From Lysobacter sp. (GTDB lineage: Bacteria; Pseudomonadota; Gammaproteobacteria; Xanthomonadales; Xanthomonadaceae), in assembly GCA_027306995.1 (NCBI GenBank), contig DAHUXS010000019.1:1-64000 (forward strand): DNA of 64,000 nt. The letters run 5' to 3'. Position numbers and translations under genes: made by a program. The notes under the pieces were generated by a model. That model saw nothing but the letters and a program-made list of their open reading frames with translations. It ran no database searches and was not told the origin of the DNA. Below are positions 1 to 64,000 of the stretch, in pieces. How positions within the stretch are numbered: position 1 is the stretch's first letter; each line of letters starts with the position of its first letter.

Positions 1-886
1 CACCGCGCCGGAATTCATGATGGAGCTGTTCAAGCTCGAGGTGCCGGAGGTCGGCCAGGGCCTGGTCGAGATCAAGGGTGCCGCGCGCGATCCGGGCGAC
101 CGCGCCAAGATCGCCGTGCTCGCGCACGACAATCGCACCGATCCGATCGGCGCCTGCATCGGCATGCGCGGCTCGCGCGTGCAGGCGGTGTCGAACGAGC
201 TCAACGGCGAGCGCATCGACATCGTGCTATGGAACGACAATCCGGCGCAATTCGTGATCAACGCGATGGCGCCGGCCGAGGTGCAGTCGATCATCATGGA
301 CGAGGAAAAGCACTCGATGGACATTGCGGTCGCCGAGGACAAGCTCTCGCAGGCGATCGGGCGCGGCGGCCAGAACGTGCGCCTGGCCAGCAAGCTCACT
401 GGCTGGCAGCTCAACGTGATGACCCAGGACCAGGTCGCGCAGAAGTCCGAAGCCGAGCAGGAAGCCGCGCGCAAGCTGTTCCAGGACAAACTCGAGGTCG
501 ACGCGGAAATCGCCGGCATTCTCGTGCAGGAAGGCTTTACCACGGTCGAGGAAATCGCCTACGTCCCGACCGGCGAGCTGCTCGCGATCGAGGGCTTCGA
601 CGAGAACATCGTCGAGGAACTGCGCGCGCGTGCGCGTGACGCGCTGCTCACCGAAGCGCTCGCGGTCGAAGAGGACATCGAGGACAACAAGCAGGCCGAG
701 GATCTGCTCGGCGTCGACGGCATGGACGAATCGACGGCCTTAGCGCTGGCCGAACACGGCGTCATCACGCGCGAGAATCTCGCCGACCTCGCCACCGACG
801 AGTTGATGGAACTTGCGATCGACGGCATGGACGAGGACCACGCCCGTGCTTTGATCATGGCAGCGCGCGCTGGCCAGGCGGCCTGA
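1..886 (+). CDS. nusA: Transcription termination/antitermination factor NusA, 3' part
   Basis: NusA binds RNA polymerase and nascent RNA and modulates pausing, termination and antitermination. The window begins inside the gene, and the reading frame is already open at base 2. Visible parts are the end of the S1/KH region, with the KH-type stretch around [19 protein letters not shown], and two C-terminal acidic helix-hairpin repeats of about 50 residues each ([17 protein letters not shown] and the following [12 protein letters not shown]). It precedes infB by 49 bases in the classical nusA-infB-rbfA-truB operon. The true start lies upstream of the window. Confidence 0.97.
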
Positions 887-935
887 GCCCGGACGCAACG
901 ACCCCGCGCGATACGCTCACGGAGAACCAAACATC

Positions 936-3545
936 ATGTCGGACGTAACCATCAAGCAACTTGCCGGTGTGCTCGGCATGAGCGTGGACAAGCTGCTCGT
1001 GCAGCTCGACGAGGCCGGCATGAAGTTCTCCGGTCCCGAACAGGTCGTATCCAGCACGCAGAAGGTGAAGCTGCTGGGCTTCCTGCGGCGCACGCACGGC
1101 AAGGGCGAAAAGGCGGCCGAAGAAGATTCTTCGCCGCGCCAGATCACGCTCAAGCGCAAGTCGGTCAGCGAGCTGACCGTGAACCAGGGCGCCGCACGCG
1201 GCAAGACCGTGGCCGTGGAAGTGCGTCAGAAGCGCACCTACGTCAAGCGCAGCGCCGTGGTCGAGTCGCAGGAAGTCGATCTCGAACGCGAGGACGCGCT
1301 GAAGAAATTGCAGGAATCGCAGGCCCGGAATCAGGCCGAGCAGGCCGCACTCAAGGCCCAGGACAAGCGCCGTGCCGACGAGGAAGCCAAGTTGCGCGCG
1401 GCCGAAGAGGCGCGCCGCGCCGAGGAAGCGCGGCAGCGTGCGGAAGCCGAGACCAAGACCGGCGAACCGGCGGCGCACGCGCCGAAACCGGCGAAGGAGG
1501 AGCGTGCCGCGGCCGTGCCGCGCAAGGCCCACGAACCGCGTCCGCCCGATGGCCGCGGTCGCACCGACAACGATGCCACGCCGCACAAGCACAAGCCCAA
1601 ACACGGCTCGCACCGCATGCGCGACGACGGCGAGGTCGAGGGCGCCCCCGGCTATTTTGGTGTCGAATTGCACCTGTCCGACGAGGGCCACGCGCGCCGC
1701 GGCGCGGTCAAGCGCAAGCCGCGCAAGGTCGTGGTCGAGGCCGGGCGCGCGGCGTCGGGGCAACACGGCTTTTCCAAGCCGCTGGCGCCGATGGTGCGTG
1801 AAGTGCCGCTCGGGGAATCCATCCTCGTCTCGGATCTCGCGCAGAAGATGGCGGTCAAGGGCGCCGACGTGGTCAAGACGCTGTTCAAGATGGGCGTGAT
1901 GGCGACGATCAACCAGGTCATCGACCACGACACCGCCGTGCTCGTGGTCGAGGAACTCGGCCATACCGCGGTGAAGGCGGAGGAAAAGACCGCCGAGACG
2001 ACGCTGGCCAGGGTCGAGGCGCAGGGCGAGAAGACGCCGCGTCCGCCGGTCGTGACCATCATGGGCCACGTCGACCACGGCAAGACCTCGCTGCTCGACT
2101 ACATCCGCCGCACCAAGGTTGCGACCGGCGAAGCGGGTGGCATCACCCAGCACATCGGCGCGTACCACGTGAAAACGCCGAAGGGCACGATCAGCTTCCT
2201 CGATACCCCGGGCCACGCAGCGTTCACCTCGATGCGTGCCCGCGGCGCCAAGCTCACCGATATCGTGGTGCTGGTGGTGGCCGCCGACGACGGCGTGATG
2301 CCGCAGACCATCGAAGCCGTGCAGCACGCGCGCGCCGCCAAGGTGCCGCTGATCGTCGCCATCAACAAGGTCGACAAGTCCGACGCCGATCCGATGCGCG
2401 TCAAGAACGAACTGCTGGCGCAGGAAGTGGTGGCCGAAGACTTCGGCGGCGACACCCAGATGGTGGAGCTGTCGGCCAAGACCGGCCAGGGCGTGGACGA
2501 TCTGCTCGACGCCATCCTGCTGCAGACGGAAGTGCTGGAGCTCAAGGCGCCCGCCGATGGCCGCGCCGCCGGCATCGTGATCGAATCCGCGCTCGACAAG
2601 GGCCGCGGCCCGGTCGCGACCGTGCTGGTCCAGCGCGGCACCCTGCGCAAGGGCGATTACCTGGTATGCGGCGTGCAGTACGGCCGCGTGCGCGCGCTGT
2701 TCAACGAGAACGGCCAGCAGGTTGCGGAAGCGGGGCCGTCGATTCCGGTGCAGGTGCTCGGCCTGTCGGGCGTGCCCAGCGCCGGCGACGACTTCGTGGT
2801 CGTGGCCGACGAACGCCTGGCCAAGGACGTGGCGCAGCAGCGCGAAGCCAAGCGTCGCGAGACGCGCCTGATCAAGCAGGCCGGCAACCGCATGGAAGAT
2901 GTCATGGCGCAGATGGGCCAGGGCGCTGCCCAGCAGGTGCTGAACCTGGTGGTGAAGGCCGACGTGCACGGTTCGATGGAAGCGTTGCGCGAGGCACTCA
3001 CAGGTTTGTCGAACGATCAGATCCGCATCAACGTGATCGGTTCTGGCGTCGGCGGCATCACCGAGTCCGATGCCCAGCTGGCGGCGACTTCGAAGGCCGC
3101 GTTGATCGGCTTCAACGTCCGCGCCGATGCCTCCGCGCGCAAGATCATCGATGCCAACGGCGTCGACCTGCGTTACTTCTCGATCATCTATGACGTGATC
3201 GACCAGGTGAAGCAGATCGCTTCCGGCGTGCTCGGCAAGGAAATCCGCGAAGAGATCATCGGTACCGCCGAAGTCCAGCAGGTGTTCCGCCATTCCAAGT
3301 TCGGCTCGATCGCCGGCTCGGTGGTGGTGGAAGGCGTCATCCGCCGCGGCAAGCCGATCCGCGTGCTGCGCGACGACACCGTTATCTTCTCGGGCGAACT
3401 CGATTCGCTGCGTCGCTTCCAGGAGAACGTCGACGAGGTCAAGAACGGCACCGAATGCGGTATCGGCGTGAAGGGCTACGACCAGGTGCGCGCGGGCGAC
3501 AAGATCGAGTGCTTCGAGCGCGTGGAAGTGCAGCGCACGCTGTAA
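936..3545 (+). CDS. infB: Translation initiation factor IF-2
   Basis: IF-2 is the GTPase that delivers fMet-tRNA to the 30S subunit and promotes subunit joining. The 869-residue protein has an N-terminal IF2_N module ([20 protein letters not shown]), then a long charged Ala/Glu/Arg/Lys-rich linker (about residues 130-260) and a second IF2_N-like segment. The G domain follows, with G1 GHVDHGKT near residue 376, G3 DTPGHAAF, G4 NKVD and G5 SAKTGQG. Domains II-IV end in a C-terminal fMet-tRNA binding barrel. Length and order are normal for gammaproteobacteria. The stop codon is 4 bases before rbfA. Confidence 0.98.
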
Positions 3546-3549
3546 TCCC

Positions 3550-3930
3550 ATGGCCACGAAGAAATCCTTCCATCGCACGGATCGCATCTCGGCCCAGCTG
3601 AGGCGCGATCTCGGCACGCTCGTGCACAACAGCGTGCGCGAGCATGGCCTGCCGTCGGTCAGCGTGTCCGACGTCGAGGTCACCCGCGATCTCGCCCACG
3701 CCAAGGTGTTCTTCACCGCGCTCGATCCTTCGCGCGCCAAGGAAGCGCTCAAGGGCTTGCAGGAGCAGGCGCGCGAGATCCGCTTCCAGCTGGCGCATGC
3801 AATGAAGCTGCGCCATGTGCCGGAACTGCATTTCCTCTACGACGATTCGGTCGATCGCGGCGAGCGCATCGAGCAGTTGCTGCGCGACCTGCCGCCGGCC
3901 GGCGACGACGACGGCTCCGCCGAGTCGTAA
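3550..3930 (+). CDS. rbfA: Ribosome-binding factor A
   Basis: RbfA is a small KH-fold protein that binds immature 30S subunits and helps mature the 5' end of 16S rRNA. The 126-residue product has the family N-terminus (FHRTDRISAQLRRDLGTLV) and the conserved core VSVSDVEVTRDLAHAKVFFT. It lies 4 bases after infB, so it is probably translationally coupled within the nusA-infB operon. Confidence 0.96.
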   Translation: MATKKSFHRTDRISAQLRRDLGTLVHNSVREHGLPSVSVSDVEVTRDLAHAKVFFTALDPSRAKEALKGLQEQAREIRFQLAHAMKLRHVPELHFLYDDSVDRGERIEQLLRDLPPAGDDDGSAES

Positions 3931-3948
3931 GGTCTTGGCGTGGCCCGG

Positions 3949-3976
3949 TTGAAGGTCACGGCAACGGCACTACAAT
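3949..3976 (+). promoter_or_regulatory. Candidate sigma-70 promoter of truB
   Basis: TTGAAG at 3949-3954 and TACAAT at 3971-3976 are separated by 16 bases. The -10 element ends only 7 bases before the truB ATG, which predicts an almost leaderless transcript. No Shine-Dalgarno sequence is visible. Confidence 0.5.
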
Positions 3977-3983
3977 CCCCCGA

Positions 3984-4958
3984 ATGACGACGCCGCGTCC
4001 ACGCAGCCGCTTCCGCAAGGTCGACGGCATCCTGTTGCTGGACAAGCCGCGTGGCCCGAGTTCCAACCAGGTGCTGCAGCGCGTGCGCCATCTGTTCCGC
4101 GCGCACAAGGCCGGGCATACCGGCGCACTCGATCCGTTGGCGACCGGACTCCTGCCGATCTGCTTCGGCGAGGCGACCAAGATCGCTGGCGGCCTGCTCG
4201 GCGCGCGCAAAGCGTATGAGGCGGTGGCGCGCATGGGCATCGTCACCGATACCGACGACGCCGAAGGCCAGGCGCTGCGCGAACGGCCGGTGCCGCAATT
4301 CGACATCCCGACGCTCGATGAAGCGTTGCGCGGCCTGACCGGCCACATCCAGCAGATTCCGCCGATCTACTCCGCGCTCAAGCGCGGCGGCGAACCGCTG
4401 TATGCGAAGGCGCGTCGCGGCGAAATCATCGAACTGGAACCGCGTCCGGTCGATGTCCACGCATTCGACCTCCTCAACGCCGCCGACCTGCTCGATGAGC
4501 ACCCGAACCTGCGCCTGCATGTCGAATGCGGATCGGGGACCTATATCCGCAGCCTGGTGCGCGATCTCGGCGAGGTGCTCGGCTGTGGTGCCCACGTGAC
4601 CGAGCTGCGGCGACTGTGGGTCGATCCCTTCCGCGAACCGAAGATGTGGACGCTGCAAGCGCTGGAGGAGCTGGCCGAGCGCGGCGATCGCGCCCTCGAT
4701 GCCTGCCTGCTGCCGATCGAAACCGGGATGGCCTCATGGCCGCAGGTTCATTTGTCGCCGGCACAAGCGAAATTGCTGGGGCAGGGCCAATCGGTGGCCG
4801 GGCCGTTCCAGCAGCTGGGCGAGGTGGCCGTGATGGACGGTTGGGGCAAGGCGCTGGGCCTGGGCGAGGTGGACCCGTCAGGGCGTTTGCGCGCCCGGCG
4901 CATGTTCACCTGGGCCGTGCCGGGACGGGAAGTTGTTCCCGAGGCCGAGGCCGGCTAG
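3984..4958 (+). CDS. truB: tRNA pseudouridine(55) synthase TruB
   Basis: TruB converts U55 of the tRNA T-loop to pseudouridine. The 324-residue protein has the N-terminal signature [18 protein letters not shown] and the catalytic motif [14 protein letters not shown], whose Asp is the nucleophile. It also has the tRNA-binding YSALKRGG segment and the C-terminal PUA-like domain. It follows rbfA by 53 bases, a gap that holds its own promoter-like sequence, so it may be read both from the operon and independently. Its stop codon is embedded in the -10 of the rpsO promoter. Confidence 0.97.
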
Positions 4959-4961
4959 AAT
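4933..4961 (+). promoter_or_regulatory. Candidate sigma-70 promoter of rpsO
   Basis: TTGTTC at 4933-4938 and TAGAAT at 4956-4961 have an ideal 17-base spacer. The promoter sits in the 3' end of truB, and the truB TAG stop is part of the -10 box. This leaves a leader of about 110 bases before rpsO, room for the S15 autoregulatory fold known in other bacteria. Confidence 0.6.
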
Positions 4962-5079
4962 ATTGCGGCCCGATACGGTCTGTGTCGGCGCATTCATGAT
5001 TACGGCGGACCCAGCGGTGCGACCCGGGAGGCGACTCTCGTGCGTTCCTGCCAGTCCCGCATCTACCCAGGAAAAAATA

Positions 5080-5340
5080 ATGTCCATCGACACCAGCAAG
5101 ATCATTGAAGACAACAAGCGCGGCGCCAACGACACCGGTTCGCCGGAAGTGCAGGTCGCACTGCTGACCGCGCGCATCGAACTGCTCACTGAGCACTTCA
5201 AGGCCCACAAGCAGGACCACCACAGCCGTCGCGGCCTGCTCAAGATGGTCAACAGCCGTCGCAGCCTGCTCGACTACCTGCATCGCAAGGATGCCGAGCG
5301 GTACAAGGCACTGATCCAGAAGCTCGGCCTGCGCCGCTAA
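5080..5340 (+). CDS. rpsO: 30S ribosomal protein S15
   Basis: S15 is a primary binder of 16S rRNA. The 86-residue product starts [15 protein letters not shown] and carries the family motifs [15 protein letters not shown] and [22 protein letters not shown]. The frame is open upstream to 4933, but ATG 5080 matches the family start. Its own promoter overlaps the end of truB, and a rho-independent terminator follows directly. Confidence 0.97.
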
Positions 5341-5348
5341 GCTTCGAC

Positions 5349-5381
5349 AACGCGGCTCGGAAACGGGCCGCGTTTTGTTTT
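5349..5381 (+). terminator. Rho-independent terminator after rpsO
   Basis: AACGCGGC (5349-5356) pairs with GCCGCGTT (5367-5374), and TTTGTTTT follows. It separates rpsO from pnp and probably gives partial readthrough, as in other rpsO-pnp units. Confidence 0.8.
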
Positions 5382-5462
5382 GCAGTACGCAATTCCTCGC
5401 AATACCACTCCCACCGTGCGGACAGGGGTTCGCACGGAACCACAGACAGGATCCCAACACTC

Positions 5463-7571
5463 GTGGCCAAGATCAGCAAATCCTTCCAGTTCGGCAACCG
5501 GACCGTCACCCTCGAAACCGGCGAAGTCGCCCGCCAGGCCGGCGGCGCCGTGCTGGTCTCCTGCGAGGGCACCGTCGTCCTCGCCACTGCCGTCTGCGCC
5601 AAGTCGGCACGCGAAGGTCAGGACTTCTTCCCGCTGACGGTGGACTACCAGGAGAAGTTCTACGCCGGTGGTCGCATCCCGGGTGGCTTCTTCAAGCGCG
5701 AAGGCCGTCCGACCGAAAAGGAAACGCTGATCAGCCGCCTGATCGATCGCCCGATCCGTCCGCTGTTCCCCGAGGACTACAAGAACGAAGTCCAGATCAT
5801 CGCCACCCTGATGTCGCTCAACCCGGAAGCGGAAGGCGACATCCTCGCGCTGATCGGCGCGTCCGCCGCGCTGGCGCTGTGCGGCAGTCCGTTCCAGGGC
5901 CCGATCGGTGCCGCCAAGGTCGGCTACAAGAATGGCCAGTACATGATCAACCCGACCGTCAGCGAGTTGAAGGATTCCGAACTCGAACTCGTCGTCGCCG
6001 GCACCTCCAACGCCGTGCTGATGGTGGAATCGGAAGCGAAGGAATTGTCCGAAGACGTGATGTTGGGCGCCGTCATGGCCGGCCATCGCGAACTGCAGAA
6101 GGCGATCAACGCCATCAACGAGCTCGTGGTCGAAGCCAACACCAAGGCGTCGAGCTGGGAAGCCCCGGCCAAGAACGAAGCCATGATCGGCGCGTTGAAG
6201 GAAGCCGTGGGCGGCCAGCTGGCCGCAGCCTTCCAGGTGCGCGACAAGCTGCAGCGTCGTGACGCCATCGCCGCGATCAAGAAGGACGTGATGACCGCAT
6301 TGACCGGTCGCGCCGAAGCCGAAGGCTGGGCTGCCGGCGACATGTCCAAGGAATTTGGCGAACTCGAATACCAGACCATGCGTGGTTCGGTGCTCGACAC
6401 CAAGATCCGCATCGACGGCCGCAAGCTCGACGATATCCGTCCGATCAGCGTCAAGGTCGGCGTGCTGCCGCGCGTCCACGGCTCGGCGCTGTTCACCCGC
6501 GGCGAAACCCAGGCGCTGGTCATCACCACGCTGGGCACCGCGCGCGACGGCCAGATCATTGACGACGTCGCCGGCGAGTGGAAGGAAAACTTCCTGTTCC
6601 ATTACAACTTCCCGCCGTACTCGGTGGGCGAGACCGGCCGCTTCGGCGCGCCCAAGCGTCGCGAAATCGGCCATGGCCGCCTCGCCAAGCGCGGCGTGCT
6701 GGCGATGATGCCGGCACTCGAAGCGTTCCCGTACACGGTCCGCGTCGTGTCCGAAATCACCGAGTCGAACGGTTCCTCGTCGATGGCTTCGGTCTGCGGT
6801 TCGTCGCTGGCGCTGATGGATGCCGGCGTGCCGGTGAAGCGTCCGGTCGCGGGCATCGCGATGGGCCTGGTGAAGGAAGACGACAAGTTCGTCGTCCTGT
6901 CCGACATTCTCGGTGACGAAGATCACCTCGGCGACATGGACTTCAAGGTGGCCGGTTCCGAGCAGGGCATCACCGCGCTGCAAATGGACATCAAGATCCA
7001 GGGCATCACCGAAGAGATCATGAAGGTCGCGCTGGCCCAGGCCAAGCAGGGTCGTCTGCACATCCTCGGCGAGATGGCGAGCGCCATCACCACGCCGCGC
7101 GCCGAGCTGAGCGAATACGCGCCGCGCCTGCTGACCATCAAGATCCACCCGGACAAGATCCGCGAAGTGATCGGCAAGGGCGGTGCGACGATCCAGGGCA
7201 TCACCAAGGAAACCGGTACCCAGATCGACATCCAGGACGACGGCACCATCACCATCGCTTCGGTGAACAATGCCGCCGCGCTTGCCGCGAAGGCACGCAT
7301 CGAGCAGATCACCAGCGACGTCGAGCCGGGCCGCATCTACGAAGGCAAGGTCGCCAAGATCATGGACTTCGGTGCGTTCGTCACCATCCTGCCGGGCAAG
7401 GATGGCTTGGTGCACGTCTCGCAGATCTCCAACGAGCGCGTCGAGAAGGTCGGCGACAAGTTGAAGGAAGGCGACATCGTCAAGGTCAAGGTGCTGGAAG
7501 TCGACAAGCAGGGCCGCATCCGCCTGTCGATGAAGGCCGTGGAAGAAGGCGAGGGCACGCCGGCGGCGTAA
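5463..7571 (+). CDS. pnp: Polyribonucleotide nucleotidyltransferase (PNPase)
   Basis: PNPase is the phosphorolytic 3'-5' exoribonuclease of the degradosome. The 702-residue protein starts at GTG 5463 ([20 protein letters not shown]). It contains two RNase PH-like domains separated by an alpha-helical domain, the catalytic segment [18 protein letters not shown], a KH domain ([20 protein letters not shown]) near residues 558-590, and a C-terminal S1 domain ([20 protein letters not shown]). It is downstream of rpsO in the usual order and is closed by a strong terminator. Confidence 0.98.
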
Positions 7572-7591
7572 GCCGTTCGCAGCCACATCGC

Positions 7592-7627
7592 GAAAAAGCA
7601 AAGAGCCGGCTCAAGCCGGCTTTTTGT
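7592..7627 (+). terminator. Rho-independent terminator after pnp
   Basis: AGCCGGC is repeated as a hairpin (7604-7610 with 7615-7621), followed by TTTTTGTTT. The A-run upstream would let it work weakly on the other strand too. Confidence 0.85.
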
Positions 7628-7688
7628 TTGCGCGAATCGATCGAATTTCTTGCGGTATATCGATCGATGCAAACAATGTGAAAGCAGA

Positions 7689-7706
7689 ACGTCACGGAAC
7701 TGAAAT
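7689..7706 (+). promoter_or_regulatory. Possible Pho-box-like element
   Basis: ACGTCACGGAACTGAAAT matches 11 of 18 positions of the Enterobacteria-type Pho box consensus (CTGTCATAAAACTGTCAT). It lies 81 bases upstream of a TonB receptor-phospholipase C gene pair. The match is weak and is listed because the downstream genes are plausible phosphate-starvation genes. Confidence 0.2.
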
Positions 7707-7787
7707 CGGAAATCCTCAAGCTGCGCCGTCCGCCAGCGCATCGAAGCGGCGCGTCATCTTCCATTCCGATTTCAAGGATCGTTCCGC

Positions 7788-10070
7788 ATGTCTTTCCCAG
7801 CACGTCTTCCCGCGCGCAGCCTGCTCGCGCTGTCGCTCATTGCTGCAATGGGTTCCGTCTCCGCGCAGGAAGTGTCTGCGCAGCAGGCCGCTCCCGGTCC
7901 CACCGACACGCAGCCGGGCAACACCACGACCAGCAAGGACCTCGACACCATTTCGGTGATCGGTCGCGGCGAGACGCGCCAGGTGCAGCGCATCACCGCG
8001 AAGGACATGAAGACGCTGCCGCCGGGCACCAGCCCGCTGAAGGTGCTGGAAAAGCTGCCAGGCGTGCATTTCGAATCGGCCGACAGCTACGGCAATTACG
8101 AATGGTCGACGCGCATCAGCCTGCGCGGTTTCAACCAGACGCGCCTCGGCTTCACGCTCGATGACATCCCGCTGGGCGACATGAGCTATGGCAACAACAA
8201 CGGCCTGCACATCAGCCGTGCATTGATCTCCGAAAACCTCGGCAGCGCCGAGCTGGCCTCGGGCATCGGTGCGCTCGGCACGGCATCGACCGGCAACCTC
8301 GGCGGCACCGTGCAGTTTCATTCCAGCGATCCGGCGCCGGAATACGGCGTGACGCTCGCGCAGACCGTCGGTAGCGACAGCACCTATCGCACCTATGGCC
8401 GCCTCGATACCGGCGATCACCATGGGTTCGCGATGTATCTCTCCGCCGAATCCGCCAGCGCCGACAAGTGGAAGGGCGACGGCAAGCAGAAGCAGTTCCA
8501 GTTCAACGGCAAGGCCGTCTACAATTTCGGCGACAGCAAGATCGGCGCGCTGTTCACCACCTCGAAGCGCAACGAGACCGACTACCAGGACCTGTCCTGG
8601 GACATGCTGAAGCGTCTCGGCTGGAACTGGGACAACTGGGCGCCGAACTGGAATGCGGCGGTGAACGCGGCGAAGACGCAGTGCGGCGCTACCTATGTCT
8701 ACACCTGCGATGACGCCTATTACGCCGGTCGCGGCCTGCGCAACGACAGCGTGACCTCGCTGTTCGGCGATTTCGCGCTGGCCGAGGGCGTGCGCCTGAA
8801 GGCGACCGCCTACCACCACGAGAATCGCGGACAGGGCCATTGGTTCACGCCGTACCAGGCGTCGTATCCGGGCACCGCGCAGGAAGTGCCGATCTCGATC
8901 CGCACCACCGAATACGGCATCAACCGTTCGGGCGTGATCGCCGGACTGGAATGGACGCTGGGCAACAACCTGTTGCAGGCAGGCGTGTGGGGCGAGGACA
9001 GCCATCACACCGTGCAGCGCAATTTCTACTTCATCAGCGGCCCGGTGGATGACAGCTACTTCCTGCGCAATCCGGACATCCGCAAGTTCTACCAGCGCTA
9101 TGCCACGCAGACACGCATGTTCTACCTGCAGGACAGCATCACGCTGCTCGATGGCCGCACGCGCTTCGACATCGGCCTGAAGAGCCCGCATACCACCACG
9201 ACGTCGACCACGGTGCTGGGTCCGTACGCGAATGGTCGCCTGCGCGCCAGCAAGGGCGCGTTGCCGCAGTTCGGTTTCGGCTACAAGTTCGATGACCACA
9301 ACGAAGTGTTCGCCTCGTATGCGCAGAACATTGCCGCGTTCCAGGCCGGCATCAACGGTCCGCTGGCGACGACGCAGGCCGCGTTCGATGCCTTCGCCAG
9401 CAAGTTGAAGCCGGAAGAGTCGTCGACGATCGAGGCGGGGTACCGCCATGGCGACGACTTCTTCGAAGGTTCGATCGCGCTGTACACGGTGAAGTTCAAG
9501 AACCGCCTGCTGTCGATCCAGCAATGCTCGTCGGGCATCCAGGGCTGTCCGTCGGCCTATGCCAACGTCGGTGCGGCCAACAGCCGCGGTGCGGAAGCCA
9601 CCTTCATCCTCAAGCCGATGCAGGGCCTGCGCTGGTACAACTCGCTGTCGTACAACAAGTCGACCTATGCCGATGATTACCTCAACGGCACCGTGCTGGT
9701 CCCGGTCAAGGGCAAGACGACCGTGGATTCGCCCAAGCTGCTGTTCAACAGCGAACTGGCGTGGACGATGAACGGCTGGGACGCGCATCTGGCGGCCAAT
9801 TACACCGGCAAGCGCTACTACACCTACCTCAATGACGGCTCGGTGCCCAGCTACTGGCTGTTCAATGCCTCGGCAGGATACGATTTCGGCAAGACCGGCT
9901 TCCTGCAGGACCTGCGCGTGGCGCTCAACGTGACCAACCTGGCCAACAAGCACTACTTCGGCACCATCGGTTCGAACGGCTTCGCCGCCAGCGATGTCGG
10001 CGGCTATTTCGCCACCATGCAGGCCGGCGCGCCGCGCCAGGGCATGCTGACCGTGACCGCGAAGTTCTGA
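7788..10070 (+). CDS. TonB-dependent outer-membrane receptor (paired with phospholipase C)
   Basis: This is a predicted 22-strand outer-membrane transporter energised by TonB. The 760-residue product has a cleavable signal peptide ending SVSAQ near residue 27. A TonB-box-like DTISVIG and a plug domain (LPGVHFESADSYGNYEWSTR, SLRGFNQTRLGFTLDDIP) follow. The C-terminal barrel ends in Phe (MLTVTAKF), as typical of BAM substrates. ATG 7788 has an AAGGA Shine-Dalgarno. The next gene, a phospholipase C, starts 5 bases downstream, so the receptor may import a product of phospholipid breakdown; that substrate assignment is inference. Confidence 0.9.
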   Translation: MSFPARLPARSLLALSLIAAMGSVSAQEVSAQQAAPGPTDTQPGNTTTSKDLDTISVIGRGETRQVQRITAKDMKTLPPGTSPLKVLEKLPGVHFESADSYGNYEWSTRISLRGFNQTRLGFTLDDIPLGDMSYGNNNGLHISRALISENLGSAELASGIGALGTASTGNLGGTVQFHSSDPAPEYGVTLAQTVGSDSTYRTYGRLDTGDHHGFAMYLSAESASADKWKGDGKQKQFQFNGKAVYNFGDSKIGALFTTSKRNETDYQDLSWDMLKRLGWNWDNWAPNWNAAVNAAKTQCGATYVYTCDDAYYAGRGLRNDSVTSLFGDFALAEGVRLKATAYHHENRGQGHWFTPYQASYPGTAQEVPISIRTTEYGINRSGVIAGLEWTLGNNLLQAGVWGEDSHHTVQRNFYFISGPVDDSYFLRNPDIRKFYQRYATQTRMFYLQDSITLLDGRTRFDIGLKSPHTTTTSTTVLGPYANGRLRASKGALPQFGFGYKFDDHNEVFASYAQNIAAFQAGINGPLATTQAAFDAFASKLKPEESSTIEAGYRHGDDFFEGSIALYTVKFKNRLLSIQQCSSGIQGCPSAYANVGAANSRGAEATFILKPMQGLRWYNSLSYNKSTYADDYLNGTVLVPVKGKTTVDSPKLLFNSELAWTMNGWDAHLAANYTGKRYYTYLNDGSVPSYWLFNASAGYDFGKTGFLQDLRVALNVTNLANKHYFGTIGSNGFAASDVGGYFATMQAGAPRQGMLTVTAKF

Positions 10071-10075
10071 CGGCC

Positions 10076-12148
10076 GTGGTTTCGGACGAGCGCCGGCGTT
10101 TCCTCAAGGGTTCGGCTGCAGCCGCGGGGGCATTGGGCCTGCAGCTGATCCCGCCGGCGATCCGCGCGGCGCTTGCGGTGGAGCCGGCGCGCGTGACCGG
10201 TTCGCTGCGCGATGTCGAGCACATCGTGGTGCTGATGCAGGAGAACCGCTCGTTCGACCACTATTTCGGCGCGATGCGCGGCGTGCGCGGATTCGGGGAT
10301 CCGCGACCCGCGCCGTTGCCGAACGGTCGCACGGTATGGGAGCAGCCGGCGCTGCCCGGCGGCGAACCGGCGATCACGCCGTTCCATCTCGATTCGAACG
10401 CCACGGCGGCGCAATGCCTGGCCGACATCGACCACGGCTGGAAGGATTCGCACGAGTTGTGGCGCCATCACGATGCGTGGATGAAGGTGAAGGGGCCGAT
10501 GTGCTTCGGCCATTTCACCCGCAGCGACCTGCCGTTCTATTACGCGCTGGCCGATGCCTTCACTGTCTGCGACGCCTATCACTGCTCGATCTTCGGGCCG
10601 ACCAATCCCAACCGGTTGCACCTGTTTTCGGGCACCAGCGGCCTGACCGCCGGCAACAGCGGCAAGCAGGCGGTGACGAATGTCGATGACGGCAACTGGA
10701 GCGCTGACATGTCGGCGGACAAGGCTGGGTTCACGCCGTTCGCATGGCACACCTATGCCGAGAAACTCCAGGATGCCGGCGTCGCCTGGAAGGTGTACCA
10801 GGAATATGACAACTACGGCGACAACCCGTTGCAGTCGTTCGCGGCATTCCGCGGGCTCGATCGTTCGTCGGCGCTCTACATGCGTGGTCGCGCCTGGGCG
10901 GAAGGATCGACGAAGGACAACGCGCCGAAGACGCGTGGTGAGCATGTGATCGCCGAATTCGCCCGCGACGTCCGCGATGGCAAATTGCCGCAGGTGTCGT
11001 GGATCGTTCCGCCCTACATCATGAGCGAGCACCCGGCGGCATCGCCGGCCTATGGCGAATCGCTGAGCGCGCAATTGCTGGCGGCGCTGGCCGCCAATCC
11101 GGCGGTGTGGGCGAAGACGGTCTTCATCATCAATTACGACGAGAACGGCGGCTTTTTCGACCATGTGCCGCCGCCGATCGGCACCCATGCGGCGAACATC
11201 GGCGCAAGCACCGTGCACCTCGATGGCGAGGATTACCACGGGGTACCGGTCGGGCTCGGGCCGCGCGTGCCGATGTTGGTGGTGTCGCCGTGGAGTCGCG
11301 GCGGCTGGGTGAACTCGCAGGTGTTCGACCACACTTCGGTGATCCGCCTGATGGAAGAACGCTTCGGCGTGCACTGCGACACCATCAGTCCGTGGCGGCG
11401 CGCGGTCTGCGGCGATCTCACCTCGACGCTGGCGTTTGATCTCCACGACGATGCCTGGCCGAAGATGCCGGATGCGTCCGATCGCCAGCAGTGGGCCGAT
11501 GCCAGCTGCAAGCAGGCGATTCCGAAAGCGCCGACGACCCCGGCTGCATTGCCGACCCAGGAGCCGGGGCGACGTCCGGCACGGGCGTTGCCGTATGTCT
11601 TGTCGGCGTCAGCACATGTCGATCATGGTGCGCGAAGCATCGAGCTCGAGTTCAGCAATACGGGCAAGGTCGGCGCGGTGTTCGCGGTCTATCGAACCGG
11701 CAGCGACGCCGGTCCGTGGTGGTTCACGGTGGAAGCGAGCAAGCAGCTGCGTCATCGCTGGGATCTTGCGGCCGATGACGGATATGCGTTCGAGGTGCAC
11801 GGCCCGAATGGCTGGCTGCGCACCTTCAACGGCAAGGGGGCGGCCAAGGGTGCGCGCCCGGAAGTCGAATTTCTCGTGCAGGGCGATCGCTGCGTGTTGC
11901 GGATGCGCAACGACGGTGACACTGTCTGCATGTTGCGGGTCGCATCGAGCCATTACGACCACGGCGCGGCGCGTACGCATGTGCTGGCTCCGGGCGCGCA
12001 TGTCGAGGACAGCCGCGATATCGCCGCATCCGATCATTGGCATGACCTGCAGGTGACGCTGGAGGGCGATGCATCGTTCAAGCGTCGTTTTGCCGGCCAT
12101 ATCGAGACAGGGCGCGCCAGTCGCAGCGATCCCGCGCTCTCGGACTGA
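10076..12148 (+). CDS. Phosphocholine-specific phospholipase C (Tat-exported)
   Basis: The enzyme is predicted to hydrolyse phosphatidylcholine-type lipids to diacylglycerol and a phosphorylated head group. It starts at GTG 10076 and has a Tat signal (DERRRFLKGSAAAAGALGLQ). The phosphoesterase domain opens with VEHIVVLMQENRSFDHYFG and contains NYDENGGFFDHVPPP, both hallmarks of the acid phosphatase/PLC family. Two C-terminal beta domains (DUF756 type) follow, starting near VLSASAHVDHGARSIELEF. The 690-residue length fits non-haemolytic PlcN. It is in one transcription unit with the TonB receptor. Its stop directly abuts the stop of the convergent gene at 12149. Confidence 0.9.
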   Translation: MVSDERRRFLKGSAAAAGALGLQLIPPAIRAALAVEPARVTGSLRDVEHIVVLMQENRSFDHYFGAMRGVRGFGDPRPAPLPNGRTVWEQPALPGGEPAITPFHLDSNATAAQCLADIDHGWKDSHELWRHHDAWMKVKGPMCFGHFTRSDLPFYYALADAFTVCDAYHCSIFGPTNPNRLHLFSGTSGLTAGNSGKQAVTNVDDGNWSADMSADKAGFTPFAWHTYAEKLQDAGVAWKVYQEYDNYGDNPLQSFAAFRGLDRSSALYMRGRAWAEGSTKDNAPKTRGEHVIAEFARDVRDGKLPQVSWIVPPYIMSEHPAASPAYGESLSAQLLAALAANPAVWAKTVFIINYDENGGFFDHVPPPIGTHAANIGASTVHLDGEDYHGVPVGLGPRVPMLVVSPWSRGGWVNSQVFDHTSVIRLMEERFGVHCDTISPWRRAVCGDLTSTLAFDLHDDAWPKMPDASDRQQWADASCKQAIPKAPTTPAALPTQEPGRRPARALPYVLSASAHVDHGARSIELEFSNTGKVGAVFAVYRTGSDAGPWWFTVEASKQLRHRWDLAADDGYAFEVHGPNGWLRTFNGKGAAKGARPEVEFLVQGDRCVLRMRNDGDTVCMLRVASSHYDHGAARTHVLAPGAHVEDSRDIAASDHWHDLQVTLEGDASFKRRFAGHIETGRASRSDPALSD

Positions 12149-13072
12149 TCACCCGTCCAGGGTGTCGCGATCCGGTGGCGGCCCCAGCTTGATCGACAAT
12201 TTCTTGCGCATCTGGCCGCGGAACACCCGCGCCAGCATGGCGAAGCCGACGCTGGTCGGGTGCATTTCGTCGGCCCAGAACTCGGGATCAGGCAGGGTGC
12301 CGCGCAAGTCGACGAAATCGAAGACGCGGCCGCTGGCGGGATCGTCGCGCAGTGGAACCAGCACCTTGTCGACGAATCCGTCGATCATCGCCTTGGCGAA
12401 TTCGCGCTGGTCATCGACGCGCGGCAATGCGCTGGCGATATTCGGCGCGATCCACGGTCCGATGCCGTGGGAGAACAGGGCTGCCAGGCCGAGGTTGCCG
12501 AGGGTGAACTTCGCGCGTTCGCCCATCCGCTGCGGATAGTCGTAACTGTGGGCGAGGATCGGCGTCTGCGGCTTGACCGCGCGGAACGCCTCGATCAGGC
12601 GATGGTAGGACGTGCGCACGGCGTCATAGCGACCGCTGGCTTCGACGCGCGCGAAGGCGGCATCGACGCTCATTTCACTCGTGCCCTCGAACAGTTGCCC
12701 GAGGAAATCGCCGACGAAGTCGTTGCCGCCGCCGCTGAGCAGGACGAGGTCGAAGGCGAAATCGCGATACCAGCCGGAGAGGTCGGCGACGCCCTTGGGC
12801 GAGAACATGTCGATGGCGAGATCGCCGACGCGTTCGGTGCGGAAGAACAGCCCACCGGCGCCGAACAGCGGGACGCCTGCGGCTTCGTCTTCGGGAGACG
12901 GATAGACCAGCCAGTCGAGCAGGTTCATGGCCAGCGGCGTGGCGAACCAGGAGTCGCCTTCACAGAAGATCACCGGCGTGGAATGGAACGCTGCGGGGTA
13001 GCGTTCGAGCTCGCGATAGAGGTCGCGGAACTGGCCGGCGCGGGTCGTGAGCAACGATTGCGAGGAGGGCAT
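12149..13072 (-). CDS. SGNH/GDSL-type hydrolase
   Basis: This 307-residue protein carries the SGNH blocks: block I VIFCEGDSWFATP (nucleophile Ser in GDS), block III LSGGGNDFVGD, and block V DEMHPTSVGF with the catalytic Asp-x-x-His. No signal peptide is evident, so a cytoplasmic esterase or lipase acting on small acyl esters is likely. It is convergent with the phospholipase C gene with no intergenic base between the two stops. The substrate cannot be told from sequence. Confidence 0.8.
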   Translation of the reverse strand: MPSSQSLLTTRAGQFRDLYRELERYPAAFHSTPVIFCEGDSWFATPLAMNLLDWLVYPSPEDEAAGVPLFGAGGLFFRTERVGDLAIDMFSPKGVADLSGWYRDFAFDLVLLSGGGNDFVGDFLGQLFEGTSEMSVDAAFARVEASGRYDAVRTSYHRLIEAFRAVKPQTPILAHSYDYPQRMGERAKFTLGNLGLAALFSHGIGPWIAPNIASALPRVDDQREFAKAMIDGFVDKVLVPLRDDPASGRVFDFVDLRGTLPDPEFWADEMHPTSVGFAMLARVFRGQMRKKLSIKLGPPPDRDTLDG

Positions 13073-13152
13073 GCGAATTTCCGCGTTGCAACATTGTTCG
13101 TGACGATACTCGCATAACGCGGTGTTGAGTGAATGCGGTTTACACTGCGTCG

Positions 13153-14190
13153 ATGCAGCCTTCGCGCAAGAAGTCCCGGATCACCTCGCTCGACATCGCG
13201 CACCGCGCGGGCGTATCGCAAGCCACCGTATCGCGCGTGCTGCGCGGCAGTCCATTGGTGAACGCCGAGACGCGTCGCCGGGTCGAAGAGGCGGTTCGCG
13301 AGCTCAATTACAAGGTCGATCGCCACGCCTCGAGCCTGCGCACCCAACGCGCCGGCACCCTGGCGCTGTTGCTGTTCGAAGAGCCGGGGCCCGAGGACGC
13401 GGTGATCAATCCGTTCTTCCTGTCGATGCTGGGTTCCATCACCCGCGAATGCGCGCGCCAGGGCCACGACCTGCTGGTGTCGTTCCAGCAGTTGTCGGAC
13501 GACTGGCATGCCGATTACGAGGACAGCATGAAGGCCGACGGCCTGATCCTGCTCGGCTACGGCGACGACGTGCTGTATCAGGAAAAGCTCGAACACCTGC
13601 ACGCGCAGGGCACGCATTTCGTGCGCTGGGGGCCGGTGCGCGCAGGACAGATCGGGATTTCCATCGGCTGCGACAACCATCTCGGCGGCCAGCTTGCCGG
13701 CGCGCATCTGCTGGAGCTCGGGCGCAAGAAGATCGCCTTCCTCGGCGATGCGTCGTCGCACTATCCGGAATTCTTCGCACGCTTCAACGGCTGCGAGGCG
13801 GCGTTGAAGGCGCGCGGATTGGCGCTGGATCGTGCGTTGCAGGTCGATGCCAGCAGTAGCGAGGAAGACGGCCATCGCGCCGCGCGCGAATTGCTGGCGC
13901 GCGGCCTGGACTTCGATGCGGTATTCGCCGGCAGCGACCTGATCGCGATCGGGGCGATGGCAGCTCTACGCAACGCCGGCAAACGGATTCCGCAGGATGT
14001 CGCGGTCGTCGGTTTCGACGGCATGCCGCAGGCGCGTTACAGCACACCGCCGCTGACGACGGTGGTGCAGGACACGCAACTCGCTGGTCGCCTCTTGGTT
14101 GACAGCCTGTTGATGCTGATCCGCGAGCAGTCTGCGAACAGCATCATGATCGCGCCGCAGCTGGCGGTGCGGGCGTCGAGCGGGGGTTGA
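13153..14190 (+). CDS. LacI-family transcriptional regulator of the alpha-glucan locus
   Basis: This is a DNA-binding repressor with an N-terminal LacI helix-turn-helix (ITSLDIAHRAGVSQATVSRV; hinge LNYKVDRHASSLR) and a periplasmic-binding-protein-like effector domain ending in GFDGMPQARYSTPPLTTV. I chose ATG 13153 (MQPSRKKSRITSL) over ATG 13129, because a -10-like TACACT lies at 13141-13146, inside the longer version. It lies beside amylase, transporter and glucosidase genes and is the probable binder of the shared palindromes at 17550 and 22366. Maltose, maltodextrin or glucose as effector is inference. Confidence 0.9.
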   Translation: MQPSRKKSRITSLDIAHRAGVSQATVSRVLRGSPLVNAETRRRVEEAVRELNYKVDRHASSLRTQRAGTLALLLFEEPGPEDAVINPFFLSMLGSITRECARQGHDLLVSFQQLSDDWHADYEDSMKADGLILLGYGDDVLYQEKLEHLHAQGTHFVRWGPVRAGQIGISIGCDNHLGGQLAGAHLLELGRKKIAFLGDASSHYPEFFARFNGCEAALKARGLALDRALQVDASSSEEDGHRAARELLARGLDFDAVFAGSDLIAIGAMAALRNAGKRIPQDVAVVGFDGMPQARYSTPPLTTVVQDTQLAGRLLVDSLLMLIREQSANSIMIAPQLAVRASSGG

Positions 14191-14205
14191 CGCGTCGGTC
14201 GCGCG

Positions 14206-15927
14206 TTAATCTTGCTTCTTGCGCGCACCCGCCATCGCGACATCCAGCGCGGACAACAGTTTCGGTTCGGTAACCTTTGCCGCCAGCGTGTAGACCTGCA
14301 CGCCATGCGCGGGTACGCGACTGGTCAACGCCTGGCCTGAAGCGATCTTCCGCTTGCCGCCATCGATCGCCGATGCCCAATTGCCCGCCTGCACGTCGTC
14401 GATGCGGAACTCCTGCGGGGTATCGCCCTTGTTGAGCAGTACCAGCGCGATCTCGTTGCGGCCGGCATGCTGGTAGACACGCCAGAACGCAGCACGATCG
14501 TCGGCGAGCTCGAGATCGACCTGCAAGCCGCGCTGCAAGGCGACATGTGCCTGCCGGACCTTGGCGATGCGGGTCATCGCCGCGCGGATCGGGCTCTTGC
14601 GCGCTTCGGCAATACCCTTGGTGCCGAAGTAGTTGCGATTGCCGGCATGTTCGGCGGCGCCACGTTCGAAGCCCATCTCCGAACCGTAATAGATCACCGG
14701 TATGCCGCGGGCGGTGAACAACCAGTTGTTGGCGTCGATGAAACCGTTGTCGCTAGCATCCATCCGGGCCATGTCGTGGTTGTCGTAGAAGGTCATCAAC
14801 TCGTAGGGATTCGCGTACGGGCCATCGGTCAGGTACAGTGGCTCCGCAAGCGCGGCGTAGGAACCGCCGGAATGCTCGAAGGTCGCCTGCAAGGCCTTGC
14901 GCAGCGGGAAATCGAGCACGCTGACATTGGCGTTGCGCGTCCAGGTGTGCTCGGCGATCTTGTTGGCGTCGTAATCGAAAGCTTCGCCGAACATGAAGAA
15001 GCCGGGGCGCTTCTGGCGGATGCGATTGACGAAGGCATGCCAGTAGGTGTGCGGCATCCAGCCGATGGTGTCGATGCGGAAGGCATCGGCGCCCTGGTCG
15101 ATCCACTGCGAATACGCACCGACGAAATACTCGAGGACTGCCGGGTTGTTCTCATTCATGTCCGAGAGCTGCACCAGGTTGCCGCTGGTGTTGTACCAGG
15201 CATGCAACGGATTGTTCTTCGGATCGAGCTTGTCCGGCGCCAGGTTCTGTTCGTCGGCCATCAACCGCCAGTGCTTGTCGTAGATCTTGCCGTATTTCGG
15301 CTGGTCCTTCGGCATGGTGAAGGCGGGCGAGCCGTGGTTGCAGACGATGTCGAGCACGACCTTCAAGCCGTGCGCGTGCATCGTGTGGGTGAAGTCGCGG
15401 AAGTCGAGTCCGCGGCTGGGCAAGTGTTCATCCACCACCCAGAAATTGTCGCCCCAATAGCCGTGGTAGCCCGTCTTGCCGCCGTCGGTGAAGTGGCCGC
15501 CCCATTTCACCGGTTCGCCGCCGGTAAAGGCTTCGTCCGGGTTGTCGACGATCGGCGTGATCCACACCGCGCCGAAGCCCATTTCCTTGATGTATGCGAT
15601 GTTGTCGACGATGCCCTTGAAGTCGCCACCCATGTAACCGACGTTGTCGCTCTTGCCGGCCGGTGCGCCGGGCACCGGGCGATCGAAGGTGTAGAACGCC
15701 GCGCCCTTGGCCTTGCCCTGACCGCGATGGTCGTTCGAGGGATCGCCATTGACGAAGCGATCGGTCATCACGAAATACACCGCGTCGCTGGCCATCGGTT
15801 GCAGCGTGCCGTAATAGTCGCCCGACGAGGGTTGGGCGGAAGTTCCGGCATGGACAGTTCCGGCGATGGCAGTGGCGAGCAGCGTCACTGCCAGGGTCGA
15901 GATCTTTTTCAGCTTCGTCATCTTCAT
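14206..15927 (-). CDS. Secreted GH13 alpha-amylase
   Basis: This endo-acting alpha-1,4-glucan hydrolase is exported to the periplasm or outside. The 573-residue protein begins MKMTKLKKISTLAVTL, with a signal peptide ending GTVHAG. All four GH13 regions are present: I DIVCNHG, II AFRIDTIGWM (nucleophile Asp), III MFGEAFD (acid Glu) and IV FYDNHDMARM. A C-terminal beta domain follows. The ATG overlaps the TGA of the upstream transporter gene (ATGA at 15924-15927), so the two are translationally coupled. It supplies maltodextrins for the receptor and transporter of this locus. Confidence 0.93.
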   Translation of the reverse strand: MKMTKLKKISTLAVTLLATAIAGTVHAGTSAQPSSGDYYGTLQPMASDAVYFVMTDRFVNGDPSNDHRGQGKAKGAAFYTFDRPVPGAPAGKSDNVGYMGGDFKGIVDNIAYIKEMGFGAVWITPIVDNPDEAFTGGEPVKWGGHFTDGGKTGYHGYWGDNFWVVDEHLPSRGLDFRDFTHTMHAHGLKVVLDIVCNHGSPAFTMPKDQPKYGKIYDKHWRLMADEQNLAPDKLDPKNNPLHAWYNTSGNLVQLSDMNENNPAVLEYFVGAYSQWIDQGADAFRIDTIGWMPHTYWHAFVNRIRQKRPGFFMFGEAFDYDANKIAEHTWTRNANVSVLDFPLRKALQATFEHSGGSYAALAEPLYLTDGPYANPYELMTFYDNHDMARMDASDNGFIDANNWLFTARGIPVIYYGSEMGFERGAAEHAGNRNYFGTKGIAEARKSPIRAAMTRIAKVRQAHVALQRGLQVDLELADDRAAFWRVYQHAGRNEIALVLLNKGDTPQEFRIDDVQAGNWASAIDGGKRKIASGQALTSRVPAHGVQVYTLAAKVTEPKLLSALDVAMAGARKKQD

Positions 15928-17405
15928 GCAGTCCGTGGTTCGGGTACGCGCAGGGTCAGCAAGCCGGCGACGGCCATGCAGATCGCGCCGATGACCAGTG
16001 CGTAGATCGGCTGGTTGCCGAACAGATGCTTCACCAGCAAGCCAAGCAGGCTGACCGCGACGAGCTGCGGGATCACGATGAAGAAATTGAAGATGCCCAT
16101 GTAGATGCCCATCTTCTCCGCTGGAACGCTGTCGGAGAGCAATGCATAGGGCAGGGACAGGATCGATGCCCAGGCAAAGCCGACGCCGATCATCGACAGC
16201 AACAGCAGTTTCGGATCGCGGATCAGGAAGACCGACAACAGGCCGAGTCCGCCCAGCAGCGAGTTCAGCAGATGGCTGCGGCGCAGCCCGATCGCGCGCA
16301 CCATGCGCGGAATCACGATCGCAGCCAATGCTGCAAAGGCGTTGTAGGCGGCGAACAGCACGCCGACCCAGTTGGCGCCTTCGTTGTAGGCGATCGAAGT
16401 CGGATCGGTGCTGCCGTAATGGACGGAGGTGACCGCCGGCGTCGTGTAGATCCACATCGCGAACAGCGCGAACCACGAGAAGAATTGCACGACTGCCAGT
16501 CGCCGCATCGCCGACGGCATCTGGTGGAGATCGCGCATGATGTTCGCGAGCATGCCGGTATTCGCAGTATGGCCACTGAGCAGCAGCAAGGCCCCGTAAG
16601 CGGCCACGCCGCCGGCCAACACGTACAACTGCTTGTCGAGCACGAAGTGGCCGACGGTCCAGAACCCGGCCAGGCCCACGACGAGCGCCGTAATCGCGAG
16701 ACGCGACCATTTGCGCGGACTGGTGCCGTCGTCGTGGACGTTGGCAGTTTCTGGCCCGTGATCATCGAAGGATGCGAGTTCTGCAGGGCTGTATTCGCGA
16801 CTGCGGAACACCGTCCATGCGATGGCGCCGAGCAGCACCACGCCGCCGATATAGAAGGAATAACGCACCGTATCGGGGATGTGGCCGCTGGGCGCGGTAT
16901 TGGCCACGCCCGAATGTTCGAGCAGCCACGGCAGCAAGCTGGCGACGACCGAGCCCACCCCGATGAAGAAGCTCTGCATCGAGTAGCCGGCGGCGCGTTG
17001 TTCCTGCGGCAGCTGGTCGCCGACGAAGGCGCGGAACGGCTCCATCGACACGTTGATGGAGGCATCGAGGATCCACAGCATGCCGGCCGCGACCCACAGG
17101 GCGCCGACGTTGGGGAAGGCGAACAGCGCCAGCGAGGCAAGGATTGCACCGCCGAGGAAATAGGGGCGGCGGCGACCGAGCCCGCTCCAGGTGCGGTCGG
17201 AGAGATAGCCGATCACCGGTTGCACCAGTAGTCCGGTCATCGGCGCGGCGATCCACAGCAGCGGGATGTCGTCGACATTGGCGCCGAGTGTCTGGAAGAT
17301 GCGGCTGACGTTGGCGTTCTGCAGCGCGAATCCGAACTGGATGCCGAGGAACCCGAAACACATGTTCCAGATCTGCCAGAAGCCGAGGCGGGGTTTGGCG
17401 GCCAT
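15924..17405 (-). CDS. MFS sugar transporter (maltose/maltodextrin type)
   Basis: This is a 12-helix inner-membrane symporter related to the GPH/SLC45-like transporters found in Xanthomonas and Caulobacter maltose loci. The start MAAKPRLGFWQIWNMCFGF was chosen by family fit; the frame extends 24 codons further without resembling the family. The conserved loop IGYLSDRTWSGLGRRRPYF lies after helix 2. It is upstream of and overlaps the amylase gene, and it is divergent from the GH13/GH97 operon. It probably carries disaccharide or maltodextrin delivered by the TonB receptor at 22464. Confidence 0.85.
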   Translation of the reverse strand: MAAKPRLGFWQIWNMCFGFLGIQFGFALQNANVSRIFQTLGANVDDIPLLWIAAPMTGLLVQPVIGYLSDRTWSGLGRRRPYFLGGAILASLALFAFPNVGALWVAAGMLWILDASINVSMEPFRAFVGDQLPQEQRAAGYSMQSFFIGVGSVVASLLPWLLEHSGVANTAPSGHIPDTVRYSFYIGGVVLLGAIAWTVFRSREYSPAELASFDDHGPETANVHDDGTSPRKWSRLAITALVVGLAGFWTVGHFVLDKQLYVLAGGVAAYGALLLLSGHTANTGMLANIMRDLHQMPSAMRRLAVVQFFSWFALFAMWIYTTPAVTSVHYGSTDPTSIAYNEGANWVGVLFAAYNAFAALAAIVIPRMVRAIGLRRSHLLNSLLGGLGLLSVFLIRDPKLLLLSMIGVGFAWASILSLPYALLSDSVPAEKMGIYMGIFNFFIVIPQLVAVSLLGLLVKHLFGNQPIYALVIGAICMAVAGLLTLRVPEPRTA

Positions 17406-17549
17406 GCCGGAATCCGTCTTGAAGATGCAGGCATCGTGCCGCCTGCAGGCGGGACTGGCATGTTGCAGTGCAAACAAAACAGCCTGTTTCAGCAGTGAAT
17501 GCAGGTGCCTGCCTGAGCGCGCATGCAGCTATACAAGCGTGCGCGCGCA

Positions 17550-17565
17550 TGCATACGTATTCATC
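17550..17565 (+). promoter_or_regulatory. Putative LacI-type operator, copy 1
   Basis: TGCATACGTATTCATC contains the perfect palindrome ATACGTAT. The same 16 bases occur inverted at 22366-22381. This copy lies in the divergent promoter region between the transporter/amylase unit and the glucosidase unit, 58 bases before the GH13 start codon. The same gap also holds an odd palindrome AAACAG-C-CTGTTT at 17477-17489. LacI-family operators are typically palindromes centred on CG, as here. Confidence 0.6.
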
Positions 17566-17622
17566 CGGATAACGCCATGAGGCATGGAATAGTGCGCGCT
17601 GGTACAGCTCATGGGGCAGGCA

Positions 17623-19248
17623 ATGGCGCATCCGTGGTGGCGCGGAGCGGTGATCTACCAGATCTATCCGCGCAGCTTCCGCGACAGCAACGGCGATGGC
17701 ATCGGCGATCTGCCGGGCATCACCGCGCATCTGGATCACGTCGCCACTCTCGGCGTCGATGCGATCTGGATCTCGCCGTTCTTCACTTCGCCGATGGCCG
17801 ATTTCGGCTACGACATCGCCGATTTCCGTGGCGTCGATCCGATCTTCGGCACGCTGTCCGATTTCGATGCGCTGGTGAAGCGCGCACACGCGCTCGGCCT
17901 GCGGGTGATGATCGACCAGGTGCTGAGCCATTGTTCGATCGAGCATCCGTGGTTCCGCGAAAGCCGGATGAGCCGCGACAACCCGAAGGCGGACTGGTTC
18001 GTCTGGGCCGATGCCAAGCCCGACGGTTCGCCGCCCAACAACTGGCTGTCGATCTTCGGCGGTGTGGCCTGGCGCTGGGAACCGCGACGCGGCCAGTACT
18101 ACCTGCACAACTTCCTGTCGGACCAGCCGCAGCTCAATTTCCACCAGCAGGCCGTGCGTCAGGCGCAACTCGACAACCTGCGCTTCTGGATGGATCGCGG
18201 CGTCGACGGCTTTCGCCTCGACTCGATCAACTTCTGTTTCCACGACGCGCAGCTGCGCGACAACCCCGCGAAGCCGATCGAGGCGCGCAGCGGGCGCGGG
18301 TTCTCGCCGGATAATCCCTATGCGTTCCAGTACCACTGGTACAACAACACGCAGCCGGAAACGCCGGTTTTCCTCGAGGAATTGCGTCGCCTGATGGATT
18401 CGCACGGCGAGATCGCAGCGCTCGGCGAAATTTCGTCGGAGGATTCGCTGGCGACGATGGCGGAATACGTCACGCCCAAGCGCCTGCACATGGGCTACAG
18501 CTTCGAATTGTTGACCGACGATTTCAGCGCCGCGCACATCCGTGGCACCGTCGAAACGCTGGAAGCCAAGATGCAGGGCGGCTGGCCATGCTGGGCGCTG
18601 TCCAATCACGACGTACGGCGTGTCGCCAGTCGTTGGGGCGGCGCCGATCCGCATCCGCAACTCGCGCGCCAGTTGGTCGCGCTGGTGTGTTCGTTGCGCG
18701 GTTCCGTGTGTCTGTACCAGGGCGAAGAGCTCGGTCTGCCCGAGGCTGACGTGCCGTTCGAAGCGTTGCAGGACCCCTACGGCAAGACGTTCTGGCCGAA
18801 CTTCAAGGGACGCGATGGCTGCCGCACGCCGCTGCCGTGGACCGACGCCGCCGACGCTGGATTCGGGGCACCACACCCTTGGCTGCCGGTACCGGAAGCA
18901 CATCGCGCGTTGTCGGTGGCAGCGCAGGAAGCGCAGGTGGAATCGACCTTGCATGCGGCGCGGGCATTCCTCGCCTGGCGCGAGGCACAGCCAGCATTGG
19001 TCGAGGGCGCGATCCGTTTCTTCGACGCGCCGGAACCGATCCTCGCATTCGAACGCGTAGAGGATGGCGAGCGCATGCTGATGGTCTTCAACCTCTCCGC
19101 CAACCCGTCCGAGTGGAATGTCCCGTCGCAATGGGCAGGGGCCACGCAGGTTCATGCGCCAGGCGTCGCCGCTGGAGCAGTGGCTGATGGCCACGTGGCA
19201 TTGCCGGCACATGCCGTGGTCGTATTGAAGATGATGGATGCTCGATGA
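17623..19248 (+). CDS. GH13 alpha-glucosidase (Xanthomonas AglA/XgtA type)
   Basis: This intracellular exo-alpha-glucosidase releases glucose from maltose and short maltodextrins. The 541-residue protein begins MAHPWWRGAVIYQIYPRSFR. GH13 motifs are VMIDQVLSHCS, GVDGFRLDSINF (nucleophile), ALGEISSED (acid) and LSNHDV. It closely follows the layout of Xanthomonas alpha-glucosidases (LYQGEELGLPEADVPFEALQ). An alternative in-frame ATG at 17611 adds four residues. No signal peptide is seen. Its last codons overlap the GH97 start (ATGA), making a three-gene coupled unit with GH97 and the esterase. Confidence 0.93.
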   Translation: MAHPWWRGAVIYQIYPRSFRDSNGDGIGDLPGITAHLDHVATLGVDAIWISPFFTSPMADFGYDIADFRGVDPIFGTLSDFDALVKRAHALGLRVMIDQVLSHCSIEHPWFRESRMSRDNPKADWFVWADAKPDGSPPNNWLSIFGGVAWRWEPRRGQYYLHNFLSDQPQLNFHQQAVRQAQLDNLRFWMDRGVDGFRLDSINFCFHDAQLRDNPAKPIEARSGRGFSPDNPYAFQYHWYNNTQPETPVFLEELRRLMDSHGEIAALGEISSEDSLATMAEYVTPKRLHMGYSFELLTDDFSAAHIRGTVETLEAKMQGGWPCWALSNHDVRRVASRWGGADPHPQLARQLVALVCSLRGSVCLYQGEELGLPEADVPFEALQDPYGKTFWPNFKGRDGCRTPLPWTDAADAGFGAPHPWLPVPEAHRALSVAAQEAQVESTLHAARAFLAWREAQPALVEGAIRFFDAPEPILAFERVEDGERMLMVFNLSANPSEWNVPSQWAGATQVHAPGVAAGAVADGHVALPAHAVVVLKMMDAR

Positions 19249-21287
19249 AATCGAAACTGCTCGCATTGCTGCTATTGGTCAGTCCGCTGTTGGCCCATGC
19301 CGGCACCAATGAAGTCGCGCGCGTCAGCTCGCCCGATGGTCACATCGTCGTTACCGTGCTCGACGTCAACGGCGAGGGGCGGATCGGCTACCGGGTCACG
19401 CGCGACGGCAAGCCGGTGATTGGCGACTCCCGCCTGGGATTCGTGTTGCGCAATGGCGCCGAACTGTTGCGCAATTTCAAGCTGGAATCGCAGTCGACCA
19501 AGAGCGTCGATGAGACCTGGGACCAGCCCTGGGGCGAACGTCTGCATACCCGCAACCATTACAACGAACTCACCACCGCTTTTGTCGAAGGCGTGAACGA
19601 CAAGCGCCATCTCGAAGTGGTGTTCCGCGTTTTCGATGACGGCATCGGCTTTCGCTACCGTTTCCCGAAACAGCCCAACCTCGGTCGCGTCGAGATCGTC
19701 GATGAGGTCACCGAGTTCGATGTCGCGCGTCCGGCCACCGCGTGGTGGGAGCCGGCGGGTGAGTGGAATCGCTACGAATACCTCTACAACAAGACGCCGT
19801 TGAACCAGGTATCGCAGGCGCATACGCCGGTGACGATGAAGACCGACGATGGCCTGTACCTGTCGATCCACGAAGCCGCATTGGTCGACTACGCATCGAT
19901 GTGGCTGCGCCGTGTCGATGGCCAGCGATTGAAGGCGCGGCTGGCGCCCGGGGGCACGCAGCCGGCGAGCGTCGTTCGCGAGACTCCGTTCGTCACGCCC
20001 TGGCGCACCATCGAAATTTCCGATCGGCCGGGCGGGCTGGTTGAATCCAGCCTGATCCTCAATCTCAACGATCCCAACGTGCTGGGCGATGTCAGCTGGT
20101 TCAAACCGGCGAAATATGTCGGCGTGTGGTGGGCGATGCACCTCGACCAGCAGACCTGGGGCACCGGTCCGAAGCACGGCGCCACCACCGAGAACACCAA
20201 ACGCTATATCGACTTCGCTGCCGCCAACGGCTTTCGTGGCGTACTGGTGGAGGGCTGGAATCCCGGTTGGGATGGCGACTGGTTCGCGCATGGCTGGAAT
20301 TTCGATTTCACCAAGGCCACGCCCGATTTCGATATCGAATGGTTGTCGAAGTACGCCGCATCCAAGGGCGTGCACCTGATCGGGCACCACGAAAACGCCT
20401 GCGCGGTCAGTCATTACCTGGGCCAACTCGATGCCGCGCTTGATCTCGACCAGCGCATGGGCATCGACGTGGTGAAGACCGGTCACGTCTGCGATGCCGG
20501 CCAGATCGAACGCCAGGACACGCCCAGCGATCCGATCACGCGCGAATGGCACGATGGCCAGTGGATGAGCAACGTCCATCTGCGGGTGGTGAAGGAAGCG
20601 GCCAAGCGCCACATCGCCATCAATCCGCACGAACCGATCAAGGACACCGGCCTGCGTCGGACCTATCCGAACTGGGTGAGTCGCGAAGGCGCCCGCGGCA
20701 TGGAATACAACGCCTGGGGTGATCCGCCGAACCCGCCCGAACACGAGATCAACCTGGTGTTCACGCGCATGCTCGCTGGCCCGATGGATTACACGCCGGG
20801 CGTCCTGAGCCTGACCGGCAAGGGCGGGCAGGAAATCCAGAGCACGCTGGCCCGCCAGCTCGCGCTGTACGTGACGATCTATAGCCCGATCCAGATGGCC
20901 GCCGATCTTCCGGAACACTACGCGCAGCACATGGACGCGTTCCAGTTCATCCGCGACGTGCCGACCGACTGGCAGGACACGCGCGTGGTCAATGGCGAGA
21001 TCGGCGAGTACGTGACGATTGCGCGCAAGGAGCGCGGCGGCGACAACTGGTATCTCGGCAGCATGAGTGATCGCAATGCACGCACGCTCAAGATGCCGCT
21101 GTCCTTCCTTGATGCCGGCAAGAAATACCGCGCCGAAATCTATCGCGATGGCGAAGGCGCGGACTGGCATGGCGCGGCACGCTTCAGATTCATGAAGGAA
21201 AGCCGCACCGTCTCTGCCAAGGACACGCTCGATCTGTGGCTGGCCGGCGGTGGTGGTGCTGCGATCCGTTTCGTTGCGCTGAAGTGA
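19245..21287 (+). CDS. GH97 family alpha-glucosidase (SusB-like)
   Basis: This periplasmic inverting exo-glycosidase acts on alpha-glucans. The 680-residue protein has a signal peptide (MKSKLLALLLLVSPLLAHAG), an N-terminal beta-supersandwich and a catalytic TIM barrel. The region AINPHEPIKDTGLRRTYPN followed by REGARGMEYN matches the SusB active site, where one Glu acts in the base pair and the Glu before YN is the general acid. Its start overlaps the GH13 stop. Two glucosidases of different families, periplasmic and cytoplasmic, imply two-step maltodextrin breakdown. Confidence 0.92.
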   Translation: MKSKLLALLLLVSPLLAHAGTNEVARVSSPDGHIVVTVLDVNGEGRIGYRVTRDGKPVIGDSRLGFVLRNGAELLRNFKLESQSTKSVDETWDQPWGERLHTRNHYNELTTAFVEGVNDKRHLEVVFRVFDDGIGFRYRFPKQPNLGRVEIVDEVTEFDVARPATAWWEPAGEWNRYEYLYNKTPLNQVSQAHTPVTMKTDDGLYLSIHEAALVDYASMWLRRVDGQRLKARLAPGGTQPASVVRETPFVTPWRTIEISDRPGGLVESSLILNLNDPNVLGDVSWFKPAKYVGVWWAMHLDQQTWGTGPKHGATTENTKRYIDFAAANGFRGVLVEGWNPGWDGDWFAHGWNFDFTKATPDFDIEWLSKYAASKGVHLIGHHENACAVSHYLGQLDAALDLDQRMGIDVVKTGHVCDAGQIERQDTPSDPITREWHDGQWMSNVHLRVVKEAAKRHIAINPHEPIKDTGLRRTYPNWVSREGARGMEYNAWGDPPNPPEHEINLVFTRMLAGPMDYTPGVLSLTGKGGQEIQSTLARQLALYVTIYSPIQMAADLPEHYAQHMDAFQFIRDVPTDWQDTRVVNGEIGEYVTIARKERGGDNWYLGSMSDRNARTLKMPLSFLDAGKKYRAEIYRDGEGADWHGAARFRFMKESRTVSAKDTLDLWLAGGGGAAIRFVALK

Positions 21288-22354
21288 TGTCGATCGCGCC
21301 GCGCATGTTGCCGTTGGCGCTGTTGCTTGGCCTGCTGCCAGTGCAGGCATTCGCGGCGCCACGTGAACCGGTCGAGGTGAAACTCGATGCGCCCGCGGTA
21401 TCGCCCAAGCCGATGCGCGTGCGCCTGTGGTTGCCTCCGGGATATCGCGCACGTTCTGCGGCGCGCTACCCGACGCTTTACATCAACGATGGCCAGGACA
21501 TGGAGGCGGTCGGCCTGCAGGCAACGCTCGATGACCTGTATCGACACCGCCTGATCAAGCCGATGATCGTCGTCGCCATCGACATGCCGCAGGATCGCAT
21601 GGCGGGTTACGGACTTTCGGATCGCGCGAAAGGCGTGTCCGTCGTCGCGCCGACCAAATACGGTGCGGTCGGCGCGAATGCACAGGCCTATTCGCAGTGG
21701 CTGGTGGACACCTTGGTGCCATACGTCGACGCGCATTGGCAGACGCGCCGCAACGCCGATTCGCGCTGGTTGCTGGGCTGGTCGCTGGGTGCGATCAACG
21801 CGTTTTCCGTGGGCTGGCAATATCCGCGGGCTTTCGGCCGGACCGGCGCGTTTTCGCCTTCATTCTGGCTATCGACCGACAGCAGCGATGCGCGCGCCGT
21901 GCAGGCTACGCGCATCGCCCTTGCCTTGGTTGAAACGGCGCCGCCGCCATCCAGATCCCGATTCTTCTTTGCCGCCGGCGATGCCGAAGAAAAGAGCGAT
22001 CGCGATGGCGACGGCATCATCGACGTGATCGATGACGTGCTCGACCTGATGCAGGGCTGGAAGAGCGATGACGGCCGCGTCCACCAGGGGCTGAAACAGC
22101 TGGGCTATTCGATCGATATCGATTACGCAACGAAACCCGATGCATCCGCAGCGGTGTTCTACCGTTTGCCCGGCGGCGAACACAACCAGAAGAGTTGGGC
22201 GCGAATGCTGCCAGCATTCCTGTTGTGGGTGGACGGCACGCATGGTGATGCTGCCATGCAGCAAGTCGGCGATACAGCCACGTTGGCGGCAGGCGGCATG
22301 CGCGAAAACGGGCGCAAAACAGGCCTTCGAAGTGTGCTGAATGGGTCGTTGTGA
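21287..22354 (+). CDS. Secreted alpha/beta-hydrolase of the esterase D family
   Basis: This 355-residue putative esterase (PF00756-like) starts at ATG 21287, overlapping the GH97 TGA (TGATG). The N-terminus MSIAPRMLPLALLLGLLPVQ is a signal peptide ending AFAA. Family features include YPTLYINDGQD and the nucleophile elbow GWSLGAINAF; GGEHNQKSW supplies the probable catalytic His. Within an alpha-glucan operon it may deacylate decorated glucans or glucosides. That role is inference. Confidence 0.8.
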   Translation: MSIAPRMLPLALLLGLLPVQAFAAPREPVEVKLDAPAVSPKPMRVRLWLPPGYRARSAARYPTLYINDGQDMEAVGLQATLDDLYRHRLIKPMIVVAIDMPQDRMAGYGLSDRAKGVSVVAPTKYGAVGANAQAYSQWLVDTLVPYVDAHWQTRRNADSRWLLGWSLGAINAFSVGWQYPRAFGRTGAFSPSFWLSTDSSDARAVQATRIALALVETAPPPSRSRFFFAAGDAEEKSDRDGDGIIDVIDDVLDLMQGWKSDDGRVHQGLKQLGYSIDIDYATKPDASAAVFYRLPGGEHNQKSWARMLPAFLLWVDGTHGDAAMQQVGDTATLAAGGMRENGRKTGLRSVLNGSL

Positions 22355-22365
22355 TGACGATTTGT

Positions 22366-22381
22366 GATGAATACGTATGCA
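22366..22381 (-). promoter_or_regulatory. Putative LacI-type operator, copy 2
   Basis: Read on the minus strand this is TGCATACGTATTCATC, identical over 16 bases to the site at 17550-17565. It lies 82 bases before the TonB receptor start. A weak promoter-like pair (TTATCC at 22387, TAGCAT at 22410) lies just downstream, so a bound regulator would sit next to the -35. Confidence 0.6.
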
Positions 22382-22463
22382 GACCGTTATCCATTCGTAA
22401 AGCTTTGACTAGCATCCATCGCCAATGGTGCGGATGCACCGAGGCGCAAAACCGGAGAATGCA

Positions 22464-25244
22464 ATGATGCAGTTGAAGCGGAACATGCTGAGCGTGGCGC
22501 TGGTGACGGCGATCGGTATGGTGGCAACCGCGGCGCAAGCCCAGTCCACCACCAACGACACGGCGGCAACGCAGGACGCGAAGAAAAAGGCCGACGACAA
22601 GAACGTGCTTGACGCAGTGGTGGTGACCGGCATCCGCCGCGGCATCGAAGGCGCCATCACGACCAAGAAGAATGCGACATCGATCGTCGAAGCCGTTTCC
22701 GCAGAAGACATCGGCAAGCTGCCCGATGTTTCCATTGCCGAATCCATCGCACGCCTGCCGGGTCTGTCGGCGCAGCGCGTCGCCGGTCGCGCCCAGGTCG
22801 TCAGCGTGCGTGGCCTCTCGCCCGACTTCGCGACCACGCTGCTCAACGGTCGCGAAATGGTCAGCACCGGCGACAACCGCAGCGTCGAGTTCGACCAGTA
22901 TCCGTCGGAGCTGATGGCGGGCGTCACCGTCTACAAGACGCCGGATGCCGGCCTTGTCGGCCAAGGTCTGTCGGGCACCATCGACATGCGCACCGTGCGT
23001 CCGCTGGACTTCTCCAAGTCGGTGACTTCGATCGGTGTCCGTGGCCAGCGCAATTCGCTGGGCTCGGCTGGTGGACAAAGCGCTAACGGCAACCGCATCA
23101 ATGCCAGCTACATTGGTCAGTTCGCCGATCGCAAGTTCGGCCTGGCGATCGGCTTCGCGCATTCGGAAAACCCGGTGCAGGAAGAGCAGGTCGGCATGTA
23201 CGAGCCGTGGGAACAGGTGGGCGCCGGCTGGCGTCCGGGCGTTCCCGCAGGCACGTATTACTCCGAGGGCATCAAGGCCTTGCGTCGTACAGGTGTCGAT
23301 AAACGTAATGCCTTGATGGCGACGCTGGAATTTCGCCCGTCTTCGGTCTGGACCAGTACGCTGGACATGTTCTATACCAAGGCACACCACAAAGACACCG
23401 CGAATCAGTTCGAGGTCAACCTCGGGGATTACAACGGTGGCTATGGCCGCATCAACATCACCAATCCGGTAATCAATGGCAATGGCACCTTTGAGGGTGG
23501 TACGGCTGCCAATCTCTATCCGCTTGTGCGTGGGATGTACGACAAGCGCGACGACACCATCAAGGCCTTTGGTTGGAGCAACGATTTCAATCTGGGCAAG
23601 GTCAAGCTGTTCACGGACCTGAGCTATTCGCATGCCGATCGCAAGGAGCTGAGTCTCGAAAATAACACGCAGCTCTATCCGGCACCGCAACTCGACACGC
23701 TGAATCTTGCCTATAGCAGCAATGGTTTCTCGCAGTTGAACCCGAGCCTGAACTATTCCGACCCGTCGAAGCTTTACCTGACTAACACCATCTATGGCTC
23801 CGGGTACGGCAAGGTACCGGAAGTGCATGACACACTGAAGAGCGCGAAGATTGGTGCTTCGTTCGGTGCGCCGGATTCGGTGAGTAAGTGGTTTTCGGAT
23901 TTCGAAATCGGCTTGAATTATGCGGATCGCGCAAAGAACAAGAAGCAGCCCGAGGCCAACATCAATCTCGGTGCACAAGGCGTTACGCCTATCGGGTCCG
24001 ACCTGCAGTACGGCTTGGTCGACCTCGGCTTTGCCGGCATTGGCCAGATTCCGGCTTGGAACGTGCCGGGCGCGGTGGCGCGGTACATGACGTTCAACCC
24101 GCAGATCAACCAGCCATACCTCTACGCAAAGACCTGGTCGTTGTCCGAAAAAATCGAGACGGCGTATTTCAAGGCCAACATTGACGCCCAGCTGGGGAGC
24201 GATGTGACGATGCGTGGCAATGTTGGTGTCCAGGTTCAACACGTCAAGCAGTCGTCAAGCGCCAATTCGGTCATCAACAATACGGGTCTGGTTATCCCGG
24301 TCACTCTTGGTAAGTCCTACACCGATGTGTTGCCGAGCATGAACCTCGCTTTCATGTTCCCGCATGATCAGGCATTGCGTTTTGCACTGGCTAAGCAGGT
24401 CGCGCGTCCGCGTGTCGACCAGATGAGTGCCAGCGTCGGCTTCGGGGTGGACGACACCAAGGGCATTCCTTCGGGCAGCAGTGGCAACCCACTGCTCGAT
24501 CCCTGGCGCGCGAACGCCTTCGACATTTCGTACGAGAAGTATTTCGGCACCAAGGCCTACGTTTCCGTCGCGTATTTCTACAAGCAGTTGAGCAGCTACA
24601 TCTATACGCAGACGCGCGATGGCTACGATTGGTCTGCGTACATTGCAGGTTACGTCCAGCCGGCGCCGGCGCCTGGTGCGCCTCCATTCCCGGCGATCCA
24701 GCCGACCGGCAAATTCACCCAGCCGATGAACGGCAAAGGCGGCAAGCTGCAGGGTCTGGAGCTGACCGCATCGCTTCCGTTCGACATGTTCACGCCTGTA
24801 CTGAAGGGCTTTGGCATCCTCGCCAGCGCCAGCTTCAACGACAGCAGCATCAAGATCGTCGATCCCGACAGTGCGACCAGCGTGGGCAGCGGCCCGATCC
24901 AGCTACCGGGCCTGTCGAAGCGCGTCTATAACCTCACGGCGTATTACGAGCGCAATGGTTTCGAGGCGCGCATCAGCCAGCGTCGTCGCTCCGACTTCAT
25001 CGGCGAAATCGGCAACTTCGCCAACAACCGCGTGCTGCGCTACGTGGTTGGTGAGAACATCACCGATGCCCAGGTCAGCTACAACTTCAGCGAAGGCTCG
25101 TCGTTGAAGGGATTGAGCTTGTTGCTGCAGGCCAACAACCTGACCAACTCGGCTTACAAGACCTACGCCCAGACCAAGGACCGTCCGCTGGAATACATCA
25201 AGTGGGGTCGCACGATCCTGTTGGGTGCCAGCTACAAGTTCTGA
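22464..25244 (+). CDS. TonB-dependent receptor for maltodextrin-type sugars
   Basis: This large outer-membrane transporter belongs to the carbohydrate-type TonB receptor group. ATG 22464 (MMQLKRNMLSVALVTAIG) is preceded by GGAGAA; the signal peptide ends AAQAQ. The TonB box/plug start is LDAVVVTGIRRGIEGAI, and the plug carries EDIGKLPDVSIAESIARLPG and SVRGLSPDFATTLLNGRE, typical of sugar TBDRs. The barrel ends ILLGASYKF. The shared operator and the adjacent glucosidase operon indicate alpha-glucan oligosaccharide uptake, comparable to MalA of Caulobacter; the substrate is inferred from context. Confidence 0.9.
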   Translation: MMQLKRNMLSVALVTAIGMVATAAQAQSTTNDTAATQDAKKKADDKNVLDAVVVTGIRRGIEGAITTKKNATSIVEAVSAEDIGKLPDVSIAESIARLPGLSAQRVAGRAQVVSVRGLSPDFATTLLNGREMVSTGDNRSVEFDQYPSELMAGVTVYKTPDAGLVGQGLSGTIDMRTVRPLDFSKSVTSIGVRGQRNSLGSAGGQSANGNRINASYIGQFADRKFGLAIGFAHSENPVQEEQVGMYEPWEQVGAGWRPGVPAGTYYSEGIKALRRTGVDKRNALMATLEFRPSSVWTSTLDMFYTKAHHKDTANQFEVNLGDYNGGYGRINITNPVINGNGTFEGGTAANLYPLVRGMYDKRDDTIKAFGWSNDFNLGKVKLFTDLSYSHADRKELSLENNTQLYPAPQLDTLNLAYSSNGFSQLNPSLNYSDPSKLYLTNTIYGSGYGKVPEVHDTLKSAKIGASFGAPDSVSKWFSDFEIGLNYADRAKNKKQPEANINLGAQGVTPIGSDLQYGLVDLGFAGIGQIPAWNVPGAVARYMTFNPQINQPYLYAKTWSLSEKIETAYFKANIDAQLGSDVTMRGNVGVQVQHVKQSSSANSVINNTGLVIPVTLGKSYTDVLPSMNLAFMFPHDQALRFALAKQVARPRVDQMSASVGFGVDDTKGIPSGSSGNPLLDPWRANAFDISYEKYFGTKAYVSVAYFYKQLSSYIYTQTRDGYDWSAYIAGYVQPAPAPGAPPFPAIQPTGKFTQPMNGKGGKLQGLELTASLPFDMFTPVLKGFGILASASFNDSSIKIVDPDSATSVGSGPIQLPGLSKRVYNLTAYYERNGFEARISQRRRSDFIGEIGNFANNRVLRYVVGENITDAQVSYNFSEGSSLKGLSLLLQANNLTNSAYKTYAQTKDRPLEYIKWGRTILLGASYKF

Positions 25245-25267
25245 TCGCGCACCATGTTGCAAACAGA

Positions 25268-25300
25268 AACCCCGTCGTTCGCGCGACGGGGTTTTCTTTT
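25268..25300 (+). terminator. Rho-independent terminator after the sugar TonB receptor
   Basis: AACCCCGTCG (25268-25277) pairs with CGACGGGGTT (25284-25293), a 10-base-pair stem followed by TTCTTTT. It ends the alpha-glucan cluster and lies between convergent genes, so it may also stop dinB transcripts. Confidence 0.9.
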
Positions 25301-25322
25301 GGGTGGAGGGCGGCGGAGGTTC

Positions 25323-26411
25323 TCAATCGATACCGAACAATTCGTCCTGTGGAGCATCGCCTTGCTCGATGAAGCCGGCAACGCCGACGCCGACCAGTCG
25401 ATACAAAGTGTCTTCCGGCAGCGAGACGCGTTCCCGCAAGCGCGATGCGACGATCGCCAGTGCATTGGCATCCGCAGGGAACGGCAATTCCGTGAGCGAG
25501 CGGGTGAGGGTGCGGAAATCGCCGGTCTTGAGCTTGAGCACCACGGTGCGGGCGTGGCGATCCGGATGCTGCCCGCGCTCGCGCTGGTAGGCCGCCCAGG
25601 TTTTTTCGGCGAGGCGATGGATATGTTCCTCCAGCGCGTGCAGCGGCAGGTCCTGCGGGAAGGTGTCCTCCGCGGAAATCTGCAGGGTCGGTCGTTCCGG
25701 ACTGACGCTGCGTTCGTCGATGCCATGGGCGAGCTCGTGCAGGCGGCGTCCCCAGCGGCCGAGGTGCGCTTCCATCGTTTCGACGTCGACCGCGCGCACG
25801 TCGGCGCAGGTGTGCAATCCCAATTCTCCGAGACGGCTTTCGGTGACCTTGCCGACGCCGGGCAGCCGACCCAGCGGCAACGCGGCGACGAAGGCGTCGA
25901 CCATCGACGGCTTGAGCACGAACAATCCGTCGGGCTTGTTCCAGTCGCTGGCGATTTTGGCGAGGAATTTGTTCGGCGCGACACCGGCCGATGCGGTCAG
26001 CGACAGTTCCTCGCGGATGTCGGCGCGGATCGATTCGGCGATCGCGGTGGCGCTGCCGAGATCGTGCTTGGGCGTGGTGACGTCGAGGTAGGCTTCGTCC
26101 AGCGACAGCGGCTCGATCAGGTCGGTGTGACGGGCGAAGATCGTACGGACGTGCTGCGACACCGCCTTGTAGCGGGTGAAGTCGGGCGGCACGAAGACCG
26201 CGTCGGGACAGAGTCGTTCGGCGCGCACCGCCGGCATCGCCGAACGCACGCCGAACTTGCGCGCTTCGTAGCTGGCCGCGCACACCACAGATCGACTGCC
26301 GCGCCAGGCGACCACGACCGGGCGCCCACGCAGTGCGGGATCGTCGCGCTGTTCCACCGACGCGTAGAACGCGTCCATGTCGACGTGGATGATTTTGCGC
26401 GGAGTGCTCAC
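25323..26411 (-). CDS. dinB: DNA polymerase IV (Y-family translesion polymerase)
   Basis: This error-prone lesion-bypass polymerase has 362 residues. The palm motif IIHVDMDAFYASVEQRDDP carries the first catalytic Asp, and PLSLDEAYLDVT carries the Asp-Glu pair. The HhH fingers (LPGVGKVTESRLGELG) and little-finger domain follow. It starts 16 bases after the GntP permease stop on the same strand, so it may be co-transcribed with it, although no functional link is known. No clear LexA site is seen. Confidence 0.96.
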   Translation of the reverse strand: MSTPRKIIHVDMDAFYASVEQRDDPALRGRPVVVAWRGSRSVVCAASYEARKFGVRSAMPAVRAERLCPDAVFVPPDFTRYKAVSQHVRTIFARHTDLIEPLSLDEAYLDVTTPKHDLGSATAIAESIRADIREELSLTASAGVAPNKFLAKIASDWNKPDGLFVLKPSMVDAFVAALPLGRLPGVGKVTESRLGELGLHTCADVRAVDVETMEAHLGRWGRRLHELAHGIDERSVSPERPTLQISAEDTFPQDLPLHALEEHIHRLAEKTWAAYQRERGQHPDRHARTVVLKLKTGDFRTLTRSLTELPFPADANALAIVASRLRERVSLPEDTLYRLVGVGVAGFIEQGDAPQDELFGID

Positions 26412-26427
26412 CCCGGCATTTTAGGCC

Positions 26428-27831
26428 TCAAACCAGCCCGGTCAGCGAATACAGCACGATCACCACGAAGACCGCGAAGGTCTTCACCAGCGTGATCGCG
26501 AAAATGTCCTTGTATGACTGGCGGTGATTGAGCCCGGTCACCGCCAGCAGCGTGATCACCGCGCCGTTGTGCGGCAACGTATCCATGCCGCCCGATGCCA
26601 TCGCCGCGACGCGATGCAGCACTTCCATCGGAATGCCGACCACCTGCGCGTTGGCGATGAAGGTGTCCGCCATCGCCGCCAGCGCGATGCTCATGCCGCC
26701 CGAGGCCGATCCGGTAATGCCGGCCAGCGCGGTCACCGTGACGGCTTCGTTCACCAGTGGATGCGGGATCGCCTTCAACGCGTTGGCGACGACCAGGAAA
26801 CCGGGCAGGGCGGCGATCACCGCGCCGAAGCCGTATTCGCTGGCGGTGTTCATCGCCGACAGCATCGCGCCGCCGACCGCGGCCTTGCTGCCTTCGGCCA
26901 ATTGCTTTATGACGTCGCGCCAGGCGAATGCGAGCACGCAGAGGATGCCGAGCAGCAATGCGCCTTCGACCGCCCAGATCGCGGCGATCTTCGAGACCTC
27001 CTGCACCACCGGCGCCTGCTTGCCGATCACCGCCGGCACGAAGCTGGTGGATGCGCCGTACCAGGTCGGGATCGCCGAACTCAGCCACTTGTTGGCGCTG
27101 CCGACCAGCACCAGCGGCAGGATCGCGATCAACGGATGCGCGAGCTTCTCGCCGGTGAACGGCGCCGGTTCGTTGCGCAACTGCGCGGGATCGCCATAGC
27201 CTTCGCCCGCGCGCAAGGCAGTGCGACGACGCCATTCCAGATAGGCAATGCCGATGACGAAGATGCAGATCGATCCGGCCACGCCCAGCCACGGTGCCGC
27301 CCAGGTATTGGTCTTGAAGAAGGTGGTGGGGATGATGTTCTGGATCTGAGGCGTGCCGGGCAGGGCGTCCATGGTGAAGGTGAACGCGCCCAGGGCAATG
27401 GTGCCGGGGATCAGCCGCTTGGGAATGTTGCCCTGGCGGAACAGCTCGGCGGCGAATGGATAGACCGCGAACACCACGACGAACAGCGACACGCCGCCGT
27501 AAGTGAGCAGCGCACAGACCAGCACGATGGCGAGCATGGCGCGGCTGGCGCCAACCACGCGGATGGTGGCGCTGACGATCGCGCGCGAGAAACCGGAAAT
27601 CTCGATCAGCTTGCCGAAGACCGCGCCGAGCAGGAACACCGGGAAGTAGTTCTTGAGGAAGCCGACCATCTTGTCCATGAACAGGCCGCTGAACATCGGC
27701 GCGACCAGCGCGGGATCGGTCAGCAGCACCGCCAGCAGGGCTGCGATGGGCGCGAACAGGATCACGCTGTAGCCGCGATAGGCCACGAACATCAGGAAGC
27801 ACAGCGCGGCCAGCACGATCAGGAACGCCAT
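26428..27831 (-). CDS. GntP-family permease (gluconate/3-hydroxybutyrate type)
   Basis: This 467-residue protein has 12-14 hydrophobic segments and GntP features such as FPVFLLGAVFGKLIEISGFS, MDALPGTPQIQNIIPTTFF and SGGMDTLPHNGAVITLL. GntP members are proton symporters for gluconate and related hydroxy-acids; several are annotated as D-beta-hydroxybutyrate permeases. An in-frame TTG at 27846 would add 5 residues. It is divergent from a TonB receptor and sits near 3HB-oligomer hydrolase and PHA synthase genes, which makes hydroxybutyrate a reasonable candidate substrate. That is inference. Confidence 0.85.
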   Translation of the reverse strand: MAFLIVLAALCFLMFVAYRGYSVILFAPIAALLAVLLTDPALVAPMFSGLFMDKMVGFLKNYFPVFLLGAVFGKLIEISGFSRAIVSATIRVVGASRAMLAIVLVCALLTYGGVSLFVVVFAVYPFAAELFRQGNIPKRLIPGTIALGAFTFTMDALPGTPQIQNIIPTTFFKTNTWAAPWLGVAGSICIFVIGIAYLEWRRRTALRAGEGYGDPAQLRNEPAPFTGEKLAHPLIAILPLVLVGSANKWLSSAIPTWYGASTSFVPAVIGKQAPVVQEVSKIAAIWAVEGALLLGILCVLAFAWRDVIKQLAEGSKAAVGGAMLSAMNTASEYGFGAVIAALPGFLVVANALKAIPHPLVNEAVTVTALAGITGSASGGMSIALAAMADTFIANAQVVGIPMEVLHRVAAMASGGMDTLPHNGAVITLLAVTGLNHRQSYKDIFAITLVKTFAVFVVIVLYSLTGLV

Positions 27832-27990
27832 CGGGACATCCGGCAAGGAAACGTCCGTGGAGTGTGCGCAGTCACGGTCCGGCGCGCCCTTGTCCGAAGG
27901 TACGATGTGGCCGGCGCCGGCTTCCGCCTAGTCTGCATGCCATCTCGGGGGAATCCGCTCCCGGCTGTCATCAGCGAGAGGAACACATCC

Positions 27991-30237
27991 ATGCGCCGCA
28001 CCCATCGTCACGCTCCACTTTGCCTCGCCATTGCGCTCGGCCTGGCCGGTCCGGCCGCCTACGCCCAGCAGGCGACGCAGGATGGCCAGCCGTCCGCGCA
28101 GGCCGACAAGCCGCAGGCGTCGAACAATGGCGATCTCGGATCGATCACGGTGACGGCGCGTCGTCGCGAGGAAACCTTGCAGGAAGTACCGGTGGCGGTG
28201 ACCGCGTTCACTTCGCAGGCGCTGGACAAGCTCAACGTGCAGGACCTCGGCGATCTCAAGGGCCAGGTGCCGAATCTCACTTTGTATGCGGCGCGTGGCT
28301 CCAACACCACCATCACCGCCTACATCCGCGGCGTCGGCCAATCCGATCCGTTGTGGGGCGTCGATCCCGGCGTCGGCATGTACATCGACGACGTCTACGT
28401 CGCGCGTCCGCAGGGTGCCTTGTTCGATCTGCTCGACGTCAATCGCGTCGAAGTGCTGCGCGGCCCGCAGGGCACGCTGTACGGCAAGAACACCATTGGC
28501 GGCGCGATCAAGTACGTGACCAAGCCGCTGGCGACCAACTTCAACGGTTTCGTGCAGGGTACGGTCGGCAACTACAACGAGCGCGACGTCAAGTTCGCGG
28601 TCGGCGATGCTTTCGGCGATGCCAAGGCGCTGCGTGCGCGATTGTCGATGGCCAAGCTCACCCGCGACGGTTTCGGCAAGAACCTGACCAGCGGCCACGA
28701 TGTCAGCGACAAGGACATCTTCGCCTGGCGCCTGGCCGTCGGCGCCTACGTGACCGAAAAGTTCGACCTGCAGTTCGCCTACGACCATACCGATGACGAA
28801 TCGGGCGTGCGCGGCGCGCAGATGCTGGCGAAGAATCCCTTCGCGCCGACCTATTCGCCGATGGCGAGCCGTTATGACGTGCGCAACGGCATGCCCGACG
28901 TCAACCATACCAAGCTCGATGGCCTGTCGATGACGGCCAACGTCAAGCTCAACGAGAACTGGGCGCTCAAGTACATCTGGGCCAAGCGCCAGTCCAATAC
29001 CGAGACCAACATCGATTTCGACACGCTGCCGAACAAGGTCGCGGACGTGAAGGCGTTCTATCGCGACCACCAGACCAGCAACGAGATCCAGGTCAATTAC
29101 GATGCCGGTGGCCGCGCCCACGGTGTGATGGGCGTCTACCAGTTCGATGGCGATGCCGGCGGCCAGGTGCTGAACAACTTCTTCAACCTGTCGTTCGGCG
29201 ATACCCGCGGCACGGTCTACACCAAGAGCACGGCCGTCTACGCCGACTGGACCTTCGACCTGACCAGCAAGTTCAAGCTGGATGCCGGCGTGCGCTACAC
29301 CGACGAGAAGAAGCACGCCATCGTCCACAACATCGGCTATACCGACGGCACCTTCACCAAGCCGAGTGGCGTGATCGCCGCCGACTTCGACAAGTCGATC
29401 GGCTTCAAGAACGTGTCGCCGAAGCTGTCGCTGGATTACCAGATCACGCCCGGCGTGATGGTCTACGGACTGGCGTCGCGCGGCTTCAAGTCGGGCGGCT
29501 ACAACATCCGCGCGCAATCGGTGGCGGTGCCGCGTTCGGCCGAACCGTTCCGCGACGAGCGCGTGGACAGCCTGGAAATCGGCAGCAAGATGGCGCTGCT
29601 CGATCAGTCGCTGTTCCTCAACATGGCGTACTTCCACAACAAGTACAAGAACATCCAGCTTTCGGTGTTCACCGAATACACCACGCCGGCCAATACCAAG
29701 GCGTTCTTCGGCGACTTCACCAACGCCGGCCAGGGCACGGTCAGCGGTTTCGAGTTCGAGTACCAGTGGCTGCCGAGCAAGCATTTCGCGCTGACGGGCA
29801 ACCTGGCGTGGTTGAACGCGAAGTTCGACGAATACATGTACAAGAACTTCAACATCGCCGACCAGCAGAAGTTCACCAATGCGCCGAAATTCTCCGGCGC
29901 GATCAATGCCGAATACCGCACCAGCCTCGGCAGCGCGGGCGACCTGACCGCGCGCGTGAGCTATACGCGGCAGAGCAGCGTGGTCGCGACGACCGAAGTC
30001 ACCCACGATCCGGTGACCGGCGTCAACACGCAGCCGATCGAGCAGGGCGCCTATGGCCTGATCGGCGCCGGCGTGATCTGGAAGCCGTCGAAGCCGTGGA
30101 CGGTGTCGTTGCAGGGTAGCAACCTCAACAACACCAAATACCTCACCACCGGTTACGTGATCCCGGCGCTCGGCGTCCGCACCGGCTTCTATGGCGCGCC
30201 GCGCCAGTACACGCTGTCCGTGCGTTACGACTTCTGA
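27991..30237 (+). CDS. TonB-dependent receptor (substrate unknown)
   Basis: This 748-residue outer-membrane transporter starts at ATG 27991, with GAGAGGA upstream and signal peptide MRRTHRHAPLCLAIALGLAG...AYAQ. The frame is open for about 1.4 kb upstream, but that is the antisense shadow of the GntP gene. It shows the TonB-box region GSITVTARRREETLQEVPVA, the plug motifs IRGVGQSDPLWGVDPGVGMY and RVEVLRGPQGTLYGKNTIGG, and a C-terminal LSVRYDF. This is the siderophore/small-molecule TBDR subtype, unlike the sugar TBDR at 22464. It is divergent from the GntP permease, so both may serve one compound. Confidence 0.9.
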   Translation: MRRTHRHAPLCLAIALGLAGPAAYAQQATQDGQPSAQADKPQASNNGDLGSITVTARRREETLQEVPVAVTAFTSQALDKLNVQDLGDLKGQVPNLTLYAARGSNTTITAYIRGVGQSDPLWGVDPGVGMYIDDVYVARPQGALFDLLDVNRVEVLRGPQGTLYGKNTIGGAIKYVTKPLATNFNGFVQGTVGNYNERDVKFAVGDAFGDAKALRARLSMAKLTRDGFGKNLTSGHDVSDKDIFAWRLAVGAYVTEKFDLQFAYDHTDDESGVRGAQMLAKNPFAPTYSPMASRYDVRNGMPDVNHTKLDGLSMTANVKLNENWALKYIWAKRQSNTETNIDFDTLPNKVADVKAFYRDHQTSNEIQVNYDAGGRAHGVMGVYQFDGDAGGQVLNNFFNLSFGDTRGTVYTKSTAVYADWTFDLTSKFKLDAGVRYTDEKKHAIVHNIGYTDGTFTKPSGVIAADFDKSIGFKNVSPKLSLDYQITPGVMVYGLASRGFKSGGYNIRAQSVAVPRSAEPFRDERVDSLEIGSKMALLDQSLFLNMAYFHNKYKNIQLSVFTEYTTPANTKAFFGDFTNAGQGTVSGFEFEYQWLPSKHFALTGNLAWLNAKFDEYMYKNFNIADQQKFTNAPKFSGAINAEYRTSLGSAGDLTARVSYTRQSSVVATTEVTHDPVTGVNTQPIEQGAYGLIGAGVIWKPSKPWTVSLQGSNLNNTKYLTTGYVIPALGVRTGFYGAPRQYTLSVRYDF

Positions 30238-30373
30238 GGGGAGTCGCGGCCGGCCCGACACGATGCGGTGGATGTCCGCGTCGTGATCGGGCCCGGCATG
30301 CGCTCGCGGGTCGCAGGCCCTATCCTCGACGGATGATCGCGCCGCCAGTTCCATTCGCCAGCCAGGAGTCCGC

Positions 30374-33300
30374 ATGGGCTTGAGCGGCGCATGGGTCGCG
30401 CTGGTGGCGTTGGCGTGGCTGGCCTTCATCTTCGCCGCCGCGCTGTTCGCCGATCGCCGACCGGCATTGCTGTCGCGGCACTGGGGCTGGATCTACGCGC
30501 TGTCGCTGGCGGTGTATTGCACGTCGTGGACGTTCTTCGGCACCGTCACCCAGGCCGCGCGCTACCAGTGGCCGCTGCCGCCAACCTTCGTCGGCACCAT
30601 CCTGCTGTATGCATTGGCCGGCACCGCGATGATCGGGCTGGTGCGCCGCGCGCGTGAAGTCCACGCCGGCTCCATCGCCGACTTCATCGCCGGGCGCCTC
30701 GGTCGCGATCCGCGCCTTGCCGCGATCGTCACCCTGATCGCGATCCTCGGCCTGATTCCCTACATCGCCCTGCAACTCAAGGCGGTAGCGATGGGCTATG
30801 GCTTGCTCACCCACGGCATCGGCGGGAAAGCCGATACCGGCGGGATCGATGTCGGCCTGGTGATCGCGCTGGTGATGGCGGCGTTCACCATGTTGTTCGG
30901 CACCCGCGATGTCGGTTGGCACAACCGTGGCCTGGTGTTCGCGGTGGCGGTGGAATCGTTGTTCAAGCTTGCGGCGATGCTCGCGCTCGGGATTTTCGTG
31001 GCGCGCAATCATTCCGAACTGGCGACGACCGCGACACTGCAGCAGCCACCGGATCGGCAAGGCTTTGCGCCGCTGGTGCTGCTCGGCGTGCTCGCCATGT
31101 TCACCTTGCCGCACCAGTTCCACGTCGGCGTGGTCGAATGCCGGCAGGAATCGCATCTGCGCACGGCGCGCTGGCTATTCCCGTTGTACATGCTGCTGAT
31201 CTCGCTGCCGCTGTTGCCGCTGGCGCGCATGGGCGGTGCGGAACTCGCCGGTAGCGTCAGTTCCGATCTCTACGTGATCGCCTTGCCGATGGCGCACGGC
31301 AATTCCGGCCTCGCGCTGTTCGCCTATCTCGGAGGCATGGCCGCGGCGACCGGCATGGTGGTGATCAGCCTGCTCACCTTGAGCTTGATGATTGGCAACC
31401 ACTGGCTGGCACCGGGCCTGTTGCGCGGGGCCTGGGCGCGTGGTGGTGGCGATTTGCGCGGACGCGTGTTGATGCTGCGGCGCATCGGCATCCTCGTCAT
31501 CGTCTTTCTTGCTTGGGGCTATGGCCGCGCGGTCGCCGGGGAAGTCGCATTGGCCGACGTCGGCGCGGTGTCGTTCTCGGCATTGGCGACGCTCGCGCCG
31601 GCGATGGCGTTCGCGGTGTGGCAGCCGCAGATGCCGGCGCGTGCGGTGTCAGTCGGCATCATCGCGGGATTCATCGCCTGGGCCTGGGCGATGCTGGTGC
31701 CGCTGCTCGGCGATGCCGACTTGATCTCGCCGGCATTGGTGGAGCAGGGGCCATTCGGTTGGCGCTGGCTCGCGCCGGATCACCTGCTGGCATTGACGGG
31801 CTGGGGACGCTTGGCACGTGCGGTCGGCGTGAGTTTGCTGGTGTCGACCGCCGTCACGCTCGCGGTCGCCTTCTGGTTGCCGCGCCAGCAACAGCGCGAG
31901 CGTGAGCGCTTCGATGCCGCGACTTTGCGCAATGCCGGCATGCGCTTCCTCGGGCTGGAACGCATCAGCAGCTTGCTGGCCGATGCTCCGGCGAAAGGCG
32001 ATGTGCCGCCGCAGGTCTCGGATGCAGTCGAACGCGAACTGGCCGCGTTGCTCGGCAGCGCATCCGCGCGATTGTTGCTGGATACCGCGCGCCGCAAGAC
32101 CAGTGCCGAACTCGACACCGTGGCGATGATCGTCGACCAGGCGTCCAAGGACCTCAACTTCAACCAACGCGTGTTGCAAGGCGCGCTGGAGAACATGAGC
32201 CAGGGCATCAGCGTGGTCGATGGCGACCTGAAGCTGGTGGCATGGAACGCCCGCTACCAGGAATTGTTCGGATTCCCTGACGGCTTGCTGGAAGTCGGGA
32301 TGCCGGTGGAAACCGTGAGTCGTTGGGCGCTGGAGCGGATGCATTCATCGGGCGATCGCGAACGCGCATTGCAGCGACGCCTCGCCCACATGCGCGCCGG
32401 CACCCTGCATTTGTCGGAGCGGGTATTCCCGAACGGCAGCATCATCGAAATCCGCGGCAACCCGATGCCTGGCGGCGGCTTCGTCGCCACCTTCACCGAT
32501 GTCACCGCATTCCGTCGCGCCCAGAACGAATTGCAGGACATCAACGCCACGCTGGAACAGCGCGTCGACGAACGCACGCATCTGCTCGATGCCGCGCGCC
32601 GTGAAGCCGAGCGTGCCAACGACGCCAAGACGCGCTTCCTCACAGCAGTCGGCCATGATCTCCTGCAACCGCTGCATGCAGCGCAGCTGTTCGCCGATGC
32701 CCTGACGCAGCAGCTGGACGACATCGAGCATAGGCGCGTGGTCGGGCAGATCCACGGAGCCCTCGATTCCACGACCGATCTCCTGACCGGTCTGTTCGAC
32801 ATGTCGCGACTGGAAGCCGGCGGACTGGTGCCGGAGTCGCGTGCGTTTCCGCTGGCGGAAGTGCTGGATCCATTGGCGGTCCAGTTCGCGGCGCTGGCGC
32901 AGGCGAAGGGGTTGCGTTTCCGCTATCGCTCGACGCGCGCCTGGGTCGACAGCGATCCGCGATTGCTGCGACGGATCGTGCAGAACTTCCTCGCCAACGC
33001 CGTGCGTTACACCGCGCAAGGATCATTGCTGCTGGGCGTCCGGCACATAGATGACGGATTGCGGCTGGAGGTCCACGATACCGGACCGGGCATCGCGCCC
33101 GAACAGCAGGCGATGATTTTCGAAGAGTTCCGTCGCGGCGAGAACGTGCCGGGGCAGGGACTTGGTCTTGGTCTGGCGATCGCCGATCGATTGGCGACCT
33201 TGCTGGATTCGCGCATCGGCTTGCACAGCCGGATCGGTCGCGGCAGCGTGTTCTCCATCGACATCCCGCGGGCGGAAGCACCGGCAGCGGTCAAGTCCAT

Positions 33301-33694
33301 GACGCAACGACAATCAGGCGGCGTGCGCATCCTCGCCGTCGACAACGATCCGCAGGCGCTGGATGCGCTGGCATTGCTCCTGCGCGGTTGGGGTTACGAG
33401 GTGGCCACTGCAACGGACTCACCGTCTGCAACCGCCGCGATGGCGTCGTCCGGGGCCGATGCCTGGTTGTTCGACTATCACCTCGATGGCGGACTCACCG
33501 GGATCGCCTTGCACGACGAGTTGGCGCAACGCTTCGGCACGCGCCCGGCGTTGATCCTCAGCGCCGACGACGGCGGTGCAACGCGTCGCGACGTGCTCGA
33601 GCACGGCCTCACGCTGCTGCGGAAACCGCTGCGGCCCCTGGCGTTGAAATCGGTGCTCGATCGCGTGCTGGCGTCGGCGGTGCGTGTCGCTTAA
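30374..33694 (+). CDS. Hybrid histidine kinase with sodium/solute-symporter-like sensor (CrbS/MxtR-like)
   Basis: This is a membrane sensor of 1106 residues. The first ~500 residues are an SLC5/PutP-like multi-helix domain (MGLSGAWVALVALAWLAF, TSWTFFGTVTQAARY). A PAS-like domain (about 600-720) and a coiled coil (LEQRVDERTHLLDAARREAE) follow. The dimerisation histidine is in AVGHDLLQPLHAA near residue 760, followed by an HATPase with G1/G2 boxes. The C-terminal receiver has its phospho-Asp in LFDYHLDGG near 1033. The domain order matches CrbS/MxtR kinases, which with CrbR/ErdR control acetate assimilation in Vibrio and Pseudomonas. The cognate regulator lies tail-to-tail, overlapping by 4 bases. 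Confidence 0.88.
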   Translation: MGLSGAWVALVALAWLAFIFAAALFADRRPALLSRHWGWIYALSLAVYCTSWTFFGTVTQAARYQWPLPPTFVGTILLYALAGTAMIGLVRRAREVHAGSIADFIAGRLGRDPRLAAIVTLIAILGLIPYIALQLKAVAMGYGLLTHGIGGKADTGGIDVGLVIALVMAAFTMLFGTRDVGWHNRGLVFAVAVESLFKLAAMLALGIFVARNHSELATTATLQQPPDRQGFAPLVLLGVLAMFTLPHQFHVGVVECRQESHLRTARWLFPLYMLLISLPLLPLARMGGAELAGSVSSDLYVIALPMAHGNSGLALFAYLGGMAAATGMVVISLLTLSLMIGNHWLAPGLLRGAWARGGGDLRGRVLMLRRIGILVIVFLAWGYGRAVAGEVALADVGAVSFSALATLAPAMAFAVWQPQMPARAVSVGIIAGFIAWAWAMLVPLLGDADLISPALVEQGPFGWRWLAPDHLLALTGWGRLARAVGVSLLVSTAVTLAVAFWLPRQQQRERERFDAATLRNAGMRFLGLERISSLLADAPAKGDVPPQVSDAVERELAALLGSASARLLLDTARRKTSAELDTVAMIVDQASKDLNFNQRVLQGALENMSQGISVVDGDLKLVAWNARYQELFGFPDGLLEVGMPVETVSRWALERMHSSGDRERALQRRLAHMRAGTLHLSERVFPNGSIIEIRGNPMPGGGFVATFTDVTAFRRAQNELQDINATLEQRVDERTHLLDAARREAERANDAKTRFLTAVGHDLLQPLHAAQLFADALTQQLDDIEHRRVVGQIHGALDSTTDLLTGLFDMSRLEAGGLVPESRAFPLAEVLDPLAVQFAALAQAKGLRFRYRSTRAWVDSDPRLLRRIVQNFLANAVRYTAQGSLLLGVRHIDDGLRLEVHDTGPGIAPEQQAMIFEEFRRGENVPGQGLGLGLAIADRLATLLDSRIGLHSRIGRGSVFSIDIPRAEAPAAVKSMTQRQSGGVRILAVDNDPQALDALALLLRGWGYEVATATDSPSATAAMASSGADAWLFDYHLDGGLTGIALHDELAQRFGTRPALILSADDGGATRRDVLEHGLTLLRKPLRPLALKSVLDRVLASAVRVA

Positions 33695-34359
33695 ACCAGC
33701 GGGACGTGGCGACTGGGATCGCCAAGCTCCAGTTCGCGCAACACCACGCCGGCCTGGGTGCGATTGCGCACGCCAAGGCGTTCGAAGATCGCGGTGACGT
33801 GGGCCTTGACGGTGCGTTCCTGGATGTCGAGGCGATCGGCGATCTGCTTGTTGAGCAGGCCTTCGGCAACCATCTGCAGCACGCGGAACTGTTGCGGCGA
33901 CAGGCTGGCCAGGCGCGAGGCGAGGGCGCGATCGTCGGACGATGAATGCGCATGCTCAACGGCGGCACGCAGGCTGTCGGGCAGCCAACGTTCGCAGGCC
34001 AGCACGGCGCGAATTGCGGAATGCAGTTCATCAAGACCGGAGACCTTGGGCAGGAATCCGGCGGCGCCATGGTCCAGGGCGCGGCGGACGACCCGTGGAT
34101 CGTCGTTGGCGGAGACCACGATCACCGCCACCTGCGGATATTGCGCGCGGATCGCCGCCAGTCCGGTCAGGCCGTGGTTGCCGGGCATGTGGATGTCGAG
34201 CAGCACCAGGTCGATGTCGGGATGCGCGTCCAGCATGGCCAGTGCGGCGTCCAGCGAATCGGCCTCATGCATGCGCATGTCGCTCACGGCATCGGCCGCG
34301 ACCTGTTTCAGGGCCGCGCGGAACAGCGGGTGGTCGTCGGCGATCAGTACCGTGGGCAT
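33691..34359 (-). CDS. LuxR-family response regulator (CrbR/ErdR-like)
   Basis: This 222-residue protein has an N-terminal receiver (VLIADDHPLFRAALKQVAAD; phosphorylated Asp in LVLLDIHMPG near residue 54; Lys in GFLPKVSG). Its C-terminal LuxR helix-turn-helix (LSPQQFRVLQMVAEGLLNKQ, ERTVKAHVTAIFERLGV) spans about 150-205. It faces the hybrid kinase gene with overlapping stop codons and is divergent from the 3HB-oligomer hydrolase 85 bases away, so that hydrolase is an obvious candidate target. Upstream of ATG 34359 a TAGGCT hexamer ends 7 bases from the start, suggesting a short or absent leader. Confidence 0.92.
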   Translation of the reverse strand: MPTVLIADDHPLFRAALKQVAADAVSDMRMHEADSLDAALAMLDAHPDIDLVLLDIHMPGNHGLTGLAAIRAQYPQVAVIVVSANDDPRVVRRALDHGAAGFLPKVSGLDELHSAIRAVLACERWLPDSLRAAVEHAHSSSDDRALASRLASLSPQQFRVLQMVAEGLLNKQIADRLDIQERTVKAHVTAIFERLGVRNRTQAGVVLRELELGDPSRHVPLV

Positions 34360-34444
34360 CGGGTCTAGCCTAACAGTCGCAGGAACGCACCGCCTCGCAC
34401 CAAAGTACGATGCGGATGGAAGAGCGAACGGGTACTGTCGCGAT

Positions 34445-36271
34445 ATGCGACCGCTCATCCTCCTTCTTTCAGCCCTCGTGTCGGCCGGTTCTGTCGCCGC
34501 TGCCACGCGCCCGAAACACGCCACGAAGAACCATATGGACGCAGCAGCGCACGTCACCATCACCGAACATCGCAATGGCGACGACTTGCTCACCGCCGGG
34601 CTCGGCCTCGATGGCCTGCGCGCGATGACGCCGCCCGCGTTCACCGACGCCACGCATCCCACGGCTGCCGAGCGCCGTCGTCGCGCGATCTGGGCGAACT
34701 GGCGGGGCATCGCCGATCTCTCGCCCAATGGCGGTTACGGCACCATCTACGGCAGCACCGCCAGCGTGCCTGGGCGCGAATACTCAACTTTGCTGACATT
34801 GCCGGGCGCGCATGCGCCGCATCGCGTGGTGCTGCAACTGCCAGATGCCTTCGATGTGCGCAAGCGCTGCGTGGTGGTGTCGGTCGCTTCGGGTTCGCGT
34901 GGCGTCTACGGATCGATGGCGGTCGGCGCGGCATGGGGGCTGCCGAAGGGCTGCGCCGTCGTCCATACCGATAAGGCGGCGGGCACCGATTATTTCGATA
35001 TCGATGCCGGTGAAGGCGTCGATGCCGCAGGCGAGCGTGTCGCGGCAGACAAGGCCGATGCCTTCAAGCCGCAACTCGCCACTGGTGCAAGCGGCGTCGC
35101 CTTCAAGCACGCGCATTCCGGCGACAATCCGGAAGCCGACTGGGGCCGTCACGTAAAGCAGGCTGCGGAATTCGCGCTGCGCATGCTCGACCAGGCCTAT
35201 CCGGCGCAGGCGCCGTTCACGCCGCAGAACACGAAGATCATTGCGACCGGCATTTCCAACGGTGGTGGTGCGGTATTGCGCGCGGCGGAACTCGATGGTG
35301 GCTGGTTGTCCGGCGTCGTCGCAGGCGAGCCGAACGTCTACGCCGACGGCGGCCGACCGCTGTACGACTTCGCCACCGAAGCGGCGCTGCTGATGCCCTG
35401 CGCCTTGCTTGACATGCCGGCCGCGGACTTGCCGCAGCCGCCGTTGCGTGCGCAGGTCGAACCGCTGTGGACCCAGCGTTGCGCCAGCCTGAAGCAACTC
35501 GGTCTGGTCGAAGGCGAGACTGTCGCGCAGCAGGCGGCATCCGCGCATGCGCAGTTGCGCGCGAAGGGCTGGAGCGATGCCGCGCTGCATGGCGGCGCCG
35601 CGTCGGTCGGCTTCGACTTGTGGCGTGCGGTCGCGGTCGCATATGCCTCGGCATACGGCCGTTATCGCGCTGGCGAACATCCCTGCGGATTCAACTATTC
35701 GGCGATCGGCGCGGATCTCAAGCCGCGCCCGACCACGCCTGCCGAACGCGCAACGTGGTGGAGCGACGGCAGCGGCATTCCGCCGGGCAACGCCATCGGC
35801 ATGATCGATCCGAAGATGTCCTTGCCGGATGCCACATTGGCCGGCGAACGCTGCCTGCGTGCGTTGTGGACGGATCAATCCGCCGACGGCAAGCGCGTGC
35901 GCGACGGCATCGCCGCGACGCATGCCAAGGTTCCGCAGAAAGGCTTCCCGATCCTGGTGATCCACGGCAGCGATGATGGCCTGGTGCCGCCGGCCTTCAG
36001 CAGCGCGCCATGGGTCGCGGCTGCGCGTGCCGCCGGTCGTCCGGTCGGCTACTGGACGGTGGGCAAAGCCGAGCACTTCGACGCCTTCCTCGCGTTCCCG
36101 TCGTATGCGCAACGCTTCGTGCCGCTGCTGCCGTACATGTATGAGGGACTGGATCGCGTGTGGGCGCAGATCGAAGGTCATGCGGCCATCGCCACCACCG
36201 ACGTCCGAATCGATGCCAAGCCACGCGGCGACGCCGCACTGAACCGCGACGACCTCCGTCTGCCGAATTGA
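34445..36271 (+). CDS. Secreted D-(-)-3-hydroxybutyrate oligomer hydrolase
   Basis: The enzyme is predicted to cleave 3-hydroxybutyrate dimers and oligomers released from PHB. The 608-residue protein starts MRPLILLLSALVSAGSVAA (signal peptide). It contains the family's lipase-like box TGISNGGGAVLRAAELDGG and HVKQAAEFALRMLDQAYP, and ends with an alpha/beta-hydrolase Asp (VIHGSDDGLVPP) and His (KAEHFDAF). It was recognised by resemblance to the PF10605 family (about 600-700 residues). It is divergent from the LuxR regulator and 700 bases from phaE-phaC. The signal peptide places it outside the cytoplasm, so it would use environmental PHB oligomers. Confidence 0.85.
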   Translation: MRPLILLLSALVSAGSVAAATRPKHATKNHMDAAAHVTITEHRNGDDLLTAGLGLDGLRAMTPPAFTDATHPTAAERRRRAIWANWRGIADLSPNGGYGTIYGSTASVPGREYSTLLTLPGAHAPHRVVLQLPDAFDVRKRCVVVSVASGSRGVYGSMAVGAAWGLPKGCAVVHTDKAAGTDYFDIDAGEGVDAAGERVAADKADAFKPQLATGASGVAFKHAHSGDNPEADWGRHVKQAAEFALRMLDQAYPAQAPFTPQNTKIIATGISNGGGAVLRAAELDGGWLSGVVAGEPNVYADGGRPLYDFATEAALLMPCALLDMPAADLPQPPLRAQVEPLWTQRCASLKQLGLVEGETVAQQAASAHAQLRAKGWSDAALHGGAASVGFDLWRAVAVAYASAYGRYRAGEHPCGFNYSAIGADLKPRPTTPAERATWWSDGSGIPPGNAIGMIDPKMSLPDATLAGERCLRALWTDQSADGKRVRDGIAATHAKVPQKGFPILVIHGSDDGLVPPAFSSAPWVAAARAAGRPVGYWTVGKAEHFDAFLAFPSYAQRFVPLLPYMYEGLDRVWAQIEGHAAIATTDVRIDAKPRGDAALNRDDLRLPN

Positions 36272-36308
36272 TTTGCCGTCCCGGCTGCCGATCTGGCAGT
36301 CTGGGAGC

Positions 36309-36941
36309 ATGGACAGATCCGAATCCGGAAAACCGAAGCGCTTTTCCATGCTGCGCGAGTTCCGGCTCGCCGACTGGTTCACCCTGGGCAACGCGTTCTG
36401 CGGCACCGGTGCGATCTTCGCGGCGATGCGTTTCCTGCAGGACGATGTCACCGGCGATCTGCTGGTCGGCATGGCCTTGATCCCGCTGGCCTTCATCTTC
36501 GATGCGCTCGACGGCCGCATCGCGCGTTGGCGCAAGGTCGCCTCGACGCTCGGGCGCGAACTCGATTCCTTGGCCGACGTGATTTCCTTCGGCGTCGCGC
36601 CGGCAGCGCTGGCCTACGCCTGCGGCATGCAGGGACTCTGGGACTGGATCGTGCTGAGCTTCTTTGTCGGCTGCGGTGTGAGTCGACTGGCGCGCTACAA
36701 CGTCACTGCGGAACACCTGTCCGGCGCCGAAGGCAAGGTCAAGTATTTCGAGGGCACGCCGATTCCAACCAGTCTGTTGTTGGTGGTCGTGCTCGCGATC
36801 GCGGTATGGCAGAACAACATCGGCCAGAACCTGTGGGGCGGGGTGGTCATGCTCGGTCGTTGGCAGCTGCATCCGCTGGTGCTGATGTTCGCGCTGTCGG
36901 GCTCGCTGATGATCAGCACCATCCGCATTCCCAAGCCCTGA
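36309..36941 (+). CDS. pssA: CDP-diacylglycerol-serine O-phosphatidyltransferase
   Basis: This membrane enzyme makes phosphatidylserine, the precursor of phosphatidylethanolamine. The 210-residue protein carries the CDP-alcohol phosphotransferase signature DGRIARWRKVASTLGRELD followed by SLAD, with several hydrophobic helices. ATG 36309 was chosen; TTG 36273 or ATG 36348 are alternatives, since the GGGAG before ATG 36309 is very close. Length is typical of the type II (Bacillus-like) enzyme. Confidence 0.9.
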   Translation: MDRSESGKPKRFSMLREFRLADWFTLGNAFCGTGAIFAAMRFLQDDVTGDLLVGMALIPLAFIFDALDGRIARWRKVASTLGRELDSLADVISFGVAPAALAYACGMQGLWDWIVLSFFVGCGVSRLARYNVTAEHLSGAEGKVKYFEGTPIPTSLLLVVVLAIAVWQNNIGQNLWGGVVMLGRWQLHPLVLMFALSGSLMISTIRIPKP

Positions 36942-37006
36942 ATCGGCACCACGGACGCGTCATCGCTGCGTGCTAGCATCGTCCCATTCCACACGGACGA
37001 CACCGC

Positions 37007-38092
37007 ATGAACTCGCCCTGGCCCGCGGATTTCGAGCAGCTTTCGCGTCAATACTGGACGGCCTGGAACGACATGATGCGCAACGGTGGCGCGGCTCCGT
37101 CGCCCTTTGGTGCGGTCCACGCATCGCCGTTCGGGTTTTCACCGGGGATGATGGGCGCGCCGGGGTTCGGCATGCCGGGTGCGATGCCGGGCATGGCCGG
37201 AATGATGGGCGGTGCGCCTGCGGGTTGGCGCGAAGCGATGGCGTTCTGGAACAACGCGGCGATGGGCGTTCCCGATCGCGGCGTGCGCAATGTCGCCGAT
37301 CGCATGAACGCGCAGGCCAGCACGTGGTGGAGCGAAATGCAGAAGTTGGCGGCCCAGCTCGCGTCGCAGAACGCCGATGCCGCCGACATCGCCAGGCAGT
37401 GGCGACAGGTGATGGACGGGCAGGGCAACCAGGCCGTGCTCGGCATGTTCAAGGGCCTTCAGGGTGCGGAGTCGCATAGCCTTGAAGCGTGGTACGACGC
37501 CGCGCGTCCGTGGCTCGATGCCTGGCGCCGCGAAACGCACAGCTTGCTCGGCATGCCGGCGTTCGGATTGACGCGCGAACACCAGGAACGCATCCAGTCG
37601 CTGATGCAATCGCAGGTCGAATACCAGGATCGCCTGTCGGCCTACAACACGCTGTTGCTGAAGGCCAGCCAGGACGCGGTCGGCGTGTTCGAAACGCTGT
37701 TGGTGAAGCACGAAGCGCCCGGCAAGCAGCTCACGACCGCGCGCGCATTGTTCGATGTCTGGGTCGATGCCGCCGAACAGGCTTACGCCAAGATCGCCTT
37801 GTCCGACGAATTCCGCCGCGTCTATGGCGAGATGGTCAATGCGCAAATGCGCCTGCGCCAGCAGGTCCAGCGCGAGATCGAGCAAGTGTGCTCGGTGTTC
37901 GGATTGCCGACGCGCACCGAACTCGATTCCGCCCATCGCAAGATCGCCGAGCTCGAGCGCATGCTGCGCCGCCAGTCGGCCGCAGCCAAGCCGGCAAGCG
38001 ACGCGCCTGCCGCGCGCAAACCGGCGGCACGCAAGAAGACGACATCGACGACAGCCAAGACCACCGAAAGCAAACGTCCACGGAGCCGCTGA
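37007..38092 (+). CDS. phaE: Class III polyhydroxyalkanoate synthase subunit PhaE
   Basis: PhaE is the non-catalytic partner of PhaC in class III PHA synthase. The 361-residue protein opens PADFEQLSRQYWTAWNDMM, then has a low-complexity Met/Gly/Pro segment (about residues 45-75). A central helical domain includes LMQSQVEYQDRLSAYNTLLL, and the conserved C-terminal part contains VFGLPTRTELDSAHRKIAEL. Unusually, it ends in a Lys/Ala/Pro/Thr-rich basic tail of about 35 residues (AAKPASDAPAARKPAARKK). phaC begins one base after its stop. Confidence 0.93.
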   Translation: MNSPWPADFEQLSRQYWTAWNDMMRNGGAAPSPFGAVHASPFGFSPGMMGAPGFGMPGAMPGMAGMMGGAPAGWREAMAFWNNAAMGVPDRGVRNVADRMNAQASTWWSEMQKLAAQLASQNADAADIARQWRQVMDGQGNQAVLGMFKGLQGAESHSLEAWYDAARPWLDAWRRETHSLLGMPAFGLTREHQERIQSLMQSQVEYQDRLSAYNTLLLKASQDAVGVFETLLVKHEAPGKQLTTARALFDVWVDAAEQAYAKIALSDEFRRVYGEMVNAQMRLRQQVQREIEQVCSVFGLPTRTELDSAHRKIAELERMLRRQSAAAKPASDAPAARKPAARKKTTSTTAKTTESKRPRSR

Positions 38093-38093
38093 C

Positions 38094-39200
38094 ATGGCCA
38101 CAGAAGACGCGAACGAAAAGAGCCCGGACAGGATCGGCCCGCTCAATTTCACGCCCGAAGCGCTGGTCGAGGAAACCATCGGCATGCAGTCCAAGCTCGG
38201 TGCCGGGCTGGGGACGCTGCGCGATGTCGGCGATTACGACTACGGCGCGACCGAACGCGAGGAAGTGTGGCGCGACGGCAAGACCGTGCTCTACCGCTTC
38301 CATCCCAAGAAGCAGGCGCTCGCACGTACGCCGATCCTGGTCTGTTATGCGCTGGTCAATCGCCCCTACATGATCGACCTGCAGGACGATCGCTCGCTGG
38401 TGAAGGGATTGCTGGAGCGCGGACAGGATGTCTACGTCATCGACTGGGGCTATACCGACCGTTCCGACCGCTACCTCACGCTCGAGGACTACATCGAACG
38501 CTTCCTCGGCGGCGCCGTCGATTTCCTGCGTGACAAGCACGGTGTTCATGGCATCAACCTGCTCGGCGTCTGCCAGGGCGGCGCGTTCTCGCTGTGCTAT
38601 GCCTCGCTGCATCCGGAGAAGGTGCGCAACCTGATCACCATGGTGACGCCGGTCGACTTCCAGACGCCGGACAACATGCTGTCGAACTGGACGCAAGGCC
38701 TCGATGTCGATCTTTTCATCGACACCCTCGGCAACGTTCCCGCCGACCTGATGAACTATTCCTACCTGATGCTGAAGCCGTTCCGGCTCAACATGCAGAA
38801 GTACGTCGGGTTGGTCGACATCCTCGATAACAAGAAGGCGCTCGAGGATTTCCTGCGCATGGAGAAGTGGATCTTCGATTCGCCGGACCAGGCGGGCGAG
38901 ACCTTCCGCCAGTTCATCAAGCAGTTCTACCAGGGCAACGGTTTCGTCAACGGCGGCATCACCATCGGCGATCGCGAGGTCGACCTCGGCTTCATCGACA
39001 TGCCGGTGCTGAACATTTACGCCGAGCAGGACCATCTGGTGCCGCCGGATGCGTCGAAGGCGTTGAAGGGACTGGTCGGCACCAACGACTACACCGAGCT
39101 CAGTTTCCGCGGTGGCCACATCGGCATCTACGTCTCGAGCCGCGCCCAGCACGAAGTGCCGGAAACGATCCACACCTGGTTGGTGCGGCGCTCGCGTTGA
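38094..39200 (+). CDS. phaC: Class III polyhydroxyalkanoate synthase catalytic subunit PhaC
   Basis: PhaC polymerises (R)-3-hydroxyacyl-CoA into polyester granules. The 368-residue length is typical of class III. The lipase-like box LLGVCQGGAFSLC carries the catalytic Cys; Asp is in NIYAEQDHLVPP and His in FRGGHIGIYVS. ATG 38094 immediately follows the phaE stop, so phaE-phaC are coupled. Together with the extracellular 3HB-oligomer hydrolase upstream, this indicates both storage and use of PHB. Confidence 0.96.
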   Translation: MATEDANEKSPDRIGPLNFTPEALVEETIGMQSKLGAGLGTLRDVGDYDYGATEREEVWRDGKTVLYRFHPKKQALARTPILVCYALVNRPYMIDLQDDRSLVKGLLERGQDVYVIDWGYTDRSDRYLTLEDYIERFLGGAVDFLRDKHGVHGINLLGVCQGGAFSLCYASLHPEKVRNLITMVTPVDFQTPDNMLSNWTQGLDVDLFIDTLGNVPADLMNYSYLMLKPFRLNMQKYVGLVDILDNKKALEDFLRMEKWIFDSPDQAGETFRQFIKQFYQGNGFVNGGITIGDREVDLGFIDMPVLNIYAEQDHLVPPDASKALKGLVGTNDYTELSFRGGHIGIYVSSRAQHEVPETIHTWLVRRSR

Positions 39201-39214
39201 GCGATTGGGTCCCG

Positions 39215-39658
39215 ATGCCGATGCATCCGGTGTTGCGCGGCCTGTTGCAGCTGCTGGGTGCTGTCTGGACCTTTCCGAACAGCATCGTTGGCGCCTTGCT
39301 CGGCATCGTCGCGCTGCCTTTCGGCGCGAAACCGCGTTGGCGTCGCGATGATCTCGCGCTGGTATTCCAGCACTGGCCCTGGGGGCCGGGCGGGGCGATC
39401 ACCTTCGGCAACGTCATCCTCCATACCGGCGACACGCTCGATTGCCCCTGCGTGACCTATGCGCAGCGTGCGGGTATCGCGCAAACGCCGCTCATCGTAC
39501 TGGGTGACCACGAACGCGCGCATGTTTACCAATACATGGCCCTGGGCGTGTTGTTCCTGCCGCTGTACCTGCTATGCGGCGGGGTCAGTCATCGCAACCG
39601 TTTCGAGCAGGCGGCAGATCGTTACGCGATGACGGGGCAGGGATGGTGGCCGTTCTAG
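39215..39658 (+). CDS. Small membrane protein with HExxH metal-binding motif
   Basis: I do not recognise a characterised family. The 147-residue product has a hydrophobic N-terminal third (LLQLLGAVWTFPNSIVGALL), a beta-rich middle (GPGGAITFGNVILHTGDTLD) and the zincin-like motif GDHERAHVYQYM. A hydrophobic stretch (GVLFLPLYLLCGG) and an acidic segment (NRFEQAADRYA) that could give the third zinc ligand follow. A TTG at 39197, overlapping the phaC stop, is an alternative start. It lies directly downstream of phaC. It overlaps the convergent epimerase stop by 4 bases. Confidence 0.75.
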   Translation: MPMHPVLRGLLQLLGAVWTFPNSIVGALLGIVALPFGAKPRWRRDDLALVFQHWPWGPGGAITFGNVILHTGDTLDCPCVTYAQRAGIAQTPLIVLGDHERAHVYQYMALGVLFLPLYLLCGGVSHRNRFEQAADRYAMTGQGWWPF

Positions 39659-40752
39659 GCCGTCAGCCACTCGATCCCGTCGATCTTCTCGATTCCCAAT
39701 CCTGGCCCATCGCCGAGCACGATTTCCGCTTCAAGGAAACGCGTCGTGCCATGCACCGGATTGGCCGTGCACAACGAAGGACCGTCGAGATCGATCTTGG
39801 TGATCGTCGCCGAGCGTGCCACCGCGACATGCGCGGCCGCGGTCACGCCGATCGGGCTTTCCAGCATGCAGCCCATCATGCATTCGCGGCCTTGGACGGC
39901 AGCGATGTCGGCCATCTTCAGTGCGTTGGAAATGCCGCCGGCCTTCATCAGCTTGATGTTGACGATGTCGGCGGCGCGCGTGCGCAGCAGCTCGATCGTT
40001 TCACGCGGCCCGAACGCGCTTTCGTCGGCCATCACCGGGGTGTGCACATTGGCGGTGACTTCGCGCAGGCCATCGATGTCGTGCGCCTTCACCGGCTGTT
40101 CCACCAGCTCCATGCGCACGCCGGCATCTTCCAATGTGCGGATGGCGTGGATCGCTTCGCGGGCCGTCCATCCCTGGTTGGCGTCGAGGCGCAGCAGGGC
40201 GCGCCCGGCCACGGCATCGTGGACGGCGCGCATGCGTTCGATATCGGTCGCCATGTCCTTGCCGACTTTCACCTTCAGGGAGGTGAAGCCTCGCGCCAGC
40301 GCGTCGAGACTGTCGGCGACCATCTTGTCGATGCTGTCGACGCTGATGGTGATGTCGGTTTCGAGTCGAGGGGCACCGCCACCCAGAAGCTGGTAGAGCG
40401 GTGCGCCATGCAATTGGCCCCAGAGGTCGTGGAGCGCGATTTCCGCTGCGGCCTTGGCGCTGGTATTGCGCTGAAGCGCGCCTTGCACGCTCGCGACAAG
40501 AGTGTTGAGTTGGGCGATGTCGCCACCGACCAGGCGCGGTCCGATGTAGGCGCGCAATGCGTCGATGATCGAACCGTGGGTGTCGCCGGTGATCGCCGCA
40601 GTCGCCGGTGCGCTGCCGTAGCCGACATGGCCATCGTCGGTTTCCAGCGCGAACACCACGTCCTCGACCTGTTCCACCGTGCGCAACGCGGTCTTGAACG
40701 GCGTCTTCAAGGGAATGCGCAACATCCCGAGGCGGAAGGAACGGATCTTCAT
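39655..40752 (-). CDS. Dipeptide epimerase (L-Ala-D/L-Glu type), enolase superfamily
   Basis: This enzyme is likely to epimerise L-Ala-D-Glu or related dipeptides from peptidoglycan recycling. The 365-residue protein starts at ATG 40752 (MKIRSFRLGMLRIPLKTPFK). It has the KxK acid/base motif (SLKVKVGKD), metal ligands in LRLDANQGW, VEQP and VMADES, and the second catalytic Lys in VNIKLMKAGG. The frame is open 31 codons further, but that part is not family-like. It stands alone between the phaC unit and yceH. Confidence 0.9.
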   Translation of the reverse strand: MKIRSFRLGMLRIPLKTPFKTALRTVEQVEDVVFALETDDGHVGYGSAPATAAITGDTHGSIIDALRAYIGPRLVGGDIAQLNTLVASVQGALQRNTSAKAAAEIALHDLWGQLHGAPLYQLLGGGAPRLETDITISVDSIDKMVADSLDALARGFTSLKVKVGKDMATDIERMRAVHDAVAGRALLRLDANQGWTAREAIHAIRTLEDAGVRMELVEQPVKAHDIDGLREVTANVHTPVMADESAFGPRETIELLRTRAADIVNIKLMKAGGISNALKMADIAAVQGRECMMGCMLESPIGVTAAAHVAVARSATITKIDLDGPSLCTANPVHGTTRFLEAEIVLGDGPGLGIEKIDGIEWLTA

Positions 40753-40895
40753 GGCGAGCGGCGGCGGTGGCGATGCTCGCAGCATAACCGTGTTCTGCGG
40801 CGATCCGTCCGATGTCACGGTCCGTGCAGGCCGGCCAAAGTACACTTCGGCCGGTCGGCGAAGCCGATGTCTTTTACTTGGATACGGGAAACATC

Positions 40896-41567
40896 ATGGA
40901 GACGAGAGAGAACGCGCCCTTGCCGTTGCTGAGCATGGCCGAAGCCCGCGTCCTGGGATGCCTGATCGAAAAGGCCGTCACAACGCCGGATGTCTATCCT
41001 TTGACGATCAATGCAACGCAGCAGGCTGCCAATCAGAAAACCGGGCGCGACCCTGTCATGTCACTTTCGCCCGGGGATACCAATCATGCTTTGCGCCAAT
41101 TGGAACAGAAGGGATTTGTGCGGCAATCGTTCTCGTCGCGAGCCGATCGTTACGAGCATCGGGTGGAGACTGCCTTCAGCCTGACGCCCCCGCAGTCGAT
41201 TCTTCTGGGGCTGCTGTTGCTGCGCGGCAAGCAGACCGCTTATGAATTGTTGGCGCGCAGCGAGCGCATGGCCAAATTCGCCGAAGTGGAAGATGTCCGT
41301 CACCAACTCGACCGTCTTGTGCAGCGCCAACCGGCACTGGTCGTGCAGCTGCCGCGGGGTTCGGGTCAGCGCGAGGATCGGTATGCCCATTTGTTGTGCG
41401 GCCCCGTGACCGAAGACAGCGTCGTCGAGACCCATTCCCGGGAACCCCTTGTCGCAGTGGCTGCATCATCGCCGGATCTGGATGCACGGGTGCGGGTGCT
41501 CGAAGCTGAAGTGGCTGCGCTGCATGAAATCGTCGCACGACTGCTTGCGTCGGAGAAAGCATCCTGA
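40896..41567 (+). CDS. yceH: YceH family (DUF480) winged-helix protein
   Basis: This 223-residue protein of unknown function has two winged-helix repeats. Family signatures are LSMAEARVLGCLIEKAVTTP, DVYPLTINATQQAANQKTGR and LTPPQSILLGLLLLRGKQT. The C-terminus forms a short coiled coil (DARVRVLEAEVAALHEIVAR). It is the last core gene before the AT-richer island. Confidence 0.9.
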   Translation: METRENAPLPLLSMAEARVLGCLIEKAVTTPDVYPLTINATQQAANQKTGRDPVMSLSPGDTNHALRQLEQKGFVRQSFSSRADRYEHRVETAFSLTPPQSILLGLLLLRGKQTAYELLARSERMAKFAEVEDVRHQLDRLVQRQPALVVQLPRGSGQREDRYAHLLCGPVTEDSVVETHSREPLVAVAASSPDLDARVRVLEAEVAALHEIVARLLASEKAS

Positions 41568-41827
41568 CCGTTTCGGCACGATGTCGAAAAACGAACAGGT
41601 CGATCTTAGCCCAAGTCGGGCGAGGGGAGCCGGGTGGGCTATGCTCGGGCTAGCAGTCGGCCACTTTCCCCTAAGTATTCCCGCCGATTGTTAGGCCAGC
41701 GGTCGGCAACTCCCCTTGCCGCCGCTGGCCGTCTCCTGAGCCTCTCGGCGCCTGTCCGGTTCGATTCCTAAGCCTTCTCCCGGTCATGGTCGCGATTGGC
41801 TCCTAGCGGTTCTGTGGGCTTTATTTT
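41568..41827. other. Gene-free junction between yceH and the island
   Basis: No convincing open reading frame is seen. It holds short degenerate repeats: TCCTGAGCCT (41734) and TCCTAAGCCT (41766), and a stretch around 41701-41740 that resembles 43036-43075 (CGGCAA...TTG-CGCCG...GTCTCCT-AG). GC content falls through this stretch, marking the left edge of the island. Confidence 0.4.
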
Positions 41828-42025
41828 TCAAGATTTACATCGCCCACGGCGGCCATATTTAATCCACAGATATGCAAGATATCCAAACACCAATACCAGC
41901 GAAAGCCTAGTAAACAATTTTCTTTTTTTCGTATCTTCAATGTTCCAAATCGCCGCAATGCACAACACTCCAAGGCAGATAATCCAAGCTGACCTAAACC
42001 ATCCACTCCATCCAAGTATTTCCAC
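41828..42025 (-). CDS. Small two-helix membrane protein
   Basis: This 65-residue product starts at GTG 42025 and has a good Shine-Dalgarno (GGAG, 7 bases upstream). It contains two predicted transmembrane helices (WIICLGVLCIAAIWNI and LSLVLVFGYLAYLWI) separated by a charged EDTKKRK loop, and a basic C-terminus. No homologue is recognised. It begins 34 bases after the secreted protein at 42060-42809 on the same strand, so the two may form one unit. Confidence 0.5.
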   Translation of the reverse strand: MEILGWSGWFRSAWIICLGVLCIAAIWNIEDTKKRKLFTRLSLVLVFGYLAYLWIKYGRRGRCKS

Positions 42026-42059
42026 TGAGTGTCTCCGTCAATAAATGAATTCCAAGAAA

Positions 42060-42809
42060 TTACATCCTCCTACATTCTTGGACTTTTCTCGTCATTCGTT
42101 GAGTCAACCGCCCGACATATAGTCCACCCGCCAAACAACCTGCTCCGCCAGCGCCGGGTGATGAGGGTATTGATACACACGCAAGCCCCATTGCTACAGT
42201 CGCGTACGTAAGATCGTCCCGCACATCAATAGCTTCATTTTTGCATTGAAGCAACCTCTGCATCCTAGTTGGATCTTGTATGGGTGGAGGCGGTAGGGTC
42301 GGTGGCTTGCCGAAATCGAATACGGTATCCCAACCCCAATCATCCTGAAATGAGTCGCACGCGACAGCTGAGAAGCATCTTGCTCGACTGTTGTTCGCTA
42401 CTTCATCGGGAATGCCATTCCCGTTGAGGTCATGTACCCATTCTGCGAGAAAACTCGTATCCCGCAGATTTGTTCTGATCTCGTTTAGTGCGTCTTGCGC
42501 AGCCGTAGGGCTGCCATTCGCATATCGCTGCGCATATGCCGTCGCGGCAGATTCTAAAGGAGCATCGACTGTGCCATTGTTTGTCGCTATATAAATTCGA
42601 TTAGTCGAGTCATCGATAATAATCGAAGCTTGGGGCAAGTCCGTGCTGAACTGTCGCGAATATGGATCGTTGTATGAAAAACTTGGGATAGATTGTTCGA
42701 TAGGTGAAAACTGAGCATCCCCGGGAAGTGGCTCTGCCTTCTGAGCGAATGCCGCAGAGCTAACGCCCATGAGCATTAGAACACCTAAGGCAACTTGGCT
42801 ATATTTCAC
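42060..42809 (-). CDS. Secreted protein of unknown function with a calcium-loop-like motif
   Basis: This 249-residue protein starts at GTG 42809 behind AGGGG. The signal peptide VKYSQVALGVLMLMGVSSAA ends AFAQ. A mid-protein DLNGNGIPDEV resembles EF-hand/dockerin calcium loops. A proline stretch (KPPTLPPPPIQDP) and a Cys-containing C-terminal half with a Gly-rich hydrophobic segment (GAGGAGCLAGGLYVGRLTQR) follow. I recognise no family. Base composition is clearly lower in GC than the core genes, consistent with horizontal acquisition. Confidence 0.65.
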   Translation of the reverse strand: MKYSQVALGVLMLMGVSSAAFAQKAEPLPGDAQFSPIEQSIPSFSYNDPYSRQFSTDLPQASIIIDDSTNRIYIATNNGTVDAPLESAATAYAQRYANGSPTAAQDALNEIRTNLRDTSFLAEWVHDLNGNGIPDEVANNSRARCFSAVACDSFQDDWGWDTVFDFGKPPTLPPPPIQDPTRMQRLLQCKNEAIDVRDDLTYATVAMGLACVSIPSSPGAGGAGCLAGGLYVGRLTQRMTRKVQECRRM

Positions 42810-43231
42810 TTTATTTCCCCTCGATTATTTGCAGGCTTAAATTTTCGGAGCCCCTTTACCCCGCCAGTTGCTCTGCATTTCTCCGCGATCTATGTATTGA
42901 GGAATGGGAGCGCTCCAGATGTACCCCATCTGTATAAGCCTAGGCGACCTGTTAGAAATATCAGATATAGATATCTGAAGGATATATGTAGCTGAACGTA
43001 TCTCTGGGCGCAAGAAAACTCCGGCGAGGGGCCCCCAGGTTGCGGCAAACGCTTGTCGCCGCCGTCCGTCTCCTAAGGAGACTGTTCGCGGGGAATTTTC
43101 CCAAGAGGTGACTGCGTGAGGTGTGCATCGTGGTCTAGGCTCAATTTCTAGGCTTTTATCGCATCGGAAAGGTTGGCTGAAAGTCAAATTCGACCCGCGC
43201 AATCATGGGTTTCCACAATTGGAAGCTCCCC
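42810..43231. other. Intergenic stretch within the island, no convincing gene
   Basis: Open frames here (for example minus strand 42837-43202) have no family resemblance, good start signals or coherent composition. The stretch contains GTCTCCTAAGGAGAC, a near-perfect palindrome (43069-43083), beside the imperfect copy of the 41701 repeat. The promoter for the secreted protein should lie just above 42810. Confidence 0.3.
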
Positions 43232-43456
43232 ATGACTACTGACCAACGTGTTGCTTCGTATAACGAGCAGGCGGTCTTGGACCGCTATTTGGTTAAAAGA
43301 TATCCGGAGTTAGTGAGGCCAATTCCCAGCGCCCCGTCGTCCGTATGGCGTCACCGGGCTATAAATCGCTTGCGAGACTGGTGGCCGCTTATTCGGGAGT
43401 TAATTACTGTATTGAGCGCCCTAAAGGACTGGTTTGGGCTGATCGTTATCGGCTGA
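43232..43456 (+). CDS. Hypothetical small protein
   Basis: This 74-residue product (MTTDQRVASYNEQAVLDRYL...) is preceded by GGAAG at a usable distance. Its N-terminal half is hydrophilic and the C-terminus is amphipathic to hydrophobic (WWPLIRELITVLSALKDWFG), possibly membrane-associated. No family is recognised and reality is uncertain. It lies upstream of the OLD-type nuclease gene on the same strand, separated by 380 bases. Confidence 0.3.
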   Translation: MTTDQRVASYNEQAVLDRYLVKRYPELVRPIPSAPSSVWRHRAINRLRDWWPLIRELITVLSALKDWFGLIVIG

Positions 43457-43838
43457 CTGGATGCAAAAAAAGCCTCAGAGCGTCTGCCGGGTTGCTGGAG
43501 AGGCAGGTTCGACGCGCCTACAGGGAAAAGGGTTCCAGCCCTTTTGTGTGCCGTGGCAGCTGGCCTTCGACGTTGGATTAAGCGGTTAGACCTTCCCATC
43601 CGCCAGCGGTAATCTGTTGGCGTTCGATTCCGTCGCAGTGTTCGGTAGTCACGCCGAGAAGTATTCATCGGGGGAGCGGGTGATGATCGACACAACAACG
43701 CACGAGGGTTAGGTTAGCAACGTTTGAGGTTATTGCAAATAAAACATATTGCAAAAAGGCAGTTTAGGTGAATCTTGAGGTGCATGGCTATACTCCGGCT
43801 TTGGACCACAAATAGGCAGAACCGGGGAAGGGGGCTAG
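43457..43838. other. Upstream region of the OLD-type nuclease gene
   Basis: No gene is seen. The last 110 bases look regulatory: two direct repeats TATTGCAAA (43731-43739 and 43747-43755, period 16), a -10-like TATACT at 43789-43794, and a strong purine-rich Shine-Dalgarno (GGGGAAGGGG, 43824-43833) before ATG 43839. A tRNA T-loop-like GTTCGATTCC occurs at 43622-43631 without a foldable tRNA. Confidence 0.4.
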
Positions 43839-45743
43839 ATGCATCTTAAGTACGCTTCAATTAAGAACTATCGGTCAATCAAGGATTGCCGAATCGATTT
43901 TCAGACGGATTTGCAGATTCTTGTTGGAATCAATGAGTCTGGAAAATCTAATGTCCTTAAGGCGTTATCACTTATTGATTCCGAATCGAAAATTTCGCCG
44001 GATGACATTAGAGAGCCTTCTCCAAACGAAAATCCAATTACCGAGTCATACGTTAGGTTTGTATTTGGCGCGAACGGTGGGGAAAATTTGATTGCACGCG
44101 GTTTGATCGAAAAAAAGCTACTCGCGAAAAACAAGATGGCACCGATATGCGAAATTGACGGCAAGTTGATATCTATTGCTCAATTTGTCGAAATGCACAA
44201 CGAGGCTCTGTATCGAGTGGATATAAATTCCGCTAGCAGAGCCTACACATACTGGGGGTTGAGTGGGAAGGCAATTAAAATTTTGGGAAATTGGAAAAAG
44301 ATAGTTAATGCTGAAAATAATCAAATAACTATCGGCGGGAAGAGTACGGATGTTTCTGCTGTAAAAATAATCAATATCGATGATTATTCCGATGTTTCTT
44401 CACAGTTTCTCGAAGATTTGACGCCAAAATTCCTAAACGATTTGGTGGGGGTTGTGTTCTCCAGTCTGTTGCGTAACTCCATTCCGCCCTGTGTTTCGTG
44501 GAGATATGAAGAGAGGTTCCTCCTTCCGGGGAAAATTAACTTCGATGAATTCCGTCAAAGCCCGGAAACTTGTGTTCCGCTTGAGATAATGTTCTCGCTC
44601 GCTGGTTTTAACGATATTCCAGTGGCAATTAATGCTGCAGAAGGGAGAAGCAATGGAATTAGAAACCTTCTTGTGCGCGTCAGTCGCAGCACCACGAGTC
44701 ACCTTCGAAAGGTATGGCCAGAATGGAAAAATCTTGAAGTTGAAATTCTCCAAAATGGACAATTCTTGGAAGCAGGGATTAAGGATCAATTCAATACCTA
44801 CAGTCTTGAACGTAGAAGTGATGGGTTCAAGAGATTTTTTACATTCTTGCTTATGTTGTCCGCAAAAAATCACACGGATAGAATTTCAAACAATTTGATT
44901 CTCATTGATGAACCTGAAATTGGTCTTCATCCGAGCGGGCAGAAGTATGTGCTAGAGGCGCTTCTGGAGATCGCCAAGAAAAATCGGGTGGTTATTTCCA
45001 CGCATTCGATTTTCATGATCGATAAAGAACGAATTGATCGGCATATTCTTGTAAAAAAGACTAAAGAATTGACCACGTTAGAGAGTGCAGAAAAAAGCGA
45101 GATAACGGATGAAGAGGTTCTATTCCGGGCACTAGGGTTTTCGGTATATGAGTTGCTTAAGTCCACAAATATTGTATTTGAGGGATGGACAGATAAGCAC
45201 TTCTTTGAAGTATATCTAAAGGGTCTCCCGAATAACTCAGAAAATTTTCAGACACTAAGAGGTGTTGGTCTGCTTCATTCTTCCGGTGTAAAGAATATTC
45301 ATCACATCGCCAATATGTGCGAAAACCATTCGCGTAAGTGCATTATTTTTACCGACTCAGACCAGACATCTATGCAGGCTAAGCAGCGATTCGAAGGGAG
45401 CTCGCCGTGGAAAACTTATCAGGATATTTCAGGCCATAACTCAGTTACGGTTGAAGACTACATTAAGAATCAAATTATTAACAACGCAATTGGAAATGTT
45501 TTTCAACATCATGGAATCACATCGCAATTCGTGATTGATGATAGCGTGACGGATGACAAATTAACAAAGATTGATGCGCATCTGAAAAGCATAAGCATCT
45601 CTGACTCAGAATTTCGAAAGGCGATTTTGAAGGATATTAAGCAAAAACTGAGTGTCGAGTTGAAGGCCGCGCACATAATTCCAGCTTATGACGCCGTAGC
45701 TAGCTATTTGGCCGAATGTGTAACTGTGTCGGAGACAACGTAG
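43839..45743 (+). CDS. OLD-family-like AAA ATPase/TOPRIM nuclease
   Basis: This is a probable DNA-targeting ATPase-nuclease of the overcoming-lysogenisation-defect type, a group with several phage-defence members. The 634-residue protein has an SMC/RecF-like N-terminus (LKYASIKNYRSIKDCRIDF), Walker A GINESGKS at residues 30-37, and Walker B LILIDEPEIGLHP near 352-364, with the ABC-type STHSIFMID. A C-terminal TOPRIM domain has a Glu in IVFEGWTDKHFFE (about 445) and the DxD in IIFTDSDQT (about 502). Codon use is AT-rich, unlike the chromosome. No partner helicase (GajB-like) or adjacent second defence gene is seen, so it is a stand-alone class. Confidence 0.85.
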   Translation: MHLKYASIKNYRSIKDCRIDFQTDLQILVGINESGKSNVLKALSLIDSESKISPDDIREPSPNENPITESYVRFVFGANGGENLIARGLIEKKLLAKNKMAPICEIDGKLISIAQFVEMHNEALYRVDINSASRAYTYWGLSGKAIKILGNWKKIVNAENNQITIGGKSTDVSAVKIINIDDYSDVSSQFLEDLTPKFLNDLVGVVFSSLLRNSIPPCVSWRYEERFLLPGKINFDEFRQSPETCVPLEIMFSLAGFNDIPVAINAAEGRSNGIRNLLVRVSRSTTSHLRKVWPEWKNLEVEILQNGQFLEAGIKDQFNTYSLERRSDGFKRFFTFLLMLSAKNHTDRISNNLILIDEPEIGLHPSGQKYVLEALLEIAKKNRVVISTHSIFMIDKERIDRHILVKKTKELTTLESAEKSEITDEEVLFRALGFSVYELLKSTNIVFEGWTDKHFFEVYLKGLPNNSENFQTLRGVGLLHSSGVKNIHHIANMCENHSRKCIIFTDSDQTSMQAKQRFEGSSPWKTYQDISGHNSVTVEDYIKNQIINNAIGNVFQHHGITSQFVIDDSVTDDKLTKIDAHLKSISISDSEFRKAILKDIKQKLSVELKAAHIIPAYDAVASYLAECVTVSETT

Positions 45744-45849
45744 GAGCGCTCAAATTCCGGAGAGGGGTATAACGCCCCGCGCGCACTCTCCGAAATGAGG
45801 TCGGTCATTCGTCAAAGTCAACTGCTATCTGATAAGCGGTCAAAGAAAA

Positions 45850-45868
45850 AGCCCGCGTAATGCGGGCT
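45850..45868 (-). terminator. Bidirectional hairpin terminator between the nuclease gene and the recombinase relic
   Basis: AGCCCGC (45850-45856) pairs with GCGGGCT (45862-45868). On the minus strand the stem is followed by TTTTTCTTTG, a good terminator for the recombinase relic. On the plus strand it is followed only by TATTTCG, so it is weaker for the OLD-type gene. Confidence 0.75.
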
Positions 45869-45896
45869 TATTTCGTTCGGGCGAGCGAATGATTTA

Positions 45897-46452
45897 TCAA
45901 TCGCGGGCAAGTACCCGGCTCACTGCGATAGCCGTCCAATCACTACCGCGCCGGGTCTTAATCTCACGGGCGTTCAAGGCGTCTGCAATCTCTCGCAAGT
46001 CTCGCGCCCTGCGGCCTGAATCTGGCGAATGATCGGTAGCACGTTACCCGCGAAACGATCTGCGCCCACCCTGTTGGCCTCGTGTGCCGCGTTCCTAACG
46101 CGGTTTAGGTTCGGGTTCCTTGTGCGTCCCCGGCCATAGGTCGCTAGCTGTTCGCTGATTAGCTCCCACGCGGCCTGTTGAATCTCGCTAGCGGTCGGCC
46201 TGTGTATAGGTGCGTCAGGTTCAGGCGCCACGCCAGTGTTTAGCGCGGCTAGCTCTTGGTCGAACCTGCGTCGGATGACTTCGACCGTTAGAGGGCCGAT
46301 TCGCCGTGCCTCTTTCAGGTCGGGAGTGCCTAGCGTCTTCCATTTGTCTTTTTTTGAGTTCGAGACCGGCACCTATGCGAGCCTCTACTAGTTCGACCGG
46401 ACGCGGGCCACTCGGACGTAGTAATTGGCGCTCCCGGCGCGTCTAGACTCAT
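45897..46452 (-). pseudogene. Broken site-specific recombinase/integrase gene
   Basis: Three consecutive frames form one relic. Frame A starts at ATG 46452 behind a strong AGGAG (MSLDAPGAPITTSEWPASG). Frame B (about 46372-45974) begins like a tyrosine-integrase N-terminal arm (KKDKWKTLGTPDLKEARR) and continues into NPNLNRVRNAAHEANR and DRFAGNVLPIIRQIQAAG. Frame C, reached by a further shift near 46005, reads RDLREIADALNAREIKTRRG and VSRVLARD before TGA 45897. The B-C join matches the DNA-binding C-terminus of resolvase-type serine recombinases. No catalytic domain of either recombinase class remains. It lies between the OLD-type gene and ssrA, where an island integrase would be expected. Confidence 0.6.
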
Positions 46453-46474
46453 TCTCCTAGCTCCCGTTGTAACA

Positions 46475-46504
46475 GCTTGTAACAGTCGGATGGGTGTTAC
46501 AAGC
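46475..46504. repeat. Inverted and direct repeats upstream of the recombinase relic
   Basis: GCTTGTAACA (46475-46484) and TGTTACAAGC (46495-46504) are a perfect 10-base inverted repeat with a 10-base spacer. A further TTGTAACAG half-site at 46468 gives two direct copies exactly one helical turn apart. The site lies 23-52 bases before the relic's start codon and next to the ssrA terminator. It could be an operator or a recombinase binding/crossover site. Confidence 0.6.
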
Positions 46505-46514
46505 GGGGCTAGAA

Positions 46515-46562
46515 AAGAAAAAAGCCTTGTTTTTGAGGTTTTACTCTTAAAAACAAGGCTTC
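46515..46562 (-). terminator. Rho-independent terminator of ssrA
   Basis: On the minus strand AAGCCTTGTTTTT (46561-46549) pairs with AAAAACAAGGCTT (46534-46522), and TTTTCTTTTC follows. It begins 4 bases after the tmRNA 3' end. The A/T-rich stem extended by the T-tract is long and strong. Confidence 0.9.
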
Positions 46563-46565
46563 AGT

Positions 46566-46919
46566 TGGTGGAGATGGCGGGAATCGAACCCGCGTCCGAA
46601 GGCACTCCATGCCCGGCACTACATGCTTAGCTCGGTGTTTGGTCTCGGATGATGGCAACACACCGTGCGAGGCACACCATCATCCACACCCGCTTTGATT
46701 TCGGAACCTGCTGACGGGTCGCCACCGGTTCCTATCCCGTGATAATGACCCTACATCCGCGAGCACAGGCACAAGCGGGTTCGGGGCTAGGCCTTAAGCG
46801 GCCAGAGCGTAGACGTCGTCGTTGGCGTCTGAGTTTTTGCAGCTGGATTAACGAGGAAAGCTACCCCCTCGGCATGCGCCAAGCGATTTCGCAACCCCCG
46901 TCGAATCCAGTGCATCCCC
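46566..46919 (-). ncRNA. ssrA: Transfer-messenger RNA (tmRNA)
   Basis: tmRNA rescues stalled ribosomes and tags the product for degradation. It runs on the minus strand from GGGGATGCACTGGATTCGAC (46919) to ...GGGTTCGATTCCCGCC ATCTCCACCA (46566), 354 bases. The tRNA-like ends pair over 7 base pairs (GGGGATG with CATCTCC) and the CCA is encoded. The tag reading frame near 46810 is GCC AAC GAC GAC GTC TAC GCT CTG GCC GCT TAA, giving ANDDVYALAA. Its partner gene smpB lies 2.2 kb away. The 3' end faces the AT-rich island, and tmRNA 3' ends are common integration targets. Confidence 0.97.
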
Positions 46920-46946
46920 GGGAACCGTTGTCTCGCCGACACAGCC

Positions 46947-46975
46947 AGTATAGGGCAGAATCCCTGAATGCCGAA
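46947..46975 (-). promoter_or_regulatory. Candidate ssrA promoter
   Basis: On the minus strand TATACT (46952-46947) lies 27 bases before the mature tmRNA 5' end. A TCGGCA -35-like hexamer lies 16 bases upstream (46974-46969). The promoter overlaps the start codon of the divergent CHASE kinase gene (ATG 46968). Confidence 0.5.
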
Positions 46976-49136
46976 TCAGGCCGACTCCCACGACCAATTC
47001 AACCAGCACGCCCCCATCCTGTTCGGCGTGCTGGCGGGAATCTGCGCCACCATCATGGTGCTGCTCATCTGGCGCAACGAGCAGACGGTGGCCCATCGCG
47101 AGACGATGGCCGAACTCAATTCCGAAGCGGACCTGGTCGAATCACTGGTGCGCCAGCGCCTCGATGCGCTGGAACTGATCATGCGCGGCGGCGCATCGCT
47201 GATCGCCGGGGATACCTTGCCGACGGACGAGCAGTGGCAGAGCTATGTCGCCGGTCTCGATCTCGAACAGCGCTACACGGCGGTGGTCGGCCTTGGGTAC
47301 GGCCCCTACATCGATCGCGTCGACCTGATGCGTTTCCAGCAGGACTGGAAGGAACGCACCGGCGAGATGATCAACATCCAGCCCTGGGGCGTTCGCCCGG
47401 AATACGCACCGGTGATCTATCTCGCGCCGGCATCGCAAGCGACGCGATCACTCATCGGGCGCGACATGTACATCGAGGCCACGCGCCGCGAGGCCATGCA
47501 GCGGGCGATGGAGAGTGGTCATCCGTGGTTGTCCGGTTCGGTCGAATTGTTCCTGGATGGCGGCAATCCGAGCGTGCGCAGCATGATTTTCTATACCCCG
47601 GTCTACCGCGGCGGCGAACATCCGGAAACGGTCGCCGCGCGCCGGGCAAACATGATGGGCTGGGTCTATATCCCGTTCCGCATGCCGAAATTCATCGACA
47701 TGACGTTGAAGTCGGTGAAGCGCAAATTGAAGCTGAGGATCAGCGACGCCACGACCGTCGGGAGGCCGATCACGCTGGCTGAAGACCCGGGCCTGTCGGG
47801 CAAGGCGTTCCGCGGGCCGATCGAACGCAGCATTCCCGTCTATGGTCGCGTGCTGCGGCTGGAATTTTTCGGCGAAGAGGACGCCGGCGCCGAACGCAGC
47901 CAGTGGGTGTTGTGGTCGGGCCTGCCGCTTGCGCTGGCCACCGGCCTGATCGCCTTCCTGCTGGCGCGGACGCAGGCGCGCGCACACGTCCTGGCGCGCG
48001 ACATGACCCGCGCCCATGCGCGCAGCGAGGCCCTGTTCCGCAGCGCGATGGTGCACTCGGGCATCGGCATGGCATTGCTCGACGACAAGGGCGACATCGT
48101 CGAGGTCAATCCGGCGTTCACCCGCCTGTTCGAACGCGACATCGGGGCCTTGCGCGGCACGCATTTCGCCGCCTTGCTCGATCATGGCAGCGTCGGCCTG
48201 GTGGAGCAGGGCGAGGAGGGCGGGATGCGCATGGAAATCCGCCGCTTCGCCCGCCGCAATGGCGAGTTGCGGCATGTCTCGCTGGTCTACGGAAAGATCC
48301 CGTCCAGGGATGGCGTCGACATCAGGCTGCTGGTGCAGACCGAAGACATTTCCGATCGCGTCCGCAGCGAAGCGCGCATCCGGGCACTCAACCGCACCCT
48401 GGAATTGCGCGTCGACGCGCGTACCCGCGAACTCAGCGAGGCCAACCAGCAACTCGAAACCTTCGCCTACAGTGTGTCGCACGACTTGCGCGCGCCGCTG
48501 CGCGCGATCGACGGCTTCAGCCGCCTGTTGTCGGACCGCCATGCCGATGCGCTGGATGAGGCTGCGCAAGGATATTTGTCGCGCATCCGCGACGGCGCAC
48601 GCCGGATGGACGACCTGATCGGCGCGATCCTGACGATTTCCCGCGTCAGCCGCGGCGAATTGCAGCACCAGTCACTCGACTTGTCGGCGCTTGCACGCGA
48701 AATCGTCGACGAGCTCGCAGCGAGCGATCCGCAACGCGTGGTCGAGGTCGAGATCGCGCCTGGGCTCCACGCCGAAGGCGACGCATCACTGGTGCGGACG
48801 TTGATGCAGAACCTGATCGGCAACGCCTGGAAATTCACCCGCGATCGCGAGACCGCGCATATCCGCATCGGGCGCGATGCCGGCGGGTATTTCTTCGTCG
48901 AAGACGATGGCGTCGGTTTCGATCCCGCGTATGCCGGGAAATTGTTCCAGCCCTTCCAGCGCTTGCACACCGAATCCGAATTCGTTGGTTACGGCATCGG
49001 CCTCGCCACGGTGCGACGCATCGTGGAACGCCACGGGGGAACCCTGCAGGCACGGGGCGAAGTGGGGCGTGGCGCGTGTTTCGCTTTCACGTTGCCGGGC
49101 GTTCTCCGCGACAACGACGACGACCACCAGATCTGA
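46968..49136 (+). CDS. CHASE-domain sensor histidine kinase
   Basis: This membrane-bound kinase has 722 residues. A first transmembrane helix (PILFGVLAGICATIMVLLIW) is followed by a periplasmic CHASE domain with VVGLGYGPYIDRVDLMRFQQ and APVIYLAPASQATRSLIGRD. A second helix (LWSGLPLALATGLIAFLLA), a PAS domain (about 365-470), a HisKA domain with the phospho-His in SVSHDLRAPLRAIDG (about residue 504) and an HATPase domain with DDGVGFDP and GYGIGLATVRRIVERHGG follow. No response regulator is adjacent. CHASE ligands are often small molecules such as cytokinins; the ligand here is unknown. It sits between ssrA and smpB. Confidence 0.92.
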   Translation: MPNQADSHDQFNQHAPILFGVLAGICATIMVLLIWRNEQTVAHRETMAELNSEADLVESLVRQRLDALELIMRGGASLIAGDTLPTDEQWQSYVAGLDLEQRYTAVVGLGYGPYIDRVDLMRFQQDWKERTGEMINIQPWGVRPEYAPVIYLAPASQATRSLIGRDMYIEATRREAMQRAMESGHPWLSGSVELFLDGGNPSVRSMIFYTPVYRGGEHPETVAARRANMMGWVYIPFRMPKFIDMTLKSVKRKLKLRISDATTVGRPITLAEDPGLSGKAFRGPIERSIPVYGRVLRLEFFGEEDAGAERSQWVLWSGLPLALATGLIAFLLARTQARAHVLARDMTRAHARSEALFRSAMVHSGIGMALLDDKGDIVEVNPAFTRLFERDIGALRGTHFAALLDHGSVGLVEQGEEGGMRMEIRRFARRNGELRHVSLVYGKIPSRDGVDIRLLVQTEDISDRVRSEARIRALNRTLELRVDARTRELSEANQQLETFAYSVSHDLRAPLRAIDGFSRLLSDRHADALDEAAQGYLSRIRDGARRMDDLIGAILTISRVSRGELQHQSLDLSALAREIVDELAASDPQRVVEVEIAPGLHAEGDASLVRTLMQNLIGNAWKFTRDRETAHIRIGRDAGGYFFVEDDGVGFDPAYAGKLFQPFQRLHTESEFVGYGIGLATVRRIVERHGGTLQARGEVGRGACFAFTLPGVLRDNDDDHQI

Positions 49137-49142
49137 GGGCGC

Positions 49143-49628
49143 TCAGGCGTCCTTGTTGTGCCGACGCAACAGGCGCTGCTTCTCGCGGTTCCAGTCGCGT
49201 TCCTTGCTCGCTTCGCGCTTGTCGTGCGTCTGCTTGCCTCGCGCCAGCGCCACTTCGAGCTTGACCTTGTTGCCCTTCCAGTACAGCGCGGTGGGGACGA
49301 GGGTATAGCCGTCGCGCTGGACCCGACCCACCAGCTGGTCGATCTCCTGGCGATGCAACAGCAGCTTGCGGTCGCGGCGATCGTTGGCGATCACGTGGGT
49401 GGAGGCCTGGATCAGCGGGGTGATCTGGGCGCCGACCAGGAAGATCTCGCCGTGGCTCACCAGCGCATAACCATCGCCGATGTTGGCGCGCCCTGCTCGG
49501 ATCGCCTTCAATTCCCAGCCTTGCAGGGCAAGGCCAGCCTCGACGCGTTGTTCGAGGTGGTATTCGTGACGGGCGCGCTTGTTCAACGCGATGGTGCCGC
49601 CATTTGCCTTATCCTTGGTCTTGCTCAT
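49143..49628 (-). CDS. smpB: SsrA-binding protein SmpB
   Basis: SmpB binds the tRNA-like part of tmRNA and brings it to stalled ribosomes. The 161-residue protein has ALNKRARHEYHLEQRVEAGL, LQGWELKAIRAGRANIGDGY and the basic C-terminal tail GKQTHDKREASKERDWNREK. ATG 49628 is chosen by family fit; TACAAT ends 6 bases upstream on the minus strand, suggesting a leaderless message. Its start lies only 12 bases from the divergent ratA start. Confidence 0.96.
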   Translation of the reverse strand: MSKTKDKANGGTIALNKRARHEYHLEQRVEAGLALQGWELKAIRAGRANIGDGYALVSHGEIFLVGAQITPLIQASTHVIANDRRDRKLLLHRQEIDQLVGRVQRDGYTLVPTALYWKGNKVKLEVALARGKQTHDKREASKERDWNREKQRLLRRHNKDA

Positions 49629-49640
49629 GCACGTATTGTA

Positions 49641-50078
49641 ATGACCACCACCATCGAACGCAGCGCCCTCGTGGCCCATTCCGCCGAGACCATGTTCGAT
49701 CTGGTCGATGCCGCGGAGCGCTATCCGGACCGTTTTGGCTGGTGCCAGGCCGCCAATGTCGAACGCCTGGACGAAGGGCGTTATGTCGCGCGTCTCGATA
49801 TCGGGCTCGGCCGCTTCAAGACCTGGTTCAAGACCGAGAACACCAGCGAACGCCCGTTGCGCATCGACATGCGCCTGGTGGATGGCCCGTTCAAGACCCT
49901 GGAAGGCCATTGGCGTTTCACCGCACTCGATACCCACGCCTGCAAGGTGGCGCTGGAACTGAAGTTCGAGCCGGCGTCGTCGCTGCTTGGGCCGGTGCTG
50001 GCGCTTGGCCTGCAAAGCCTCGCCGACCGCATGGTCGATGACTTCATCCGCGTGGCCAACAAGGCGGGGCTGCCTTGA
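49641..50078 (+). CDS. ratA: RatA/COQ10-like START-domain protein
   Basis: This 145-residue protein of the polyketide-cyclase/START fold is proposed to bind ubiquinone or, in E. coli, to hinder 50S association. Family features are ERSALVAHSAETMFDLVDAA, ERYPDRFGWCQAANV and the C-terminal LQSLADRMVDDFIRVA. It is coupled to the next gene by an ATGA overlap (50075-50078) and divergent from smpB, the standard smpB/ratA/rnfH arrangement. Confidence 0.9.
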   Translation: MTTTIERSALVAHSAETMFDLVDAAERYPDRFGWCQAANVERLDEGRYVARLDIGLGRFKTWFKTENTSERPLRIDMRLVDGPFKTLEGHWRFTALDTHACKVALELKFEPASSLLGPVLALGLQSLADRMVDDFIRVANKAGLP

Positions 50079-50380
50079 TGGCGGGCGTCATCAGGGTCGA
50101 AGTGGTCGCGGCATGGCCGCATCGCTGCGAACGCGTGGCAGTGGAATTGCCCGTAGGCGTGCATGCGGAGGATGCGATCGTCGCGGTCGGATTCGCGTCA
50201 TTGGCCGATGTCGCCGGAATCGCGGTATTCGGCCAGCGGGTGACGTCGCGCCATTTGCTTGTCGATGGCGATCGCGTCGAATTGTTGCGTGGATTGAAGG
50301 TCGATCCCAAGGCCGCGCGACGTGCGCGTGCCGACGTCCAGCGCGATGTGGCCCGGAAAAATCGCCGGACCGTGCGTTGA
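50078..50380 (+). CDS. rnfH: RnfH-family ubiquitin-like protein
   Basis: This 100-residue beta-grasp protein of unclear function contains IRVEVVAAWPHRCERVAVEL, GIAVFGQRVTSRHLLVDGDR and VELLRGLKVDPKAARRARA, all typical of the family. ATG 50078 overlaps the ratA stop. It ends 4 bases before the convergent bamE. Confidence 0.9.
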   Translation: MAGVIRVEVVAAWPHRCERVAVELPVGVHAEDAIVAVGFASLADVAGIAVFGQRVTSRHLLVDGDRVELLRGLKVDPKAARRARADVQRDVARKNRRTVR

Positions 50381-50384
50381 CGGC

Positions 50385-50795
50385 TTATTCGCCGCTGTCG
50401 CTGTCTCCGCCGCCGCCGTTCTTCTTCTTGTCCTTGCGCAGGTTGGGACCGAAGCGCTTGATGGAGTCCTTGGCGAGCTGCTCGTCCTGTTCGGCGAAAT
50501 AGTTGCCATCCCACTTGGTGACCAGGTCGTTCTCGAAATAGACGGAGAAGTTCTTGATCTGGGTCTTGCCGGTACGACCGACGCGCTCGGTGCTGGTGTA
50601 GTCCCAGCGGCTGTGGTGGAACGGGTCCTGGATCGAGGGCAGGCCCAGCAGTTCGGCGACCTGATCCTTCGTCATGCCGGCCTGCAACTGCTCGACCTTG
50701 GTCTTCTCCATCAGGTTGCCCTGATAGACGGGCTGGCGATAGAAACAGCCGGTCAGGGCGATGGCGGCGATGCAGGCGAGCAGGAATGTGCGCAT
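50385..50795 (-). CDS. bamE: Outer-membrane assembly lipoprotein BamE (OmlA/SmpA)
   Basis: BamE is part of the BAM complex that inserts outer-membrane barrels. The 136-residue precursor MRTFLLACIAAIALTGC has a lipobox with Cys17. The domain has VYQGNLMEKTKVEQLQAGMT, KDQVAELLGLPSIQDPFH and WDYTSTERVG. The C-terminus is Lys/Gly/Asp-rich. It is divergent from fur, as in Xanthomonas where the gene is called omlA. Confidence 0.94.
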   Translation of the reverse strand: MRTFLLACIAAIALTGCFYRQPVYQGNLMEKTKVEQLQAGMTKDQVAELLGLPSIQDPFHHSRWDYTSTERVGRTGKTQIKNFSVYFENDLVTKWDGNYFAEQDEQLAKDSIKRFGPNLRKDKKKNGGGGDSDSGE

Positions 50796-50908
50796 GTGAA
50801 CAGGCGGTGTCACGAATTTCAGCGATGATACACGTCCCGCCCCACGGCCGCCCTGCGCTGGCAGGCGGCGGTTCAGCCACTGGTCGTTGTCAGAGTTTGG
50901 AGAATGTG

Positions 50909-51307
50909 ATGGAAACCCGCGATCTGCGCAGTCTGGGCTTCAAGGTGACCCAGCCGCGCCTGCGAGTGCTCGAGTTGCTGGAGCGCGCCAAGCCCCGCCA
51001 CATGACGGCGGAGGAGATCTATCGCGCGTTGCTGGACGGTGGCGAAGACGTCGGGCTGGCGACGGTGTATCGCGTGCTGACCCAGTTCGAAACCGCAGGC
51101 CTGGTGCTGAAGCACAACTTCGAGGGCGGCCACGCGGTGTACGAGCTCGATCGCGGCACCCACCACGACCATATGGTGGATGTGGAGACCGGCAAGATCA
51201 TCGAGTTCACCTCGCCGGAGATCGAGGCGTTGCAGCGCCAGATCGCGGCGAAACACGGCTATGCGCTGGAAGACCACGCATTGGTGCTGTACGTCCGCAA
51301 GAAATGA
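50909..51307 (+). CDS. fur: Ferric uptake regulator Fur
   Basis: Fur is the Fe(II)-dependent repressor of iron acquisition genes. The 132-residue protein has a winged helix (GFKVTQPRLRVLELLERAKP, GLATVYRVLTQFETAGLVLK) and the metal-binding GTHHDHMVDVETGKIIEF. It contains no cysteine, so the structural CxxC zinc site of E. coli Fur is absent. ATG 50909 has GGAGAA upstream. The three TonB receptors in the window are candidate regulon members only if they carry Fur boxes, which I did not see clearly. Confidence 0.95.
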   Translation: METRDLRSLGFKVTQPRLRVLELLERAKPRHMTAEEIYRALLDGGEDVGLATVYRVLTQFETAGLVLKHNFEGGHAVYELDRGTHHDHMVDVETGKIIEFTSPEIEALQRQIAAKHGYALEDHALVLYVRKK

Positions 51308-52984
51308 TCAATCGGCGCTGGCGTCTTCCAGCAGCTTGCGGGCGGCGCCGCGCGCTTCCTTGCTGACCGTCGCGCCGCCGAGCAGGCGCGCGAGTTCCTC
51401 GGTTCGACCCTGTACGTCCAGCGTGTCCAGCGCGCTTTGGGTGATGCCGGAATCCGCGGACTTGCTGACGCGGTAGTGCTGGTGGCCGTGCGCCGCGACT
51501 TGCGGCAGGTGCGTCACGCACATCACCTGGCAGCGCTTGCCGAGTTGGCGCAACAGGCGCCCGACCACCGCCGCGACCGGGCCGCTGATCCCGCTGTCGA
51601 CTTCGTCGAAGACCATCGTCGGTACGCCATCGCCGTCGAGTGCGGCGACTTCGATCGCCAGGGCAATGCGCGAGAGCTCGCCGCCCGACGCGACCTTGCG
51701 CAGCGCGCGCGGCGGCTGGTCGGGATTGGCGGTGACGAGGAATTCCACGCGCTCGGCGCCATGCGGGTCCGGCGTGCTCCCGGGCTGCGCTTCGAGGTCG
51801 ATCTTCAACACGCCGCCGGCCATGCCGAGTTCGCCCATGAGGCGACTGACTTCATCGCCGAGCGATTTCGCTGTGGCCTGTCGTGTCTTGCTCAAGGTAG
51901 CGGCGGCCTGTCGCCAGCCGGCTTCGGCTTCCGCCATCTCGCGGTCGAGCGTTTCCAGGCGTTGGTCGGCGTGTTCCAGTCCGGCCAGTTCGTCGCGGAT
52001 GCGTTCGCGCACGTCCGCCAGCGCATCCGGGGCGACGCGATGCTTGCGACCGAGGTCGTGCAGGCGCGCGAGCTGGCGATCGAGTTGTTCGAAGGCGGTG
52101 GGGTCGAGCTGGCTGTCCTCGCGGATGCGGTCGAGCAGGGCGGCGGCTTCGTCGAGCTGGATTCCGGCAGCATCGAGCATGGCATCGACATCGGCGAGGC
52201 GCGGTTCGTCGCCGATCACCCGTGCCAGGGCGCCGCGCGCGCCGTGGACTTGCACCAGCGCGCCTTCGGCCTCGTCGTCGCCCAGTACGCGGCTGCTGGC
52301 TGCGCTGGTGGCTTCCAGCAAGGCGGCGCTGTTGGCGTAGCGGCGATGGCGGGTCGCAAGGTCGGCGACGGCTTCCGGTTCGAGCGGATCGTGCTCGAGT
52401 TCCTGCAACTGGTGCTGGAGCAGGGCGACGCGATCGGCGACATCGCCGCGTGCGGTCAGTTGTTCGCGTTCGCGCTGGAGTTTGCGCCAGATGCCGGCAG
52501 TATTCGCGACATTCGCCAGCGCGGCGTCGTGCTTGCCGACGTTGTCGAGCAGGGCGAGTTGCGCCGGCTTCGACAACAGCGACTGATGGGCGTGCTGACC
52601 GTGGATCTCCACCAGCAATGTGGCGAGTTCAGTCAATTGTGCCAACGTCACCGCGCGGCCGTTGATCCATGCCCGCGATCCGCCATCGGCGCGCAGCACG
52701 CGACGCAGCAGACAGGCGTCGCCATCGTCCAGTTCCTGCTCGCGCAACCACGCCCGAGCGGCGGCGGCATCGCCGACGACGAATTCGGCCTGGAGTTCGG
52801 CGCGCTCGCTGCCGTGGCGCACCATCGCGGCATCGGCGCGTTCGCCGGACAGGAAGCCCAGCGCATCCACCAGCAGGGATTTGCCGGCGCCGGTTTCGCC
52901 GGAAATGACGGTCATTCCAGCGCCGAATTCGAGCTCGGTGGCGGTGATGACGGCGAAGTCGCGGATGGTCAGGCGCTGCAGCAT
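51308..52984 (-). CDS. recN: DNA repair protein RecN
   Basis: RecN is an SMC-like ATPase acting in double-strand-break repair. The 558-residue protein begins MLQRLTIRDFAVITATELEF, with Walker A SGETGAGKS, and has a central coiled coil. C-terminal ABC motifs are SGGELSRIALAIEVAA, MVFDEVDSGISGPVAA and VMCVTHLPQVAAHG. Its stop abuts the fur stop with no gap. TAGAAT ends 7 bases before ATG 52984, again suggesting a leaderless transcript. Confidence 0.97.
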   Translation of the reverse strand: MLQRLTIRDFAVITATELEFGAGMTVISGETGAGKSLLVDALGFLSGERADAAMVRHGSERAELQAEFVVGDAAAARAWLREQELDDGDACLLRRVLRADGGSRAWINGRAVTLAQLTELATLLVEIHGQHAHQSLLSKPAQLALLDNVGKHDAALANVANTAGIWRKLQREREQLTARGDVADRVALLQHQLQELEHDPLEPEAVADLATRHRRYANSAALLEATSAASSRVLGDDEAEGALVQVHGARGALARVIGDEPRLADVDAMLDAAGIQLDEAAALLDRIREDSQLDPTAFEQLDRQLARLHDLGRKHRVAPDALADVRERIRDELAGLEHADQRLETLDREMAEAEAGWRQAAATLSKTRQATAKSLGDEVSRLMGELGMAGGVLKIDLEAQPGSTPDPHGAERVEFLVTANPDQPPRALRKVASGGELSRIALAIEVAALDGDGVPTMVFDEVDSGISGPVAAVVGRLLRQLGKRCQVMCVTHLPQVAAHGHQHYRVSKSADSGITQSALDTLDVQGRTEELARLLGGATVSKEARGAARKLLEDASAD

Positions 52985-53030
52985 GGCGTCGATTCTAGGG
53001 GCTGCCGTCGCATTCGCCGAGACCGGGCGG

Positions 53031-53058
53031 TTGCAAGCGCGGCCCGCTGCCCCTAAAT
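53031..53058 (+). promoter_or_regulatory. Candidate sigma-32 promoter of hrcA
   Basis: TTGCAAG (53031-53037) and CCCCTAAAT (53050-53058) are separated by 12 bases, close to the heat-shock consensus CTTGAAA/CCCCATnT. The -10 ends 7 bases before the hrcA ATG. No CIRCE inverted repeat is visible here. Confidence 0.5.
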
Positions 53059-53065
53059 AGTCGGC

Positions 53066-54124
53066 ATGGCATTCCCCGGATCCGACGATCTCAACCCGCG
53101 CGCGCGGCATCTGCTGCGGACGCTGATCGGTCGCTATATCCGCGATGGCGAGCCGATCGGTTCGCAGACGCTGGCGCGCTGCGCCGGACTGGATGTCAGT
53201 TCCGCCACCATCCGCAACATCCTCGGCGACCTCGAGGACCTTGGCCTGCTGGCATCGCCCCACACCTCCGCCGGCCGGGTGCCGACCGCGCAGGGCTACC
53301 GGGTCTTCGTCGATTCATTGCTGCAGGTTGAGCCACTGGGCGATGGTGAATTGCGCCGCCTGCGCGAGGAGTTGCTGCCTGGCAACGCCGGCACCCGCCA
53401 GTTGCTCGGCAATGCCGGGGAGCTGCTGTCGGCGATGAGCCATTTCGTCGGCGTGGTCAGCGCGCCGCAACGGGCCAGCGTGCCGTTCCGACGGATCGAA
53501 TTCGTCGGGCTCGGCGGCGACGAGGTGCTCGCGATCCTGGTCTTCAGCGACAACGAGGTGCAGAACCGGGTGGTGCGCACCGGCAAGGTGTTCGATCCCG
53601 GCGAACTCGAACGCGTCGCCAATTATCTGAACGCGCATTTCGCCGGATTGCCGATCTCCCAAGTCAAGCGCCAGCTGCTGGGCGAGTTGCGCGCTGCCCG
53701 CGACGAGCTGCACCTGTTGATGTCGCAGGCGCTGGAACTCGCCGAGCTCAGTTTCGACGAGCGCGGCGGCGAGTCCGAGCTGGTGATGGCTGGCCAGACC
53801 CGGCTGATGGGCGTGCAGGAACTGGCCGATGTCGGCCGCCTGCGCGACCTGTTCGAGACCTTCGGGCGCAAGCGCGACATGCTGCAGCTGCTCGACCGCA
53901 CCCTCCACGCCGAGGGCGTGCGCATCTTCATCGGCGAGGAAACCGGGCTGGCGCCGATGGGTGACGACATGGCCTTGGTCGCCGCGCCCTACGGCAGCGC
54001 CGGCCGGGTGTTGGGCGTGCTCGGGGTGATCGGGCCGCGACGCATGGCCTACGACCAGGTGATCCCGCTGGTGCAGGCGACCGCCGGTTTGCTCGGTGAA
54101 GCCATGGGGCCGGATCGCAGTTGA
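53066..54124 (+). CDS. hrcA: Heat-inducible transcription repressor HrcA
   Basis: HrcA represses chaperone operons through CIRCE elements. The 352-residue protein has the N-terminal winged helix (LNPRARHLLRTLIGRYIRDG, GSQTLARCAGLDVSSATIRN, LASPHTSAGRVPTAQGYRVF) and the GAF-like C-terminal part (EVQNRVVRTGKVFDPGELER, VLGVIGPRRMAYDQVIPLV). It heads hrcA-grpE-dnaK-(TMEM175)-dnaJ. Since no CIRCE lies in this window, its targets (for example groESL) are probably elsewhere. Confidence 0.96.
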   Translation: MAFPGSDDLNPRARHLLRTLIGRYIRDGEPIGSQTLARCAGLDVSSATIRNILGDLEDLGLLASPHTSAGRVPTAQGYRVFVDSLLQVEPLGDGELRRLREELLPGNAGTRQLLGNAGELLSAMSHFVGVVSAPQRASVPFRRIEFVGLGGDEVLAILVFSDNEVQNRVVRTGKVFDPGELERVANYLNAHFAGLPISQVKRQLLGELRAARDELHLLMSQALELAELSFDERGGESELVMAGQTRLMGVQELADVGRLRDLFETFGRKRDMLQLLDRTLHAEGVRIFIGEETGLAPMGDDMALVAAPYGSAGRVLGVLGVIGPRRMAYDQVIPLVQATAGLLGEAMGPDRS

Positions 54125-54149
54125 TTTGGGCCGATGTCGAGCCAATTTT

Positions 54150-54170
54150 GCCGATCGGGAACCGATCGGC
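54150..54170 (+). other. Perfect hairpin between hrcA and grpE
   Basis: GCCGATCGG (54150-54158) and CCGATCGGC (54162-54170) form a 9-base-pair stem with a GAA loop. No T-tract follows on either strand, so it is not a standard terminator. It lies 11 bases before the grpE sigma-32 promoter and may be an RNA-processing or stabilising element, or a protein-binding palindrome. Confidence 0.6.
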
Positions 54171-54180
54171 GGCGATCACC

Positions 54181-54208
54181 CTTGAATTCGTTGCGCTCTG
54201 CCGCATGT
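54181..54208 (+). promoter_or_regulatory. Sigma-32 heat-shock promoter of grpE
   Basis: CTTGAAT (54181-54187) and CCGCATGT (54201-54208), with a 13-base spacer, differ from CTTGAAA/CCCCATnT at one position in each box. Confidence 0.75.
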
Positions 54209-54247
54209 CGTTCACAATGATCGACCCCAAGGACGCGCTGCGCTGAC

Positions 54248-54778
54248 ATGAGCACGGAAACCCCGAATCCCGAAGACCTCCAGGACGGCCTCTCGCCCGA
54301 ACAGGTGGCCGAGAACAATGCCTCGACCGAGGACCGCATCGAGGCCCTGACGGGCGAACTGGAGCAGTTGCGTGCGCAATCGCTGGTCGAACGCGCCGAC
54401 CTCGAGAACCAGCGCAAGCGCATGGCCCGCGATGTCGACAACGCCCGCCGCTTCGCCAACGAGAAATTGCTGGCCGACCTGCTGCCGGTGTTCGACAGCA
54501 TGGAAGCAGGACTGGCCGCCGCCGCTGCCGACGATCCGCTGCGCGCCGGACTCGAACTCACCCTCAAGCAGCTGCATTCGGTGGCCGAGCGCAACGGCCT
54601 GGCCGAAGTCGCGCCCAAGCCGGGCGATGCCTTCAATCCCGAACACCACAACGCGGTGAGCCAGCAGCCGGCGCCGGGCATCGCGCCGGGCGGCATCGTC
54701 CTGACCTTCCAGAAGGGCTATCTGCTCAACGACCGCCTGCTGCGCCCGGCGATGGTCGTGGTCGCCCCGCACGACTGA
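54248..54778 (+). CDS. grpE: Nucleotide exchange factor GrpE
   Basis: GrpE is the co-chaperone that releases ADP from DnaK. The 176-residue protein has an acidic, disordered N-terminus and a long dimeric coiled coil ([40 protein letters not shown]). The beta-wing domain has [17 protein letters not shown] and [20 protein letters not shown]. It has its own heat-shock promoter and precedes dnaK by 113 bases. Confidence 0.96.
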
Positions 54779-54807
54779 GTCTTCGGCAACGATTGTCCCG
54801 ATTTCGA

Positions 54808-54835
54808 CTTGAAAGGATCGGGGCAGGCCTTATCT
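54808..54835 (+). promoter_or_regulatory. Sigma-32 heat-shock promoter of dnaK
   Basis: CTTGAAA (54808-54814) is an exact -35, with a 13-base spacer and CCTTATCT (54828-54835). The leader to dnaK is about 50 bases. Confidence 0.75.
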
Positions 54836-54891
54836 AACACGTATCGACGGCGCGTCCGTCCCAAATATTCGAATCGAAAGAGACAACGACC

Positions 54892-56826
54892 ATGGCAAAG
54901 ATCATCGGCATCGACCTTGGCACCACCAATTCCTGCGTCGCCATCATGGAAGGCGGCAAGGCGCGCGTCATCGAGAACAGTGAAGGCGACCGCACCACGC
55001 CCTCCATCGTCGCCTGGACCAAGGACGGCGAAGTCCTGGTCGGCGCCGCCGCCAAGCGCCAGGCGGTGACCAATCCCAAGAACACCTTCTTCGCGGTGAA
55101 GCGCCTCATTGGCCGCAAGTTCACCGACGCCGAGGTCAAGAAGGACCTCGACCTGGTGCCGTACGCCATTGTCGAGCACAGCAACGGCGACGCCTGGGTG
55201 GCGCTGGCCGATGGCAAGACCATGGCCCCGCAGGAAGTCTCGGCCAAGGTGCTGGAGAAGATGAAGAAGACCGCCGAAGCCTTCCTCGGCGAGACGGTCA
55301 CCGAAGCCGTGATCACGGTTCCTGCCTACTTCAACGACAGCCAGCGCCAGGCGACCAAGGACGCTGGCCGCATCGCCGGTCTCGACGTCAAGCGCATCAT
55401 CAACGAGCCGACCGCGGCCGCGCTGGCCTACGGCCTCGACAAGAACGACACCAAGGATCGCAAAATCGCCGTGTACGACCTCGGCGGCGGCACCTTCGAC
55501 GTCTCGATCATCGAAATCGCCAACATCGACGGCGAGAAGCAGTTCGAAGTGCTGGCCACCAACGGCGACACCTTCCTCGGCGGCGAAGACTTCGACAAGC
55601 GCGTCATCGACTACCTCGTCGAGGAATTCCAGAAGTCCGACGGCATCGACCTGCGCAAGGACCCCTTGGCCCTGCAGCGCCTGAAGGATGCCGCGGAACG
55701 TGCCAAGATCGAGCTGTCGTCCGCGCAGCAGACCGACGTCAACCTGCCGTACGTCACCGCCGACGCCTCGGGCCCGAAGCACCTCAACATCAAGCTCACC
55801 CGCGCGAAGCTCGAGGCGCTGGTCGATGACCTGATCAAGAAGACCATCGAACCCTGCCGCACTGCGCTGAACGACGCCGGCCTCAAGGCCAGCGACATCG
55901 GCGAGGTGATCCTGGTCGGCGGCCAGACCCGCATGCCGAAGGTGCAGCAGGCGGTGGCCGAGTTCTTCGGCAAGGAACCGCGCAAGGACGTCAACCCGGA
56001 CGAAGCGGTCGCCATTGGCGCCGCGATCCAGGGCGGCGTGCTGGCCGGCGACGTCAAAGACGTGCTGCTGCTCGACGTCACTCCGCTGAGCCTCGGTATC
56101 GAGACGCTGGGTGGCGTGATGACCAAGATCATCGAGAAGAACACCACGATCCCGACCAAGGCCTCGCAGACGTTCTCGACCGCCGACGACAACCAGGCCG
56201 CCGTGACCGTGCACGTGCTGCAGGGCGAACGCGAACAGGCCCGCTACAACAAATCGCTCGCGCGCTTCGACCTCAGCGGCATCGACCCGGCGCCGCGCGG
56301 CATGCCGCAGATCGAGGTCAGCTTCGACATCGACGCCAACGGCATCCTCCACGTCAATGCCAAGGACAAGAAGACCGGCAAGGAGCAGCGCGTGGAGATC
56401 AAGGCGGGTTCCGGCCTGTCGGAAGAAGAAATCCAGCGCATGGTCCAGGACGCCGAAGCCAATCGCGAAGAGGACAAGAAGTTCCACGAGCTGATCGAGG
56501 CGCGCAACAAGGCCGATTCGCTGGTGCACGCGACGCGTTTGGCGATCAAGGAACACGGCGACAAGTTGCCGGGTGACGCGATCGGCCGCGCCGAAGCCGC
56601 GATCGCCGATGTCGAGTCGGCGATGAAGGGCGACGACAAGGGCCAGATCGAGGCCAAGTCGAAGGCGCTGGAAGAGGTCGCGCAGTCGCTGTTCGCTGCC
56701 GCCAACGCCGGGCATGCGCCGGGCCAGGACGCGGGCGGTGGACAGGCTGGCGGGCATGCCGCCGGTGGCGACGACGTGGTCGACGCCGAGTTCACCGAGG
56801 TCAAGGACGACGGCCACAAGGGCTGA
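54892..56826 (+). CDS. dnaK: Molecular chaperone DnaK (Hsp70)
   Basis: DnaK is the ATP-dependent Hsp70 chaperone. The 644-residue protein has the ATPase domain ([52 protein letters not shown]), the linker [18 protein letters not shown], a substrate-binding beta domain and a helical lid. The C-terminal tail [16 protein letters not shown] is the usual co-chaperone motif. Length is standard. Confidence 0.99.
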
Positions 56827-56851
56827 TCATCGACCGACCATCACTCACCGG

Positions 56852-56878
56852 ACGGACGCTTCCACTTGGGGCGTCCGT
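56852..56878 (+). other. Stem-loop between dnaK and the TMEM175 gene
   Basis: ACGGACGC (56852-56859) pairs with GCGTCCGT (56871-56878) around an 11-base loop. No T-tract follows. It lies 26 bases after the dnaK stop and could act as a 3' stabiliser or attenuator that lowers expression of the downstream genes relative to dnaK. Confidence 0.6.
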
Positions 56879-56900
56879 TGCGGTATCCGGGGATCGAGAA

Positions 56901-57500
56901 ATGGGAAAGGGCAGGCTCGAGGCGTTCAGTGATGGCGTGATGGCCGTGATCATCACGATCATGGTGCTGGAACTGAAGACGCCGCACGAACCGACGCTGC
57001 AAGCCTTGCTGGCGAACCTGCCGGTGTTCCTGAGTTATGCGCTCAGCTTCGTCTACGTCGGCATCTACTGGAACAACCACCACCACATGCTGCATGCCGT
57101 GCAGAAGGTCAACGGCCGGGTGATGTGGACCAACCTGTTCTTCCTGTTCTGGCTGTCGCTGTTCCCGTTCGTCACCAGCTGGGTCAACGAAACCCATCCG
57201 TTCCCGGCGCCGGTGCCGACCGCGCTGTATGGCGTGGTATTGCTGATGGCGGCGCTGTCGTGGATTCCGCTGGGGCGCGCGCTGATCGCCTGCAACGGCG
57301 GCCAAGAAGGCACGCTCGGGCGCGCGCTGGGTGGCGAACATGGCGCGTGGAAGGAGAAAATCTCCCCGGTCCTGTACGTGGCCGGCATCGGCCTGTCCTT
57401 CGTGGCGCCGATCGCCTCCTGCATCCTCTACACGGTGGTGGCGATCCTGTGGTTCGTCCCCGACCGTCGCATCGAACATCAACTGAAGCAGCACGAATGA
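56901..57500 (+). CDS. TMEM175-family (DUF1211) potassium-channel-like membrane protein
   Basis: This 199-residue protein has about six hydrophobic segments and the TMEM175 signature in helix 1, [20 protein letters not shown] (RxxxFSD). It also has [20 protein letters not shown] and [16 protein letters not shown]. Bacterial members assemble as tetrameric potassium-permeable channels. It lies between dnaK and dnaJ, and its TGA overlaps the dnaJ ATG (ATGA at 57497-57500), so dnaJ translation is coupled to it. This position within a heat-shock operon is unusual and suggests heat or stress expression of the channel. Confidence 0.92.
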
Positions 57501-58624
57501 GCAAGCGGGACTACTACGAAATTCTTGGCGTCGAACGCGGCGCGGACGACGAGACCCTGAAGAAGGCCTATCGCCGTTGCGCGATGAAGCATCACCCGGA
57601 CCGCAATCCGGGGGACAAGCAGGCCGAAGCCGTCTTCAAGGAATGCAAGGAAGCCTACGAGGTCCTGTCCGATCCGCAACGCCGGCGCGCCTACGACCAG
57701 CACGGCCACGCCGCGTTCGAACACGGCATGGGCGGTGGCGGCGGTGGTGGTCCGCAGTTCCATGACGTCGGCGACATCTTCGGCGACATCTTCGGCAACA
57801 TCTTCGGTGGTGGTGGCCAGCGCGGTCCGCGTCGCGGCGCCGACATCGGCTACGCGATGGAGCTCGATCTCGAGGATGCGGTGAGTGGCGTGGACCAACG
57901 CATCACCCTGCCGATGCTCGAGGAATGCGAGAAATGCCACGGCAGCGGTTCGACCGACGGCAAGCTCGAAACCTGCGGCACCTGCCAGGGCTATGGCCAG
58001 ATCCGCATGCAGCGCGGCATCTTCTCGATGCAGCAGGCGTGTCCGGAATGCCATGGGCGCGGCCAGGTGATCGTCAGTCCGTGTCCGGCCTGCCACGGCA
58101 ATGGCCGCGTGCACGGCGAACGCACGCTCGACGTCAAGGTGCCTGCGGGCGTCGACAATGGCGACCGCATCCGTCTGTCGGGCGAGGGCGAAGCCGGTCC
58201 CGCCGGCGCGCCGGCGGGCGATCTCTATGTCGAGATCCATGTCCGCGAACACGCGATCTTCCAGCGCGACGGCGACGACCTGCATTGTGAAGTGCCGATC
58301 CGCATCACGCAGGCCGCGCTTGGCGATACCGTGCGCGTCCCGACGCTGAAGGGCGAAGCGGAAATCCGCGTTCCCGCCGAAACGCAGAGCGGCAAGGTAT
58401 TCCGCCTGCGCGGCAAGGGCGTGAAGTCGGTGCGCAGCCGCAGCGAAGGCGATCTCTATTGCCGCGCAGTCGTCGAGACGCCGGTGAACCTGACCGCCGA
58501 GCAGCGCGAACTGCTGGAGAAATTCGAAGCGACCTTCGTCGGCGAAGGCGCCCGCAAGCATTCGCCCAAGCACAGCACCTTCATGGACGGCGTCAAGGGA
58601 TTCTGGGACCGGATGGTGTCGTGA
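57497..58624 (+). CDS. dnaJ: Chaperone protein DnaJ (Hsp40)
   Basis: DnaJ is the J-domain co-chaperone that stimulates DnaK ATPase. The 375-residue protein has the J domain ([20 protein letters not shown], with HPD in [10 protein letters not shown]), a Gly/Phe linker ([20 protein letters not shown]) and four zinc repeats [24 protein letters not shown] and CPACHGNG. The C-terminal domains follow. The start overlaps the TMEM175 stop. The last 32 bases overlap the end of the convergent DUF4386-like gene. Confidence 0.97.
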
Positions 58625-59297
58625 TCGGCACCCCCTTGACCAGCAGCCATAGCGACAACGAGAGCTCGGCCAGGAGACAGGGCAGCAGGATATAAGGGAA
58701 AAGCACGCCAGCGAAGGATGGCGAGAGGAACCACGAAAAGCTGTTGACGAAGTAGCACAGGCCGGCAGCGACGAAAAACACGCCGAGGATTTTCGGCAGC
58801 AGGCCCGATAGATAGATCAGGTAGCCCAGCAATGCGCAGTGCAGGGCGAAGAACGCCAGGCCGATCATGTTGCCGTAATCGCGCAGATGCAGCGAGAACA
58901 AGGCGAGGCCCTGCAATTGTGGCGGCGTGAATGCGCCGAGATCGCTTCCGTGCTGGCCGAGAAGGAATAGCGGCGCGAAGTGGAAAAGCGCACTGGTCGC
59001 CTGGATGGCGTCGGTCACCAGACTGAAGACCGCGGCGATCAGGGCCAGGGTGCGGTTGACCGGTGCCAGCAATCGGTAAAGGATCAACGTCACGAAGACA
59101 TCGCACACAAGCATTGTCAGGTCTGATGCGAAACCGGCGCGCCACAAGGATTCCGATGCCAGGATGTTGTGGGCGGTCGTGGCGGCATTCCCGGCGACAA
59201 CGAGCTTTCCGCGCACGAAGGCCTCGGAAAAGATGCCGGCGACGATCTCGACGAGATAAATGCTTCCTGCGATCCGCGCCAACGCTTTCGGAGTCAT
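58593..59297 (-). CDS. DUF4386-type integral membrane protein
   Basis: This 234-residue protein has about six transmembrane helices ([59 protein letters not shown]). It resembles the DUF4386 family of unknown function. ATG 59297 ([11 protein letters not shown]) is chosen because the family begins near here; a TTG at 59357 with GAGG upstream would add 20 residues. The C-terminus overlaps the dnaJ 3' end by 32 bases on the opposite strand. Confidence 0.75.
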
Positions 59298-59417
59298 CTC
59301 GAAAGGCTTCCCTGTTCCTGTCCGGGCCACTTCAGCACGGCGATCCGGGGCGTTCAATAGGCCTCAAGTCACGGCATGTGGCTTGTCGCCACGGCGTGCC
59401 GCGGTTAGCCTGCTTCC

Positions 59418-60152
59418 ATGACGAGCGCTGCCGAACATCGACCGATCCGCCTGCTGATCCACGGAGCCAACGGCCGCATGGGCCGGGCGGTGCGGCGCAT
59501 CGCCGCGACCGACGCGCGTTTCGAGATCGTCGGCATCGTGTCGCGGGCGACGCCCGAAATGCGCGTGGTCGATGGAATTCCGTTCTTCGCGGCCAGCGAA
59601 CTTCCCGCAGTTCCCGAATTCGACGTCGCGATCGATTTCAGTCTTCCGGAAGCCTTCGACGGCATCCTCGGCGAATGCGTGAAGCGCGCCGCTGCGCTGG
59701 TGTCGGGCACGACCGGCATCGATGATGCGCAGCGTGCGGCGCTGGAATCGGCATCAAGCAAAATCCCGCTGGTGTGGGCGTCGAACTTCAGCCTCGGCGT
59801 GGCTTTGTTGCATCAATTGGTGGAAACCGCCGCGGCACGCCTGCCGGGCTGGGACTGCGACATCGTCGAATCGCACCACGTCCACAAGAAGGACGCACCC
59901 TCGGGCACGGCGCTCACGCTGGGCGCGGCAGCGGAAGCCTCGGGCGCCAAGCCGCATTACGCCAGCCTGCGTGCAGGCGACATCGTCGGCGAGCATCTGG
60001 TGCAGTTCACCGGGCAGGGCGAGCGCATCGAACTGATCCATCGCGCCACGGACCGCGACATCTTCGCGCGCGGAGCCGTGCACGCCGCGGCATGGCTGCA
60101 GGGTAGACCGGCAGGACGCTACAAAATGGCTGATACTTTAAGCGATTTGTGA
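59418..60152 (+). CDS. dapB: 4-hydroxy-tetrahydrodipicolinate reductase
   Basis: DapB is the NAD(P)H-dependent second step of the lysine/diaminopimelate branch. The 244-residue protein has the Rossmann motif IHGANGRMGRAV and SGTTGID, and the active-site SHHVHKKDAPSGTALTLG with the catalytic His-His and Lys. TAGCCT ends 6 bases before ATG 59418. In related genomes dapB is followed directly by carA; here a 3-kb opposite-strand cassette lies between them. Confidence 0.97.
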   Translation: MTSAAEHRPIRLLIHGANGRMGRAVRRIAATDARFEIVGIVSRATPEMRVVDGIPFFAASELPAVPEFDVAIDFSLPEAFDGILGECVKRAAALVSGTTGIDDAQRAALESASSKIPLVWASNFSLGVALLHQLVETAAARLPGWDCDIVESHHVHKKDAPSGTALTLGAAAEASGAKPHYASLRAGDIVGEHLVQFTGQGERIELIHRATDRDIFARGAVHAAAWLQGRPAGRYKMADTLSDL

Positions 60153-60163
60153 GTCCTCGTTGT

Positions 60164-60538
60164 TCAGTGAAACCCGTTTGGCGCCATGATTCCGAAGCAG
60201 GCGGCAACTAGTAATAGGGCCAATCCGGAAAAGATGGCAAAGCCCAACCAAATGCCTTTGGCAGTCTCGGTGTTCCCTTTGATGCGGAACCAAATGCCGA
60301 ATAGCAGTGGCAGAAAAAGCGCCAGCAATTTCATTGGCAGGATCAGTAGGCCCGCCACAATCACTGCAAAATAAATGCCGATGCCACGTCCGATCGATCC
60401 TTCGTCGGGATCATTTGGCGTCTTTATGCGTGTCGGCAGAGAAAACTGAGGCGAGCCGTTCGGCAGTTGTGGCGGTTGGGGACTGCGATCTGTGTCTTTA
60501 GGCAAAGGCGGTGGTCGCGCCGGTTCCTGATCATTCAT
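60164..60538 (-). CDS. Small membrane protein, paralogue of 60565-60966
   Basis: This 124-residue protein has a Pro-rich cytoplasmic N-terminus (EPARPPPLPKDTD) and GSIGRGIGIYFAVIVAGLL. Two to three transmembrane helices end in GLALLLVAACFGIMAPNGFH. It shares with its neighbour the pattern TAKGxWLGFAI, LLLVAACFGI and a terminal FH, so the two are tandem duplicates. It is less GC-rich than its paralogue. It is the last gene of the Lgt-like/radical SAM cassette, 26 bases after the previous gene. No function is known. Confidence 0.75.
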   Translation of the reverse strand: MNDQEPARPPPLPKDTDRSPQPPQLPNGSPQFSLPTRIKTPNDPDEGSIGRGIGIYFAVIVAGLLILPMKLLALFLPLLFGIWFRIKGNTETAKGIWLGFAIFSGLALLLVAACFGIMAPNGFH

Positions 60539-60564
60539 GGCTAACCCCTTCGAACATGCAGTAC

Positions 60565-60966
60565 TCAGTGGAAATTGCTGCCCGCGAGGATTCCGAAGCA
60601 GGCCGCGACCAGCAGCAACACCAGGCCGATTGCGATCGCGAAGCCGAGCCACACGCCCTTGGCGGTCTTGCGCAGCCCCTTGCGCGTGAACCAGATGCCG
60701 GCGACCACCGGCAGCAGGATCGGGCCCAGTCCGATCGGCAGCCACATCAGCGAGTAGAGGTTGATTCCTGCGGTGGAGAGCAGGGACATCAGCAGCCGCA
60801 GGATGACGCCGAGCGCAGGGCCGCCGAGCAGCATCAGCGCCAGGCAGATCGCGATGCCGGCGCCGACTGAACCTTCATTGCCGTCATCGACGGGTGGCGG
60901 CGCGTTCCCGGCGGGCGGCTGGTAGGGGTCGCCCGGCGGCAACGGCGGCGGAGTGTGTTCGCTCAT
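60565..60966 (-). CDS. Small membrane protein coupled to the radical SAM gene
   Basis: This 133-residue protein has a Pro-rich N-terminus (MSEHTPPPLPPGDPYQPPAG), an acidic stretch and three or four hydrophobic segments (AGIAICLALMLLGGPALGV, MWLPIGLGPILLPVVAGIWF, IGLVLLLVAACFGILAGSNF). Its ATG overlaps the radical SAM stop (ATGA at 60963-60966), which ties it to that enzyme. It might be a membrane anchor or chaperone for it. No family is recognised. Confidence 0.8.
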   Translation of the reverse strand: MSEHTPPPLPPGDPYQPPAGNAPPPVDDGNEGSVGAGIAICLALMLLGGPALGVILRLLMSLLSTAGINLYSLMWLPIGLGPILLPVVAGIWFTRKGLRKTAKGVWLGFAIAIGLVLLLVAACFGILAGSNFH

Positions 60967-62381
60967 TCTGCATTCCCCCGGTCGACCATCGCCCGCAAGG
61001 CTTCGAGGCGTTCACGGTGACCATCGCGATAGAACAGGTTGTAGGTGTCGAACGGAACGATGGTGCCATCCGGCTGGGCGATGTGCACGCAGCTCTTCTT
61101 CACGCTGCGCAGGTCGAAGCTCTCGGCATCGATGAAGTCCATGATCAGCACGCGGAACACGTTGCGGTAATCCAGCCCTTCCGGCGCCATCACTTGCGGC
61201 AGGCAGCACAGCAGGTCGGACAGCGAACAGGCCTGCGATTCCGGCGAGTGGTTGGTCGCGAACAGCTTGAAGATGGCTTCGTGCAGGCCGCTGTCCTTCT
61301 CCAGCACGATGCTGTTGCGGCCGCCTTCGATCAGCACCTGCGGCGGCACCATGCCGGTCAGCGGCATCAGTCGCCCATCCACTTTCAAGGCGTAGGCCAT
61401 CGCCAGGCTATCGGGATGGCAGGGCACCGGGATCAGGTCTTCCGGCTTGAACAACGGGCATTGGTCGAGGATGCGCCGGCGCACTTCGCTCAGGGTCAGG
61501 CGGTCGCGCGCGGGATCGTAGTTTTCGGTGCGGCCGGCGTTCTGGATCGGCTGGAAGGTCACGCCGCGCACGCAGGGTTGGGTTAGCGCGAAATCGATGA
61601 TCTCGCCAAGCTCGTGGTCGTTCAGCCCCTTCTTGACCGTCACTACCAGCGTGGTCGAGATGCCGTGGCGATTCAGTGCGTCCAGCGCCTGCAGGCGGAT
61701 GTCGCGCAGTCGCGCACCGCGCAACACCTGGTGCACTTCGTCGCGCAGCGAATCGAATTGCAGGTAGAGCTCGAAGCCGGGCATGTAAGCGGCCAGCCGT
61801 TCCACGAACGCCGGTTCCTTGGCGATGCGCAGGCCATTGGTGTTGACCATCAGGTGCTTGATCGGTCGCGCCTTGGCGGCATCGAGGATGTCGAAGAACT
61901 GCGGGTGCAGGGTCGGCTCGCCGCCGGAAATCTGCACGACGTCCGGCTCGCCTTCGTTGGCGACGATGGCATCGAGCATCGTCTCGATCGTCGCCATGTC
62001 GCGATAGCCGGGACGGTGCGGCCCCGAATCGGCGTAGCAGATCGGGCAACGCAGGTTGCAGTGGTCGGTGACTTCCACCAGCGTCAGGCAACTGTGCTGC
62101 ATGTGTTCCGGGCACAGGCCGCAATCGTAGGGGCAACCCCAGTGGCGCAGCGTGTTGAAGCGGCGCGGCAACTCCGGCGCCTTGATGAAGACTTCGCGAC
62201 ACAGGCGGTAATAGTCGGCGTCGTCGGCGATCAGCACGCGCTGTTCGCCGTGCTGCGGACACCATTTGTCCATGTAGACGCGACCTTCCTTGATCAGGAT
62301 GGTTGCTTCGACGCGACGTAGGCAGGTGCCGCAGACCGAGATGGCGCTGTCGTAGAACAGATAGGGTCGAACCTTTGCCAT
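60963..62381 (-). CDS. Radical SAM enzyme of the tetraether lipid synthase-like (Tes/MJ0619) group
   Basis: This 472-residue protein is probably an Fe-S enzyme acting on lipid chains. The radical SAM cluster motif is C108-x3-C112-x2-C115 (DHCNLRCPICYADSG), with QISGGEPTLHP downstream. The N-terminus has a rubredoxin-like set C17, C20, C41 and CPQHG. A further array C83, C87, C90, C98 lies in WGCPYDCGLCPEHMQHSC. The C-terminal part has PVPCHPD, SLSDLLCCLPQ and KKSCVHIAQPDGTIVPFDTY. This layout is what I know of MJ0619-type proteins; Tes joins lipid tails by C-C bonds in archaea. The product here is unknown. Its ATG overlaps the Lgt-like TGA by one base. Confidence 0.85.
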   Translation of the reverse strand: MAKVRPYLFYDSAISVCGTCLRRVEATILIKEGRVYMDKWCPQHGEQRVLIADDADYYRLCREVFIKAPELPRRFNTLRHWGCPYDCGLCPEHMQHSCLTLVEVTDHCNLRCPICYADSGPHRPGYRDMATIETMLDAIVANEGEPDVVQISGGEPTLHPQFFDILDAAKARPIKHLMVNTNGLRIAKEPAFVERLAAYMPGFELYLQFDSLRDEVHQVLRGARLRDIRLQALDALNRHGISTTLVVTVKKGLNDHELGEIIDFALTQPCVRGVTFQPIQNAGRTENYDPARDRLTLSEVRRRILDQCPLFKPEDLIPVPCHPDSLAMAYALKVDGRLMPLTGMVPPQVLIEGGRNSIVLEKDSGLHEAIFKLFATNHSPESQACSLSDLLCCLPQVMAPEGLDYRNVFRVLIMDFIDAESFDLRSVKKSCVHIAQPDGTIVPFDTYNLFYRDGHRERLEALRAMVDRGNAE

Positions 62382-63121
62382 CAACGTTTTCCAGGAATCG
62401 AGTGCGATATGCGGATCATGTCGCGAGCATAGTAGGCGAGGCCGAACACGCACCACCATTGCAGGCCGCTCAATCCAAGCAGGTGGAAGGGCGCGGGACG
62501 GATGAATTCGATCAGCAATCGGTACATGAGATAGCCGGCGAGGAAGACGCGGAAGCGATCGCCTGGTTGTTGCAACCGCGATGGCAGCAGGCGATCGATC
62601 ACCACGAACACCCAGACCAGCAGGAAGGCGGCCTCATAAAGCTGGGTGGGATGACGCGGAATCCCGTCGCCGAAATCGACCCCCCAGGGCAGGGACGTCG
62701 GATCGCCGTAGGTGTGGTCATTCAGGCCGGACAGGAAGCAGCCGGCGCGGCCGATGATCATGCCGATCGCCAAGGGGTGGACGAAGGCATCGCCGGTCGA
62801 TGTGCGGATGCCGGCCATGCGCTTGGCGGTCTCGACGCCGATCAATCCGCCGAGCAGGGCGCCGATGATCGATTTGCCTTCCAGCAGATGGCGCCAGTCC
62901 GGGAAATCCGCGAAAGCGTAGGCCGGGTCGTAGCTCCAGTAGGCCAGCTTGGCGCCGATCGCCGCGCCGAGCACCGCGCCGGCGATCACGGTGTAGCGGG
63001 CCTCGCCATCGGCCAATGAATCGACGTTCAGGCGTCGGCGTTCGCGCAGGAACCAGCGAAATCCGACGAAATAGGCAGCCGCCTCGAAAATGGTGTGGAT
63101 CTGGACCGGGCTGAGCGACAT
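62381..63121 (-). CDS. Divergent Lgt-like (prolipoprotein diacylglyceryl transferase family) membrane protein
   Basis: This 246-residue protein with about seven hydrophobic segments starts at ATG 63121 (MSLSPVQIHTIFEAAAYF). Lgt family marks are GMIIGRAGCFLSGLNDHTYG (equivalent to the Lgt GRIGNFINGE block, with the Arg kept but Asn and Glu changed) and GIPRHPTQLYEAAFLL. It is shorter than E. coli Lgt (291 residues) and is probably not the housekeeping enzyme. It heads the coupled cassette with the radical SAM gene, suggesting a shared lipid substrate such as phosphatidylglycerol; that is inference. Confidence 0.8.
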   Translation of the reverse strand: MSLSPVQIHTIFEAAAYFVGFRWFLRERRRLNVDSLADGEARYTVIAGAVLGAAIGAKLAYWSYDPAYAFADFPDWRHLLEGKSIIGALLGGLIGVETAKRMAGIRTSTGDAFVHPLAIGMIIGRAGCFLSGLNDHTYGDPTSLPWGVDFGDGIPRHPTQLYEAAFLLVWVFVVIDRLLPSRLQQPGDRFRVFLAGYLMYRLLIEFIRPAPFHLLGLSGLQWWCVFGLAYYARDMIRISHSIPGKR

Positions 63122-63149
63122 CCACGGAGTGTAAATGGGCGCCCGAACA

Positions 63150-63178
63150 TGGACAGCCGGGCCCTGTTCACCTATCAT
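63150..63178 (+). promoter_or_regulatory. Sigma-70 promoter of carA
   Basis: TGGACA (63150-63155) and TATCAT (63173-63178) have a 17-base spacer; each differs from consensus at one position. It lies 82 bases before the carA GTG and 30 bases from the divergent Lgt-like start. Its presence shows that carA does not depend on dapB transcription. Confidence 0.7.
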
Positions 63179-63260
63179 TTCCACTCGCCCGACCCACCAG
63201 CCTCCGAACCGGATTTCCGCGCTTCGGCGGCTTTCTGCAACCCGAAACAAGGCGAAGCTC

Positions 63261-64000
63261 GTGACCGAACCTGCAATCCTGGCCCTAGAAGACGGCAGCG
63301 TCTTCCACGGGGTTTCCGTTGGCGCGCCCGGCATTTCCGTCGGCGAAGTGGTGTTCAACACCGCGATGACCGGATACCAGGAGGTGCTGACGGATCCGTC
63401 CTACGCACGCCAGCTGGTCACGCTGACCTATCCGCACATCGGCAATACCGGCATGACCGCGGACGACGACGAGTCCGCCAAGGTCTGGGCGTCCGGCCTG
63501 ATCGTGCGCGACGTGCCGCGCCGTCCCAGCAACTGGCGCAGCCAGGTCTCGCTGCCGGAATGGCTGCAGGCGCGCGGAATCGTCGCGATCAGCGATATCG
63601 ATACCCGTCGTCTCACGCGCCTCCTGCGCGACAAGGGCGCGCAGAACGGCGCACTGATGGCCGGTCGCATCGATGAAGCCGAAGCAATCGAAGCCGCGCG
63701 CAAGTTCCCAGGTCTCAAGGGCATGGATCTGGCCAAGGTCGTCACCACCGACAAGGCGCATGCCTGGACCGAAGGCAGCCTCGATCTCGATACCGGCAAG
63801 TTCGTGCAGCCGGCGAAGCGCTTCAAGGTGGTGGCCTACGATTTCGGCGCCAAGCTCAACATCCTGCGCATGCTCGCCGATCGCGGCTGCGACATCACCG
63901 TGGTGCCGGCACAGACGCCCGCCGCCGAGGTGTTGGCAATGAAGCCGGACGGCGTGTTCCTGTCCAACGGCCCTGGCGATCCCGAGCCTTGCGATTACGC
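63261..64000 (+). CDS. carA: Carbamoyl-phosphate synthase small subunit, 5' part
   Basis: CarA supplies ammonia from glutamine to CarB for arginine and pyrimidine synthesis. GTG 63261 begins [20 protein letters not shown]. The N-terminal domain ([40 protein letters not shown]) is complete, and the amidotransferase domain begins ([33 protein letters not shown]). The frame is open to the window end, so about 246 codons are visible of roughly 375-380; the catalytic Cys lies beyond. Confidence 0.95.

Follow-up and report, generated by a model that had tools for sequence, protein, structure and literature searches.

Four tightly coupled minus-strand genes at positions 60164 to 63121, read directly as ORFs in the window (the 64,000-nucleotide stretch of a Lysobacter sp. 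contig that was analyzed), form a cassette that points to an undescribed modification of lipids or lipid-anchored proteins. The cassette encodes an Lgt-like protein, a Tes-like radical SAM enzyme (rSAM), and two small membrane proteins, SM1 and SM2. Joint inheritance of the Lgt-like and rSAM genes was well supported, and their linkage exceeded chance. Small Cys-bearing membrane proteins were found to be a recurrent third component, new here. The preferred reading, assigned a probability of about 0.4, is a horizontally spread three-part membrane-modification module of Lgt-like protein, rSAM, and small Cys proteins, acting as proposed below. The locus contained the following features.

59418..60152, plus strand: dapB (Pfam DapB), insertion flank, outside the cassette
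60164..60538, minus strand: SM2, paralogue of SM1, 124 amino acids
60197..60199, minus strand: Cys114 codon of SM2 (motif LLLVAACFG)
60565..60966, minus strand: SM1, small membrane protein of the "AACFG" family, 133 amino acids, directly 3' of the rSAM gene
60598..60600, minus strand: Cys123 codon of SM1 (motif LLLVAACFG)
60963..62381, minus strand: rSAM gene, 472 amino acids, Tes/TrsS-superfamily radical SAM enzyme
62381..63121, minus strand: Lgt-like gene, 246 amino acids, noncanonical second Lgt paralogue
63135..63998, plus strand: carA (Pfam CPSase small chain), the other flank, outside the cassette; ORF as listed, which runs past the window end and may have its true start further in

The coupling described in the first-pass annotation was confirmed by direct reading of the ORFs: the Lgt-like and rSAM genes have one base in common (TGATG), rSAM and SM1 overlap at ATGA, and 26 bp separate SM1 from SM2. 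The GC content of SM2 was 0.536, versus 0.631 to 0.682 in the remaining cassette genes. Insertion between normally adjacent genes, also claimed there, was borne out, as dapB and carA were adjacent, in the same orientation, and cassette free in all three same-family genomes examined, with about 304 (G288), 259 (G179), and 201 bp (G026) between aligned parts; in a genome of the same order (G381), ∼780 bp separates them. No rSAM was found in these three genomes (0/3 other same-family genomes searched), and the cassette is therefore patchy within the family; the Lysobacteraceae frame in which it was to be checked proved too narrow, as it is spread over many phyla.

A same-strand Lgt-like gene lay upstream in 77 of 80 rSAM relatives, within 60 bp in 63 of these, and the relatives span about ten phyla by label, in keeping with the earlier claim of a conserved unit. 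Three surveys, covering 369 genomes of Gammaproteobacteria, 119 of Acidobacteriota, and 249 of Bacillota (737 in total; three picked as centers), recovered rSAM in 21 genomes, the Lgt-like gene in 20, and both in 19, leaving rSAM without the Lgt-like gene in two and the reverse in one; all locus counts are raw and ignore kinship among loci. The unpaired Lgt-like match (G397) stops 13 bp short of a contig end. An rSAM without an Lgt-like gene occurred in G299, G192, and L045, and in G299 and G192 a DUF547 protein and a methyltransferase took the place of the Lgt-like gene. Cultured carriers of the cassette included Paenibacillus, Neobacillus, Roseateles, Terriglobus, and Dokdonella, with Paenibacillus harenae DSM 16969, Neobacillus vireti DSM 15602, and Terriglobus roseus DSM 18391 among the strains.

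The Lgt-like protein matched the Pfam LGT domain at 98.4 bits (gathering score, 24.9) and was assigned the Lgt fold, with scores below the cutoffs of the NCBIfam Lgt equivalogs (best, 51.7 versus 118.9 bits). It is not the only Lgt of the genome, which was one half of a joint finding named in the first-pass annotation as refuting: a canonical lgt is present on a separate contig. According to the available text of PMC4728403 and PMC13251419, H103, N146, R143, and R239 of Escherichia coli Lgt are essential, R143/R239 form the donor pocket, and the active site faces the periplasm. The window protein keeps R125 (E. coli R143), R201 (R239), and G139 (G154) and replaces H103 with I86, N146 with C128, and Y26 with E13. 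Among aligned Lgt-like homologues, the R143, G154, and R239 equivalents were retained in 78 of 78, the N146 equivalent was Cys in 78 of 78, and the H103 equivalent was V, I, or L in all 76 with a residue there; 64 of the 72 homologues that have a residue at the Y26 position carry E. The family thus departs from the essential set Y26, H103, R143, N146, G154, and R239 given in the available text of PMC13251419, which also reports that other Lgt proteins tolerate Y, W, or F at H103 and C at N146. New conserved features of the family were TGD, K100, and E97. Because the essential E. coli His is missing from the family, thiol transfer may fail, or the protein may bind lipid only.

The rSAM matched Pfam Radical_SAM (95.4 bits) and the PF23545 zinc ribbon (60 bits) and carries a rubredoxin-like site (C17/C20/C41/H44), an N-cluster (C83/C87/C90/H93), an RS cluster (C108/C112/C115), and further invariant cysteines at C321, C392, C393, and C431. 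With Tes metal-site residues taken from the available text of PMC9433317, the Tes-type rubredoxin C-x2-C-x20-C-x2-H, the N-cluster C/C/C/H, and CX3CX2C were present in 57 of 57 aligned rSAMs. Tes C470 was replaced by D or E, and in the same 57 proteins the Y459 position was I, M, or L in all and the M439 position was M in 38; the available text of PMC9433317 describes Tyr459 and Met439 as invariant in archaeal Tes and both dispensable in vitro, and saturated lipid tails as the Tes substrate. The rSAM fell below the NCBIfam equivalog cutoffs for both Tes (261.4 versus 450 bits) and TrsS (NF045646; 326.6 versus 490 bits), TrsS being its top NCBIfam match at nearly full length, and no match at the Tes cutoff was found in the genomes of 14 relatives. 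The closest solved structure was a lipid synthase, and peptide maturases matched the core weakly, far below Tes and TrsS. In a tree built by a quick method, with long branches flagged, the Lgt-linked rSAMs (74 rows) formed a separate clade (SH-aLRT, 100) within which the Lgt-less members nest, and Tes 7TOL, as two joined fragments, fell with long Acidobacterial Tes-like proteins. A separate, better-scoring Tes-like gene accompanied the cassette in all three Acidobacteria examined by name. Of the membrane-spanning-lipid type proposed in the first-pass annotation, membership in the tetraether-synthase superfamily therefore stood, and placement with Tes itself did not, given the separate clade and the subthreshold score.

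SM1 and SM2, which were 42 to 44% identical across the aligned part, had no Pfam or NCBIfam match at an E value of 0.1. They are paralogues in the window, as the first-pass annotation had it, but twinning is not general, since the three closest relatives (L005 to L007) each have a single small protein; tandems of two or three occur at times. The recurrence of small Cys-bearing membrane proteins had been missed. By script, an adjacent small transmembrane (TM) ORF with Cys in or near a helix was found at 69 of 80 rSAM loci (none at 11), and one with C-G or C-x-G at 62 (none at 18). The motif was present in 69 of 89 adjacent ORFs with two or three TM helices versus 11 of 64 elsewhere in the loci; these adjacent ORFs fell into 16 sequence clusters, of which only five contained it. 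One-helix adjacent ORFs showed no Cys excess (7/12 versus 109/208 elsewhere), and four-helix ORFs showed the opposite trend (0/3 versus 3/4). Of the 44 AACFG-family matches downstream, 42 have the aligned Cys, as counted from the alignment, and so do all 23 of a separately aligned subset. The flank preceding the Cys helix was the more positive in 59 of 69 cases (6 equal, 4 reversed), and the Cys lay at a median of 0.74 along the helix; the residue is therefore predicted to lie towards the side where Lgt works. At L015, L033, and L130, proteins with lipoprotein-like N termini, identified by eye, replace the small Cys protein.

The small proteins are proposed, from sequence, to be targets or anchors of a module combining diacylglyceryl transfer with radical chemistry on lipid tails. 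The Lgt-like enzyme would bind phosphatidylglycerol and move its diacylglyceryl group by means of the two kept arginines, the new acceptor most likely being the conserved Cys of the small protein near the outer helix end (a lipobox-like Cys-Gly). The rSAM, which is expected to be cytoplasmic, may abstract hydrogen from an unactivated lipid tail in the manner of Tes and couple or otherwise alter the lipid before or after transfer. The product would be either a small protein to which an unusual lipid, coupled or modified, is attached or an unusual lipid assembled on that anchor; substrate, product, and protein interactions alike are put forward as inference from the genes. Several observations run against the model: the Cys contexts (AACFG, GLCG) differ from a standard lipobox, the Lgt-like family lacks the essential His, the prediction places the Cys outside and the rSAM is expected inside, and G299, G192, and L045 carry rSAM without the Lgt-like gene. 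The loci and ORF clusters that lack the Cys motif, and the one- and four-helix ORFs, also count against it. A bolder and unlikely extension is a second lipidation route, in which a His-less Lgt would add diacylglycerol to an intramembrane Cys of the tiny transmembrane proteins and a Tes-type enzyme would join or remodel the acyl tails. Gram-positive and Gram-negative bacteria alike would then have cross-linked or membrane-spanning lipids anchored to protein.

A somewhat unlikely alternative is that the rSAM couples two acyl tails as Mss/Tes does, with the Lgt-like protein presenting or trimming membrane phosphatidylglycerol and the small proteins serving only as anchors for the enzyme. The Tes superfamily membership and retained metal sites favor it, as do membrane-spanning lipid analogues with a phosphatidylglycerol head group in two Bacillota strains (available text of PMC13274423), but the rSAM clade stands apart from Tes and the long Acidobacterial proteins, the three named Acidobacteria own a separate Tes-like gene as well, and C470 and Y459 are replaced (Y459, however, being dispensable in vitro according to the available text of PMC9433317). 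Conservation of the small-protein Cys would also be left unexplained. That Cys is central to a distinctly improbable reading in which the rSAM forms a sactipeptide-like carbon-sulfur link at it, and the product is either lipidated or just bound by the Lgt-like protein. Cys-bearing small proteins do adjoin the radical SAM gene, in places as a tandem pair or triplet, and weak maturase matches to the core exist; against these stand a lipid synthase as closest structure, the far lower maturase scores, and the position of the Cys, which lies within a hydrophobic helix or at its end.

Performance of the TrsS job, with the Lgt-like protein as a lineage-specific partner, is quite improbable. TrsS presumably belongs to the DVU_1551-1557 cluster, and its function was not found in the literature searched. 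The TrsS model outscored Tes (326.6 versus 261.4 bits), and a methyltransferase adjoins the rSAM in G299 and G192, that of G299 scoring 152.8 bits for DVU_1556 (cutoff, 155). However, the window rSAM and five of five TrsS-matching proteins scored below 490 bits, and the methyltransferase context looks derived because the Lgt-less members nest inside the Lgt-linked clade. Chance proximity on mobile DNA with no joint function would fit the patchy distribution and the insertion between dapB and carA, but it is extremely improbable, since the same pair recurs in about ten phyla (by label) and in 19 of the genomes surveyed, and it is disfavored by the co-occurrence counts.

If the three-part module is real, cultured bacteria possess a lipid or lipoprotein modification pathway that reuses two well-studied enzyme folds, the known roles of Lgt-fold and Tes-type enzymes widen, and the third component offers a concrete, testable candidate substrate. 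Counts of "Tes homologues" as predictors of bacterial membrane-spanning lipids may mix at least two clades, since cassette-bearing Acidobacteria can have separate Tes-like genes too.

The absence of a matching described system, noted in the first-pass annotation, was upheld, as no paper linking the Lgt and Tes-like radical SAM families was found in the literature searched. The mycobacterial second Lgt, MSMEG_5408, shares N146C and an altered Y26 (there His) and is presumed to have low Lgt activity; the main text of its source, PMC13251419, does not mention radical SAM genes. E. coli Lgt (5AZB/5AZC) has H103 and N146, where the Lgt-like family has V/I/L and Cys, with Y26 mostly E; the family gains the conserved TGD, K100, and E97 and the linkage to a radical SAM gene. 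Tes/GDGT-MAS (Methanocaldococcus jannaschii, 7TOL), the sequence compared, and bacterial Mss have the radical SAM core, rubredoxin site, and N-terminal cluster in common with the rSAM, which differs in its own clade and subthreshold score, an altered C-terminal cluster region, and close Lgt-like linkage. The TrsS radical SAM (seleno)protein is the best and nearly full-length NCBIfam match, yet below cutoff, and compared with it the cassette adds the Lgt-like protein and the small Cys proteins.

The four minus-strand genes that the first-pass annotation had placed between dapB and carA were read directly in the window and are present as described. From carA towards dapB, they are as follows:

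62381-63121, minus strand: Lgt-like gene, first in the carA-to-dapB reading direction
60963-62381, minus strand: radical SAM gene of the Tes/TrsS superfamily (rSAM), sharing one base with the Lgt-like gene
60565-60966, minus strand: small membrane protein gene SM1, with an ATGA overlap with the rSAM gene
60164-60538, minus strand: small membrane protein gene SM2, 26 bp after SM1

The Lgt-like protein matched Pfam LGT (98.4 bits) and rSAM matched Pfam Radical_SAM and an N-terminal zinc ribbon; no Pfam or NCBIfam family matched SM1 or SM2 at an E value of 0.1. GC content was 0.631 to 0.682 in the Lgt-like, rSAM, and SM1 genes and 0.536 in SM2, and third-position GC was 0.568 in SM2 versus 0.806 to 0.881 in the other cassette genes, which hints that SM2 may be a later addition or a separate arrival. 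The annotation's view that dapB and carA are normally adjacent held in three same-family genomes without rSAM, where the two genes are direct neighbors and their junction is the empty site of the cassette. The three closest relatives (L005 to L007) carry the cassette at the same dapB/carA site with one small gene. The cassette of Dokdonella fugitiva adjoins carA, with no dapB match within its 13-kb locus.

Scanning a genome collection with the window rSAM protein produced 408 confirmed relatives, of which the best 80 were kept. According to record titles (many being metagenome bins, with possibly wrong labels), these 80 belonged to Pseudomonadota, Acidobacteriota, Bacillota, Verrucomicrobiota, Planctomycetota, Omnitrophota, Elusimicrobiota, and Myxococcota, with single assemblies labeled Cyanobacteria and Actinomycetota. 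An Lgt-like homologue was upstream on the same strand in 77 of these best 80 loci (63 within 60 bp, 11 within 61 to 1,300 bp, and 3 further away). L045 is an exception without an Lgt-like gene; in L069 that gene is downstream in opposite orientation, and in L070 rSAM is at a contig end.

The Lgt-like and rSAM genes are inherited jointly. Three surveys of genomes not picked by neighborhood covered 369 Gammaproteobacteria (the window's class), 119 Acidobacteriota, and 249 Bacillota, with bit thresholds placed by eye at the gap in the score distribution. Lower-scoring Lgt-profile matches, which probably represent canonical Lgt, were removed before co-occurrence counting (strong matches included, 329 of 369 Gammaproteobacteria matched at E 0.001 and 44 of 249 Bacillota at E 1e-28). 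Strong rSAM matches were found in 10 Gammaproteobacteria (at least 639 bits; next, 301; up to four first-look candidates scored per genome) and strong Lgt-like matches in 8 (at least 149 bits; next, 121), all 8 being among the 10, with the genes adjacent. Among Acidobacteriota, rSAM was found in 8 (best piece at least 567 bits) and the Lgt-like gene in 9 (at least 271 bits; next, 102); all 8 had both, within 2.6 kb in 7 and split over contigs in G466, and the ninth Lgt-like match (G397), without rSAM, stops 13 bp short of the contig end. Three Bacillota carried rSAM (at least 448 bits; E limit, 1e-100) and a strong Lgt-like match (at least 182 bits; next, 134), with gene order reversed in one. 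Pooled over 737 genomes, rSAM was present in 21, the Lgt-like gene in 20, and both in 19 (Fisher test, P ~ 2e-34, uncorrected for relatedness); without the chosen centers G000, G001, and G005, these counts were 18, 17, and 16 of 734.

In the rSAM tree (quick method, long branches flagged), an Lgt-linked clade was separate from Tes and long Acidobacterial proteins. The two Gammaproteobacteria with rSAM and without the Lgt-like gene (G299 and G192) have a DUF547 protein (Pfam test on G299) and a methyltransferase instead; because their rSAMs are nested within the Lgt-linked clade, they look like losses of the Lgt-like gene. These Lgt-less clade members, at L125 (4269-7419) and L126 (6018-9174), place this type of enzyme in another gene setting; the L125 methyltransferase scores 152.8 bits against DVU_1556, for which the cut-off is 155.

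The annotation had named a sole lgt as part of the evidence against its reading; the Lgt-like gene is a second copy, as a canonical lgt was found on another contig of this genome, and at least one further LGT match was found in each of the 14 relatives' genomes searched. Donor residues of Lgt are kept in the Lgt-like proteins, and other essential residues are changed. When 77 homologues and the window protein were aligned with its own canonical Lgt (E. coli numbering), R143, G154, and R239 were kept in 78/78, while the H103 position was V, I, or L in 76/76 with a residue there, the N146 position was Cys in 78/78, and the Y26 position was Glu in 64/72 with a residue there. Further invariant residues in a 55-row alignment included E97, K100, G110, D111, and Q221. 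In E. coli Lgt, mutants of H103 or R143 fail, R239 is reported as mutation-intolerant, and both arginines are located at the pocket that accommodates the diacylglycerol portion of phosphatidylglycerol (PMC4728403); Y26, H103, R143, N146, G154, and R239 are listed as required (PMC13251419). With R143 and R239 retained and H103, N146, and Y26 replaced, the donor side is thus kept and the other essential positions are rebuilt. N146C on its own is not new, since a Cys at that position has been noted in other Lgt proteins, in which position H103 may carry Y, W, or F (PMC13251419). The predicted model was confident (pLDDT, 92.4), and E. coli Lgt was its sole Foldseek hit with an E value of 0.001 or lower.

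A small Cys-bearing membrane protein recurs beside the two enzymes. An SM1-type protein was counted by hand downstream of rSAM in 44 of the best 80 loci (E < 1e-5; 26 of these loci plus SM1 and SM2 seeded the search model), with the aligned Cys in 42 of 44; it is missing in L034, and the L008 alignment ends before it. In several Acidobacteria, the small proteins instead lie between the two enzymes, one to three in tandem; in Roseateles/Pelomonas relatives, a single one precedes the Lgt-like gene, and L039 and L058 have an SM1-type gene further downstream. Since lineages other than the window's also have small Cys genes in tandem twos or threes (L056, 7398-8314; L082, 7463-8194; L017, 5109-5883; L019, 5487-5994; L020, 5546-5998), the window's SM1/SM2 twin fits a recurring duplication habit. 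Inspection by eye revealed Cys-bearing small or fused transmembrane (TM) proteins overlooked by the script in L022, L030, L074, and L076 and proteins with a lipoprotein-like start at that place in L015, L033, and L130. In L167 (2448-2744) and L034 (6736-7119), an N-terminal Cys-rich part (zinc-ribbon-like, by eye) precedes the hydrophobic part.

Of 87 loci, made up of the best 80 of 408 and 7 more taken from the survey of Gammaproteobacteria, 78 had an adjacent small TM ORF. Cys was in or near a helix in 87/89 adjacent ORFs with two to three predicted helices versus 32/49 controls; one-helix ORFs showed no Cys excess (7/12 versus 109/208), and four-helix ORFs showed the opposite (0/3 versus 3/4). 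A C-G or C-x-G motif was present in 69/89 adjacent two- to three-helix ORFs versus 11/64 controls, which were counted by a slightly different rule. The 89 ORFs are non-independent data points because two sequence clusters hold 74 of them (51, with the motif in 43, and 23, with the motif in 23), and the motif occurs in only 5 of 16 clusters. Per locus, 69 of the best 80 had a small adjacent TM ORF that carries a Cys, and 62 had the C-G or C-x-G form. In an alignment of 23 hand-chosen members, from which L034 and L008 had been omitted, the Cys was invariant, with identities to the top row of 25 to 69%. With helices taken from a simple hydropathy window, the flank before the Cys helix was more positive than that after it in 59 of 69 (6 equal, 4 reversed), and the median Cys position was 0.74 of the helix, so the positive-inside rule predicts the Cys towards the outer side. 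The Lgt active site faces the outer side (PMC4728403).

In the mechanism proposed for the cassette, phosphatidylglycerol would be the donor, the small-protein Cys would be the acceptor, and radical chemistry would take place on the acyl tail; the whole is given a probability of about 0.4. A plain membrane-spanning-lipid module is considered less likely. For rSAM, the tetraether lipid synthase (Tes) of Methanocaldococcus jannaschii, 7TOL, was the closest solved structure by sequence (E 7.6e-61); window rSAM scored 326.6 bits for NCBIfam TrsS and 261.4 bits for Tes, each under its cut-off. A separate Tes-like gene that outscores the cassette rSAM (312 to 328 versus 236 to 244 bits) is present in each of Terriglobus roseus, Bryocella elongata, and Paracidobacterium acidisoli. 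Outside the Lgt-linked clade, two Tes/TrsS-like radical SAM genes stand in tandem in a gammaproteobacterium (G253; L134, 5892-9317).

In the literature searched, no paper joining the Lgt-like and radical SAM families was found, nor any description of both enzymes combined with a small Cys membrane protein; the enzyme folds themselves are known. Among 57 aligned rSAM members, the Tes residues C470 and Y459 are replaced by D or E and by I, M, or L, respectively. Because C470 is replaced and C321, C392, C393, and C431 are invariant across 81 rSAM sequences, the C-terminal cluster may be kept through other ligands, part of that region being unreliable in the predicted model. Alongside these differences, metal sites of Tes are kept, with the rubredoxin site, the N-terminal cluster ligands, and the radical SAM motif present in 57/57 members.
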